From Acanthamoeba sp. SK_2022b (taxonomy: Eukaryota > Discosea > Longamoebia > Acanthamoebidae): DNA of 64,000 nt. Below the pieces are notes generated by a model that was not told the origin of the DNA, did not search any database, and saw only the letters and a program-made list of their open reading frames with translations. The stretch spans positions 27,454 through 91,453 of the forward strand of contig JANDJZ010000056.1 of NCBI GenBank assembly GCA_027943245.1. The letters are read 5' to 3'. A program made the translations under genes and the position numbers. This document shows positions 1 through 64,000 of this stretch, piece after piece (the stretch's first letter is position 1; the number at the start of each line of letters is the position of its first letter).

Positions 1-137
1 TTCTTCACTCTCTTGGCCCAGGAGATGCACAGCGGACACGACGCATCCTGGAATTCGGGCGGGGCGCACTTCTGCTTCTCCAGATGACTTACTACCGTGT
101 CGAAGCAGTAGTAACACAACTCACGAGACGCCTTCAT
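1..137 (-). CDS. AMMECR1-domain protein, N-terminal fragment
   Basis: The 5' end of a gene that runs off the left edge of the window. From the ATG at 137 the minus strand reads MKASRELCYYCFDTVVSHLE, then a short stretch ending with PLCISWAKRV. This matches the start of the AMMECR1 domain, where a Cys-Tyr-x-Cys-Phe-Asp helix is followed by a PLFVTWK-like strand. AMMECR1 proteins are conserved from archaea to animals; their biochemical role is unsettled. The start was chosen because the homology begins almost at this Met and the frame upstream has no good continuation. Only about 45 residues are visible. The gene is divergent from the calponin-homology gene to its right. Confidence 0.68.
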   Translation of the reverse strand, partial: MKASRELCYYCFDTVVSHLEKQKCAPPEFQDASCPLCISWAKRVK

Positions 138-621
138 CTCCTTTTCCAACCTCCTGACGTGCTAATCCGCCACGCTTCGATCCACCACGTATCAATAAAG
201 TACCTAACAAAAAGTGCTGGGTATATTTGGCGGCTTTTCTTTTTGTTCCTTGCCTGCTTTCCTTCCGAGTTGGTCGGCACGCTGCTTCTGCTCTTACGCT
301 GTGTCCGTGGGAGTCGCCGCCCAATGTGGCCCTGGCCCTTCAAGTTTGTCAAGCTGCCACCGAGGTCCTACGCCACCCTGGCCAGGGTGAACCTGCCTTC
401 CTGATAGAGAAAATAGGCGCAAGCGCTCCCGCTGGCTTGCGTGCTCTACGGAGCTACGGATCGTAGTTCCATTCGGCCGGTGAGTGGAAAGTTCCGTTTC
501 CTTCCCCTCTGGCGCAAAACTGACGACAGGTGGAAGCTCTCAAAGAAGTGGGCAGACCTGGCAGGCTTGGGAGCGATAGATTGGTGTAGTTCAAAAGAAC
601 GAAAGGCGAAGAAGAACGAAG
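138..621. other. divergent intergenic region
   Basis: About 480 bases between two divergently read genes (AMMECR1-like on minus, calponin-homology on plus), so it should hold both promoters. Small ORFs on both strands overlap one another and lack protein-like composition. I see no clear TATA element. Confidence 0.5.
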
Positions 622-2526
622 ATGGATTCCTGGTTCGCTTCTTTGATTGAGTTGCCGCTGGCCACCTCCCAAGAGCTAAGATGGGGAGTACTCGCGGGCA
701 TGGTCATCGGCGGCAGCCTCGTCGCCTTGGTCAACTACCTGCGTGACTGTAGGCGTAAGCACATCGGTACTACTCCAACGATTTTTTTTTATTATTTCTA
801 TTTATTTTAATTGTTATTAAAGAAACAATTAGAAATACAATTATTGATAAAATTAAAATCAGACAAGCTGGTGGAAGAGAAGGTGGAGCGCATCCTAGCG
901 CTTGTGGAGCAGCGGCGCAATGAAGTGGAGTGCCGCCTGCGTGAGGAACGCGCCGACGACAAGCAAGCCACGCCGCGTGCGAGCGCTCCCAGCACCCCCG
1001 CTAGCTCCACCCCCACCACCAACATTGGGTGGGAGCAGAAGCGACCTTACTCCCCGGCGTCGCAGGTAACGTCTGGCCTCTGTCACAGCTCAATTCAATG
1101 AGAGCTCCTCCTGACTGCTTACTTCCGCCCCGGCCTCGTAGAAAGCTTCGCCGCTCAAAACGGCCACGACGACCCGGTCGTCTCCTCTCTCATCCTCCGC
1201 TTCTTCCGTTTCGCCCACATCGTCGTCTTCATCTTCGTCCTCCCTCTCCTCCTCACCGCTTGCTTCGTCGTCAGATTCGAAGGGTGTGATGCCTGCTTTT
1301 TCCTCCTCTCCCGTGAAATGCACCGTAAATGGAGCCCGCCACGTGTCGCTCACCATTTCGCGCAGACTCATCCCCCAAGCCCAAGCTGCAGAAATCCTAC
1401 AGCACTGCCAGTACGTAGTCGCAGCCTCCTCCAGCTTCTTTTGCTCTCACCACACAAACCACGCACGCGCGCAGCTATTTGGAGGGGCGAAGATGAGGCC
1501 ACGCTGCGGAAGAGGTGCGTGGCTGTATCAATCGGAGCCCATCGTGATGTAGGGGTCTGTCGCAGTGTGTCAACAACCTTAGTCAAACCTTGATCGCAGG
1601 CAGAACCTCGAGCGACAGAGCAGCATGCAAAAGCTGTACGGCATGGAGGTCGAGATCGCCAAGAAGATCGAACAGAAGACTGAACCGCTCATCGAGCCCA
1701 TGTGCAAGTGGCTCTTTGAAGTGGTTGGCGAGCACGGTAAGGCCCCAGTCCCCCCGCATCCGTTGTGGGTTGCAGTACAACTGCGCACGCCTCGCTTGTT
1801 CCTGTGCGTTGTTGGTTTGTGTGTGACCACGCAGAATGTGGCCCCTCTTCTATCGGCGTGGTGGGTTGAGGCTCACCGTACTGGGTTATCCAGCCACAAC
1901 CGAACAGTTTCCTGACTGTCTCAAGAGTGGCCGTATGTTGTGTGCGCTGGTTGACAAAGTGTGGCCGGGTATCATTACCGACGTTCACACACGACCCATC
2001 GTCCTCCTCGAACGGGTACCCGCTGTGCCTCTTCCCACGTGGTGAACAGCCACACAGCTCCCTTTGACGCACCTGGCTTATCGTGGCGTGTTGCGTGTAC
2101 AATGCTTGTGGCACTGCTGCCGTTGGCTGTGCAGGAAAATATTCAAAAGTACCTGGACGCCTGCGTCAAGATGGGCATCAGGAAGGACGACCTCTTTGGG
2201 GTGAGCGACCTCTACGAGGAGGTAAGCCCCCCCCCAGCGACTTTTCCGACCTTTCCGCCCTCCCTTCCGTTTATCCCTTTCCTTTTGGGCGGTGTCGTCA
2301 CGACCGGCAGTCGATTGGTCGGGGTTCTGTGGTGTTGAAAACACTCCCCGGCCTTATCTGATCATCAATGTGATTGGGGCCGACATGCTGGTGTTTGCGG
2401 GTGCAGAAATACTTGGCGGGCGTCGTCCAGAACGTGTACGCCGTGGCGCGCTATGTGCAACAGCGCAAAGGCTGGGACGGGCCCATTCTCCAACCGCCGC
2501 CGGTCGCGAGGTCGACTGACGCGTAG
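622..2526 (+). CDS. membrane-anchored calponin-homology domain protein
   Basis: Spliced gene of about eight exons. Phase-checked exons are 622..754, 863..1065, 1894..2015, 2135..2221 and 2407..2526; the exons starting at 1142 and near 1475 and 1600 have less certain borders. The protein starts MDSWFASL and has a hydrophobic helix at about residues 21-40 (GVLAGMVIGGSLVALVNYL), then a charged coiled coil (KLVEEKVERILALVEQRRNE), a long Ser/Thr/Pro-rich linker, a second helical segment (LRKRQNLERQSSMQKLYGME) and a single CH domain at the C-terminus. The CH domain is built from IEPMCKWLFEVVGEH, FPDCLKSGRMLCALVDKVW, ENIQKYLDACVKMGIRKDDL and KYLAGVVQNVYAVARYVQQR. This is the transgelin/calponin-type fold that binds actin or signalling partners. 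An N-terminal membrane anchor on a CH protein suggests a link between a membrane and the actin cytoskeleton; that role is inferred. Confidence 0.78.
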
Positions 2527-2919
2527 GGTGAAGTGGAGGTAGAGGGGGGGGGGGTGTATCTCTGCGATTAATGCAGTCAGCTTTCTGCGAGTTGCACGAC
2601 GTGCCGATTGGTTCGGCCCCCCGCAGTCGCGGTCGTTAAGAGGTCGGTGTCGGTGCAGCAACTTTCCACGCGACCAATCTCCTTTCCTTGGATACACGAT
2701 ACCAGACCACCAAACAAGCACTGACGCACCACATTTGCTAAAGGCCCGAGCAGCCTGGCTCCCCAAGAAAGTGAGAAGAAGGAGCCACGCAACTGGTGGG
2801 GGTTGAACGTTTGCTCGTCGGCCCATCACACCTGCTTTCCGGTTGGGCCCAATCGTCAGTCGACACATCAAACAACTACTGCGGCTCAGCGCGTTCTTGT
2901 ACGCCCTGTCCCTCCGCGA
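2527..2919. other. intergenic region
   Basis: About 390 bases between two plus-strand genes. It contains a G-run near 2545-2553. No ORF here looks coding. It should hold the 3' UTR of the CH-domain gene and the promoter of the next gene. Confidence 0.4.
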
Positions 2920-4755
2920 TGCAGCCGCCTGTCCCCCAACACACCACGACCACCTTCAGCTGGGCCATGAGCACGGGTGCCACTTATTCTTCCCTACACG
3001 CACCTCCGCCATCCTCGATTCGGCCAGAGGCCGAGCCCAGGTTTGGTTCGAGCCTCCCAGTTTACACGAGATTGGGAGACTGACATCCTGCTCCGCACCC
3101 CATGGTGAAGGGCTATGATGCAGATGGGCGCGCAGCCCCCGGCCCGCACTGTCTACCAACGAGCCCTCAAGCCCAGCCCCTGTGTCTACTTCATCGTACC
3201 TCCGCTTCCTGCCGTTGCTGTTGGTACCCTCTTCCATGCGATACCAAAGGCAGCAGCGAAGGCAGCATCGTTTTGATGTTTTTTATGAGGGGCCTCCGTC
3301 TCACCACACCACAGATTCCGCGCAGTTAAGGCAGCTGCGACTACTGCGCCAGGCTCTAGACGGGGCGGGTGAGGGGGTGTTCATTGCGGCTGGCCTCATC
3401 GACGCCAAAGGGACTGCCCTCACCAAGTCCCTCGACGGCACCACCACTGTTCGCCTCGAGAAGGTTAAACCTCCCTGCCTCCGGCTTGCCGCGCTGTCGC
3501 ACAAACGATGTGCCATTGGCCTATTTTTGTGTGTGCTTGTCTGTGTGCTTGGGTTACATGTGTTTCTATTTTGTGACGCGTCTCTCGTTTCTTGACAGAG
3601 CGGGTGGAACGACAACGTTTACACAGCGACGTTCAAGAAGCTAAAGCTCCTCACCACCTCTCAACAACGTTCGGGCACCAAGTTCTGCCTCCGCTTCACA
3701 CCCAAGTGCCCGTCGCTCGACCTCGGGCCGCTGGCAGAGATGGCAGTCCTGACCAATCCGATAGAGGTCTTTTCTCACACGCAGTACCTGGGCTCGGCCT
3801 CGGCTCACCCCACCACCAGCGTCATTTCGCGCAAGTATGCCCACAACCCGGTAGGGCTACAGCTCAAGGTGATGGAGATGATTCATGTGCGTCGCCCTCT
3901 ACGAGATCCAATCCAGCCCGTGTGCTGCATTTCCTGGCTGTGCTTTGTGTGCTTACACAGGAGCAGGCGTGCAAGGAGTTGGGCGGTTCCGAGGAGGTGC
4001 TCCACCAGTGCATCACGGCCGTGTTTGGCGGAGCGCAGGCCTGCCCAGTCCCGGCTACCGTTTTTCGTTCCACGGAGTTACGTAACTCGGGTACCCACGC
4101 CGTGCCAAACGTCACGGGCGTGGGTGGGCCTTTAAAGGACAACAGCGCCCACCGGCTGCCCTTGCCGCTCGATGCTGTCCACACCACCTGGGCGGCCTCG
4201 CCTCCGTCGCCATGCCCCGACGCCGCAGCCGCCGTGCACAGCCACCAGGGGCCACCCTTGTCCTCCCCGCTTCTGCATTCGTCGTCCGACGACTTCCCAA
4301 TGGCGAATATGGTGCCACCGCCTCACCCCATGACGACGCTGGGCAAGAGGACTCGCCTGACGCACGACTCGACTGCAACCTGGCAGCAGAACCGATGGTT
4401 GTCCACGACCCACCTCCAGTCTGGGCCTTCCCCTCATCTTCAGGCGTCGCCCTTCCCCTCGGCCGACCGTCTCACGGCAGTACCGCCGCTACTTCCCTCG
4501 ATCCCTTCCATCTTCCCTTCGCTCCTGTTCTCGTCTCCGCCCAGCCGACCGGCAACATCGCCTCCGCAGCCGCGTGAGGAGTTCCTCCCCTCTTCTCTTC
4601 ACGAGTCATATCCTTCGCCGCTTCGTGGCCTGCTCGCTCTGTTGCGCGAAAAGGTGGACGACGCCCACCCCCAGCAACCGCTACAGTCGAAGCAAGGAGC
4701 GCCAAGCGGGAAGAAGCGTCGAAGCAACGGCACGCGCGAGAGACCAAAACGCTAA
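2920..4755 (+). CDS. putative nuclear protein, possible CudA/STAT-like transcription factor
   Basis: Spliced gene. Well-supported parts are a segment near 3120-3240 (reads TVYQRALKPSPCVYFIVPP), a segment near 3335-3464 (VFIAAGLIDAKGTALTKSLD), an exon from 3599 to about 3889 (GWNDNVYTATFKKLKLLTTS, then FCLRFTPKCP and NPIEVFSHTQYLG), and a last exon 3961..4755 beginning EQACKELGGSEEVLHQCITA. The first exon is placed at the ATG at 2920, with low certainty. The middle looks like a beta-rich immunoglobulin-fold DNA-binding core followed by a short helical segment. The roughly 230-residue tail is rich in Pro, Ser and Thr and ends in basic clusters (GKKRR, RERPKR) that look like nuclear localisation signals. 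The pattern reminds me of the Dictyostelium CudA/STAT-like core, but this is recall without alignment. It is convergent with the SET-MYND gene, 93 bp away. Confidence 0.5.
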
Positions 4756-4848
4756 GCCCCCTCCCCCAATCAATCATGCAAAAGCTTGTCAATAGTTTGT
4801 CCAAGCCCTGCCTTGTGAGGCCATGTTTCGGATTGGGGAGGCGACTGA

Positions 4849-5097
4849 TCAAGCGGTGGTCTCGTTGAGGCACCGCGCGCACTGGCAGACGAAGTTGTAT
4901 TCGAGGAGATCGGCCTGTCGCTCGGCCAGTGGTCGGTCGTTTTCTATGTAGCTGTGTGTCAGCTCCTCGCCCTCGGCAATGTCGCGCAGCGCCACCACCA
5001 CCGCTTCCCGATTGCGTCCGAACTTGACTTGCGTGTTGGGCTCGCACGAATGCTGTTTGGGAGGAAGTGCGCTGTCAGTTGCTTGTTGTCCAGTCTA

Positions 5098-5176
<79 letters not shown>

Positions 5177-7000
5177 ATGCAGTTTTGAGCATACGTTCAT
5201 CATGGCGGCGATGGGGAAGAGCCCGAAACCCTCGAATGGCGGGAAGAGCTCCACCGGCTTGGTGTCCTCGTCTTCCTCAGGCTCCGTGCCCAATGCTTTG
5301 CCCTTGCCCTTGCTGTCTACTTCATCCTCCTCCTCTTCATGATGCTTCGCTTTCCCCCTTTGATCGTGCGCGTGATGGTGATGGCCAGAATCATTGTCCT
5401 CGTCTTCGTCTTCATCAGCGCATTCACCCACGTCGTCTTCATTGTGCACCTCCTCAACACGCACGAGCAGCTCCGAGGTGGCGTTCAGCCTTTCCCAAAT
5501 GGATCGCGTCGCGTGGGCATCGGCGAATGACGGCATCTCTTCGTTGCCCAGTTCATCGAGAACGGCCTCACGCGGTTCGGCCTCCCTGTACGGGCCAAAA
5601 AAAAGCCCACAACGAAACCTGAGCCCGTGCGCTCCCGGCAACTGCCGACGAAAGGTTGGGAAAGAGAAGAGGATGGGTGGTGGTGGGGGAGGAGGCTGTG
5701 AGCGCACGAGGGAAAGAGGTGGTCGTGGAGGAGCGTGGCGTAGGTCTGAAGCGGCGAGACGATGCGGATGGCGTTCTGGTTCATCTCGAGGAGCCCCAGG
5801 AGATGCGAATAGAAATCAGGAGTGAACAGCTCGGCCAGCGGTCCCTTGGCTTGACCCGGCGCGTGTGAGTCGCCGCGATTGGCGGGTCCGCTGCATTGGG
5901 CAAAGAAGAGAGGGCGTCGCTGGCGAACGCATGAAGGAGTACCTTCGGTGGAGAAGGGTGAGGGAGGGAGGAATAGGGCCATGGCCAGCGAGGTGTAGGA
6001 CTCGTCAAGCAGCTGCTGCAGCATCTCTGGCGAGAAATCATCGTCGTCATCGTCGTCGCCGTAGTCGTCACCGTGGTCTTGTTCGGCCGCCTTCCGCGAG
6101 TGGCGGGCGGCAGTGATGACCTCGAGCCAAGGCCGATGACAAAACGAGTCCATGAAGCGACGCGCGTAGCCCAGATCCACGCCGCCGGTGGCGCCTGTGC
6201 CAACGGCCCACATGTCAGAGGCCAGAGAGTGGGAGAAGGAACGAAAAGGTGAGGTGTGCGTGCATACGGATGACGTTGAAGATGCGGACGACGACGTGGG
6301 CGGCCAGGAGGAAGAGCTCGTTGTGCTCGACGGCGTGCTTTTTGAACACGACGAGCGGATGCAGCTCAGAGTCCACGCGACCCACGCAGAGGGCCTCGTG
6401 ATGAGCCGCGTAGGCCTCGTCCCTGCAGCTCTCACTACAGTACATCTTTGGGGGGGGGCAGCCGTCAGCGACAGCCCAGGGGAGAGACCACAAATGGAGG
6501 GAGGGACGGCCACCTCTCCACAGGCGTGCCAACACTCGACGACTTGGGTCCGGAGGAGAACGCCTTCCGGCAGAGGCGCTACTTCGTCCTCGTCCTCCTC
6601 CTCTCTGACAAGACGCGGGAGGACAGAGCGCGGTTGGAAGAAGGTGCAGAATGAAGAAGAGAGGAATGGCTACTGCTGCTACGCACCCGAGAACCGCTTC
6701 GATTTGCCTTCGATGCCATTTAATTTGGGCCTCTAGCGATTGAAGGAAGGTGAAGCAGTTGCTGCACGTCCAGGCCCTGTGCCTATTCGACACATCTTGC
6801 ACCGCAACAAAGGGCAGTTCCTTCATTACCGCGGCACCGGCGGGGGAGCATCGTAGCGAGAAGGCTCCACGGCCTCTGTCCTCATCCTTAAGTGAATCTT
6901 TGGGAGCAGTAGGGTCAACGAGGCGGATCTCCACACCCTCCGGCAATTCACTGGCCACAACAGGAAGCAGAGGCGAAAGGGTGGCATCTGCCGCAGCCAT
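4849..7000 (-). CDS. SET and MYND domain (SMYD-like) protein methyltransferase
   Basis: Spliced minus-strand gene, ATG at 7000 (MAAADATLSP), TGA at 4849-4851. The order is N-terminal SET half, MYND zinc finger (TCSNC, later YCSESC and HHEALC), a long helical insert (YARRFMDSFCHRPWLEVITA), an acidic insert of many Asp residues, the SET core, and a post-SET cysteine cluster CQCARC. The catalytic-core motif NHSCEPN is created only by splicing: the exon ending AAMMN (near 5198) joins the exon starting HSCEPNTQVKF (near 5053). SMYD enzymes methylate lysines on histones or other proteins using S-adenosylmethionine. A second very acidic stretch lies just before the SET core. The intron that splits NHSC holds a long (CA)n tract on the sense strand. 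Start choice is good; internal exon borders are approximate. Confidence 0.82.
5099..5174. repeat. (TG)n(CG)n microsatellite within an intron
   Basis: About 33 TG dinucleotides followed by a few GC units. On the minus strand it is a (CA)n tract inside the intron that splits the NHSCEPN motif of the SMYD-like gene. ORFs made of alternating Val-Cys or His-Thr here are artefacts of the repeat. Confidence 0.95.
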
Positions 7001-7157
7001 ATTGATGGTCAATTTTGTGTTTCTTTTCTTCCGTTTCTTGTTTTGGTTCCCGCCCAATTGCGAGGTAAATCCTACGGTGAAGGCGATTTAATCTCTTTAC
7101 ATCTCGGCAACACTCGAGGGACAACACAAAGCCGCTAGCCTGCTCGGCGTGCGCTTT

Positions 7158-7580
7158 TCAGGAGCGCATCCTGACGACGCTGTCGGTCTCCTCGCCCTGG
7201 AAGAGAAATAAAGTGAAATGCTGCACAGCGCAACGACAACGAGCAATAAGAAGCAGTCACCTCAGGAGGGACGTAGGCCTTCCACTTCTCTAGCCTCTTA
7301 ATGTACTCCTAATATATCAATGAATCAATGAGATGTGGAGGGCGAGAAAAGGCAGGAGAACAGCCTCAGCGCATACCTCAGCCAGAGGGCGGCACTTCTT
7401 GCGATAATTCACACCCTCCCTGAAGTAGCAGTGGGACAGCTGGGTCTGCAGTTCGGCCATTTCCTCGGTCGCGACCATGTGCTCAATCACGCGCTGCCTG
7501 ATCGCCATCTGATAGGCCACGGGATCCTCCGTATTGAAGTCAGCATCGTTGAAATCGGGCACGCTTCGTCCGCTCGACAT
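7158..7580 (-). CDS. NDUFB10: NADH:ubiquinone oxidoreductase subunit NDUFB10 (PDSW)
   Basis: Three exons on the minus strand: about 7580..7377, 7310..7261 and 7198..7158. The start MSSGRSVPDFNDADF was chosen because homology begins there; an upstream in-frame Met at 7649 would add 23 residues. The core reads RQRVIEHMVATEEMAELQTQ then HCYFREGVNYRKKCRPLAE, continuing EYIKRLEKWKAYVPPE and ending VVRMRS. The Cys-x11-Cys spacing in CYFREGVNYRKKC is the signature of NDUFB10, a structural subunit of the membrane arm of mitochondrial complex I, normally imported through the Mia40 pathway. Length, near 100 residues, fits the compact form of lower eukaryotes. It lies about 100 bp downstream of the F-box/ankyrin gene on the same strand. 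Confidence 0.85.
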
Positions 7581-7683
7581 CCTCTCCAATAATTGAGTAA
7601 AATGCAAGTCTCTGGTCTTTCTGAATTTCTTGACCATTTCTTTTTGCACTCGCGGCGAAAAAGGACAAAAGAAATGGGAAATG

Positions 7684-9345
7684 CTACTTTGCGCGGGCGC
7701 GGGCCTGTGTGAGGGCGCAGGCGATGGGTTCCTCCATGTCTCTGTGCTTGAAGAAGCGTGCCCAGTCTATGAGCGTATCTCCATCCTTGTCCAATACGTC
7801 GCAACGGGCGCCGTACGCGACCAGCAACCAGAAGAGGTCATGGCTGCCTGCACGCCGCCATTTGTGGTGAGGCCAAGCGGGCGAGGCAAGGGGACGGCGG
7901 GAGAGTCGAGGCACCGTTTGCTACGGCGTTGTGGAGAGGAGTGACCCTCTCCCTGTCGCATGCATTGGCCGCGGCCCCGTGCTTGAGGAGATAGGCGGCG
8001 GTGTCGGCCTTTCGGGCGTAGACGGCCAAGTGCAGCGGCGTCGTGCCAAAGTGGTTCACAGCGTTGACCATCTCCTTGTCAAATTCGAGCAGGGCCTGTA
8101 CGACGTCACTGAAACGTGTGCGACGCGTGTTGAGGCGGCAAAACAGTCGAAGAAAGTGGCAAAACAGGGAGGTAGGGCAGGCGTAGGCACGTGTGGCCGT
8201 TGACGGCGGCAATGTGGATCGCTCTATTGGCATCCGAGGCCTGTTGGTCTGCCTTCACCATGACCGGGATGAGCGCTCGAACGACGTGCGCATGCCCCGC
8301 TTCGGCAGCCCTATCGTTCAGAAAGGATGTTGGCACGATGAGGCCGTGTCGAGAACGAAGCTCGCATTGCAAGCGCAGGAGGTTGGTTGGGTGTACCGCG
8401 ACAGCATTTCTCGCTGGACCTGTTCATCCGGCCACAGCTTGCGCTGGTGGAGCCCCATCTGTATGTAGGCCAAATGGCCGTGCGAGGCTAAGCGTAGAAA
8501 GAACGAAGAAAAAAAGTGAGCCACCACGCAATTAGGAGGAGGGCGCTGCGTACCGGCCCAGTACAGCCTGTTACCGATCCGTCTTCGAGAACCAGTAGCC
8601 TGCATTTGCTTGACGCTGTTGAGCATCAGCGTTCGCCAACACATCTCGCCATCATCGGCGGGCAGCAGTGGGCCGCCAAAGTGCCTCGCGTAGAGCCTTT
8701 TCCACATGACTGTCGTGCACGGTGAGTGCAAGTTCGGTTGTGTAGAGTGAGGGCCCGGCGTACGCTGATCGGCAAGGATGACATCGAGAAGCTCACAGCA
8801 GGTCGCGGCCAAAGAAAAGATCTGCAAATGGCGCCACCGCTTGTTTGTGAGGTAGGCAGGAGGGCGAAACAGCAGCCGCGGTTTTAGCGTACCTCTTCGG
8901 TCGAAAGAAACGACACAATGTGCATCAAGCACTCGAGCGGGATGAGACCGAGCGAGCTTTCAGACAGCGCAGCTTCGTGCATGCTGTTAGTCGTCTGACC
9001 CATGGGTTCCTCCTCTGCTGAACAAGCTATCGCTTCCTTCACCTTAACCATTGCTCCCCTGCATAGCGGCAGCCTCTGTTTGCGCAGAAGTGCCAGCGCC
9101 GCCTCCTCGCTCATCTCAAACGAATGAAGTAAAATTGCACAGATTATCTCAGCTCTTGTTGTCAATCGCTCGCTCAATCCGAGTCGCTGTCGAATCAGAG
9201 CGAGCGTTCCTCCCCTGTACGCAAACATTTGCTCTGGCCCCATCATCCCTCGTTTCTTCTTGGGGCAGGGCATCTGGCAGCCGATCTTCGGAGCATCCTT
9301 CGACATCATCCCTCCTTGTGCGAAGCAATGCGGATTAGTGCGCAA
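7684..9345 (-). CDS. F-box and ankyrin-repeat protein
   Basis: Spliced minus-strand gene. The first long exon (from 9345; alternative Met near 9309) encodes a basic N-terminus and helices and ends in an F-box start, LGLIPLECLMHIVSFLSTEE. The next exon supplies the rest of the F-box helices (LQIFSLAATCCELLDVILA), followed by LWKRLYARHFGGPLLPADD. The C-terminal half holds ankyrin repeats: AAEAGHAHVVRALIPVMVKA, AIHIAAVNGHT, GTTPLHLAVYARKADTAAYL, VTPLHNAVANGA and a last degenerate one before the end at ALTQARARAK. F-box proteins recruit substrates to SCF ubiquitin ligases through Skp1, with ankyrin repeats as the substrate-binding part. Dictyostelids are known to carry F-box/ankyrin proteins. The exact start and several exon borders are uncertain. 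Confidence 0.75.
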
Positions 9346-10114
9346 GTAGTGTCTGCCATACCACGCTGTTGCGGCTCCATCTTGCCTGCGTTTCTGTTTT
9401 CCCTCGCTTTCGTGTCCGGTTTTTGCTCCTTTTTTATTCTCTGTGGCGGGAAGTGGCGTGCGTAGTGGTGGGATACAGGACAGTATGCAAGACTGGTAGA
9501 CACTGGGAATTGTGCTCCATTCAGATCACTGCTCCCAGACACCACCAAGATCTGAGAAAAGCTGCACAGAATTCTGAACAAGAGGGGAATGGGGGACAAT
9601 TTGGGGGGGTCAGTAGGGGGATGTATGGTGTGCCATTTTTCCTTTTCTACGGAGGTGGATGAGAGGGTGGCCCAAGGAAGATGGCCAGTGAAGAGGGGAT
9701 ATCATGTGCTGTAGACTCTACACTGATGATGAGAAGGTCAAGAAGGTGGAGGTGTGACACCATAATTGTTGACAAAGTTAGAAATTTGCAAGTCATGGGT
9801 GTAGGTGTAGGTGGGTATTTATCATTAGCAATTCTATTGTCCTCATGGAGGAGGTGAAGTTTGTCACTCTTTGCAGGGACCACTGGGCATCCATGTAGAA
9901 TGATGCCAGCAAGATGAGCAGCATGTGAACAAGGCCACCAATTGGTTGGTTTGCAGAGAGGGCAGAGCACAGCACCTGGCAAGGAGGGGTGAGTGGGGTG
10001 TGGTGAAGGCAAGAGAGGGTGCAGGGGGATTTTCATACCTTTGAGGAGACAAGAGGGATTTGTTTGGGGGGGGGGGGCTGCCACAGCAAGGGCTGCTGCT
10101 TCTCCCTGATCAGG

Positions 10115-10212
10115 CTGACTGGGTGGGAGGGCACCTGTGCCTGACTTGGGGAGGGAGCACACTCACAGTATATATCTCAAAAGACTGACTAGGTGGGAGG
10201 GCACCTGTGCCT
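10115..10212. repeat. short direct repeat pair
   Basis: A 28-base unit at 10115-10142 recurs at 10185-10212 with one mismatch (core GGTGGGAGGGCACCTGTGCC). It lies inside the CpG-depleted block and may mark a local duplication. Confidence 0.85.
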
Positions 10213-10853
10213 TGAGCTGTTTGAGTGTCTCTTTAGAAATAAAAAAGAGAGAAAAAGGTAGAGTTGGTCCCCTCCCCTGCTTTATAGTTATAATTGGCAA
10301 GTGTGGACCAACCACACTGTTGTCAGAGAAATTTCAAATATAAGAAGACAGAATAGGGTTTTTTCTGCTAAGGAGAGGGGAAGGTGTGGGATGGCTTGGT
10401 GATCCTTCCACCGTCCCACCAAAATCATCCTGTCAGGCCAGCTGGCCAGTAGCCTGAGCTCATGCAGGATTTTTTGTAAAATTGTCTATTTTATTGACAC
10501 AAGAGGCAAAGCAAGCACATTCACAATACAGCCAGGGTCAGCTTGGTTGATGGCTTGCAGCTGGCCACATTGGTTCTTGAGGGTCTGGCGCCTTGTGGCC
10601 ACCGCCTATCCAAGTGGTCAGAAAACTCCTGGCATCCTGATGCCTACAGCGTCAGGACAACATGCCAAGTCTATTACACTGGGCATGCCAGTCTGTGCCA
10701 ACAAGAGCAGAAGAACACACTGCCCCAGCAAGACACAAAAAACCATGACCTGTATGTTTCTCTGTCTCATCACTTGCTTCTTTAAAGGGCTCTTGGGGCC
10801 TGGGGGTTTGTGGTGATGATGTTGATGGTGTTGACAATGGTGGGGAGCAGGGC

Positions 10854-11204
10854 TTGATGGAAGTTGCAGGGCAGGAGAGAGCAGTGCCAAGGTGGCTGGT
10901 GGTTAGGATGCTACTCAGCAAAAGCGCACTCAAGACCAAGCTTGCCAACTTGGAGCAGGAGATCCACCACACCAATCATGACCTGGCCAGGGTGAAGGTG
11001 GAACAGCTGGAGGAGGAGGAAGCTCAGGCAGAGGTGAGTGCAGAGGCATGTATGGCACTGGTGACCCAGTTTGAACACTTGGTCAGCACAGTGCAGATAT
11101 TCACCAGCTTCTCACACATGCAGTGGAAAGTTGTGCAGGAGGAGAAGTCCTGTGCAACCAGGCTTGCAGACCTTGAGCATGAAGCCTGGATGCCACCTAT
11201 GTGA
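10854..11204 (+). pseudogene. coiled-coil protein fragment in the CpG-depleted block
   Basis: Open frame of 116 codons with strong heptad character (KTKLANLEQEIHHTNHDLAR, VKVEQLEEEEAQAEVSAEAC). It may be one exon of a larger decayed gene. No family is recognised. A second coiled-coil fragment of similar flavour lies on the minus strand at 14013-14375. Confidence 0.35.
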
Positions 11205-11313
11205 AGGTGGGTTGAGAAACTGTTGGACAGTGTGATTGGGGCAGCGAAGAGCAATTTGGCCCAGAAGTATGGCAACCTGCTACAGCACAAGTTGGCAGTG
11301 CTTGGAGGTATGA

Positions 11314-11718
11314 TCAGAGCTTGAACAGGAAAGCTTGCACATAGGTTCTGAAGAAGGTGGGTGCAAAGGCTGTTCCTGGCATTGTGTATGTGTATGGGGT
11401 GATATTGTCAGCTTTGCATACATGGTGAAAAGTAATACATGGAAGATGTATTGGGCAGCAGCATACCGTGGTCAGAGTGGAAGACGTTTGAAGTTGTACA
11501 CTTAAACAAAGTTGGGATTGCAGAGGAGTGGTGTTCTGGCTAGAGGAAATTGGATCTAAAGCACCAATCCATTTTGCACTGTAAGTTGCATTGCTGAAAA
11601 AGAGAAGGCTATCCACAGTTTCAGGATCTTGATGATATCCTGACCAGTCGATGTTGAAAGTGTAGGACTTGTACAGGCGCCCTATAAAGATGACATATAG
11701 AGCTGGAAGTAACATCAC
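11314..11718 (-). pseudogene. unidentified fragment with a KSYTFNI motif
   Basis: Minus-strand open frame containing LPALYVIFIGRLYKSYTFNI, followed by DWSGYHQDPETVDSLLFFSN. Part of it (plus-strand 11616-11694) is repeated in the same orientation at 16021-16108, where the frame again reads KSYTFNI. The reuse of the same protein motif suggests two copies of one gene family. The family is not recognised. Confidence 0.4.
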
Positions 11719-11854
11719 ATACCTAAAGAATATATGGAGGGTTAGATGGTCACATACACATACACAATATAATGATAGGTGAAAACTTTACATAAAACAA
11801 AGCTGACAATATCACTGCACAATGATGACACACCATTTTGTTGAACTCCTCCTT

Positions 11855-12850
11855 CAGCTTGGGGCACACATTCAGTAAAGTGCCCAAGACCATTCATAGA
11901 AGCTGCCACTGGCTGTGCTGATGCGTGAGCAGAGAGATCAGCCCACCCATCTCAATGGGATTTGTCATTACCACGCCATAGGTGTCTGCACACCAGTAAT
12001 GATAAGTTTAATAGAACATAAGGATGAGGCATGGGCACATACCACGCCAATTGAAGGTGGTCAGGCCATCAGCTGGTTTAGCCTTGTTGTGTCCCAAAGG
12101 CAGGGTGTAAGGTCAGCCAATACATCACAGATCACAACATCAAGCCAATGTTGTGAGGGTAACACATTTAAGTAGTTGTCTCATCTTGTCACACAGATCA
12201 GTCACAGGCTGGCTCAAATTCCATATGAGGCAAGTAGCCTGGCATCACTGTCACTCACTCCTTTGTTAAAATGGTAAGAGATCCTAATAGGGTAACAACC
12301 AGGGGCATATGTCAGCAATATCACATAACCAGAAATTTCTGGCCAGGATATGCTGTGCAGGCAGCATCCATGCAATGGTTGCCATTGATGACCAGATACT
12401 CCGGCTTTCCATCATTGAGCATGCATTCCTCCTTGCAAAGTGGCTGCACCAAGAGCTTGTCCATGGTTAGAACGCCATTTCGTTGAAGGACTTGATCAGC
12501 ACTTGCCATCCCTGTGCTGTAACAGGATGAAGGGACCTAGCCTTGGTCATGTGCCCAATGTCAATCAGTTCTGCATTCAACTGGATGTGCTTTTCAAGGA
12601 GTTCACTGTAACGACACAGAAGATTTTCCTTTGGAATGTGACTAAGCTCCTCATCTATTGGCTGAGAGTAAAGTATTATTAGCTGTGAAATGTACCAAAA
12701 CAACTCACTAGTGACTGTGTACATGTATGTGATGGATAGGTGTACACAATAACATGAAGAGGGCTGAATCCTCAGCACTTCCCTCTTGTAAGGGTTCCTC
12801 AACCTCACTGGCACCTGAAGTCTGTGTTCAGACAATATGGTTAGCACCAT
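11855..12850 (-). pseudogene. decayed spliced gene with a ParB/sulfiredoxin-like domain
   Basis: Read on the minus strand from 12850 down. LQVPVRLRNPYKREVLRIQP is followed by a probable intron near 12750-12665 and then PIDEELSHIPKENLLCRYSE. The frame continues IDIGHMTKARSLHP and QGWQVLIKSFNE, where it shifts near 12470, then LLVQPLCKEECML, KPEYLVINGNHCMDAA and PGQKFLVM. The order R-x-L-P, a helix with an S-F-N-E element, V-x-P and V-I-x-GNH matches the ParB/Srx fold, in which a GNHR-type motif follows a strand; here Arg is replaced by Cys. Further exon-like frames continue downstream (VTDLCDKMRQLLK; DVLADLTPCLWDTTRLNQLM; TNPIEMGGLISLL, the last broken by an in-frame stop before LLNVCPKLKEEF). 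The gene is most likely dead. The family call is from motif reading only. Confidence 0.42.
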
Positions 12851-13038
12851 GTCAGTTTAATGTAGTATTGAATGTGGTGTACCTGTAACTCATCTTATGG
12901 TTGACATGGTACATCTGGCTTATACGTGGCTGGTGATCCATAAAATACATTTGGCTTATAAGTGGCCTCAACCATTGGTGTGACGCTGCCTGTGACATGC
13001 TGAGATTTTATATCCTGCAAGCTTGTATAATGGCAGTG

Positions 13039-13323
13039 TTAAACATGCCCAGGCAGAGTCTGCCGCAGCATCGCTTGTTCAAGATCAGTGGCATAATTTG
13101 CTCTACTGCATTGGGCACTGTTTGTGCTGGGGTCTTGTTGGTGGTGTCTTCTGGTTATAGCAGGGGTAAATTGATTCATTGTCATTGCTGAGCATCCCAA
13201 CTGGTCACAGAACAGCCAATGACAAAACCAATGTGGACCATGTATGCATACACAATGGAATGGCATCATCAAAATGTGAGCAAAATTGGTGGAAGAGAAG
13301 AAATGATTTAAATCAAAAACCAA
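13039..13323 (-). pseudogene. open frame of unknown origin, possible upstream exon of the ParB-like gene
   Basis: Minus-strand frame with the segment TMNQFTPAITRRHHQQDPST and ANYATDLEQAMLRQTLPGH. It lies upstream, on the same strand, of the ParB-like fragment and could be its N-terminal exon. There is no recognisable domain. Confidence 0.22.
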
Positions 13324-13490
13324 GGTACTGCATGCACATGATTACCTATCAGACGCCTGCATGGGGCTTGTGAGTGGTGTACACTTGAGAAAGCAGAGAA
13401 AAGATACTGCTGAAGCAGTGGAATGAGGATTTGCACTCTCACTTAGTGGATGGCAACATGGGACGGTCTGTGAATGGCAATGGTGCTGGG

Positions 13491-13730
13491 AAATGTTGGG
13501 AGTGAAGAAGGCCAATGATGATTAAATGTAGACTAATCCAAAACCCACAGCCAGAAGCATTTGCAAACTTGGGGTTTGTCTACATTTTGTGATGCAAATT
13601 TATAACCAGAAAAATGGCAACAAAAAGCTGGCGCAGCTGGAGCAGCTGGAGCCCAAGACCAGTGTGGCCAGCGAGAGGGCAGGAGTTGTGGTGGCCATGG
13701 TGAGACTGTGGTGTGTGAGAGAGGTTGAGG
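13491..13730 (+). repeat. inverted repeat, left arm
   Basis: This 240-base arm matches the reverse complement of 14389-14635, with an estimated 85-90 percent identity by eye. Shared landmarks are AGTGAAGAAGGCCAATGATG, AACCCACAGCCAGAAGCATT and AAAATGGCAACAAAAAGCTG. The arms flank about 660 bases that hold a coiled-coil ORF. The arm reads a protein-like segment (NQKNGNKKL, then LEPKTSVA), so a coding piece was probably duplicated in inverted orientation. Confidence 0.88.
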
Positions 13731-14012
13731 CTGCAAGGCCATGTGATGTGGCTGTGTGGGAGCACAAAAGGGCAGACATGGTGAGGCTGTGTGTGTAGGA
13801 GAGAGGAGAGTAAAGGTGAGAGCTGTGGCTGTGATGTGTGTGAGTGAGAGTGAGGCTGTGATGGTGTGTGGGAGCGTGAGAGGGTGAAGCTGAGGTGTGA
13901 GGGCAAGGGCTCCACCATCAGGTCTATGGTGTGGCAAAGTCGCTCATTCTTGAGGTAGTGGAGCAGTGTGGTGCATGTAATCTTGAGTAGGTCTGTGAGC
14001 TCCTATCTGATG

Positions 14013-14375
14013 TCATGCTCTTCTTTGACCTACACACTGTGAGCTGCAAGCTGGTAAAGAGTAAGATGGAGAAGCATGAACCTTGTCTGGCCAGTCTTGA
14101 AGCCATTGATCTTGCACTAGTGCACACTCTTTTTGTTTTGCCTCCATTTGCTCCCAAATCTCACACTTGTTCTCCACAGATGCCAAGGTGTGCAACATCT
14201 CATGCTGCTCCACCTCCTCAATGATCTTCTTCACATCTTCAATCTGCCTGCATTTCAGCTCTTTTTTTTGAGTCCAGGCCACATGGTGGCACTTAAGCTC
14301 CATTGTGGAGAGGCCTGCAGGAGGAGAAAAAACTCCTTTCTTGGGGGTGAGCATTGGATGGTCTTGCCCTCTCAT
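14013..14375 (-). pseudogene. coiled-coil ORF between inverted repeat arms
   Basis: Minus-strand open frame of 120 codons: MELKCHHVAWTQKKELKCRQ, IEDVKKIIEEVEQHEMLHTL, then NKCEIWEQMEAKQKECALVQ. It is rich in Glu, Lys and Gln with heptad spacing. It lies mostly between the two repeat arms. No family is recognised and it has no clear start. Confidence 0.35.
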
Positions 14376-14388
14376 GTGCCATCATTGT

Positions 14389-14635
14389 CTCAACCTCTCT
14401 CAAACACCACAGTCTCACCATGGCTGCAATCTCTTTCCCATGTGCCACCACAACCTCTCCCTCTTGCCAGCCACACTGGTCTTGGGCTCCAGCCGCTCCA
14501 GCTTTTTGTTGCCATTTTTCTGGTTGGTGTGCATCAATACATGCAGACAAACTCTGAGTTTGCAAATGCTTCTGGCTGTGGGTTTTAGATAGTCTACATT
14601 TAATCATCATTGGCCTTCTTCACTCCCCAATATTT
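14389..14635 (-). repeat. inverted repeat, right arm
   Basis: Reverse-complement partner of 13491-13730. Small differences include an extra stretch of about 12 bases and scattered C/T and G/A changes, as expected for copies that have decayed by transitions. Confidence 0.88.
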
Positions 14636-15609
14636 CCTTACACAATCCCAACTGTAGACACCTGTCTGTGGTAACTGTTGCTGGAGGTGTTTTGCCAGGA
14701 TATGCAAATGCCTCAATGCAACAACAAACTATGGTTAACCAATTAAAAACAGAAAAAAACGCAATGAAACAAGGTAGGAAACTCAGATGACAGCTAAACT
14801 CCAATTGGCAAAAATTCTGATTGGCTGCCCTGGGGCCTTATAAGTTGGAGTGGCTGCCAAAATCATTTCTCATAGTTGCCCAGCACCAGACAAACAACAT
14901 GGAGAAGGACAAGCTACAGAGACCCAAAAGTGCTGGATGCTGCAGCAACCCTAGTGGAAGAAGCTTTAGGTGAGGGACCTTAACAGCAAGACCCTTGGTG
15001 CTCTACAAAATATGTGCACAGTACTTACACCTTCCCTTTTTTGATATCTGACAGTTCATATCTAATTTGATGTTAACCATTTGCAGGAATTCTTTGCCAA
15101 ACAAAAAAAGCAAATGGAACAGGTATGATATTTTGATAAAATATGACATCACATACACATACACTATGGCAAAACCATCCAACCAATAGAACTGACCATT
15201 ATTTCTTCCAGGAGTCAATAGTTGAGGACTCACAACCAGTTTCAACTCCTGAAACCATAATTAGCAAGGGATTGAGGAGCACCAATGGTATTTCAGAAAA
15301 CAAGATGGCTAATTTCTGAAACAATGATACCTTGTGAATGGGGAGGTTGTCTACAGATGTTACTGCTGTGGATGACTTTGTGCAAGGGCTCAACACTTGG
15401 TACTCCAACAATATTCATTCACCCCTTTTCTTGCTTGAATGTTGGTCATTAATGACCTGGCTGAACCCTTATATCAAAAGTGTGAAGGGCACCTCATGCC
15501 CACATATCTTCTGCTTTACTCATAACCACCTCCATTATCAAATGGGAGGTCCAGTCATGTTAAAATTGATTTTGTATTCTAATTTTGGATGTATAAAATT
15601 GAGTTAAAG

Positions 15610-16089
15610 TCATATTATGCATATCGTGGTCAGAGTCCTCAGAAAGGGAGGTCTCAGGCTTGTCTTTGTTGAAGAGATCTTCCTCCTCCCTATCACAGTG
15701 CTTGTAGGAAGAATAGGAAGAAGAGGAAGATGAATGGCGCTTTTGGGACTTGCTTCCCTGAGCATCCTTCTCCCTTGATGGGGAAGGAGTCCTCTCCCTG
15801 TTCTTGCTGCTGTGCTTCTCCTGAAAGTTGTAATTGTGGGTGCTCTGGCAGTGCTTCTTGTGCTTTTCTGGTGAATGATTGGAGCTGAAAGCTTGTGCAC
15901 ATAGTTTAGACACTGAGTATACAAGTGTTGATGGGGCATACTTGGTTGAATGGCTTGAGGAAATAGAGGTGTCCAAGAGGGGCTCCACTTCTTGATGCCA
16001 CTGTTTTTCTCATAGGCCTGCAGTTTCAGGATCTTGATAATATCCTGACCAAGCTCACACTCAATGTTGAAAGTGTAGGACTTGTTCAT
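15610..16089 (-). pseudogene. Ser/Arg-rich fragment with the second KSYTFNI copy
   Basis: Two overlapping minus-strand frames. One starts MNKSYTFNIECELGQDIIKI and repeats the motif seen at 11314-11718. The other (15560-15988) is rich in Ser, Lys and Arg (KNRERTPSPSREKDAQ, then SQKRHSSSSSSYSSYK) with an acidic tail, the composition of RS-type or disordered nuclear proteins. The two frames probably join through an intron or a frameshift. Origin unknown. Confidence 0.35.
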
Positions 16090-16698
16090 GCACCCTATAA
16101 AGATGACAGGTTGTCATGGTGATGATGGAAGTGTGCAGCTGAAAACCAAGGAAGCCCATGATACTATTCCTGCTGAGCCTCTTGACCCACCTTACTGTGC
16201 TGGCCTCGCCCTGACAGGCAAGGCCACCTGTGATCTCACCACTGATAAGCCTGGTGATGGTGCCATAATAGCAGTGTCTGGTGAAAAAGGAAGTGTTTGG
16301 CTTGGCTTGGTGAAGTGCACTACAAGGGCCCAAATCTTCCTCAACTGGTTTGAGGAAGATGATGATGGGTCATTCCACCTGGTCAGCTTGTTGCCATTAC
16401 CTATGGAGTGATGATGTATGCTGATGTCTCACTTGACCTGAACAACCACATGAGACCTGCACTACAAAAGCAACTTTTGGACATGCATGAGAGTTGGCCC
16501 AAAAATTCAGAGCACAGGCCAGCAGGGTACTTGCAACAGTTGGTTCATGACAAAATCAATGGGGACCGTGTACACATGAGTGAAGGAGATGAAGAAAATG
16601 CAGAGCCATTGTGTTCTGTGTGCAAGCAGCAGCATTTGGGCAGACAGCTGTCATGTTTCTTGAAGGTGCCACTGATAGTCAATGTTGTATGTTTTTGA
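16082..16698 (+). pseudogene. unidentified plus-strand gene fragment (tandem ORFs)
   Basis: Two plus-strand frames overlap by four bases at 16408. The first reads GAIIAVSGEKGSVWLGLVKC, then AQIFLNWFEEDDDGSFHLV. The second reads VSLDLNNHMRPALQKQLLDM and ends in a Cys-containing segment (CSVCKQQHLGRQLSC). The pattern of a strand, Trp-x-Gly, then F-L-x-W-F followed by acids recalls small barrel modules such as BAH- or Tudor-like readers, but it is not enough to name one. The frame change and the missing start suggest a broken gene. Confidence 0.35.
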
Positions 16699-17344
16699 TT
16701 TGCACCATTCACCAGTGACCAGCCACCATGATGGAGCTGCTGCAGATTCTGCAATCTTAATGCTCATCACAGAGTAAGGGTGATGGGGGCTGGATGACTG
16801 ACCTTGTTGACTGCTTCTAACTACAACATCTTTACCCAAAACCACCAGTACTGTTATGACCTCCACATGTCTAAAAAACTGTGCTTCATGACACCCTACT
16901 GCCAACTCAATGCCTTGCAGTCCGAAGTGATACTTGTTGTTACTGTTGGAGAAGTGGCCACAGTATGCATTGTATCATGGGTTATGGTGGTTATATAAGT
17001 TGACATTTTTTAATATGCAATAAAAAAATCACTTGTAATCTTTGGAAAATGAGTTTGCATTTTTCACCAAAAGTATTCTAATCTTTGCAAAATGGGAGAT
17101 TTGGAGTTAAAACCTATTTTGAGGAGCTAAATCTTGAAATCAAAATCAATTTTAAAATGACAGGACCTCTCATTTGAAAATAGAGGTGGTTCTCTGTGCA
17201 CAGCAGCTGAGATTAGAGAATGGGCTGATCCCTTTGAGCTGCATGAAGCAAGCATGTTGCCTGTGGTACTGCCATCTTTGATGGACTGTCCCCACATCCC
17301 CAACTTGCTGTGCCTCAAGACAGCTCACTCACTGACTACTAAAC

Positions 17345-17575
17345 TTGTGTGTGCCTTGTGCAGAGCAGAACCAGTGCACCAACTGTAAAAACTTCAACTT
17401 CTGTGGAATTGCAGTACATCTAGACAGCAATGAAACAACAGATGACTTCTGGATTGGCAACTCATCTCAGTGCAGTGCTGACATTTGCAAGTGCACTGGT
17501 GGAGCTCCTCCAATGGTAGATGGAAAGGTTATGGAACTGAAGGAGCTATCTATAAATAAGCAAATGTTAGCTTGA
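17345..17575 (+). pseudogene. cysteine-rich ORF at the right edge of the CpG-depleted block
   Basis: Plus-strand frame of 76 codons with Cys pairs (VPCAEQNQCTNCKNFNFC and later CSADICKCTGG). The spacing could bind a metal. It ends at 17575, just before the stop codon of the oppositely read TPK gene, so the two genes nearly abut tail to tail. Low GC and CpG loss tie it to the block, not to the host gene. Confidence 0.3.
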
Positions 17576-17578
17576 GGT

Positions 17579-19312
17579 TCATTGGGACATCGATTGTATT
17601 CGACGCAACAGCTCTGGCGTAATGGCGAAGCCCGACGATGAGCCCACGACCACGGAGTCGCGCTTACACGCGGGGCACACGGCCGTCTCAGCGGCCGCAG
17701 GGCCTCCGCCTTTGTTCGCCGTCACCGCAGCTTCGACGTCGACCGGCGGCAGCGTTACCCACGATTTTATCTCGCTCGGCCAGAAGGTGGCCAGGCAGTG
17801 GAAGCAGCCGCACACGTCGCTGCGCAGTATCTCCACCCGGTGGTCGACGGCGTGCGCGCGTATGTCCTCCACGTGATCCTCGACGGCGAGCAGCTGCTGC
17901 GTGCGTCGCTCCTCCTCCTCGGGTCGGATATCGAATGTCCACAGCACCGGGTCGGACACCTCCACCTCTGCTGACTCCGCCGCCATCTCGTTTGATGTGC
18001 TAACCAGCCCGCCAAACTCCATCGACGCCAGCGCTTGAGACACGAGCAGAAGAGAGGGAGAGACGGCGGTGAGGGAGCAGGCGCAAAGGAAGAGTGGAGA
18101 GCGAGAGGTACCGAGATCCCACCGGAGGCCCTTGGTGGTGATGGACCGGCACGGGGTGCCAAGGGGCACCAGGCTGCAGAAGATGCGTCGCCTGTCCTGA
18201 GGCCGCGGCGCTATGTTGGTGTGGATGACATGGCGCCCCGGCACCAGCAGGAAGGTCTGATCCAACACAAACCGGCGCGAACCGCCACGGTGAGAGCTCT
18301 CGGCGTCGATGACAACCTCATCATAAATGACTCACAAGTGCAAGGAGAGGCGAAGGTACCAGATTGAGGTCAGAGAGGAGGAAGATGCGACGCTGGCGAT
18401 ACTTGTAGAGGATGTTCACGTTGGCCAGCTCGTGTGAGAAGTTGCCGCCGAGACCGCCCACCACGCACAAGTTGGTGAACTGATGATGTCGGAGAAACGA
18501 GCCCAACGATGAGAAAAGAGTCCCTGCAAGTGCCAGAGGCATTGGTGGTGAGGTACCGTTTGTCCTCTCTGCTGTTCGATGTCCTTGATTTGCAGGAGGC
18601 ACTTCTCCAGGTCGGTCGTGTCTTGGTCGCGGCTCTGAACGATGACCGTCCCCTGTGACGATCAACATGACGAGGAGAGGGAGAAACGCGCGGAGCAGGG
18701 CAAAATGGTGAGCCACTACCGTCAACGCGACCGCTGCACGATGAGAAGAGAGACCTTGCTGCGGTAGTACTCCATGACGGATGGTCGCAGCGAGTCCATG
18801 TCGCCAGTTATCATGTCCGGCACGAACCTGATGAAACCGTTGTGAGAGCGGAGAAGCGGTAAGGGCTGTGACAGTGTGGTGCACCTCCTCTTGTCGTAGG
18901 CAAAGATGCGATTGCCACCTCCATCAGCACACACCTTTATGCCAGCTGCACAACGCCGGTGAGCGCTCAAAAGATGGTGATTGAATTTTGATGCTCCACA
19001 AGATTGGACTGCACCTTTAGACCACAAAAACGGGAAGTAGCGGTTGTGCCTGGGGATGGCCGAGTTGGCGATGATAAGGGCTAGAGGTACATCCTCCATC
19101 TTCCGACCGGCTACCTCCTCCATCGCTTGCGTGCTGCCCGAAGCGAAGAAATCCGCACAGTTCCAAACCATCAAGTCCTCCGTTGCCGAACTAGTAGCGA
19201 TAGCTGGCTCCTTGTCCAATGAGTAGGGCTTACGTGCTAGAGTTGTCGAGTGTAGCATACGAGCGGTACGTCCTCGATGCTGTGCCCGCAAGCTCGCCCC
19301 TGCTCTGCGCAT
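17579..19312 (-). CDS. thiamine pyrophosphokinase fused to a bacterial-type zinc-binding domain
   Basis: Spliced minus-strand gene. The N-terminus is Arg-rich (MRRAGASLRAQHRGRTARML), possibly a mitochondrial presequence; a second Met (MLHSTTLARK) lies at about 19258. TPK motifs follow in order: LALIIANSAIPRHNRYFPFL, VCADGGGNRIFAYDKRR, the catalytic MITGDMDSLRPSVMEYY, DTTDLEKCL, LCVVGGLGGNFSHELANVNI, IFCSLVPLGTPCRSITTKGL and FGGLVSTSNE, closing with DPVLWTFDI. TPK converts thiamine and ATP to thiamine diphosphate and AMP. The same frame continues without a stop into DHRVEILRSDVCGCFHCLAT, FWPSEIKSWV, AVCPACKRDSVV and SGFAITPELLRRIQ, which is the pattern of a roughly 100-residue bacterial cytoplasmic protein with two Cys pairs. 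The fusion is seen directly in one exon (17579-18036). Confidence 0.82.
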
Positions 19313-19829
19313 CTCTTGTTTTTGAGTCCAAGTGCTTTACGCGCCGACCTTTTCTCTACGTAGCGCTCACGGGATGTACACCGCGTGCTCCAAGCTCACT
19401 CATTGTACATTGCCATGTGCACCCAGCCTTCCCCCGTAGTAAGACTTTGAAGACACTTGGCCAGATGCGATCACATTGATAATAACCAACCTCGGTGCCT
19501 TCCTCCCCACAGGCAGGCCAAAGGCTCCCAATTAGGATAGGAGTCACCTCGGGAGATAGGTGTTGTGTGTGTGCGCGCGTGTGTGTATGTGTGTACTCCC
19601 ACCCGCTGCCCAGTCGATGTACTGAAGTCATGTCTCGCCAAGCCTCCGTCCATCAATCAGAAGCGCAAGGAGGGTTTGCTCCATTGTTTGATCAAAAAAT
19701 GGAAGGAAATAAAAATAAATAGGGGTCGAAACTTGGTCCGGAAACGTTTGCGCTCGGATCTACCTTCGGCCACTGTGCGAGGAGAGGGAGGCATTGGGGC
19801 CATAACGCTCCCTCCCCCCACGGCCGCCG
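19313..19829. other. intergenic region with short (TG)n tract
   Basis: About 520 bases between the TPK start and the ZNF598 stop, both on minus. A TG/GC-rich tract lies at 19564-19594. This segment should hold the TPK promoter and the ZNF598 3' UTR. No coding frame is supported. Confidence 0.4.
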
Positions 19830-22503
19830 TTATCCAAAGCGCAGCAGGACTTGGCCCTTCTTCGACTTCTTCTTTCCTTTCTGCCTGCACCAGCGCCACC
19901 GACAAAACACCGCACGCAAAGGGGGAGGCGGGTGAGCTCCCGGCCACAAGCCGATGGGACAGAGCAGTCTAAACAACGTACGTTTGACCCTGCTGGTGGT
20001 TGAGCTTGTCCTGGAGCAATCGAGCAAGCTCGGCATCTTCGTCAACGTAGTTCGACGGGGGCAGCGATGGGAAGTCATCGGGAGACGCCACCGCTCCGCC
20101 CCGCCCGCCCCTTCCGCGGAGGGGCGGTCCGGTGCCCCAGGCACCGTCCGGCCGCCTCGTGGTAGGCTGAGGCGGCTTGCCACCCTCTCGCTCCCCTCGG
20201 CCGGGCCCGTTCGAGTTCGCCACTCGCGCAACCGGCGCCGCATGGGACGCCTGCGACCATCGGCGCATACACATCGCCATCAGATGAGCACCTTGGGCAC
20301 ACGGTGCTACAGAAGCAGAAAGCGCATGGTACCTCGCGCGGCTGCTGCGGCGGCTCCTGTGGCTTGGCGGGCGGTTCCTGTTTGGGGTGTGCTTCGACCT
20401 GGCCCTCGGCCACGGCTTGTCGGTGGATGGTGGTCAGCTGCGACCGCAGCACGGTGTCGGGAAGCAGAGAGACCAGCTCGGGGAAGAGCAGCGGCCCGTG
20501 GTACAGGCCAAAGAGCCGCAGATACTTCTGGTAGTACTGTGCCGGCGTGATGCGCGCCTGCCGGAGGTCCACGGAGAGCTGCTTGAAGTTGGGGAACTCG
20601 GACTCCCCGATGGCGCTCCTGATCTTCACCACCAACGCGGCGTTCCTCGTCCGCCTTTCGTCTTCGCTCGTCGGCTCCGGCGGGAACTGGACGGTAGGCG
20701 CTGTGGCCCTCTCGCTCGTCTCTTTCTCTGCGCCATCACCCTTGTCGGCGTCGTCTTCCTTCTTCTTATCCACGTATCTGGGCCTCGGCAGCTCCGCTCG
20801 GCTGCGCGTGTTTGGTTCTGCCTGGGCAGCTTTTGCGCCAACCAAGACTCCGGTCAACACCACAGCAAAGCGCACACTCACATCCCACATCGCACACCAC
20901 ACAGGGATGCATATAGACGCACCGGCAGCAGCCGGGGTGGGGCCCAGACCCTCGGCGGGGGCACGCGGAGGCGGATGGGAGAGCATGGGATTGAAGACCA
21001 CCACGGGGTCCTCCCGTCCGCGCTGCTTTCTGTCCGCGGCGGGCGGCTTCTCGAAGAAGAGGCCAATCTCGAGCTTTTGGGCTTGCTTTATCTCCGCTCG
21101 GGTCAGGCCGCGCTCTTGCATGTGGAACTTAAGGTCGTGCGCCTGTCCCGACCAAAGAGAAACGAACATACGCTCGCTTAGGAGAGAGCGATGGAGTGTG
21201 AGCCGGCATCAGGGCAGGTAAATACCCTCAAGTCGAGCGCGGTGCCGAACACGATGAACTTCTTCTCGAGACACGCCTTGTCTTCGCAGATGAAGTGCTG
21301 TCGCCGGAAATGGCGCTCGAGCGACCGGTAGTCCTTGTAGTAGTGGTATTTGATGCCGTTCTTCTCGCAGAGGTGACACGTGTAGTGCTCCTTCATTAGA
21401 TGCTGAAATATGTCGTCCTATCGCACGCCACCACGCATCGACGAACCATAGATGTGAAATGGAAACGTGGACCTTTCTTACAATAGAGATGTGGTGAGGT
21501 GAGGCATTGAGGGATACCTTGTCAAAGAACAGACGCGCGCAGAACTCGCACCACTGATGCTGATCGAGCTCCTTCTCGCCCTCGCCATACTCGTGCTTTT
21601 CCAACGCGGCGGCCGTGTACACCTTCTGCTCCTTCAGGAAGATCTTCCTATGCTGCAGACACAGATCGCTGTCGGACGCCATCATGGAGAGACAGAGAGA
21701 CGAAGCCACAACGAGCGTGGTGAGCCGTTGTCGTTGTCCCTTGGTTACAGGTGCGGTGGCCATACCAGTAGAACATGTGATGGGTCTTGTCGAGGTGCTT
21801 CTTGAGGTTGGTGAGCGAAGCGAGCGGGTGGTCGCACCCCTTGTCACACACCGGGCAGGCAAACTGCCACAGCTTCTGAGACTGCTCAAAGTGGGCCTGG
21901 TCCTCGAAGTAGCAGTTGCTCCTTTCGTCGAAGGGCATGCCTGAGAGCTTGAACGATCGGAAGGGCTTGGTGCTGTCACGCGAGAAGATCGTCTTCTCGA
22001 GCTCTTGCTGGTGTGGAGGGAGAAGCGAGTGAGCGAGGCTCAACTGAGGAATTCACAACAAATCACCATGAGCGCAGCGGCACCTTGCAGATGCAGCAGT
22101 GCATTTCCTTGTAGAGGCCACGGCGGCGGAGAGTGCATTGGGAACAAACAAAACGATGCTCGCATTCACCCACGGAGAAGTAGTCGATGGGCTCGCAGCA
22201 GATGAGACACGACGCCTCCTCCTCCTCTTCCGGCTCCTCTTCCTTCTGCACTTGCGCCACGGGGAGCTTCTCCACAGCAGATGGCTGAGCATCCTTACTC
22301 TTCTTCAATGCGGATCCACTCGCTTCATTCTTCGCATTACCATTGACCGTCGGAGCTCCCTTCTTGGTGCCTCCATTGGATGCAGGCTGTTGGCCCTTCT
22401 TCGTCTGATTGCCACCTTTCTTAGATGCCGCCTTGGGAAATCCGAGGCCCGATTCGGATTCGGGCTTCTTTACGTAGACTCGTCCTCCTTTCCGAGCTTC
22501 CAT
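19830..22503 (-). CDS. ZNF598/Hel2-type RING E3 ubiquitin ligase
   Basis: Spliced minus-strand gene, ATG at 22503 (MEARKGGRVYVKKP), TAA at 19830-19832. A basic, Lys-rich leader is followed by a RING finger (CLICCEPIDYFSVGECEHRF, VCSQCTLRRRGLY, CCICKVPL), then a C2H2 zinc finger (FACPVCDKGCDHPLASLTNL with KKHLDKTH), WCEFCARLFFDK, HYTCHLCEKNGIKYHYYKDY with LERHFRRQHFICED, and CLEKKFIVFGTALDL. The middle has a helical unit (KIRSAIGESEFPNFKQLSVD, ITPAQYYQKYLRLFG). The end, SKKGQVLLRFG, created by a 2-nt phase splice near 19975, matches the conserved tail of this family. ZNF598/Hel2 senses collided ribosomes and ubiquitinates small-subunit proteins to start ribosome-associated quality control. Long ORFs on the opposite strand are GC-driven shadows. 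Confidence 0.85.
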
Positions 22504-22697
22504 CCTCTCTCACTCAAGATTTAAAGCAAAGGAATTGTAGGCGCTCACTGTTGGTAGCGTGGTCGATGGATTTAATGAAGCTGATGGTCTCTTGCGATGT
22601 AATCAACGATGGAGATCGTTTTTTTTTTTGTTTTTTTTTGTTGCTTCTGGCGGGAAATGCATAAAAAAAATTCATTTGGTGTTTGGCGCCACCAACA

Positions 22698-25249
<2,552 letters not shown>

Positions 25250-25860
25250 AATTTGCGGCTTGCAAAAAGCCAGTGAGGTTACGGGCGAGGGATCACACAG
25301 ATTTTTGTAGGGTGAGGGTTCGCACCGAAGACCTAGCAAACGACTTCTACCCGCTCGTGGGCTTGTGTCCCTTTCGCCAGTTGTTTGCTCCATTTGTCTT
25401 TCCAATCGTATTATCCGGTGCGAGACGTCTGGTAAAATATTCGCTGTTTAAACACACGGGTTTATTTGCGGTTGTGGCCTGGTGCGAAGCGTGTACCTTG
25501 GCCCATTCTGGGCAACTAACCCTGACTTTTCGAAGCAGGTATGGAATGTCGACAGGTGCCACACCTCACACCGGTGATTGGGTTGCCAGTTTTAATTGTT
25601 GGTGAATCCCCGGGTGCGCTCAACCGGTTCAAAACGTATGGTTACCTGAAGAGAACTTTACCAAGCCACGGCGATTAATAGACTCTCATCAATGATTTTT
25701 TGTATCCGTTCTCGGCGTTCTGCGTTGGCGCCAACACGACTTCCAGTGTCCATAAATACGGCCTTGGCTGTGCCGCAACACTCACAGCCACAACACACAA
25801 CCAATACACTGCCCACTGCCCCACTCTCTTAACCCTACCTCAGTGAACCCCTCAACCCAG
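25250..25860. other. divergent intergenic region
   Basis: About 610 bases upstream of the 5'-nucleotidase (-) and of a small plus-strand ORF. It holds a TATA-like element at 25751-25758. No convincing coding frame is seen. Confidence 0.4.
25751..25758 (+). promoter_or_regulatory. TATA-like element
   Basis: CATAAATA about 100 bases upstream of the ATG of the small plus-strand ORF at 25861, followed by a C/A-rich leader without ATG. Position and leader composition fit a core promoter. Confidence 0.35.
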
Positions 25861-26106
25861 ATGAAGCTCACCGCTATCTTCCATAACAAGCCCTCGACGG
25901 AGGACCAACCGCTGCTGGCCTCTTCAGAGGAAGGGCTTCGGCGCTCCGAGTCTATGTCGCCTCGCGACCGCGCACTCGAGCGTTGGGAAACCAGGGTCGA
26001 CCAGGGCTCTGCTATAACCCGTTATCCTGTCTCGCCTCGGGCCCAGACCAACCAAGTCGCGGCCCTCTCCTGCCTACCAGCCGGCACCGAGATCGGTGTC
26101 CTCTGA
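25861..26106 (+). CDS. small hypothetical protein
   Basis: An 81-residue ORF beginning MKLTAIFHNKPSTEDQPLLA, polar and charged, with Ser/Arg-rich SMSPRDRALERWETRV. There is no recognised domain. Support comes from the TATA-like element, an ATG-free leader and an A-rich possible polyadenylation region near 26380. It may be a single-exon gene or the first exon of a longer one. Low confidence. Confidence 0.33.
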   Translation: MKLTAIFHNKPSTEDQPLLASSEEGLRRSESMSPRDRALERWETRVDQGSAITRYPVSPRAQTNQVAALSCLPAGTEIGVL

Positions 26107-26553
26107 GGACCTAAACCACATGTTCAGGGAACGGAGGAGCCAAGCTATTCCCTTACTTCTCCGGATTTGTATCTTGTCTGCGATATCGCACCGTCTTGTA
26201 AAAAACATTGTACTCGGAGCAAACTCAAAGCTCACATGCATTGGAGTGAGGGTTGACTGGCAGCGGGCCAAGGCCACAGAAGAACACGGGAGCGACCAGA
26301 CCTGCCGGAGGGTCCACACGGGAAGTATCTTGTTCACTATCCCCTGCTCCCTCGTCACCGTGCCGCTGAGATTCTACAAATTAATAATAAAAAAAGACCA
26401 ATTAATATCCCCAGCCAGGACTAACTCAGTTTTAAGCTTTTCCACACCTGCCCAAAAACCATGGCCTGGCGTGCACAGAGAAGGACGAGAACAACTTCAT
26501 GCCATGGCGGGACACAAAATCTTGGCAACCCAGTCAGCTGACTGGCGGTACAG
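26107..26553. other. intergenic region
   Basis: About 450 bases between the small ORF and the tail of the Deg protease. It is more A/T-rich around 26375-26400 (AATTAATAATAAAAAAAG). ORFs on both strands lack domain content. Confidence 0.35.
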
Positions 26554-29132
26554 TTAGAACAGTTCTGCCTCCTTATCCTGATCTACCTCCGGCTTTCGCC
26601 TCCTCCTGGTTGACGTAGCCCTTGCCTTTTTTGCCGCCGATGTGGGTGCCTTCTTGTTTTTCTCCTTTGGTTTGATGAAGTTGCTCGACTTGGGGCTGCG
26701 GATGCCGTACTTCTTGAGGATGCGCTCGGTGGCCTTCCGAGCCTGCTGGGTGGCCAGCACGATGCGCTCACCGCTGTCAAAGCGGAACTCGAGGAAGGGC
26801 TCCGCCGAACCCTCGACCTCGTCGATGAGATGGGCCAGGTTGCGAATGTCGCGACCGTTGAGCGACAGCAGCTGCAGGGCGTGCTCCTGTGAGAAGCCGG
26901 CGTTGACCTGGTCCTGCAGGATCTTTGTCATCACCACCACCTGCTCGTCTTCAAATCGCTTCGTGTTCTGATAGTAATAGCGCCCTACACACGCAAGAAT
27001 AAGCCATCGCCAAACGAGTAAAACACCACTACACTCCGTGTGAGAGGTCGAAGTACCTACGATCGGCTCGGCGTCCACGTGGCCGATGTAGTTTTCGTTG
27101 AGACCTATGAACACGAGACCTGCGTGAATGAAGTAGTTGGGTACAGCGACTCCGCTCTGGTCATCCACGGCCCACGATCCGCGAGAGCGAAATGAGTAAG
27201 TCCAATCGGGCAACAGGGCAGGGGAGGTGAGCGGGCTGCAGCGTCTCACCTGCTCTTCGTGCGGCGGAATCAGGTAGTTGCGGGGTTCGGCAGTGACTTC
27301 CACCGAGTGCTCCTCACCTTGGCGCACGAGCGTAAGGCCCAGCTTCTCACCAACGTATTTCTTGGTTACTGAGACGTGCGAGGAATGAGTCAGCGGATAG
27401 CCAACACCTGAATGGCCGGCCCAGAGCCGTGCCAAGTCTACAAACAACTTTGAGGAGGAGGGGGGGGGCGAGCATTAAATACCAAAGTATTCGAACGAGA
27501 GTCGCAGATTCTCCTTGTCCTTGCTCTCCGCCAGCGACACGGTGCCGTCGTTGCCGATGTCTACACCCTCCACTTGCGTTATTACATCGCCGGGCTAGAA
27601 TAGCCACGTGCGAGCACAGTATCGCTTGTCAGTGTGCCGGTCGCGTAAATGGCGAGCAATACACCACAGTAAAGAGGGGAAAAGGACCTGAATGACGCCC
27701 TTGGCGCTCGACAGCTCGTCCACTTTGGTGACCATCACGCCTGTCTGGCCCCTCTTGAGCTTGGCCCACTTCCGCAGCGAGTCGTTGTCTGCATTGACGA
27801 CAATGAGGGAAAGAAAACAATGACGACAATAGCCACGAAGAAAGACGACATAATTGTTAGTACAGCTCCAACGTTGCGCAAGCCAGAGATTAAAGCGTGC
27901 CTGTCTTTTGATACTCGAAGCCGGCAGAGCAAAACTGAGGCGAACGTCCATTCTCCACATCCGTGAGGAAGTGCCGGATGATCTCCGTCGGGATAACGTA
28001 GCCTACGCTCTCCGTCCACATGCCGCCCATCTTCTGGAAGACGACGCCCACAATCTTGTTGTCCTGGTCCAGCACCGGTCCTCCGCTGTTGCCTGGGTTG
28101 ATCGCCGCATCGATTTGCAGCGTCAGCAGCTTCAGGCCCTCGTCCTTGAAGGAGCGCACGATCTGATACTGCTGCAGTTCCAGGCGCGATACAACGCCAC
28201 GCGTGGCGCAGAGACTCTCACCGCCTTCGGGGTAGCCCTGGCAGGGATCCAGATAGATGAGATACGGGCCAGCGATGTGCTCAGCCGGCCAGAAACCAAT
28301 AGATGTCGTGGTACGTACGAAGACGACGACAGTGTTCTGGAGGCTGGGAGTGTCAACGAACTGAAGCGGCTTCAAGCCATTAAAGAACTTGGGATCGGAC
28401 ACCTCCAACAGAGCCCTGACAAAGGCAACACACGCACAGGGATCGAGAGGGAGAGATGAGCCAGAAGAGAGGCGGATCGGTGGTATAGCGAATGAGGCAA
28501 GCTCGCGGACGTACAGATCACAGTCCTGGTTGATGGCGACCACGGAGGCGGAGAAGTAGCGCGCAGTATCCTGTCGCTGTGCTCGCACAAACGTGTTGTT
28601 TGCCACCACATGTGCTGCGGTCAAAATTCGGAGCTTACCTGGCGCACAACCGCACGTATAAGTACACGTCCCACGTTCCACTCACACACCCGGATGAGGT
28701 ACCGGGAGGGCTCTCGATAACGCAGGCGGAGCCAGAAGTGTAGTAGGGGTCGCCCTTTTGCCACGGGAGGGCGTAGTCCGGTTCGGCCGCCGCCACCTCC
28801 AGTCGCACTACTGATCGTAGGGCTTCACTCTGGCCCACAACCGACGACGGGACTGTGGCGGCGCTCTCCGCGGCCTTGTCAGCATTGATGATCGCGGCAA
28901 ACTCGTTATCGTCCGCCTGCTTGCCCCATCCACGAGCTGGTCGCTTTGCGGCCTCTCTGACTCCGCGCAAGGCCAGCGGCCGTGACAAAGGGGCTTTCAT
29001 CTTCAGTGGCAAGGAAGATGCGGAGAAATCTCGCCTTCCAAGAGGGCAAGCGCGCCTCAGTGTGGTGACGGCCTGAGACCGTCGGCGCGTCCCATCGCCA
29101 CTGCTTCGTAAACATGATAACGATAGCCGCAT
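26554..29132 (-). CDS. Deg/HtrA-type serine protease
   Basis: Spliced minus-strand gene, ATG at 29132, TAA at 26554-26556. The N-terminus is Arg/Ser-rich with few acids (MRLSLSCLRSSGDGTRRRSQ), like a mitochondrial presequence. The trypsin-like core shows the triad blocks RILTAAHVVAN (His), INQDCDLYV (Asp) and DAAINPGNSGGPVLDQDNKI (Ser). A PDZ-like segment follows (LKRGQTGVMVTKVDELSSAK, next exon starting near 27594), then a C-terminal domain as in plant-type Deg proteases (GVAVPNYFIHAGLVFIGLNE, GFSQEHALQLLSLNGRDIRN, EPFLEFRFDSGERIVL). HtrA/Deg enzymes degrade misfolded proteins. The very basic tail (KEKNKKAPTSAAKKARATST and following Arg run) could direct the protein to the nucleus, so its location is unclear. 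Confidence 0.82.
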
Positions 29133-29567
29133 CTTCGCTCAATCGAATGCCCACCAACGACCTTTTTCCTTTGTTTATTTATACGAAGAAAAGAGAAAGA
29201 AAAAGAAATGGTCCGACCGAGTCAGGTGTTGAATCGCGACTATTTTATAGCTACTCGGAGGCCTCCCGGGCAGAAGGTTTTCGCATGCAGAGTCCCAAGG
29301 CCCTACCCTACGCGCTCCCGTTTAGACGCTTGTGCCAGACAGAATTAGCAGCGTGGTGCTCTACTCTTGGTTTGACCTTGCACCGGCACTTTAACGTTGC
29401 ACGGCCAAACCACCCTGCAGCAGCGCGCGCAGTCGATTGGTCGATGACTATTATTCCGTTGAGGCGATCCACCTGGTTGGTGGGGAACCTGCTGCGAACA
29501 TAAGGGGCGACGTCGCAACTGAGCACTCCCGGGTGCAGTCATAGCTTGCTGGTCCAGCAAAAAGAAG
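29133..29567. other. divergent promoter region
   Basis: About 435 bases between the Deg protease (-) and the EF-hand gene (+). No coding frame is supported. It should hold both promoters. Confidence 0.4.
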
Positions 29568-30449
29568 ATGGCTTCGGTCGAGTCCAAGTTGAAGCTGGTC
29601 GAGCAGGTGGATTTCAAGGGCGCCTTCACGGATGACGAGTTTGCGGCCTATCGCAACATGTTCATGGTGTTGCGGCTTCCTCCAGGATCCTCCCTTCGTG
29701 CATAACGCTTTACTCACAACGTCCCTGCCCTCGCCCCCCCTATAGAAATACGACGCCAACAAGACGCTGGTCCTGGAACTGTTTGAACTTCACCAGATGT
29801 ACGAGGACATGGGCGAGACAAAGACCAACCTACAGCTTCGTCAGCTCATCCGAGATGCCAACCCCGACAGCCTGTCTGCTGATGGCATCGATTATAAGTG
29901 AGTCCTTAACGCTCTACCTCCCCCCACCTTCTCGAGCCCTAACAAGGCTTTGATGGGCTGTACAGGGCCTTCCTGACCGTCTTGCTGAAGGACAAGAAGG
30001 GACAGACCAGGTCGGCCCTCGGCGGCATGTTTGTGCAGCTTCTCCAGCCCGTTGAGGCCAAACAGGTACCTGCAGAAAGCTATGGCTACTCCAGCCATGT
30101 CACTGACAAAACATTTATAGCACAAGTCGGCCATCGGGAAGTTCGCGAACGTGTTCGAGCAGCAGGCCGCGCAGCAAACCAACGTGCGTCGGTTATCCGT
30201 TCTTGGTGACTTCTGGTGGCGCGCTTACACCTGAGCATAACGTATGCGTCGATATAGGACACGATTTCGGAGCAGAACATCAAGATGCAGAGGGAAGCGC
30301 GTCGGGAGCAGGAGAACCGCAAGAGGGAGGCCATGGCCAAGCTCAAGGTCGAGGAAGAGGAGAAGGCCCGACAGGAGGCTGAGAGAAAAGCCCGCGTCCA
30401 GGCCGGCCTGGCCAAACTCAAGGCCAACATCAACTCTCCCTCTTCCTAA
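29568..30449 (+). CDS. EFHD2/swiprosin-like EF-hand protein
   Basis: Five exons, phase-checked: 29568..29666, 29746..29897, 29966..30065, 30121..30183, 30258..30449, giving 201 residues. It starts MASVESKLKLVEQVDFKGAF. A single EF-hand-like unit reads KYDANKTLVLELFELHQMYE with DMGETKTNLQLRQLIRDA and then IDYKAFLTVLLKDKKG. The C-terminal third is a charged helix (RREQENRKREAMAKLKVEEE). The order of degenerate EF-hands, a short linker helix and a terminal coiled coil matches EFHD1/EFHD2, actin-binding Ca2+ proteins. The first loop (DANKTLVLELFE) keeps acidic or polar ligands at positions 1, 3, 5, 9 and 12 but lacks Gly at 6; the second loop is degenerate, so Ca2+ binding is doubtful. The gene is convergent with TFIIH p52. 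Confidence 0.78.
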
Positions 30450-30531
30450 GAAGCCAAGTTGGCGCTGAAGCCGGACTTGCAGCGTAGCCCAGCAAAGTGG
30501 TGGCAGGAGACGAGAAAGCAAGCTTTCATTT

Positions 30532-32561
30532 TTATGAAGAAGAGGAGGACAAATGCTGCTTGACGTACCGTCGCAGCAACTGGTGTCCGTGCTCGCTCAC
30601 GAACAGGAATCGCTTGTTGGCGTCGGAGTAGATGAGCACACCCACGTCCCGCGCGTACTTCTCTGCCTTCTTGAACGCGACCGCTGTCGCCACTACGTGT
30701 CAGCCGGCTATCTCTCCCCCCCCCGCACTCCAAGCCAGTGAGCCGGGACGTGGGTGTACACATACGGGAAGCGAAGTCGTCGTAGAAGTAGCCCGGATCG
30801 AGAGACAGGCGCCGGTCCTCGGCCTCCCATAATCGCAGCTGGTCGGCGATCGATTCCGGGATGATGGGCGTGTTCTGCTTCATCTGCATATGGGCGTTGG
30901 TCTCGAGGAACTGAAAACCACACCACGTACAATGATGAGAGGGCCCGTCGCCAAGGTGAGCGCGTGGGGAGGGTTGCGTCATACCTGCAGGATTTGGTTT
31001 GCGGAGATGCCCACGTGCACGGCCTGTCGTACGTTCTCGCGCAGCAGGATGCCCATCACCATGTTGGGCAGCTGGTACTCGATCTGAGTGAACAGACTCA
31101 ACAGTAGCAATTTCACCTGTAGTTTGTGCGCAGGAGAGGGGCCATGCCACACGACAAGTGAGTTAATGCCGTATCTTGAATGGTCGGTCGAGAGATGGGG
31201 GTACTGGGCTGGAGGTGTAGGCGTAGATGCGGTAATCAGTGCCGACAATGATCCAGCCCTCTTGGTCCCGCTTCGCCGCCTCGGTGGACGAGAGGCCAAT
31301 GGCCAGCTGCGTGGGATAGAGCCACTTCGACTCCCTGCACGACAATTCGCGATGGTCAGTCACTACTTGGCACCCGCCACAGCCGAGGGCCGGACACACC
31401 TGTGTTTGCGATAAAGAATGCCCAGGTCTTGGAGGTCCTGAAGCAGACCGGCGTGAGAGAGCGAGAGTTCGTCCATGCGGTAGCCCTGGTCAAAGCGCAG
31501 AGATGATGAGAGCTGGCCTTGTACCGGCGCAGTTCGGGAGACCCAATGGTACCTCGCCGACCGTCAGGAAGCTCAGACGGAAGAGGAAAGAGAGGACGTC
31601 GTGCACGTTGGCTTTCTCCTCCTGTAGCGAACGGAGATAGAGGAGCAGTAATGTCCATACCTGCGTGCGCAGGTCCTTCAGCAGAAACGGGAAGCCCTTG
31701 TCCGCTATTCGTATGGACTGATCCTCGCTGAACAAGCATAAAAAGAAGATCGGATCTTCTCAATACGAAGGATGCAGCGTTGAGGCAGAGAGGATTCGTA
31801 CTCGTGGACCACCATGATCTCGCCGCGGGTAAGCAGGGATACGACCCGGTCGGATGGCGGCTGCACGACGGTGGAGCCCATGATGAAAAGGAAGATGGTG
31901 TCCCAACACGATGTGGTGAAGGCGGCCAGCTCCTCCCGTGTGGGCATCTCCTCATCGCCTTCCATCTCATCGCTGTCATCTAAGGCCGTGGTGCTGCGTT
32001 CCTTCCACGGCGCGGTGCCACTGCAGGTCCAGTTGGTCAAGCGCAGCTTTGGACGGTAGACGAGGTGACCTCAACTCGCGCACGACGTCGGTACCTCTCT
32101 GTGAGGACCTTCTGGAAGTTGCTGCTGAAGTGCTTGTTGAACTCGTACGCTATGCCGCTCTCCTGCTCTATCACCTCCACAATATCGTCTTGTCCTTCAC
32201 CTTCGTTGCTTCGGACCTGCGCAGCTGGTCGCTCACGAAGGATACGGAGGGCGAGCAGCCGCCGCAGGGCGGCCTCACCCTGTGATTGAGCGCGCGGAGC
32301 AGTCCACTGCTGAAGCAGGCGAGACCGGGTGATGCTCGTGGCGGCAAAGGCCAAACGTAGCACCCACTGCTTGGCCAGGGCCGGCAACGACCTGCAGGAC
32401 CCCGCTCAAATAAAAGATTGGGTCCTGCGCTCGAATCTGAAGTCACACAAGGGGATTAGGAGCCTGTACCTAAACACGGCCTGACACGTCCAGGGATCGG
32501 CATACAAGTTATCGAGGGCTGCTTGCGGCAGCGCGGTGAGGTACGCCTCCACTTCACCCAT
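30532..32561 (-). CDS. GTF2H4: TFIIH subunit p52 (GTF2H4/Tfb2)
   Basis: Spliced minus-strand gene, ATG at 32561 (MGEVEAYLTALPQAALDNLY), TAA at 30532-30534. The opening helix LPQAALDNLYADPWTCQAVF is the p52 signature. Further conserved pieces are AKQWVLRLAF, ESGIAYEFNKHFSSNFQKVL, a segment near 31750-31995 (FTTSCWDTIFLFIMGSTV), LGILYRKH, GWIIVGTDYRIYAYT, QYQLPNMVMGILLRENVRQA, FLETNAHMQMKQNTPIIPES and the C-terminal QLLRRYVKQHL. p52 anchors and stimulates the XPB helicase and binds p8/Tfb5 within TFIIH, acting in RNA polymerase II initiation and nucleotide excision repair. Some pieces are read from differing frames across introns, so exon borders are approximate. The start follows the homology. 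Confidence 0.82.
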
Positions 32562-32751
32562 GGGTGTTCTTTGTTTTGTTAACAAAAACAAAAAATTAGC
32601 GGAAGATGAAAATGCTTGGCCGCTTGTTTACTGGAGGAAGTCGACGTGGAAAGTGACAAGTCTCTCCGTACGAGCTCGTCTTCAATCCCAGCCACGAACC
32701 CCAGCGGGATAAAAGCGCAGGTTCTTGTTTTAGCCAAGCATTGTGCAGTCG

Positions 32752-35198
<2,447 letters not shown>

Positions 35199-35674
35199 CT
35201 TTATGGGTTTTGTGTAGGTACTACTGGTTGGGCGTTGCAATTTCGAATCTCGGATGAATTAGCCACGCGTTGCAAATTCAGATTCGAAAGATGAAGAAGC
35301 CGGCGGCCAACTCTGTCCTTGCAGAAGAGCCGTGTGGTGACAGAAGGGTTAGGCGAAGAGGTGACGTTATGGCGACTGCACGCACAGACGGCGACGAAGC
35401 TTTCACCCACACCACGGAAAGTCCCGAGGAAGTTTTCAATGTGAAAGTCCCATTGGCTGTAAAAATCCACTAGAAGCCAACCGCGATTAAGTGTGGGGCG
35501 TTGGGCCTTCGGGCTGGTGCCCTCTCTTCTCCTCGGTCTTTTGTTGGCGATACGGATATTTGCAAACACAGATTTTCTAGGGAGATTTTCTTTTTACTTC
35601 TTTTTGCAGGCCAGGGCTTTTCCTTACCATTTCTTTGGGCAGTATTCTTGTTCTTTTCCTGCGGCAAAGCAAAG
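35199..35674. other. divergent promoter region
   Basis: About 475 bases between NRAMP (-) and TTC27 (+). The TTC27 side is T-rich (35575-35665). No coding frame is supported. Confidence 0.4.
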
Positions 35675-38600
35675 ATGGAAGCAGGAGCGGCGAGCAACTT
35701 TAGGAGCCAGGCTCTCGATTACGTCGTCGGACAGAACCTCGATGAGCTCGTAAAGCTCAAAGAGGGCCTGCCATCTCTGCCGGGTACTTGCCTATCTGAA
35801 AACAATTCTTCTAGACTTCCGCTCGGTGAGATCACAACTGTTCATTCGATTGCACACAGAGGGAGACAAGGAATTCGTGGAGCTGTGCCACAACCTTATG
35901 CGCGGAGCTTATGAAGAAGTGCACAAGTCTCACCTTGTTGAGAAGCTCTTCAGTCTGGACGACGGTACGAATGGGACCGGACCTATGCTGCACGTTGAAG
36001 CCTGGGCACTAATGTTCATGCTCAACTCAGCAATCGGCGATAAGGTGAAGGAAAATGTTACGACGTTCATCGAATCGGCCGCCAGCGAGGATGAGAAGGA
36101 GCGACGGCGCGAGGTTGTTCTCCTGCTGGGCGTTTACGCACTCCTGGTCTTCGTGCAAGCCAATTGGACGGGTACTTTTCTCTCTCTCTCTCTCTCTCTC
36201 TCTAGAGTGCACGAGCCGTAGCAAGCTGCTTGCTCACCTCTGGCGTCTGTTGCCCTCTGTAGGACCTGAGCTGCACGAAGACATTCGAAAGTTTGTACCG
36301 ACGCCTGAGTACAAGGAAATCGCTCTCGACAGCTTGCTATTGGACGGAGAGACTATCTATCCTCTCACGCGCTATCTCAACTTCCTGCAGCACGCCCGAT
36401 GGATCCTTCGCGACTCGTTCAACCACATCTCTTCCGTCAAGGTAAGCTCTCAGAGCTCGGCTGCTCTCACCATTTACTGTGGCTTCGCTCACGGTTTGGT
36501 GCGTCTGCAGTCCGCGGCGTGGTGGAGCGCCCGGTTAATGATGGCCTGGCAACAACTGCTGTCTGGGCCCACGGCCACCCTTAAGGATGCGCTGGTTCTC
36601 CGCTACCAGGAATCTGCTGCCAGCTATGCTGACTCGTACGTTTCCTCTCCTCATGGTCACCCACCTCGAAGCTCCATTTTCTGACTCAGCAGAACCATTA
36701 GGCTACTGGAAGCTCGCCTTTGCCTGGAGACGGGTCTTTACAACCATTACTTTGGCGAAAGCGAACACGCAAAGGTGCGAAGTTTTGCGGCCATTAGTGT
36801 GGGCCTTTGCGGGTTCTGTGTGACCATGGCGGACGGCACGGTCACTCATACGCCCTCGTTTCTCCCCCTCCAGCTTGACTTTAAGAAGGCCCAGGAGAAG
36901 ACCGGACTCTACGTTAACCTCACCGGCGCCCTCGGCAGGCGAACAAGGTATGGGGCAAGCGTCGCCCAGATTGAACAAGTGGTCACGCAGTTCAATGTGT
37001 TGTTATTGACCGCGCGCATAGGTTCCAGCAGTTCGACACGGCACAGCTGGTTCTCGAGGCGGTGAGCAAGGGAAGCAGTCAGGCCACTTCTTCCTCGCGC
37101 CCTCAGGAAGTGGAGAACCAGAACGAAGTGCTTCTCCCCGAGCCAACGTACACGGGACCCGTGCAGGTAAAGTCCCATTTGCTAGTGACTTTGGGCTTTA
37201 GCCATCGAGAACGGAACAGCTGATAGTAGTTCATCCTCACCGCACACAAAGCACCAAGACGAGAACTTGGACGTGCTTGATCAGTGCATTTTGCTTTCTC
37301 TGTGCCTGGACGTTAAGAACAATAACCCGCGACACGGCCTCACCACTGAGGAGATGTTCCCTTACGTAAGGTGCGTACGCGAATCGATTTGATTTATCTT
37401 TACGTTAACGTAATTGCAGCATGCTAATACGCGTCGTTGCTGATCTCTGGCTATCTCTGAAACACCGCAGACGAGTGCAAAAGAATCCCAACAATTGGAT
37501 GGTACACAGCACGTGCCTGCTCCTCAAGTCCCGCCTTGAGTTTGAGAACACCAAGACTGCGGACAGGGCCGTCCTCCAGATGCAGGTGCGCATCGCCGAG
37601 CCTGCCTCTGCTACGTTCTCCTTCCCTCGTGTTTGCTTATGAAATTCGAATCCCCGCGTTCAGGCGCTCGTTGATCAATTCTACGACGAGGAGAAGGACC
37701 TCAAGAAGGAGATTCACGACATCATCAGAGAGCGATCTCGTTACTTGTTTGCGGTGGCCTTCCCCACTCGGCTGACGCTGCAGAAGGAGCTCGGTGAGCG
37801 ATTCCTCTCGATGGGCATGGCCGCGAGCGCCCTCCAGATCTTCGAACAGTTCCAGATGTACGAGAGCATCATCACGTGCTACAGAGTCATGGGCAAGGAC
37901 AAGAAGGTATGCGACACACAGCGCCAACACGCACAAACAAGAACGCCTAGCAGCTGATATAGATAGTTCTCTTTTGTTCAATTGAATTGTAGGCCGAGCA
38001 AGTCGTGCAGGAGCGCTTGGACGTCAAGCCCACTCCCGAGCTGTGGTGTCTGCTGGGAGATCTGACCGAAGTGCCGCAGCACTACCTAACCGCCTGGGAA
38101 CTCTCCAAGCGACGCTACGCCAGAGCCATGCGATCGCTGGGCAACTATTGCCTGCGACAAGAGAAGGTATAACCGGCTACTCCATGCCTCCTGTGACTGA
38201 CGCCGTTGATTTAATTTGGCGCTTACCCCATCTTTTGCAGTGGAAGGAATGCGCCGAGTACTACGAGCTGGCGTTGGCCATCAACCCACTGTACATGAAC
38301 ACTTGGTTCTCCCTTGGCTGTGCGTACATGCGCTTCGACGAGTGGGACAAGGCGCTCCGGGCCTTCTCGCGTGTAGTCTCGCTCGATCCTGAGGCACCTA
38401 CCCTCAATCCACACTTCTTGTGCGTGTGCGACTCTAACCGTTCCTTGTCATGCAGCAACCGGAGGCCTGGGCTAACATGGCGTCCATTTACATCAAGCTC
38501 AAGAAGAAGTAGTCTCCCCCGCTTCCATACAAGTCTGTCACGCTCGTCTTAATACGATCCCCGCTTGTTTCCCTTTAGGGTGGAGGCATTTCGCTGCTTA

Positions 38601-39503
38601 TCCGAGGGCCTCAAGCATTCCTACGACAACTGGAAGATGTGGCAGAACTACCTTTACGTGGCTGTGGTGTGTACATTTTTTTCTCTTGCAAACTTCGCAC
38701 TCGCGGCCATCGTGGACTCACAAGCTACATGACGCACAGGACTTGGGCGAGTTCCAGGCATCGCTGCAGGCCATAACTCGGTTGGTGGATTTGGTAGGTC
38801 CGACCGTCGACATCGAGGTACCTCGCGCCTGTATTCACTCACGTCCAATGCGCCGGCTGCTAACTGTGTGCGCGTGCCTCGGACTGGCAGGTGCTCGACC
38901 TGCTCGTGGACCGGCTGCTGTTCGACCACAGGCGCCTACAAGAGATCCCAGAGGACTCTGACGAGAAGAAGACGACGAGCCCATACGTTGAGCAGGCGCG
39001 AAAGAAGCTGGAGGAGCTGCTGGCGCACATCACCTCGAAGGTCACCAACCAGCACGAGATCTGGGCTACCTTCGCCAAATATCACGAGGGCTTCGGCAAC
39101 AAAGAAAAGGTTGCGTATCGTGTGTGTCCCGTTGTGTGACGCGCTTGCTGACTCGGTGAATAGGCGTTGGACGCTCGCCTCAAGCAGATGCGTGCTGCGT
39201 CTCCCGTGGACTGGCAGAACGACGAGAAGAAGTTCAAGACGGTTGCCGAGGTGTCCCTCACGCTTATCGACACTTACCTCATGCAGGACGAGGAGGACTT
39301 CAAGAAGAGCCTCTTCTCTGCCAAGCTACACCTCCGTGGTGTCCTGAAGAAGGCTGAGGTAACTCCCATGCTACCCTCTCCCCTTGCTCACTCTGATGCT
39401 AACGCCTTCTTCCACGCAGGCGAACTGGAAGGGCACGGAGAACTACGCCAAGCTCGAGGAGAAGCTCGCCCTCATCCTGGAGAAGGAGCAAGCGTTCAAA
39501 TGA
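35675..39503 (+). CDS. TTC27: TTC27-like tetratricopeptide repeat protein
   Basis: Long multi-exon gene, ATG at 35675 (MEAGAASNFRSQALDYVVGQ), TGA at 39501-39503. The N-terminal helical part includes IRLHTEGDKEFVELCHNLMR and GETIYPLTRYLNFLQHARWI. The middle has LLEARLCLETGLYNHYFGES, followed by TGLYVNLTGALGRRTRFQQF and NWMVHSTCLLLKSRLEFENT, which are hallmarks of TTC27. The TPR core follows: RAMRSLGNYCLRQEKWKECA, EYYELALAINPLYMNTWFSL, GCAYMRFDEWDKALRAFSRV and PEAWANMASIYIKLKKK. A long alpha-helical tail ends YAKLEEKLALILEKEQAFK. TTC27 proteins (yeast Emw1) are essential; yeast data link them to cell wall and glycosylation quality control. One intron holds a (TC)n tract at 36181-36203. No break was seen in the reading frame across the inferred exons. 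Confidence 0.87.
36181..36203 (+). repeat. (TC)n intronic microsatellite
   Basis: About eleven TC units in an intron of the TTC27-like gene, upstream of its 3' splice site near 36261. Confidence 0.9.
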
Positions 39504-39983
39504 CGCCGCCTGAAACCGCCCAGTGAGCTCTTGTCGCCTCGCTCTACCGCGTCCGCGATGCGCTCGATCTGATGCTGAGGCCTATTTATTTGACCTCTTG
39601 TAGGATGTTCTTGTCTCCTCGATTCATACACTACATTGCCCCCCAGAAGTCCGTCGTGTGGTTAAAGACTCCGGCTTCCAAGAAGTGAGCGCCAGGACAC
39701 AAAGGCCGGCGCAAGCCTGGAGCTCAGGGTTAAAAATGCACGCTCGGGGCAGACTGCTTGCTTCAGGCACGCAGGTTCATCCCCTCTGTCGCCTTTGTAA
39801 ACATATCAACCCCCCCCCCCAATGTTTAGGTTCTAGCCACAGCACGGTGAGCTCGCTTCTGTGGACGCACGCCAAGCCCAGCAGCCGTCTCCTGCACATA
39901 TGCGCCAGTACGCGCCATCCAAGTCTTCAAGGAATGCTGCACCATCCATGGAAATGCCAATCTTTATTGTGTTTTTGGCGCAG
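39504..39983. other. intergenic region, probably with the first exon of the YbjQ-family gene
   Basis: About 480 bases after TTC27. It has a C-run near 39811-39820. The first coding exon of the YbjQ-like gene should lie here, ending in phase 1, but I could not choose its start with confidence. Confidence 0.35.
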
Positions 39984-40570
39984 CTGAGACGGTGCCCGGA
40001 CGTAGGACTGAGGGTGGTATGTGCGACCGGCTCGCCGAACGCTCTAACAGGCTAAGTCCTGTCCTTGCGTTACCACCAGACTTAGGCATGGTGTTTGGCC
40101 ATACAGTGCGATCCCGCAACATCGTAGGCAACACTTGGGGTAAGTCGTTTGACCGTCCTTCCTGAGCGCTTCTTCTAACGCACCCATCCTGCAGCGAGCG
40201 TGCAGGCCATATTTGGAGGCGAGATTGGCGGTACGCCGTACTCAAGCCTTGCTCCTGCACGGCAATGAATGCCAATACATGATGTCCCGCACTGCTGGTG
40301 CACCTGTTTGTAGGCGATACTCGGCTGCTACAGGAAGCCAGGAAGGAAGCTACCGCTCGGATGGAAGATGCTGCAACGGTCATCCCCTGCCTGTGTCACT
40401 TCACACTGCTTCAGTGCTGACATCGCAATGCACAGGAGCTCGGAGCCGATGCTGTAGTGCGAGTGCAGTACCAGTGCATGTCGGGACAATTAACCGAAGT
40501 CATGTGCTATGGTACCGCCGTCAGGCTGGCGCCGGCTGATGGCAAATCAGCCAAGGAGGTCAACCACTAG
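39984..40570 (+). CDS. YbjQ/UPF0145-family protein (5' end unresolved)
   Basis: Spliced plus-strand gene found by joining small exons: 39984..40016, 40080..40139, 40195 to about 40230, about 40314 to 40380, and about 40437..40570, with phases that agree where checked. The joined product reads ETVPGRRTEGD, LGMVFGHTVRSRNIVGNTWG, ASVQAIFGGEIGGDTRLLQE, ARKEATARMEDAATELGADA, VVRVQYQCMSGQLTEVMCYG and TAVRLAP. This matches the bacterial/archaeal YbjQ (UPF0145) family: the VPG start, LG-x-VFG-x-TVRS-RN, the FGG turn, ARKEA helix and LGADAVV strand. The family forms a beta-rich oligomer with unclear function. It is uncommon in eukaryotes; the host-type introns show it is a resident nuclear gene. The first coding exon and start were not resolved. 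A basic tail ends KSAKEVNH. Confidence 0.75.
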
Positions 40571-40900
40571 CGCCAGCTCAGGCCAACACCACCAACATAC
40601 CAACATCGACCCGCTGGCGTCTTGGACCCACGTTTGTCTTGTCATAATCCAAACCACACTGGATCGTTCTCCAAGCAAGAAGTAAACTCCTTCTGCCCCA
40701 GGCGAGGGGAGCCACGTGTGCAGAGGGCAGAGCATTTTCTTTTTGAATTTCTGCAGCTGCGGTGAGCCTTCTGGACGTACTGCTTGCCGTCCTCGCCTTG
40801 GCGTGAGTGCTTCGGCGACAGAAGAAGTCGATCCACGCATCGAAGCATCTAGAGGCCAGTTAAGAGTGGAAGAAAGATCTTGCGCGACGGCGAGTTAAGA
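40571..40900. other. intergenic region
   Basis: About 330 bases between the YbjQ-like gene and the Sec7 gene on the same strand. No coding frame is supported; the promoter of the Sec7 gene is expected here. Confidence 0.35.
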
Positions 40901-42271
40901 ATGATGCAGACTGAAGAGGTGGTGCAGGCTTCGCCCGCATCGAATGGAAAGGTGGAATCGACAGATGTGAGCAGCGGTGGAACGACCGCGGCAGCCTCCT
41001 CGCTCGGGACCAGCGGGAGCATTACGCCCAGACGGCTGAGCACAGGAGGCTCGGGTTCCAAAGGTGGCAGCGATGGCCCTACGGGTCAGACGATGACTAT
41101 GTTCATCAACAAGGCGCTTCAGTCCATCTTCGATGAGGCCCCCAAGCGCAACACTAAATTGCGCGAGTCTTGCACTTCCGCCATTGGCACGCTCCAATCC
41201 CCAAGTGTCTCGTGTTCGCCTTTTAATTCTTCAACTTGCTGTTTTCTGATTAAATCGCCCTTTTCTTCGTGAGCAAGATGTGGATTTACACTTACGTTAT
41301 TCATCATTATGATCCACGCGTGCAGAGCTGCTCAAGAAGAACAAGAACTTCATCTCTAAAATGTACGCGCTCTTCATCAGCGTTTCGAGATTTGTGGATT
41401 GACCCACGTTGCGCACGTGCAGTGAGATCGATCAAGATGAGTTAGCGGCCGCCGATCAGAAGCGACTTAATGACCTTGTGGGAAAGATAATTGTGCCGCT
41501 CCAGCTGGCCTGCGAGTCACGCCAGTACTCGCTCATGTCGATGGCCCTCGACTGCTTCCAGGTGCCTGCCCGCTTTTTTTTTTTTTGTAATTTTTTCTTG
41601 AAATAGTGTTTATTTTACAGCCTTTGATTTTATTTGTCCGCGTTCTTCACCCGTATCGGCAGAAACTGTTGCTCTACGGATACATCAACGGCGCGGCCGT
41701 GGACATCGAGCAACCAGACAAGAAGCTCATCGAGCGGGTGTTATTTGTCATCAACACCGGCTTCCAGAAGCGCAAGGGCGAGAAGACCTATCCCGATGAC
41801 AACGTCCAGCTGCAAATCCTCAAGGTATGTGTGGCTGTGGCTGTAGCGCTAACTCCACTGCCTCGGAGTAGGGCCCAGAAGTCTCATTCGCTTCACTTTG
41901 AATCACTAGGCCCTGCTGGCGGCCGTAGTGTCGAGCAAGGCCGACGTGCACGGTCCGCTGCTATTGAGCGTTGTAAAGACGTGCTACAACATCCACCTCA
42001 TGAGCGCGAGCCCGCTCATTCTGGTCACCGCCAAGGCGACGCTCGACCAGATGCTCGGTGCCGTCTTCCAGCGCTTCGAAAGGGAGGGCTCGATTCTGCG
42101 CAAAGAGGCCAGGAGCCAAGCCTCCGCACATGACGACAACGACGAAGTTGAGAAGAGCGATGCCGTTGAGGAGAGTGCCAAGGACAAGGACACAGAAGTC
42201 GTCGAAGAAGAAGATGACAAGGTACCTTTTTCTATGCTCTTCTTCACTTCATTTGGGCTGATCTTAACACA

Positions 42272-42318
<47 letters not shown>

Positions 42319-45300
42319 CTCTCTCTCTCTCTCTCTCCAGACCGCGAACAGCGCCTTGGAAGGCATCATCGAAACCGTGGCCAACGAAGACCAGGGAAGG
42401 AAGGCCAAGGAGCCCAAGTGCGTCCCTGTGGCGCGTTCGGTTTTTTATATAAATTTTATCTGGCTCACTGCCCCTTGCCGCTTCAGGACGGAGCTCACCA
42501 GCCCCGCGTTCGAGTTAGCATTCAGCGATTGCCACATGCTATTCCGTGCTCTATGCAAGCTCTCCAACGTTGATCTGCCTGAAGGGTTTGCGCTACCGCC
42601 GTCAAAACCTCTTCTCCTTTGTACGACCGCTCACGCCTTTTATTTGCTGCACAGGCTGCTCCCGGATTCGGTGGAAGTTAAGAGCAAGGTTCTCTCGCTG
42701 GAGCTGATTCTCTCCATCCTCCAAACGGCCGGCCCCACTTTCAAGCACACCTACCGCTTCATCAACAAGGCCTTCAAGAGGTATCTGTGTCCGTCGATCG
42801 GCATCAACGGTATCTCGTCTCTGCCGCGGGTCTTCCAGCTGACCCTCAACGTATTCTTGCTGCTCATCTCCAACTTCAAGGTCTACCTCAAGGTACGCAC
42901 GCGTTGTGTATGTGTATGCGCATGTTAATTGTTGTTTGACGTGTGGTCATTTGCTGACTTGTGGTGCCGGCGTGTAAAGGACGAGATCGCCATTTACTTC
43001 ACCAAGATTTTCCTGAGGATTCTTGAGAGCGACAACAGCACCACGCAGGCCAAGGGGATGGTGCTCGACTGTCTGCTGCAGATCTGCAACAACGCACAGA
43101 TCCTCGTCGACATCTTCGTCAACTACGATTGCAGTCTCGAGTCGCAGGACATCTTTGGCCGGTACGTTGTGGATTGGCTCGCTCACATTCCCGCTCCCTC
43201 GCCCGCCGCGCTACCGGGTTGGTGGCAAGGATTGACTCGCCGCCCCTACAACTCACGCCATACACATCACTCAAATTCCTTCAGGATGGTGAACGATCTG
43301 TCGACGATGGCCAAGGGCTCGCCGAGCGTGCAGACTGGTCCGATGGTGCACGAGTCCACGCTCCGAACGCTGGGTCTGGAGTGTCTGGTGACCATTATGA
43401 AATCTCTGGTGGAGTGGAGCAAGGAGCTGGTCAAGGACAAGGAGGACAAGGACAGCACTTCAGGTAACCTCTCTCTCTCTCTCTCTCCCTATCGTCTCAG
43501 GCCTCTCCCGACTTCTTTCATCGACTCACATGGTTTTGGTTGCCCTCGTACAGACACGGAGTCGATCGATGAAGCTGGCGAGGGCCGAACGCCCGACAGA
43601 TTCGAGAAGAAGAAGCACATCAAGCTCCAGCTGGAGACGGGCAAGGAGAAGTTCAACATCAACGCCACCAGGGTACATGTTCCGCTCCCACGAGCGAATC
43701 AGAAATCGGCGGCGGCATCTCTAAGAGCTTTCTCCTCCTTTTGCCAGGGTGTCCAATACTTGGTCGACGCGGGGCTCGTCGAGTACACACCCGAATCCGT
43801 TGCGCGGTTCTTGAAGGAGCACGGCGAGGATCTGGACAAGACGCAGATCGGCGAGTACTTTGCCAAGGGGTACGCGATCCTTCGTCCTCCCCTTGCTTGC
43901 GTTGTTCGTGTCCTAGCACACATATCTGTGTCAAAAACTCTTATGCGCTCCCACCCATGCGCTCCCACCAACTACAGAGGTCCTAAGGGCGAGTTCAACA
44001 AGAAGGTGTTGCACGCCTACATTGATATGTTCAGCTTCACAAAGATGCCGATTGATTTGGCAATCAGGTGAGCGTGTAGACTTCTTGGTATTGCTCCGTT
44101 TGGTTACAATTGATAACCGCGTTTCTTCAGGCACCTGCTCGGCAACTTCCGTATCATGGGTGAAGCCCAGGCTATTGATCGCGTCATTGAAAAGTTTGCG
44201 GCTCGCTGGTTCGAGGACAACCCGGACTCGATCTTCACCTCCGCCGATGCTGCCTACATGTTCGCCTACGCCATCATGATGCTGGCCACGGACTTGCACA
44301 GGTACACCTGCGCATCATCGCTCGAGGGGGAGCGGCCCACTGTGCCGGCATCTAACCGCATTGTGAATTTGTTGCGCTTCGCAGCCCGCAGATCAAGAAG
44401 AAGATCACGCTCCCCGAATGGCAGAACGTCAACAGGGACATCAACGAGGGCAAGCTTCCGCACCGTTATCAGGAGGAGATCTACAACCGCATCGCCGCCA
44501 CTCCGCTCAAGCTCACCGAACAGGGTGAGGAGAAGGTCGAACTCGTGAGCAGTACGCCTCCCACAGCCAAGATCGCCATCGATTTGCGCAAACCATTATC
44601 CCTACACTCACGTAATCGTTACAGAGCCCTTGGATCCCCACCAGAAGGAGCTGACCTGGATCTTTGAGAGCAAGCAGATGGCCAAGCGCGTGCAGGTACG
44701 GTTGACCGCTGCGCGTACACGGCTAGAGTGTGACCTCCCTGCTTACGCGTACACGCATACTTTTCGCGCATGCAGCAAATGCTCAAGCAGAAGAGAACCA
44801 CAGAGAGCAAGTACTTCAAGGCGACGAACATTCAGCCCGTCCGCCCCATGTTCGACATCTCCTGGTGCCCCATGCTTGGTATGCTTCTGCCCGTTGGCCG
44901 CGGCCCTACACGGCGCATTTGGCTGACATGAGCGTCCCGGCGTGGACAAACGTGCAGCGGCGTTCTCTGTGTTGCTGGAGACGTCCGAGGACCCTAAGAT
45001 CATCGATCTGTGCCTGTTGGGCTTCAAGTGCGCCATCCGTGTGAGCTCCACGTTCTACATGGAGACCCCGCGCAACATGTTCGTCTCGTCGCTCTTCAAG
45101 TTCACGCACCTCAACAACCTCAAGGAGATCCGTCACAAGAACATCGCAAGCATCAAGACCCTCATCAGCGTCGCACACACCGACGGCGACCATCTTCAGG
45201 TACGCTCTACCTACCGAGCCACATTCCCCCACCGAGCCACACGCGACCGCCCTCGAGCTACAATCGCCTGACGTTTCCTTCGCACAGGAATCGTGGAAGG

Positions 45301-46313
45301 ATGTGCTCGAGTGCATCTCGAAGCTGGAGACCATGCATCTGCTCGGCGCTGGTACGGAGCTACTCCCTTCGCGAGCCCCTTGAACTCGAGTCGTTATCTC
45401 ATGCGGTTTTGTATTGCGTGTGTGTGTGTAGGCCTGACCGCCGAGAATACGTTCACGGGAAACGAGGCCCCGGCGGACCAGACGCACTCGATCTCCTCTG
45501 TGGGCACCTTCACCCCGCGACGGCCCACTAACCCCAGCATGAGAGAGTCACTCACGTTCGACATCGCTCCCTACCTCATGGGCCGTTCGCCTGCCAAGGC
45601 GCAGCAGTTTGTACGCTTCCACCCAAACCATTTTCCCGTTCCTGCTGCATCACTCACGTGCGCGCGTTCCATACGACCCAACACTTGATAGAACCCGCAG
45701 CAACTGGCTTCGTTGGAGGGTGCCAATGCGGAGCTCATTTCGAAGGAGATCGAAAGCATTGCCATCGACAGGCTCTTCACCGACAGCACAAAGCTTAACA
45801 ACGTTCGCAGCCCCTCCTTTGCTGCTTTGGGACTGGAGAAGCAAGCCCCAACTCACCCCACTGTTGTTTTCCGCCTGCAGAACGCCATTGTGGACTTTGT
45901 TAAGTGCCTGTGCGCAGTCTCCCAGGAGGAGATCAGCTCCAACAACCCGCGCATGTTCTGCCTGCAGAAGCTCGTCGAGGTGGCCTACTACAACATGGGC
46001 CGCATCCGTATTGTATGGGCGCGCATCTGGGAGGTCATGGGCCAGCACTTCACCATGGTACAAGGGCTTCCTCTCCTTCTCGCGTTCTCGAATTGGACCC
46101 ACTTGCTGATTGTGTGAACCTCATTCCAGGTGGGTTGCCACAAGAACCTGAGCATTGCGATGTACGCCATCGATTCGCTTCGACAGCTGGCGATGAAGTT
46201 CTTGGCCAAGGACGAGTTGGCCAACTTCCACTTCCAGAAGGACTTCCTCAAGCCGTTTGAATCCATTATCCAGCAGCACACTTCCATACAGACCAGGGAC
46301 ATGGTGCGGGCCA

Positions 46314-46378
<65 letters not shown>

Positions 46379-49300
46379 CATTCTCTGCGGTGCCTTACCT
46401 GAGCTTTGGTGGTGGCGTCTTAGTGCATTCGTTGCCTTTCGAACATGGTGCAAGCGCAAGCCCAGAACATGAAGTCAGGCTGGAAGTCAATCTTTGCCGT
46501 GCTCTCCTTTGCTGCCACGGACACCAACGGTACCTGTGGGCTTGGCCCAATGCTCTCTCGCTAGCAATCACTCACCCCCCCAACTATGCGCGGCTGCAGA
46601 GAAAATCGTGCGTTTGGCGTTTGAATTGGTGGAGAGCATCATGAGCAAGCACTTCAAGCTCATCGCCGACAGCTTCTTCGTCGAGTGCGTCAACTGTCTC
46701 ATTGCCTTTGCCAAGGCACAGCACTTCAAGGACATCAGGTAACCCGACAGCTAACCCTGTTGCCCATGTCCGTGTCGTGTCGTATTTTATGTCCATGCTC
46801 TCGAGTGTGCGCTAACTCATTATCGTCATGGACACCCCCGCAGCCAAAAGGCGTTGGCGTCGATGGTGTTCTGCGCGGGCCAGCTGGCCGGCGGCAACGT
46901 GTGTCCGCTGAGGAAGGTCGAGGTCGACGAGGAGTCCGCCTATGCGCTCAAGAGCGGGGATGACGAGGAAGCCGAGGAGGCGCGTGATACGCACTACGTC
47001 TTCACTGATGAGGACGCCCACATCAAATACTGGTTTCCCGTTCTTACAGGCTTCTCCGAAGTCGTCTCGCATCCCCACATCGACGTCCGCACTGTGTACG
47101 CACTCCCAATTGTCACACTGGGCGCTCCCTCCCTTGCATCGGCCGCATGTGGTCTGATCTCTTCTTTTTCATGGGACAGTGCACTGGAGCGTCTGTTCGG
47201 AGTGTTGAAGGAGTACGGCACCATGTTCACGCCGAGCCTCTGGAATCTTGTTTTCAAGGGCGTCATATTGCCCATATTTATTGGCGTCCGCGTCATCGCC
47301 CACGAGAAGAGTCCCGTCAACGAGGTACCGCTCTCTCCACACACTTACCCCCGCACACCCAGTCACTCCATGCGCCTACCCGCCCGGGTGCGAGAGTCCT
47401 AGCTAACGTTTCCATCTCCTTCGGGGCCATGCTTTGGTCGTCGCCGATGTCACGCCTGTTCCCGTCGACGCAGCAGGATAACGTTTGGATCGCGACGACG
47501 TGTCTGAACGCGACTCAGTCGCTGGTGGACCTGCTCTCTCACTTCTTCAACAAAATTTCATTCTTGCTCGACGAGGTCCTGTCGCTCCTGGCCAGCTTTG
47601 TTCTTCAGGGTATGTCACGTTGCCTCCCTCGCACCGCTCATACTCTCAAATTAAAGCCCCTTTCTCTCTCTCTCTCTCTCTTGCTATTCCTTGCAGAAAC
47701 CGCCAACCTCGCCGAGATCGGCTGCACCTGCCTTTTGCTGTTGGTTATGAAGGTATGAGACCACTGCGGGCAGGCATGTGCGCTTGTGGCTCAACGTTAT
47801 GTCTTATCTTGACGTATGCGTTTCCAGAACGGCGATAAGTTCACGCCGTACATGTGGAACGTCGTGTGCATGACCTTCAAGCACGTCATGGACTGCAACA
47901 TGCCGGTGGAAGTCTTCGCCTACAAGCCGCCCAAGGGCACCGGCAAGAAGGGTTCCCCTCCCACCGCCGGTACGACCCCCACGGCTCACGTCGCTTGCCC
48001 ATTTCGTTTGCCTATTGACCATTTTCTCTCCCCTCTTCCTTGGAGCACACAGCCAAGGGCCAGGCGGAGCCAGCTTCGAGCCCAAGCAAGGAGAAGCAGG
48101 AGGACCAGCGAGCCAACACGGGAGAGATGGAGAGGCACCACTCGGGCTCCACTGAGTTCCTCCTGCAGGAGACCATCAGGCGAGGCATTCTCCCCGTCGC
48201 TGTCATTCAGGTATTGACTACCCCCTCCCAGAGGCATGCGTGGCCTAGACTCTGCTAAAGCTGGCAGTAGATTACGCTGGACCAGCGCGTTTTCTCCTTG
48301 ACTGACCGGCGTCATTCGATTTGCAGGCGATGAAGGATGAGGAGACGCTGGACAAGGCCAAGCTCAGCCCCGAGGAGATTGTGATGGTCAAGCTCAAGAG
48401 GTCGACGCCTCACCGCCCACCAAACGCGTTCTCCTCCTTCGGCACCGTCAACGCCAGGTACTACTCACATCCCCAGCGTCTACCTCACCCAAACACGTTT
48501 AAATTATATCAATTTTTTAATATGTTTTTCGTGCGTTCTCCAAGATGCTCGGTCCATCTGCTGTTGCTCCAGGCCGTCAACGAGATATTCTTCGAGCACT
48601 ACCAGCAGCTCTCGCTCGGTACCGCGGGTCCCGAGCCTTTTTCCCACGCTGCGATGATGACGGCTGATTGTGACTGGAATCCGTGCTGTGCGCGTGAACG
48701 TAACAGCAAACGTGGAGTCCTTCCTCGAGGCGATTATCTCGGGCTATCGCTTCGCCTACTCGGCCAACAACGACGTGCGACTGCGAACTGGGCTGGGACC
48801 CACCGGCGTGATGACACGCATCATAAAGATCGAAGTGACCGCCATGAGCAGCTGCCTGCGCATCCTCTTCACGCTCTACGCCGAGCCTGACGGCTCCGAG
48901 AAGAGGGAGGTCAGCGAGAAGAGACTCACCCAGTATGTTTCTCCCTCTCCTCCTCCCAGTGGTCAGTCTTTGCTAACGCACACGCACGCGCACATGCACA
49001 GGCTCATCACCGAGTTCATGGAGGAGTTTATTCAGACGGCTCTCAATTCATCGTCGCCCTACTCGCAGTCCAAGGTGGGACTCATGGTGCAGATCCTTCA
49101 GGGCATCCTCCAGTTCGACGAGTCTCAGGTACGTCGAAGCCCTCCCTCCGATCGTGGGTGTCTCCTTAGCTGCCTCGAGGCTGACCCTTGTCGTCCGCGT
49201 GTGCGCGTGTAAGTTCGCCAAGCACGTGCCGCTCCTCTACAGGCACTTTGTGGGCCTCATGCTGAGCGAGAGGAAGGAGATCCGTTCTGCCCTGCAGCCC

Positions 49301-49381
49301 ATCTTCGAAAGAATCGGCCTCGCCCACGGCCTCATCACGGCCGCCACCCTTTCGGACACTTCTCTCTCCCCCTCCTCCTGA
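40901..49381 (+). CDS. BIG/Sec7-type ARF guanine-nucleotide exchange factor
   Basis: Very large gene of more than 25 exons; my exon estimate gives about 1,700-1,800 residues, like human BIG1/BIG2. Start [10 protein letters not shown] at 40901 (a second Met follows). The N-terminal DCB region reads [20 protein letters not shown] and [20 protein letters not shown]. The HUS region is clear: [66 protein letters not shown]. The Sec7 domain (about 43620-44520) shows [40 protein letters not shown], the catalytic Glu in [20 protein letters not shown], and [23 protein letters not shown] domains follow ([20 protein letters not shown] and others) to the tail near [16 protein letters not shown]. The enzyme loads ARF with GTP at the trans-Golgi or endosomes to drive vesicle coat assembly. 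The motif-2 residue is Ala (MLATD), where BIG proteins have Thr and most others Asn. Confidence 0.9.
42267..42336 (+). repeat. (CA)n(CT)n intronic microsatellite
   Basis: A CA tract of about 24 units followed by a CT tract of about ten units, ending four bases before the 3' splice site (exon begins 42341) in the Sec7 gene. The CT part serves as the polypyrimidine tract. Confidence 0.93.
43469..43488 (+). repeat. (CT)n intronic tract
   Basis: Short CT run just inside the 5' part of an intron of the Sec7 gene. Confidence 0.85.
46315..46376 (+). repeat. (TG)n intronic microsatellite
   Basis: About 31 TG units starting about ten bases after a 5' splice site (GTGCGGGCC) in the Sec7 gene. The Val-Cys ORFs here are artefacts. 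Confidence 0.93.
47662..47683 (+). repeat. (TC)n intronic tract near a 3' splice site
   Basis: Short TC run inside the polypyrimidine region of an intron of the Sec7 gene; the next exon starts near 47696 with ETANLAEIG. Confidence 0.85.
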
Positions 49382-49654
49382 AGGCCCTCTCCTCTCATCA
49401 TCGAAGTTTTTTTTCCCCACCCACCCGTGACCCGTCCCAAACCCAGGCACCCGTTCAGGCTCGTTCTCGCTTTGTGGGCGGAGTTCCTGCCACTTGGGCA
49501 ACGAGGTGGCCGAGAGTCATAACCGTAGATTTTTTCTGGCAAAAACCGGCCGCCCCCGAGAGGGGGAGTGGGTCACATCTTTGAACAATCGGCTCTGACG
49601 ATTGATGGGGCACGGCACATCGGGCCGTGATCGAGGACTAATTGGCATAGTTGA

Positions 49655-51886
49655 ATGACCGAAGTGGTGAGGAGGCTCCCTCCAAACAGCGCCGCACGAA
49701 AATCGATGGAGGGAAAGGAGAAGTCGGCCAACGGGATGGCCGACATTCCAGCCGAAATCAACAACGTTCCCATAGAGGGCATTGACCTCGCATGCTTGGC
49801 CAAGGGAGCTGAGGACGAAATCAAACGAGAGACTGAAGCAAATGAGCTCATGAGGAAATCAATGGAGCTGCAGTTATCTGCTGAAGAAGAAGAAGAGGTA
49901 GTGTTCGAGCCAGATGACGAGTACGTGGCACGCATGGGTGCCCAGGCGATGCCTCTTAAGCAAAGCAGCGGCAGCATCAAGACCGTCAAGGAGGTGGGCT
50001 TTGTAGCCCAAGATGAAGGAGAGAAGGCGAAAAAGGTCGAACGATTCTCCCGTCTCCACACGAAATACGACTTCATCAAGGTCAAGGTCTGGCTCGAGGA
50101 TCACTATTACATCATGTCCCGCTTCATCGTCAGTCGCATGCTCACTCTCATCAAGGTGCCCGAGTCACATCTTTCTTTGATGTTTGTGCACGCCCCAAAC
50201 ACGTTTAATCTCGCACAATCGAAACACCATTCGCTTTTGGCCCCATCTCTCAGCAGCCCTCTTCTTTTTGCGCAGGTGTCGCCTGAGGACGCTATCAAGG
50301 TGGCGCTGGAGCTGAAGAAGGACCTCGTGGACCAGGGTCTCCTCAGCCTGACCCAGGCCGACCTCGAGAAGCACCTCTTCCGCATCATGGAGGTCAAGGG
50401 CTATGGCCACATCTACCGAGAACGGTTCACCATGACGCTCAAGTTACCTCCCTCCCTTGTATGATCTCTCTGTGCGGCCGTGTTACTCACGTGGTGTCAT
50501 GTTGGCCCAACGCACGCAAACAAACCAACAGGTTCCATCACCAGCGAGTTCCGTTGATCATCATCATCGCGGGCACGGGCTGCATGGGCAAGTCGTTCCT
50601 GGCCACCCAGCTCGCGGAGCGGATCAACGTGCCCAACGTCCTTCAGACCAACCTGGTCTACGAGTTTTTGAACAGCGTCAAGTACTGCCTCCTCTATTCC
50701 CCCCACTCGCCTTCTTCGTTTCTGGACAACGAGTAGTGACCAGGGCTTCATCTCCTCTCCTCGCTGCGCACGTGCAGGGACATCACGACCGAACCGCTGA
50801 TCTATCGCCGCTTCGCGTCCAAGAAGGAGCTGCTGGAGGACTTCCGCTCGGACTGCAAGATGGTGCGAGATGGTACGCGCGGTCCACCTCTCCCCCCTGC
50901 TCCTCCCAGCTGTCGTTTTGAGCTGCTCACCGCACATTGCACTGGGTTCTGTGATTGTTGTCGCTTGCCAGCGGTGAAAACGGATTTGGACAAGGCGTTG
51001 AAGGAGGGCAAGTCTATCATCTTGGAAGGGTTCCATATTGATCCTGCCCTCTTTCTCCACTTGATCGGTACTGCTCTTTCCCCTCAAATCATATCTGTCC
51101 CTGTCTCGCAGCCAACGACTCACCGATCGCTTGGATGTGTCGGCAACAAACACAGAGCACAACAGCATCATTCCCTACCCCAAGGTCAACCAAAAGAAGC
51201 TAGAAGGTGAGGCCGTGCAGATTCAACCAGCGGCGGGTACGCACGCACTCGACTGGGTGTCGATGCGTTGCTCACCGTTTGTTGCGCGCGTATGTATGTG
51301 TACGTGCATGCGTGCGGGGCCTCGAAAACGGAAGCAGAGAACAAGGAGAGCAAGGAGCCCAAGGGAGTGATTCTCCCGGTCATATTTAATATGAACGAAA
51401 AGGACCATCGCCTGTTCGTCGAAAACATGCTCTCCACCAGCACCTACGACCAGCAATTCGCTCAGGTACCGTGCATACCTCGGGAGGGGTCCCCCCATTG
51501 CTGGAGGTTTCTGAAGGCAACCCAGGGCTGTCGGGTGGGTCACGAGCAGCGCATCTAACTTTGGGAGCTACGACTTTTTCTCGAGTAGGGACTGAGCGAG
51601 GACACGCACGCGCAGACATCGGCTCTGCTGTCCAACCTGCGGTACATCCAGTCGTACCTCTGCCGATTCGCTCCGCCCTTCCAGCTGCTGGAGGTCAAGG
51701 CCCAGTCCTTCCCCGAAACCCTGGATCACCTACACACCGTCGTTCTCGAAGGCATCCAACAGGTTCAACGAATTTCTATTTTTCTTTGTAGCCCCCCCCC
51801 CTCCCGGTCCTGTCCTTTGTTTTCTCATCGCGGTGGGTTTGCGTGCTGCGCAGGCGTTCCAGATGACCTCCGCGTTCGAGCAGTGA
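49655..51886 (+). CDS. LPA1-like P-loop protein (2-phosphoglycerate kinase-related)
   Basis: Spliced plus-strand gene, ATG at 49655 (MTEVVRRLPPNSAARKSMEG), TGA at 51884-51886. After a disordered acidic leader comes KYDFIKVKVWLEDHYYIMSR, then an ATP-cone-like helical unit (SPEDAIKVALELKKDLVDQG and LEKHLFRIMEVKGYGHIYRE), and RFHHQRVPLIIIIAGTGCMG with the P-loop GTGCMGKS. Then ATQLAERINVPNVLQTNLVY, FASKKELLEDFRSDCKMV, DLDKALKEGKSIILEGFHID and, after a linker, VILPVIFNMNEKDHRLFVEN. The end is SFPETLDHLHTVVLEG. This is the domain order of plant LOW PHYTIC ACID 1, which resembles archaeal 2-phosphoglycerate kinase and affects phytate levels. Here the catalytic Ser of the P-loop is followed by Phe in place of Thr, and the Asp normally found in NVLQTD is Asn (QTN). 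Function as a kinase is therefore unproven. Confidence 0.8.
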
Positions 51887-51975
51887 CGTTGCAAAGGCTT
51901 TAGGGGTGGTGATACACGTAAATAAAAAAACAAAGCGAAAAGCTAGCTCCTGCTTCTGCTTGAAGTTAGCTGGTT

Positions 51976-54900
51976 TCAGGGGTTCCACGACCGAAGCGCG
52001 CCCATCTTTTCGAGCTGCAGGGTTGGGTCGAAGCCCATCTTCTCGCGCTCCTCGCCTGCAGTGGCGACCTCAACGCACTGCCTTCGGTAGACTTTGGCCA
52101 GAGGGTTTCTGCGTGAGAGGAGCAAGATGTCAGCCAAGCTCTAGACACGGAGGCTTCAAAGTAGAACGCACGTTCGGATTTCCCGTAGGAGGGGGTTGCT
52201 CGCTCCCGAATGGCTTTCATCATCGGAGGACGCTGCACGCTTTTCTTCCTCCTCTATCGCTCTAATCACCTTCATTTCCACAATCCGCTCCTGCCTTTCT
52301 TTCTCCTCCTTTGGCGTCTCTTCTCCACTGTCTCGCGTCTTGGAGGACTGCCAAATGCTGCTGCCACCGCCCAGGCTGCGGTAGGCCTGGTTGTTAGGTG
52401 GCGCGTCGTTGCCCTCCACCATCCGTTGCTTTTTGAGGCGTGCAATCTCGGCCAGCCTTGCGTTCATGACCGTGCCCGCCTTCACCGCAAGCGCCGAGCC
52501 CTCCAGCTTACCAGGTGATTCGCCTCCTTCAGCCGCCTGCGATTGGGCGTGCTGCTGCTGCTGCGCCAGCGCCTCGAGCATCTCTCTGGTCTTGCTACGC
52601 TTGCGGCGTTCCCTTCGCTTGGCTGCCGTGCCCACCTTCTGTCCCGGATCGCTCTTGCCTAACTTGCCATCCTCATAGCTGTTGCGGCCAATCGACCGGT
52701 CGGATAGGAGGTCCTCCGAGAACCGAGACGAGGGTACCGCAGAGAGCTTCTCAGCCACCGGATGGAGGAAGTGAGGCGAGGCTTGCTGCTTGGTTGCCGC
52801 TGGGAGAGAGTAGCGCGGCGGAGGCGTTGCCGCTGGCTTCGTGGTTGCCGCTGGGAGGGAGTAGCGCGGCGAGGTCGCCGCGGGTTGCGGGGTCATCGGT
52901 AACATGCCCTCCTAGTGGCAGCGGACGCACATCGGTGAGGCTAGCCAAACGTCCCTGAACAGAAAGGGGTAGCTTAGGCACCTTTTGGAAAGTGAGAGAC
53001 CGCTTACGGCGCGCTCGCCGCTTAGCTGCTGGGCTCTTGGGCATGCTGGCGGCACCCTTCGCCATGTGAGTAAAGAGATCCTCTGTCCCACTCCTCTCCA
53101 TCCTGCAACGGTCTGACTCTTGGTCGTCTGAGTCCGAGCTTGTTTCTTCGGCCTTGAGCTCGACAATGCTGGGTATGCTGGTTCTGTTGGGGAGCTCTAT
53201 GACGCTCTTCGCTGGCTCGGTGCTCTCGCCATGCTTGCATTCACCTTGACCAAAGCCCTCCTCGTACTGAGGCAAAGTAAGTTGTTCAGCACATCTGTAT
53301 CTCGCGTAGTATGTCGTGGGAGAGGCCTTACATCCCAAAACTTATGGCGATACGACAGCAGCAGCTCGACGACGCGAAGGTCGGCAGCAGGCGCCAGGCT
53401 GGCCGCATCGCTGTAGTTCTGTGGCCTCAGGATTGCTCCTGCGAACGCCTGCGCAAGCGAGTTCCAATGTCACAGTAACGTTGCCAACTCATCAGGTGCC
53501 CACACCAACTGAGTCTACTTCACGCAACATGGATGATGACGAAACGTACGTGAAGGATGTTGGTTCCGCCGTTCTTGGGTAGGGAATCGAGGAAGAGGGC
53601 GAGGAATCCCAGCACCAGCCGCAGCACCTTGAGGCTGGACGAAGGCAGCAGCGACATCAGACACTTGATCACCTTCTTCTGCTTCTGAGAATCCAGTATA
53701 TCTACTCGACATACACCCGTGAGGACAAGAACGCGAGAACGCCGGCACTGGCATTGGGTGGGTACTCAGCGAGGCGATGAAAGAGTCGTAGAATTGAAAG
53801 GATACAAGCGGATCGGGTAGCTGGTGGAGGAACACCAGAAGCAGCCCGGCCACCTTCTCTGGGTTTTGCTGATGGACGCCGTAGTCGACGTTCAGACCCT
53901 CCAGCACATCCTGAACCACCTCTACCTCGGGTGGCTGATCGAACAGAGCCTCCTTGCCCTTGCCTGATGGAATAGAGATCAGATCAGTCGCACAAACGAG
54001 GAGAGATGGCAGCAAGAGAGAGAGAGAGAGAGAAGAGATGGAGCGAACCGACGGCAAGAAGGAAGCCCGCCAGCTCGTCGACGTACTGAACAGCTCCGTA
54101 GGAGATGAAGGACGCTCCCTGACCGGGATTGGGGCCACTGAGGCGCCACCAGGTATCGTTCTTTACGTAAGTCACTCGACGCAGCTCCACGCCATAGATA
54201 ACGTTCCTTATCAGGGCCGTGGAGCGAGGGGAGTGTCAGTACGTCCATTGGCCTTGCTTGGGCTAGGTACGCACTTTCTTCTTCGGCCGCTGTTGGTGGC
54301 CGCGGCATCAGTGCTGAGTAGGTTGAAGGCTTCCACCCACTGGTCGGTCTTTAGCTGGGAGGTGCACGCCAGACGCCGCACCTTGCCGGAGTACGCCAGC
54401 TCGAACGTGTATCGCTCTCCGTCGGTGCTGCGTGGGTACACAGCCCCGTCGGTTGACGAATAGTCGACGGACTGGGCTCGGCTGTGGGTAGCCCTCGCCA
54501 CAGCGGCAGTCCCTAGCTCATACACGCTCACGGGACCCCCCTCCTGCCGGGCGGACCGATGCTTGAGAAGGAGCGAGCCACGCAGGAGAAAATACCACGA
54601 CTCCCACTGTTTGGTGTGCACGTTGTACTCGCTCATCTCGCCCTGCCTCGACACTCGCCTATCCATCTCAAGCCCGAACTGCGAGTGGAAAGAGAAAGTC
54701 ACGCAAGCTCGTCGGTCGTTCGATAAGCTGCATAGAGTGATCGACGCGTACCAGCCAAGCCTGGATCCGGTTCAGTGGACGGGAGGGAGCAATGTCTAGC
54801 GACACGAAGGCTTCCACGTCGGACCCCGGGTAGCCGCCAACAAGGCGCCGCAGGAAGTCTTGTGTCTTGTGTGCGACATGAGGATCGAGCAGGGGAGTAG

Positions 54901-55329
54901 GCGGTAGCTGATCGGGGTCCTCCCTGCCGTCCGCAGAAAGATAGAGCTTCCTCTTCTCTGCTGCGGCCGATGCTCGGCTGTTCTCGAGGTTGGGCAGCTT
55001 AGGCAGCTTGAGCGCTGCTGCGGCGGTAGCGCACCTGCCGCTCACCTGAGCATGTAGCTCGAACAGCTGCGCGACTGTCCTCACCACCAGCCACACATTC
55101 GAGCCTCGCTTCACTCTCAACAGAAAAGCCTACAGTTGTCTCCCAACCACTGTCAGGAAGGAAAAAAGCTGGGCTGGCGCGGAGGCCGTACCAGCTGTCT
55201 GCCGCCTCCAGGAGCAGGGGCCGACTCAGCGCGTAGAAGCTTCAGATAGCACTGGCGAACTTCAAGCTGCTTGTTGGCCCTTCTCACGGGCAAGGCCATG
55301 CTTGCGCTAAGCTTCTTGCGCAGACTCAT
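51976..55329 (-). CDS. PX-PH-RhoGAP protein lacking the arginine finger
   Basis: Spliced minus-strand gene, ATG at 55329 (MSLRKKLSASMALPVRRANK), TGA at 51976-51978. The first part is PX-like (AFLLRVKRGSNVWLVVRTVA, FELHAQ, then LPKLPNLENS, FLRRLVGGYP). A PH domain follows (SRQGEMSEYNVHTKQWESWY, FLLRGSLLLKH, TFELAYSGKVRRLACTSQLK, TDQWVEAFNLL). The RhoGAP-like domain spans about 54000-53320: VQYVDELAGFLLAVGKGKEA, LFDQPPEVEVVQDVLEGLNV, NPEKVAGLLLVFLHQLPDPL, KVLRLVLGFLALFLDSLPK and FAGAILRPQNYSD. In active RhoGAPs the Arg finger sits in GIFR; here the place is taken by ALFD (Asp). The long tail is disordered, with repeats of RYSLPAAT and SPSGNHEA/SPSGNQAA type, and ends GFDPTLQLEKMGALRSWNP. PX and PH domains suggest phosphoinositide-rich membranes; Rho binding without GAP activity is likely. 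Confidence 0.76.
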
Positions 55330-56067
55330 CTCTGCACTCGAGTTGTGAGCGTAGATTCAGCCGTTGTCTGTTTTATTCAACGCAACCTTTCACTATCCAG
55401 CCTCAGCCACGCTCAAAACATTTACCACGTTGCGTACCAATCCAGCCACAATACCTGCGTTCAGTTGTGCTTTATCCACTGGATCAATGATTTCAGTACT
55501 CACAACAGTCTGGGCGGCGCCGCTTGCTGGACTCTTTTATGGTAAGGCCGAGAAAAGGGCTGCGCTCTTCTGCCCACGGAGTAGTTTTGGTCGACATGCC
55601 TCTGTGGCCGAGCGCCACACATTTCTCCCCTCAACACCAAAATGTACCGTGTCTAGCTGCCCACGGCTCACATAAAAAGTGCAAACAAATGAAGTGATTT
55701 TTTGTATTGCAATCTGTGTCACAGCAGTCTTTGTGTCAGAATGCAGGTGTTCGTGTTCGTGGTCAATCTTGACTTTCCGAGTAGTCTTTCTTTTCTCGAA
55801 AAGGTGCAGGTGGTACAGGACGGGTGGTGACACAGATAAACACGTAGGGGAAGAAGAAGAAGAACACGAGGAAAGGAAGCATGCTTCACACAGGTTCTGA
55901 AGGTGTCACGGCGGGTATGACCACGACTGGCCGCGTACACCCCACATATGTTTAGCTCCCACCACCATCAGCGCGTCATACCAGCAGGGCGTACCAATAT
56001 CGACACAGCCTCACCACGAAGAGACCAAAGATCAGAGGAGCATACAAGTTGTGTTGACACGAACGCA
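55330..56067. other. divergent intergenic region
   Basis: About 740 bases between the RhoGAP gene (-) and the armadillo gene (+), so both promoters should be here. ORFs on both strands lack domain content. An AG-rich run lies at 55849-55878. Confidence 0.4.
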
Positions 56068-58360
56068 ATGAGCGCAACTGCAAGGAAGAGATCCATCAGC
56101 CAGGCCGGAAGCGGCGAAGAAGTCATTGCGGGCCATAGCTCGGTAGAGAGCCTGGTCGAGTATATGGTTGCTCACTCTCGTGACGCGGCAGTACAGGGCG
56201 AGGTTTGCAAGAAGATCGCTGCTCTGGCCACAACTGGTGAGGATCGCCTGCTGCAAGTTGCGTTGAGCTAAGGGTGGGGCTGACGTATGTTGGTCACACA
56301 CAGACGAGGGCGCGCTGAGGGTTGTCGAGGAAGGGTGCATCGGAAACATCATAACGGCCATGAGGAACCACTCCACCCATTCGCGAGTGCAGGAGCTGGC
56401 CTGCCTGGCGCTACGACGAATCGCCGCCCACAGTTTGTTGCCCCTTCCCTCTTCTGTTTTCGTGATAGGATCATGTCTCCTTTTTCATCTTACCCTCTTG
56501 CCCCTCGGCTCCAGCTTCGTATCGGAACAAAGTGGCGGACCTGAAGGGCATCCTCTACATATGCTCGGCCATGCAGAACCACTACAACAAGGCCAACGTG
56601 CAGGAACAGGCCTGCGCCGCGCTGTGGAACCTGAGCATCTCCAACAGTACGAGCTACACTCACCCTTGGCGTTCTTCGTCAGAATCTGACCCATTGATGA
56701 TGTCTGTCGTGTTGCGGTGTGATGTGTCACCGAACAACCCAGAGAAGAACAAGAGCCGCATACTTAGCGAAGGAGGAGTGGGATGCATCGTCGAGGCGAT
56801 GAAGAATCACCCCTTCTCAGCTCCCGTTCAGGAGTTCGCGCTGGGCATCCTATGGAATCTGGCCCTGCACGGTACCCCAGTGTGTCCGTGGGCGATCAGG
56901 CACTTCCGCTTACACATGCTCGTTGCTCGTACAGACAAGGGGCGAACGAAGATCGGTAAGACGGGTGGGATCACGTACGTGATCGCCGCCATGACCAACC
57001 ACGCCAGGTCGGCTCGCGTCCAGGAACAGGTCTGTGCCGCCCTTTGGAACCTCAGCGCCAGTGGTAACCCTCCCCCTTGTCTGCACTTTGGTCATCATTG
57101 GTGGCCCCACCGCCACTACAAAGAAGCTTGCGAAAACGTGAGCTTACCTATACACGGGCGTGCGGGTCTGTCTAGAGCTGAACAGACAGAAGCTCGAAGT
57201 GCAGAACGGCATACAGAAGATCATCATGACGATGCGTAACCACGCCACCAACGCCAAGATCCAGGCGCTCGCGTGCGGCGCTCTGCGCACGCTGGCCGCC
57301 GACAGTACCGGCCTCCCTCCTACGTAAGAAGTGGAGAGCGGTCTGTTTGTGACCCCGTATGGCGCGTGGCGTTCAGGTCGTCTGCTCGGCAAGATAGGTG
57401 CCGAGGACGGGGTGGTGGCCATACTCACGGCGATGCGCGGCCACGAGGAGAATCGGGCCGTCCAAGAGAAGGCCTGCACCGCTCTCCAACTCCTGGTCGC
57501 GGAGGGTAAGTGACGCCGCGCTAACCAGCAAGATTAAGCAATGTGGAGGGCCTAACCGTGCCGTGGCTGGCACCGTTTACAGAATCGACCAGGATCTTGA
57601 TACTAGAGGAAAACGGCATCTTTTCGATCATCAACGCCATGATCCACCACCTGCTCCACCCAGAGGTGCAGGCGCGCGGTTGTGAGGCTCTGCGAGAGCT
57701 TGCCAAGCACGGTACTTAACGAACCTGAGCTGCGTTACATGGCATGGCGTGGCCGCGATCTCCAACCACCCGCGTCATGTTGTCGGTTGTAGATGATACA
57801 AAACCGTTCGTGCTCGAGGAGGGCGGCGTCGCTGCGGTGGTGTCGGCAATGCAAGCGCACAAGGAGCACATCGGCATCCAGCTGTCGTCGCACGAGGCCC
57901 TCTCCCTGCTGATGGACGAGGGCAAGAAGGACGACCTCCGATCCAAGCTCAGCAGCAGCGGCAAGAGCAGCGCCAGCCGGCTGTCCAGCAAGCTCAGCAG
58001 CAGTGGCAGCAGCAAGAAGGGCGGCGCGCCCATCTCCAAGAAGGTAGGCGCACAACTTCCCGAGGGCCAGCTGCGTTCTGTCTGAGCGCTCTCTTCTGCA
58101 CGGGTGAGCAGGTAAGGGAGAGGGTGTGAGACACGACTAAACACCTCCATTCGTTCGCCTTCTCCTTGAAGAAGGAGGGCCAGGCACGCAAGAGGCAGCA
58201 ACAGGAGGAAGGGGGTAGCGACGAGTCCGGCCCGGAGAAGACGAAGCGGCGTAGGCTGATCTGGAGAAAGGGATCGGCGTCGAGCGGCAAGGCCAGCAGC
58301 ACCTCCCTCTCCAAGTCGCGATCGAAGAAGGAGGCCAAGCAGCAGGCCAAGAAGGGCTGA
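56068..58360 (+). CDS. armadillo-repeat protein with one repeat per exon and a basic tail
   Basis: ATG at 56068 (MSATARKRSISQAGSGEEVI), TGA at 58358-58360. About nine ARM repeats of roughly 42 residues, each largely in its own exon: SVESLVEYMVAHSRDAAVQG; DEGALRVVEEGCIGNIITAM; ADLKGILYICSAMQNHYNKA with VQEQACAALWNLSISN; GGVGCIVEAMKNHPFSAPVQ; GGITYVIAAMTNHARSARVQ; NGIQKIIMTMRNHATNAKIQ; DGVVAILTAMRGHEENRAVQ; NGIFSIINAMIHHLLHPEVQ; GGVAAVVSAMQAHKEHIGIQ. The motif A-M-x-N-H-x(5)-V-Q-E recurs at the same place. The tail is Ser-rich, then strongly basic (GPEKTKRRRLIWRKGSASSG), a likely nuclear signal. ARM stacks are protein-binding scaffolds; the partner is unknown. Small repeats of this NH-type resemble ARM families in protists and in human ARMC proteins, but no single orthologue is named. 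Confidence 0.8.
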
Positions 58361-58432
58361 GCGAGGCCAACTAAAGAAACAACACGCTACGTTTCCAAAA
58401 GGCAAGAAGGGGCACCGCCATGTTGTACAGGT

Positions 58433-58879
58433 TTAATCAACGTTTAATCGTTTCTTGACTTCGTCGAGGATGGGCATGCTGCACTTGGCCTTCTTGAAAG
58501 GTCGGTCGGGATCGGCCAGCTTGCTGAGCTTGTCTTCGAATGTGTGCAACTCCTCTTGCAGGTCGGTCAAGTCCTCCACCATCTGCGTAAACTCTTGATG
58601 CAGCTCCTGCTCTGTCTCCTGGAGCAGCTTGATTGTGTCTTTAATCTCCTCATCCACAGGCCGTCCCCTCACCGGCGCGTACTCCCCCTTCAGGTTTCTA
58701 ACCACCTCTCGTCGCACTTGATCTCGCTCCTGCTTCATTCTCTGATATAATCGTTTAATCTCTAACGATTTGCGGTACTGCTTTGGGAAGCATCCTTGGA
58801 ACTCGGCGAACGTTATCTCAATGTCTGCTTCCAGCAGGTAGCGAGACAGTGTCTGGTAGGTCGCTTTGTCGTCCATCAT
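58433..58879 (-). CDS. small coiled-coil protein, possibly kinetochore-related
   Basis: Single-exon ORF of 148 residues, start MMDDKATYQTLSRYLLEADI at 58879, TAA at 58433-58435. An N-terminal helical block has EITFAEFQGCFPKQYRKSLE followed by IKRLYQRMKQERDQVRREVV. The C-terminal half is a coiled coil (IKDTIKLLQETEQELHQEFT, DLQEELHTFEDKLSKLADPD) and a basic end (FKKAKCSMPILDEVKKRLNV). The FxxCFP element followed by a helix and a coiled coil recalls Mis12-complex subunits such as Nnf1/PMF1 or Nsl1. This is a weak resemblance from pattern only. It lies tail to tail with the armadillo gene, 72 bp apart. Confidence 0.5.
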   Translation of the reverse strand: MMDDKATYQTLSRYLLEADIEITFAEFQGCFPKQYRKSLEIKRLYQRMKQERDQVRREVVRNLKGEYAPVRGRPVDEEIKDTIKLLQETEQELHQEFTQMVEDLTDLQEELHTFEDKLSKLADPDRPFKKAKCSMPILDEVKKRLNVD

Positions 58880-59215
58880 GCAAAAAAATCCAAAAAATTA
58901 AAAGCTTGCTTAAAAAATTATAGGAAAACGATACCACAACCCACGAATTTCGGTCCTCTTTGCGATCGACATGGCGCCTCCACGTCTTGGCGTCTCAAGG
59001 ACCACGCAACGGCCCACTGCCACTTACTGTCACGATCCGAGCGGAGCACGAAAAGTGGGTGAGAATAAGGGCATTCTCTGCCGCCCTCTTCTTCTACATC
59101 TCGCCCGACTGCACACTGCTGCGGTACGCGCCCAACTATAAGTACATGCAACCAGCCCGGCAATATACTCACTAACTAAGTATTAAGCACAACTCAACTC
59201 ACTGCACAAGCTAAT
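58880..59215. other. divergent promoter region
   Basis: About 335 bases between the coiled-coil gene (-) and the KGG gene (+). It contains a TATA-like element at 59137-59144 for the KGG gene. No coding frame is supported. Confidence 0.45.
59137..59144 (+). promoter_or_regulatory. TATA box of the KGG-repeat gene
   Basis: TATAAGTA lies 79 bases upstream of the ATG at 59216, with an A/C-rich leader free of ATG in the last 60 bases. Spacing fits a strong TATA-driven promoter, as expected for a stress-induced or abundant protein. Confidence 0.45.
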
Positions 59216-60428
59216 ATGTCGCACTACGGCAAGGGTAGACAGGGCTTTGCGTCGATGCCCAAGGATGAAGTCCGGTCCAAGGGCGGCCGAGCCTCTCACG
59301 GCGGTGGGTTTGCATCGATGCCTAAGGATGAGGTCTGCGCCTTCCACTTATGAAGACGTCGTTCCTGGTGTGCGCCGCAGCTAACGGTTCTCCCACCCTT
59401 TTTCACGAATGCGTACACAGGTCCGGAGGTTGTCTGCCAAGGGCAGGGCCCACGGCGGGGGCTTTCAGAACATGCCCAAGAACAGGCTGCGCGCCATCGC
59501 CGCTAAAGGTGGCCGTCACAGCCACGACAACGACAACGACCGCGACGAGGACAACTACGATTACGACGAGGACAGGTATGAGGAAGAGGAGGACTACGGT
59601 TCACGCCGTGGCAGCAAGCGCGGAAGGGATGAGTACGACCAAGACGAGGGATACGAGAATGAGGAGGAAGAGGAAGAGGAGGACACCGGCTACCGCCGCA
59701 GGGGCGGTAAGGGCCGTCAGGGCTTTGCCTCGATGCCCAAGGAGAAGGTCCGCGCCATCGCAGCCAAGGGCGGTCGCCACAGCCACGACTTCCTCTACGG
59801 CAAGAGGAGGCGCACTGACTATGAGGAAGAGGGCGAAGGTTACTCTGATGAGGACGAGGATCAGGGCTATCAGCGCGGCAGGGGCCGTCAGGGCTTCGCA
59901 GCCATGCCCAAGGAAGAAGTCCGGAGACTGTCAGCCAAGGGCAGGGCCCATGGCGGCGGCTTCCAGAACATGCCCAAAGATAGGCTGCGCGCCATCGCCG
60001 CCAAGGGCGGCCGTCACAGCCACGACCACTACTACGGTCGCGATGAGTATGAGGATCACTACGGCGAGGAGCAGTACAGCGACCAGGAGGAATACAGTGG
60101 CGGCAGGCGGCGCAGGCACCACCATGGCTTCGAGGACCTGCCCAAGGACAGACTGCGCGCCATCGCCGCCAAGGGCGGTCGTCACAGCCACAACATCTAC
60201 GATCGCGACGAGGATGAGGAGGAACAGTCCAGCGACTTGGAAGACTACAGCGGCGGCAGACACCACCACGGCTTCGAGGACCTGCCCAAGGACAGACTGC
60301 GCGCCATTGCCGCCAAGGGCGGTCGGGCCAGCCACGGTCCCCGGCGCGGCTTCGCAGCGATGCCCAAGGAGAAACTCCGCGCCATCGCCGCCAAGGGCGG
60401 CCGCCACAGCCATGATTTCATGCACTGA
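59216..60428 (+). CDS. KGG/con-10-type stress repeat protein
   Basis: Two exons, phase-checked: 59216..59332 and 59421..60428, giving 374 residues. It starts MSHYGKGRQGFASMPKDEVR. The unit GFxxMPK(D/E)xxRxIAAKGGRHSHD is repeated about nine times (for example near 59260, 59509, 59764, 60002, 60170, 60310, 60395); two units have the variant SAKGRAHGGG in place of the Lys-Gly-Gly motif. Between units are very acidic, Tyr-rich inserts (DEDNYDYDEDRYEEEEDYG). The block at 59421-59520 is nearly the same as 59920-60020, so the gene grew by internal duplication. KGG repeats occur in bacterial stress-induced proteins and in fungal con-10 and plant LEA-like proteins, mostly linked to desiccation or conidiation. 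A role in encystment or stress is inferred. The protein is hydrophilic, without signal peptide or membrane segment. Confidence 0.85.
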
Positions 60429-60493
60429 TCAGCGCGCCCGCAGTCCCCCTTCACTCAGCTTTCGTTCAATAGATTTTCTGCTGTAAACACGTC

Positions 60494-61516
60494 TCACTTT
60501 TTTGGTGTCATGTAATCATCGCCGTAGGCGTGCTGCATCACTGGTTCGTAGTCTTCCTTGGATGGGCACCACAGCATGTAGCCCTCAAGCGGGCAAGGCT
60601 CCACCTTCTTGGGGAAGCTCGCTCGCTGCGGTCCCACCTCGTCCTCCCCGTACCCACCGGCAAAGTCTTCCGTGCAGAACACGTCCAGGTGGGCCGTGCG
60701 GTCGTCCACGTAGCTGATGAGTCGTGCGAACGGCCCCGTGAAGGAGACAGAGTCTTCCTGGGAAGGCACAACCTCTCCCGTGCGGTTATAGCGAAGGCCA
60801 TCGCCAGGGAGGTCCATCGCCCGGTGGCGATTCACGATCAGCCTGATCTCTCCATCGTGCCAGGGCTGGTGGTCGATGACGGCGCTATTCCACTCGATGG
60901 CGAGCCCTTCGAAAGAGGTGCGATGCGACCCGGCGTCGGGGTCGCCGGCTGCGAGATCGCGTATCTTCTCCGCCGTAGCCCTGTCGATGGCGATGTCCAT
61001 GTCTGTGTCCCACGGGATAATGCGACCATTGCGAAGTGCGGCGAGGAGGGTGCCGGCTACCGCCACGTAGCGCCATCCCAGAGCATCGGCAAAGTGGAGC
61101 CAACGAGAAAGGAGCTGGCGGAGACGTCGGTGGTAGGAGCTGACGTGTTCATTCGGATAGATAGGATCGGCAGCGGGGTAGACATCAAATGGATCGTCAA
61201 AAAAGGGCGAGGATAGAGGGGGGAAGGGGGACATTAGAGTTCGCAATGATGGAGGGGTGTGGGTGAGTGGGGGCTCTGAAGAAAGGGGTGTGCTCTCAGC
61301 TGTGATGTCGGGAGTGGATAAGGACGCATGATGCGGAGGGGAGATGTCGGTGGAGTTGATGGAGGCAGGGAGGTCTGCCTCTTGCAAGACCACTTCATAG
61401 TAGCCGCCAAACAGCCAGTACGATATCGCCAGCCACGCGATGATGTATATCATGTTGAGCCATCTGAACTGAAACCAACTTGTAGGGCCAAACATCCCTG
61501 GAGTGTTTGTACGCAA
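60494..61516 (-). CDS. LicD-family type II membrane protein
   Basis: Single-exon ORF of 340 residues, start MRTNTPGMFGPTSWFQFRWL at 61516 (alternative Met at 61495), TAA at 60494-60496. A signal anchor near residues 21-37 (NMIYIIAWLAISYWLFGG) is followed by a Pro/Ser-rich stem and a lumenal LicD domain. The core reads WRYVAVAGTLLAALRNGRII then PWDTDMDIAIDRATAEKIRD; the D-x-D-x-D-like element is the nucleotidyltransferase-fold active site. Later blocks are YVDDRTAHLDVFCTEDFAGG and PCPLEGYMLWCPSKEDYEPV, ending QHAYGDDYMTPKK, like fukutin-related and LicD proteins. The family transfers phosphocholine or ribitol-phosphate to glycans. Golgi location follows from the anchor. The absence of introns contrasts with most neighbours. 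Confidence 0.82.
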   Translation of the reverse strand: MRTNTPGMFGPTSWFQFRWLNMIYIIAWLAISYWLFGGYYEVVLQEADLPASINSTDISPPHHASLSTPDITAESTPLSSEPPLTHTPPSLRTLMSPFPPLSSPFFDDPFDVYPAADPIYPNEHVSSYHRRLRQLLSRWLHFADALGWRYVAVAGTLLAALRNGRIIPWDTDMDIAIDRATAEKIRDLAAGDPDAGSHRTSFEGLAIEWNSAVIDHQPWHDGEIRLIVNRHRAMDLPGDGLRYNRTGEVVPSQEDSVSFTGPFARLISYVDDRTAHLDVFCTEDFAGGYGEDEVGPQRASFPKKVEPCPLEGYMLWCPSKEDYEPVMQHAYGDDYMTPKK

Positions 61517-61904
61517 TTGAGAAGAACAGAGAAGTGCATGGTGGTGCGGCCCACGATACCACAGCTTTGTGCTCCAGGAGCTCTTTGTTCAAGACGCACA
61601 ACCAATCTGGTCCCGTCATCGGTAGCTGGAGTCACCTTCCGCGCCACGTGTTGCCGAGTGAACCCCTGCAGGCAGTGCTTTGCACCATGGACACTGCCAA
61701 CGGGATCCGAGAGTGGGAGGTCCCACACCTCGCTCCACCCGAAACCTCACGAAAAGGCCAAGGCCCTGATTCACGCAATTTTGTAGTTGGCTGTATGGTG
61801 GTTGGCTGACGCCAGCCAATTATAAAATTGCGTTTTCTCTCCTGATCGGACAGGAGTTTGCGCCGTTTACGACCTCCGTCGCCACCCCCATTTGCCAACA
61901 GAAG
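61517..61904. other. divergent promoter region of LicD-like and FkbM-like genes
   Basis: About 390 bases separate two divergently read genes for membrane-anchored enzymes. A shared control region is possible. No coding frame is supported, though ORFs of 70-100 codons occur on both strands. Confidence 0.45.
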
Positions 61905-62974
61905 ATGATGTACGCGGTGCGGCGAGAACGAGTAATCTTCTTTCTCTCGGGGGTTATGTTCGGAGTTCTCCTCTCCTTCACCCTCTCCACAAGGACCGCT
62001 TCGCCTTTGCCCGACCCGACCGCCTTCCACACCGAGCGGCCTGTGAAGCCCTCCCCCTGCCCCGTTGTCATCAAAGAAGTCCGCAACGAGGCACACGAGC
62101 TCGAACAGCGCCAACTCATTTCCCTACTTAAGGAGCAGCTCCGCCCAGCCGCCAAGCCTGCCGTCCCCGCCGACTTGATGCAGCACCTAAAGTCACAAAA
62201 GGGGCAGGACCGATGGATGTACGAAAACGTCTTCCACGCTATGCACGCCAAGGGAGAGAAGGGCATCTTCGTGGAGTTCGGTACGTGCGCACCAAACCGT
62301 TTGCCGCCTTCAAGGAGTCTCGACCCAATGGGCTGAGCTGTGCCCTTGGCGTGTTCGTAGGTGCCCGTAATGGAAAAGACGACAGCAACACCTACTTCTA
62401 CGAGCACGCGCTCGGATGGAAGGGCTTGCTCGTGGAGGCGGCGGACGAGTTCAAGCAGATCGCTCAGTACCGACCCAACTCGCTGGCCCTCAACGCCGCC
62501 GTGTGCGCCAAGCCGGGAAAGGTCGAGTTCATGGTCGCCACGATCCCCGGCCTGCACGGCATCGCCGAGGACTACGCCGACAACCGCAAGGATGCCTTCC
62601 ACGACCACCTCGTCTCTGTTCCCTGCTACACGCTCAACTCCCTCCTCGAGCAGGCCGGATTCCGCCACGTCAACTATATGACGGTCGACACCGAGGGCAG
62701 CGAGGTCACCCTCCTCGAGGCCTTTGACTTTGCCCGGTTCGTTGTCGACTACGTCCAGGTCGAGATGCTCACCGGCACCCGCCAGGCCGAAGAGAAGAAG
62801 CAGAAGCTCGATCAGGTCATGACTAAGGCCGGCTACGTCCTTATCCACGTCTACACGGTCGCCCCCGACACCCTGGACATGATCTACCGACGCACCACCG
62901 CCTCCGACCTGGCCCTCTTCGATCTCAGACGAACCGAAGGATTCGTGCAGGAGGAGGAGGAGGAGGAGTCCTGA
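61905..62974 (+). CDS. FkbM-family methyltransferase, type II membrane protein
   Basis: Two exons, phase-checked: 61905..62280 and 62361..62974, 329 residues. The start is MMYAVRRERVIFFLSGVMFG, with a signal anchor at about residues 10-27. A stem with Pro/Arg/Glu follows. The methyltransferase core begins SQKGQDRWMYENVFHAMHAK, then GIFVEFGARNGKDDSNTYFY (SAM-binding motif I, formed across the splice), ALGWKGLLVEAADEFKQIAQ, VPCYTLNSLLEQAGFRHVNY, MTVDTEGSEVTLLEAFDF and VDYVQVEMLTG. The D-T-E-G-S-E element is typical of FkbM. FkbM enzymes methylate hydroxyl groups of sugars or lipids; the anchor suggests Golgi action. The C-terminus is a run of Glu (QEEEEEES). It is divergent from the LicD-like gene, and both may modify surface glycans. 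Confidence 0.87.
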
Positions 62975-63568
62975 TGGGAGGACAACCATCTCGCTGTACA
63001 CTTACCTTACCCCCAATTATGTTGAACGTTGCACGTGTGACCATCCAGCGTTGATCGTCTGCGCAGTCGACAAGTTTTGTGCGCCTGCCCACTTCCAAGA
63101 TTAGAGAGGGGAGAGGGAGCGAGGTTGGTCATTTTGTGCATTCGTCGTGGGTAGCACAGACAGCGCGGGAGAAGTGGGGATGATGATGCAGAGATTTGGG
63201 GGGGGGGGAAGGAATAAATAAGACGGGTTGTCGTGTGGGGCCTCCTTGACTCTCCACCTTTGGCCCGGCTGTGCGACCGCCACGTTGGGGTGCGCCAAGA
63301 GTACAAATCATCATGGTGGAGGCGATTGTGGTGTTGTGTGTTGTGCGCGGCAAGATACATCGGAGACGGTATACCATCAGGTTCAGCTCTACAAACCATT
63401 GCGCTGCACACCAAACCAAAAAAACACAAACACAAACACAAATCAGCCCCATGTGTTACCACTGGGAGGGGCGAGGAGAAGGGGAGTAGGTACGGTTCTA
63501 AATTACATGGTATGGTGGCAAAAAGAAAGGTCAATGAACACAGGAGAGAGAAAGAGAAAGGCCTGGGC
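62975..63568. other. convergent intergenic region
   Basis: About 590 bases between the 3' ends of the FkbM-like gene (+) and the kinase (-). It has a G-run at 63199-63208 and an A/C-rich stretch at 63416-63444. No coding frame is supported. Confidence 0.4.
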
Positions 63569-64000
63569 CTAGAAGAACATAGAGAAGTCCCGCTGCGCTT
63601 CGTTCTTCGTCCGCTCGACCAGCGGAATGAGGTCCGATTCCGGTCCGCCCATCGTGAGGAACGGATGCTGTAGGAAAAAGGACACCAAAAATAAAACAAA
63701 TAAGCAAAAGAGGGTAGGCCAGACGGCAAGGCGAGGCGAGGATACCGAAAGCAGTTGGGTGCTGCTCATGCGCTGCTCGGGGTCCATGACAGTACAGCAG
63801 CGAATGAAGTCCTTGAACTCTTCGGACATGCCGTCGGGGTTCTTGAAGTCGGGACAGCCCTTGGAGGCGATGAGGAACAGCGCGCGGAGCATGGACTCGT
63901 TGATGTAGGGCGGCTCGCCCTCCAGCATCTCCAGGGCCATGATGCCGAGAGACCAGACGTCGACCTTGCACGTGTAGTCCTTGCCCTTGACGACCTCGGG
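63569..64000 (-). CDS. PAK/STE20-type protein kinase, C-terminal part
   Basis: Minus-strand gene that enters from the right edge. Two exons are visible: 64000..63746 and 63667..63569 (TAG at 63569-63571). The first reads PEVVKGKDYTCKVDVWSLGI, MALEMLEGEPPYINESMLRA, LFLIASKGCPDFKNPDGMSE and RCCTVMDPEQRMSSTQLLS; the second reads HPFLTMGGPESDLIPLVERT and ends QRDFSMFF. These are subdomains VIII (APE end) to XI of a Ser/Thr kinase; the DVWSLGIMALEMLEGEPPY pattern is typical of the PAK group, regulated by Rac/Cdc42. In amoebae, PAKs phosphorylate class I myosins. The N-terminus and regulatory regions lie outside the window. Confidence 0.85.
   Translation of the reverse strand, partial: PEVVKGKDYTCKVDVWSLGIMALEMLEGEPPYINESMLRALFLIASKGCPDFKNPDGMSEEFKDFIRCCTVMDPEQRMSSTQLLSVSSPRLAVWPTLFCLFVLFLVSFFLQHPFLTMGGPESDLIPLVERTKNEAQRDFSMFF

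Follow-up and report, generated by a model that had tools for sequence, protein, structure and literature searches.

In old repeats of vertebrates and plants, methylated CpG deaminates to TpG and CpA. For Acanthamoeba castellanii, the available text of Sarre et al. (2025, PMC12344493) describes 5-methylcytosine (5mC) as nearly exclusive to CpG and located in repeats and silent genes, with 966 hypermethylated windows amounting to 3.4% of the genome. According to the same text, methylation favours LINE and LTR copies, young ones most, DNA transposons are not enriched overall, and a DNMT3 is reported. For Acanthamoeba Neff and C3, the accessible part of Blais et al. (2025, PMC12210455) describes hypermethylated giant-virus inserts, in which mobile elements are methylated more than the viral genes. 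In the available text of a paper on Amoebidium (PMC11244446), a word search for deamination and CpG depletion came back empty. Eroded CpG in the repeats of Acanthamoeba was not described in the texts reached by a literature search, mostly main texts outside the subscription journals.

The DNA analysed here is a stretch of 64,000 bp from Acanthamoeba sp. SK_2022b (the window), corresponding to positions 27454-91453 of contig C720 in an assembly of 44.9 Mb and 1,129 contigs. The sequences themselves make an Acanthamoeba host most likely: one profilin frame agrees at 119 of 125 positions with 1f2k, profilin II from Acanthamoeba castellanii, which also indicates a strain other than the one behind that entry. 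The Acanthamoeba 18S primer JDP1 found no match, a result that either counts against the genus or reflects rDNA absent from the assembly. Coordinates are those of the window unless a contig is named. By dinucleotide count, a block at 9466-17578 has 35 CpG in 8,113 bp, an observed/expected ratio (o/e) of 0.082, compared with 4,216 CpG and a ratio of 0.936 in the remaining 55,887 bp. TpG and CpA are in excess in the block (o/e 1.59 and 1.60, compared with 1.13 and 1.15 outside), its GC content is lower (0.46 versus 0.568), and GpC is normal (1.09 versus 1.07). When the window is divided into 500-bp bins, the 16 bins starting at 9501 to 17001 have CpG o/e of 0.00-0.18, and the remaining 112 of the 128 bins have 0.64-1.21. 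Gaps free of CpG extend up to 865 bp within the block, while the longest outside is 140 bp. The lowest bin outside the block, 46001-46500 (o/e 0.64), has a TpG of 1.58 and a CpA of 1.83, possibly by chance. A two-state hidden Markov model (HMM) finds a single low-CpG run across the full window, at 9462-17590 (35 CpG, o/e 0.08), and a maximum-likelihood change point, searched for near both edges only (9350-9620 and 17450-17650), agrees with these limits. The near-total CpG loss, the TG and CA excess, the lower GC and the sharp bounds described in the first-pass annotation therefore hold up on measurement, its edges lying no more than 12 bp from those found here.

The block is a rearranged composite of transposon remains between two host genes. 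It is not the single element that had been supposed; in addition to repeats it comprises a foldback insert and a low-copy portion of 1.8 kb. To its left there are host frames at 7838-9345 on the minus strand, with ankyrin repeats (PF12796) on 7838-8233 and no Pfam match for the frame at 8884-9345. To its right, a host frame at 17579-18268, also on the minus strand, contains a thiamin pyrophosphokinase B1-binding domain (PF04265, 52 bits), and the right edge of the block coincides with the stop codon of this frame at 17579-17581. A 5-bp repeat at 9469-9473 and 17583-17587, resembling a target-site repeat, was rejected as unremarkable, chance alone being estimated to give about 0.5. Scanning the window for Rfam families and tRNAs gave no hits.

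Apart from the foldback insert, the sequence from 11310 to about 17330 is a dispersed repeat. Three genome searches were run, with the best 40 candidates scored in each. Matches were obtained at 66-98% identity, with short or gapped pieces at both extremes, and 45 other contigs carry pieces of the block. By these matches 11310-13425 and 14715-17332 are repeats of the host genome, whereas neither the foldback insert nor the 1.8 kb on the left was recognised as one. Many of the other copies have one common segment order, from which the window copy departs. Its first segments, 11310-11613 and 11616-12894, have frames on the minus strand and many genomic matches, the longer pieces at 66-89%. The middle of the repeat (12894-13425 and 14715-15280) is inverted, as seen against C575, C637, C468, C873, C1028 and others, where it is turned the other way with respect to the segments on either side, and it is interrupted by the foldback insert at 13426-14714. 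The arms of the insert (13489-13729 and 14389-14637) are 79% identical, with gaps. Other copies pass directly from 13425 to 14715, and the insert has no match elsewhere among the best 40 candidates scored. A putative DUF7869 gene remnant follows at 15282-15523 on the plus strand, with a match to PF25273 on 15338-15604 (E 1.2e-4, 22.1 bits; the curated cut-off is 26, which sister copies exceed). The core of DUF7869 is missing from the window copy, between 15367 and 15366 of the repeat order, where other copies hold roughly 0.8-1 kb, the site of an intact-frame DUF7869. The segment at 15524-16108, on the minus strand, is displaced: in other copies it adjoins 11310-11613 and 11616-12894. The beginning of this segment is matched in inverted orientation at 17104-17191. 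The next segment, 16152-16577 on the plus strand, lies downstream of DUF7869 in other copies and has 84-93% matches on many contigs. The sequence at 16580-17198 is a dispersed repeat in its own right, about 0.6 kb long; it also matches many contigs, at 79-92%, and these matches stop at the same two positions. The end of the repeat, 17192-17578 on the plus strand, has few matches elsewhere (17192-17332 on C1028 and 17192-17291 on C1096).

Within the genome DUF7869 (PF25273) is represented by 93 matched pieces, some of them parts of a shared copy and many with in-frame stops. It gives no match to solved structures up to an E of 10, and its name had no occurrence in the literature search. Its D, LDN and HxxEDxD motifs suggest, as no more than a guess, that it may be a DDE-type transposase. 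Another CpG-poor stretch, C86:25800-29394, carries a Tc1/mariner-like DDE_3 domain, so the footprint extends beyond one family. The block had been proposed to be a resident mobile or viral-derived element, and the mobile part of this proposal is upheld by the recurrence of its pieces on so many other contigs, always in CpG-poor DNA in the stretches analysed; for the viral part no relative was found in the scans described below.

The low-copy left part, 9466-11309, is as CpG-poor as the rest of the block and has short frames only. Besides itself, its matches in the genome consist of 189 bp on C421 (89%) and 50 bp on C86. No Pfam family scores above its cut-off there, and the frame at 10749-11201 has a coiled-coil-like composition. 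Two direct copies of a 31-nt sequence are present at 10112-10142 and 10182-10212, 70 bp apart. We regard it as unlikely that some of the block, for example this part, is endogenous giant-virus DNA. The near absence of relatives in the genome would fit such an origin, as would the hypermethylation of Acanthamoeba giant-virus inserts and their colonisation by mobile elements described in the available text of PMC12210455. However, no viral Pfam domain is found above its cut-off, and three limited scans of viral contigs, sensitive to close relatives only, gave no relative of either the frame at 10749-11201 or a DUF7869 copy.

The history of the CpG sites was followed by comparing the window copy with the others; the 246 alignments cover 49 stretches from 45 contigs. 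The window copy is present in every pair, and the pairs are therefore not independent. Double transitions between CA and TG number 860, compared with 51, 32, 20, 11, 8, 7 and 5 for the other seven types. One ancestral CpG lost on different strands leaves TpG in one copy and CpA in the other, so that an excess of this kind means that CpG was present in the ancestor and was eroded copy by copy. Counted as distinct window sites, 214 of 957 CpA/TpG sites have the alternate product in at least one copy, compared with 25 of 582 AC/GT control sites. CpG-decay-type changes account for 2,061 of 5,836 mismatches (35%), and the remaining divergence is 6.9%. In addition to the 860 pairs of TG with CA, there are 341 pairs of CG with TG or CA and 70 with CG in both. 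From these three counts, CpG survival since the common ancestor of the copies is estimated at about 9% per copy. A simple decay model expects about 17 both-CpG pairs where 70 are observed, so some CpGs would appear to decay more slowly, or to share ancestry. The double-transition test covers the parts that have copies, and so neither the foldback insert nor the 1.8 kb on the left. The comparisons show that family copies across the genome lost CpG independently, by C-to-T change at CpG on either strand.

These results bear on two further explanations. A defence that edits cytosine, either RIP-like or through a deaminase specific for CpG, might have altered the copies directly in the absence of lasting methylation, which would produce the same C-to-T changes, limited to repeats and with sharp edges. 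We consider this quite unlikely. The usual target of RIP is CpA, and in the block CpA is not lost and TpA is not gained (o/e 0.55, compared with 0.57 outside), which excludes the usual RIP target. It is very unlikely that the block was CpG-poor by origin, coming from a CpG-avoiding donor or virus and never methylated: all of its parts are indeed CpG-poor, even those with no relatives in the genome, but the CA/TG excess between copies demands ancestral CpG.

The footprint is not confined to the window. In 49 other stretches, selected for holding repeat copies, the HMM assigns all 55,023 of 55,023 repeat-homologous bases to the low-CpG state; over the full length of the stretches, 167,139 positions are low and 22,109 are normal. 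They contain 43 junctions between low and normal CpG, in 31 of the 49 stretches, or 45 junctions when the two in the window are included. An edge profile was made from 33 of the 45 (in 27 stretches, the window included), the other 12 being dropped for having less than 300 bp on one side. Inside the junctions, CpG o/e is 0.11 at 500-250 bp from the edge, 0.07 at 250-100 bp and 0.10 at 100-20 bp. Outside, it is 0.89 at 20-100 bp, 0.87 at 100-200 bp, 0.82 at 200-300 bp, 0.86 at 300-400 bp and 0.89 at 400-600 bp, the last two bins resting on 29 and 16 junctions. No outward gradient is thus seen at the 33 junctions, where the footprint gives out over no more than about 100 bp; every boundary is set by the HMM at a CpG. 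Insertions from which methylation spread into genes may have been removed by selection. The CpG edges were also compared with the ends of the window's repeat family, and the two do not coincide: of the 43 junctions, only 4 have an alignment end less than about 150 bp away. Most of the islands must therefore contain other DNA too, and no element termini are named here. The joining of foreign DNA in assembly, which the first-pass annotation had offered as its alternative, is extremely unlikely, as is contamination from a genome poor in CpG. Three contigs of the assembly do look bacterial, but these repeats alternate with CpG-normal DNA on many contigs, through the junctions just described.

The genome contains genes suited to CpG methylation. 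At C832:129950-134518, a PF00145 match forms a DNMT1-like exon, whose best solved relatives are DNMT1 entries. At C265:41500-47500, a BAH domain is joined to methylase pieces with a weak match to DNMT1 entries; the best matches here include 4fsx, which we take to be a plant chromomethylase. C265 and C832 are two distinct genes of DNMT1 type. The PF00145 match on C421 is DNMT2-like, and an SRA domain on C1053 has UHRF1 as its best match. No DNMT3-type enzyme was recognised among the PF00145 matches of the genome. The PF00145 matches on C152, C44 and C231 were set aside as bacterial-looking, judging by the long intronless frames and by motifs of restriction-type cytosine methylases, and from these contigs the assembly probably holds bacterial contamination or symbiont DNA.

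On the basis of these observations, we hypothesise, with a probability of roughly 85%, that the block is a graveyard consisting mostly of the remains of DUF7869-family transposons, whose CpGs would have decayed through host CpG methylation of the DNMT1/UHRF1 type. Machinery of this type would have kept the CpGs of the inserts methylated, and their 5-methylcytosine would have deaminated to T, giving TpG and CpA. The host DNA beside the inserts has kept its CpGs, and would not have been methylated for long; judging from the footprint, the mark would have spread at most about 100 bp beyond the insert edges. The suggestion in the first-pass annotation of a methylation-silenced element with unmethylated host flanks thus gains the decay signature and the enzymatic toolkit in its favour, while the methylation itself we infer from its scar. 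Weighing against the hypothesis are the DNMT3 reported for A. castellanii, which has no recognised counterpart here, and the lack of 5mC enrichment on DNA transposons overall in that species. The latter could mean that methylation has since been lost from old copies, or that the DUF7869 family is a poor target.

A more far-reaching reading is possible but doubtful. It would have 5mCpG confined to the inserts, within about 100 bp, over evolutionary time and without spreading, and destroying its own CpG substrate, with the DUF7869 repeats possibly forming an undescribed class of transposon. If methylation does destroy the substrate on which it acts, then within this reading old repeat islands would need silencing by something other than DNA methylation.

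A 2025 survey of genome-wide ratios (PMC12695648) concludes, in its available text, that across eukaryotes 5mC has no substantial influence on base composition. Here the ratio is near 0.9 for host DNA and near 0.1 for repeats, so that a local effect which is nearly total can go unseen in a genome-wide value. The locus is a record, held in sequence alone, of which DNA the lineage has treated as foreign, and of how sharply it did so. If this is true genome-wide, CpG o/e could be used to map past silencing in Acanthamoeba assemblies without methylation data.

The decay proposed here resembles that of vertebrate and plant repeats in its conversion of CpG to TpG and CpA, and differs from it in that host CpG o/e stays near 0.9 right up to the insert edge, with no gradient. 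Repeat methylation is already known in the genus, and what is added is near-total, edge-limited erosion without spreading. Like the giant-virus inserts of Neff and C3, as described in the accessible part of PMC12210455, the block is mosaic and rearranged, with mobile elements within it; unlike them, it has no recognised viral gene, and it lies between ordinary genes. It shares with A. castellanii, in the available text of PMC12344493, a pattern that falls on repeats, is restricted to CpG and leaves host genes mostly free, together with the presence of DNMT1. That account, however, concerns methylation levels and finds LINE and LTR copies favoured, whereas the footprint described here is one of CpG loss, on the DUF7869 repeat family.
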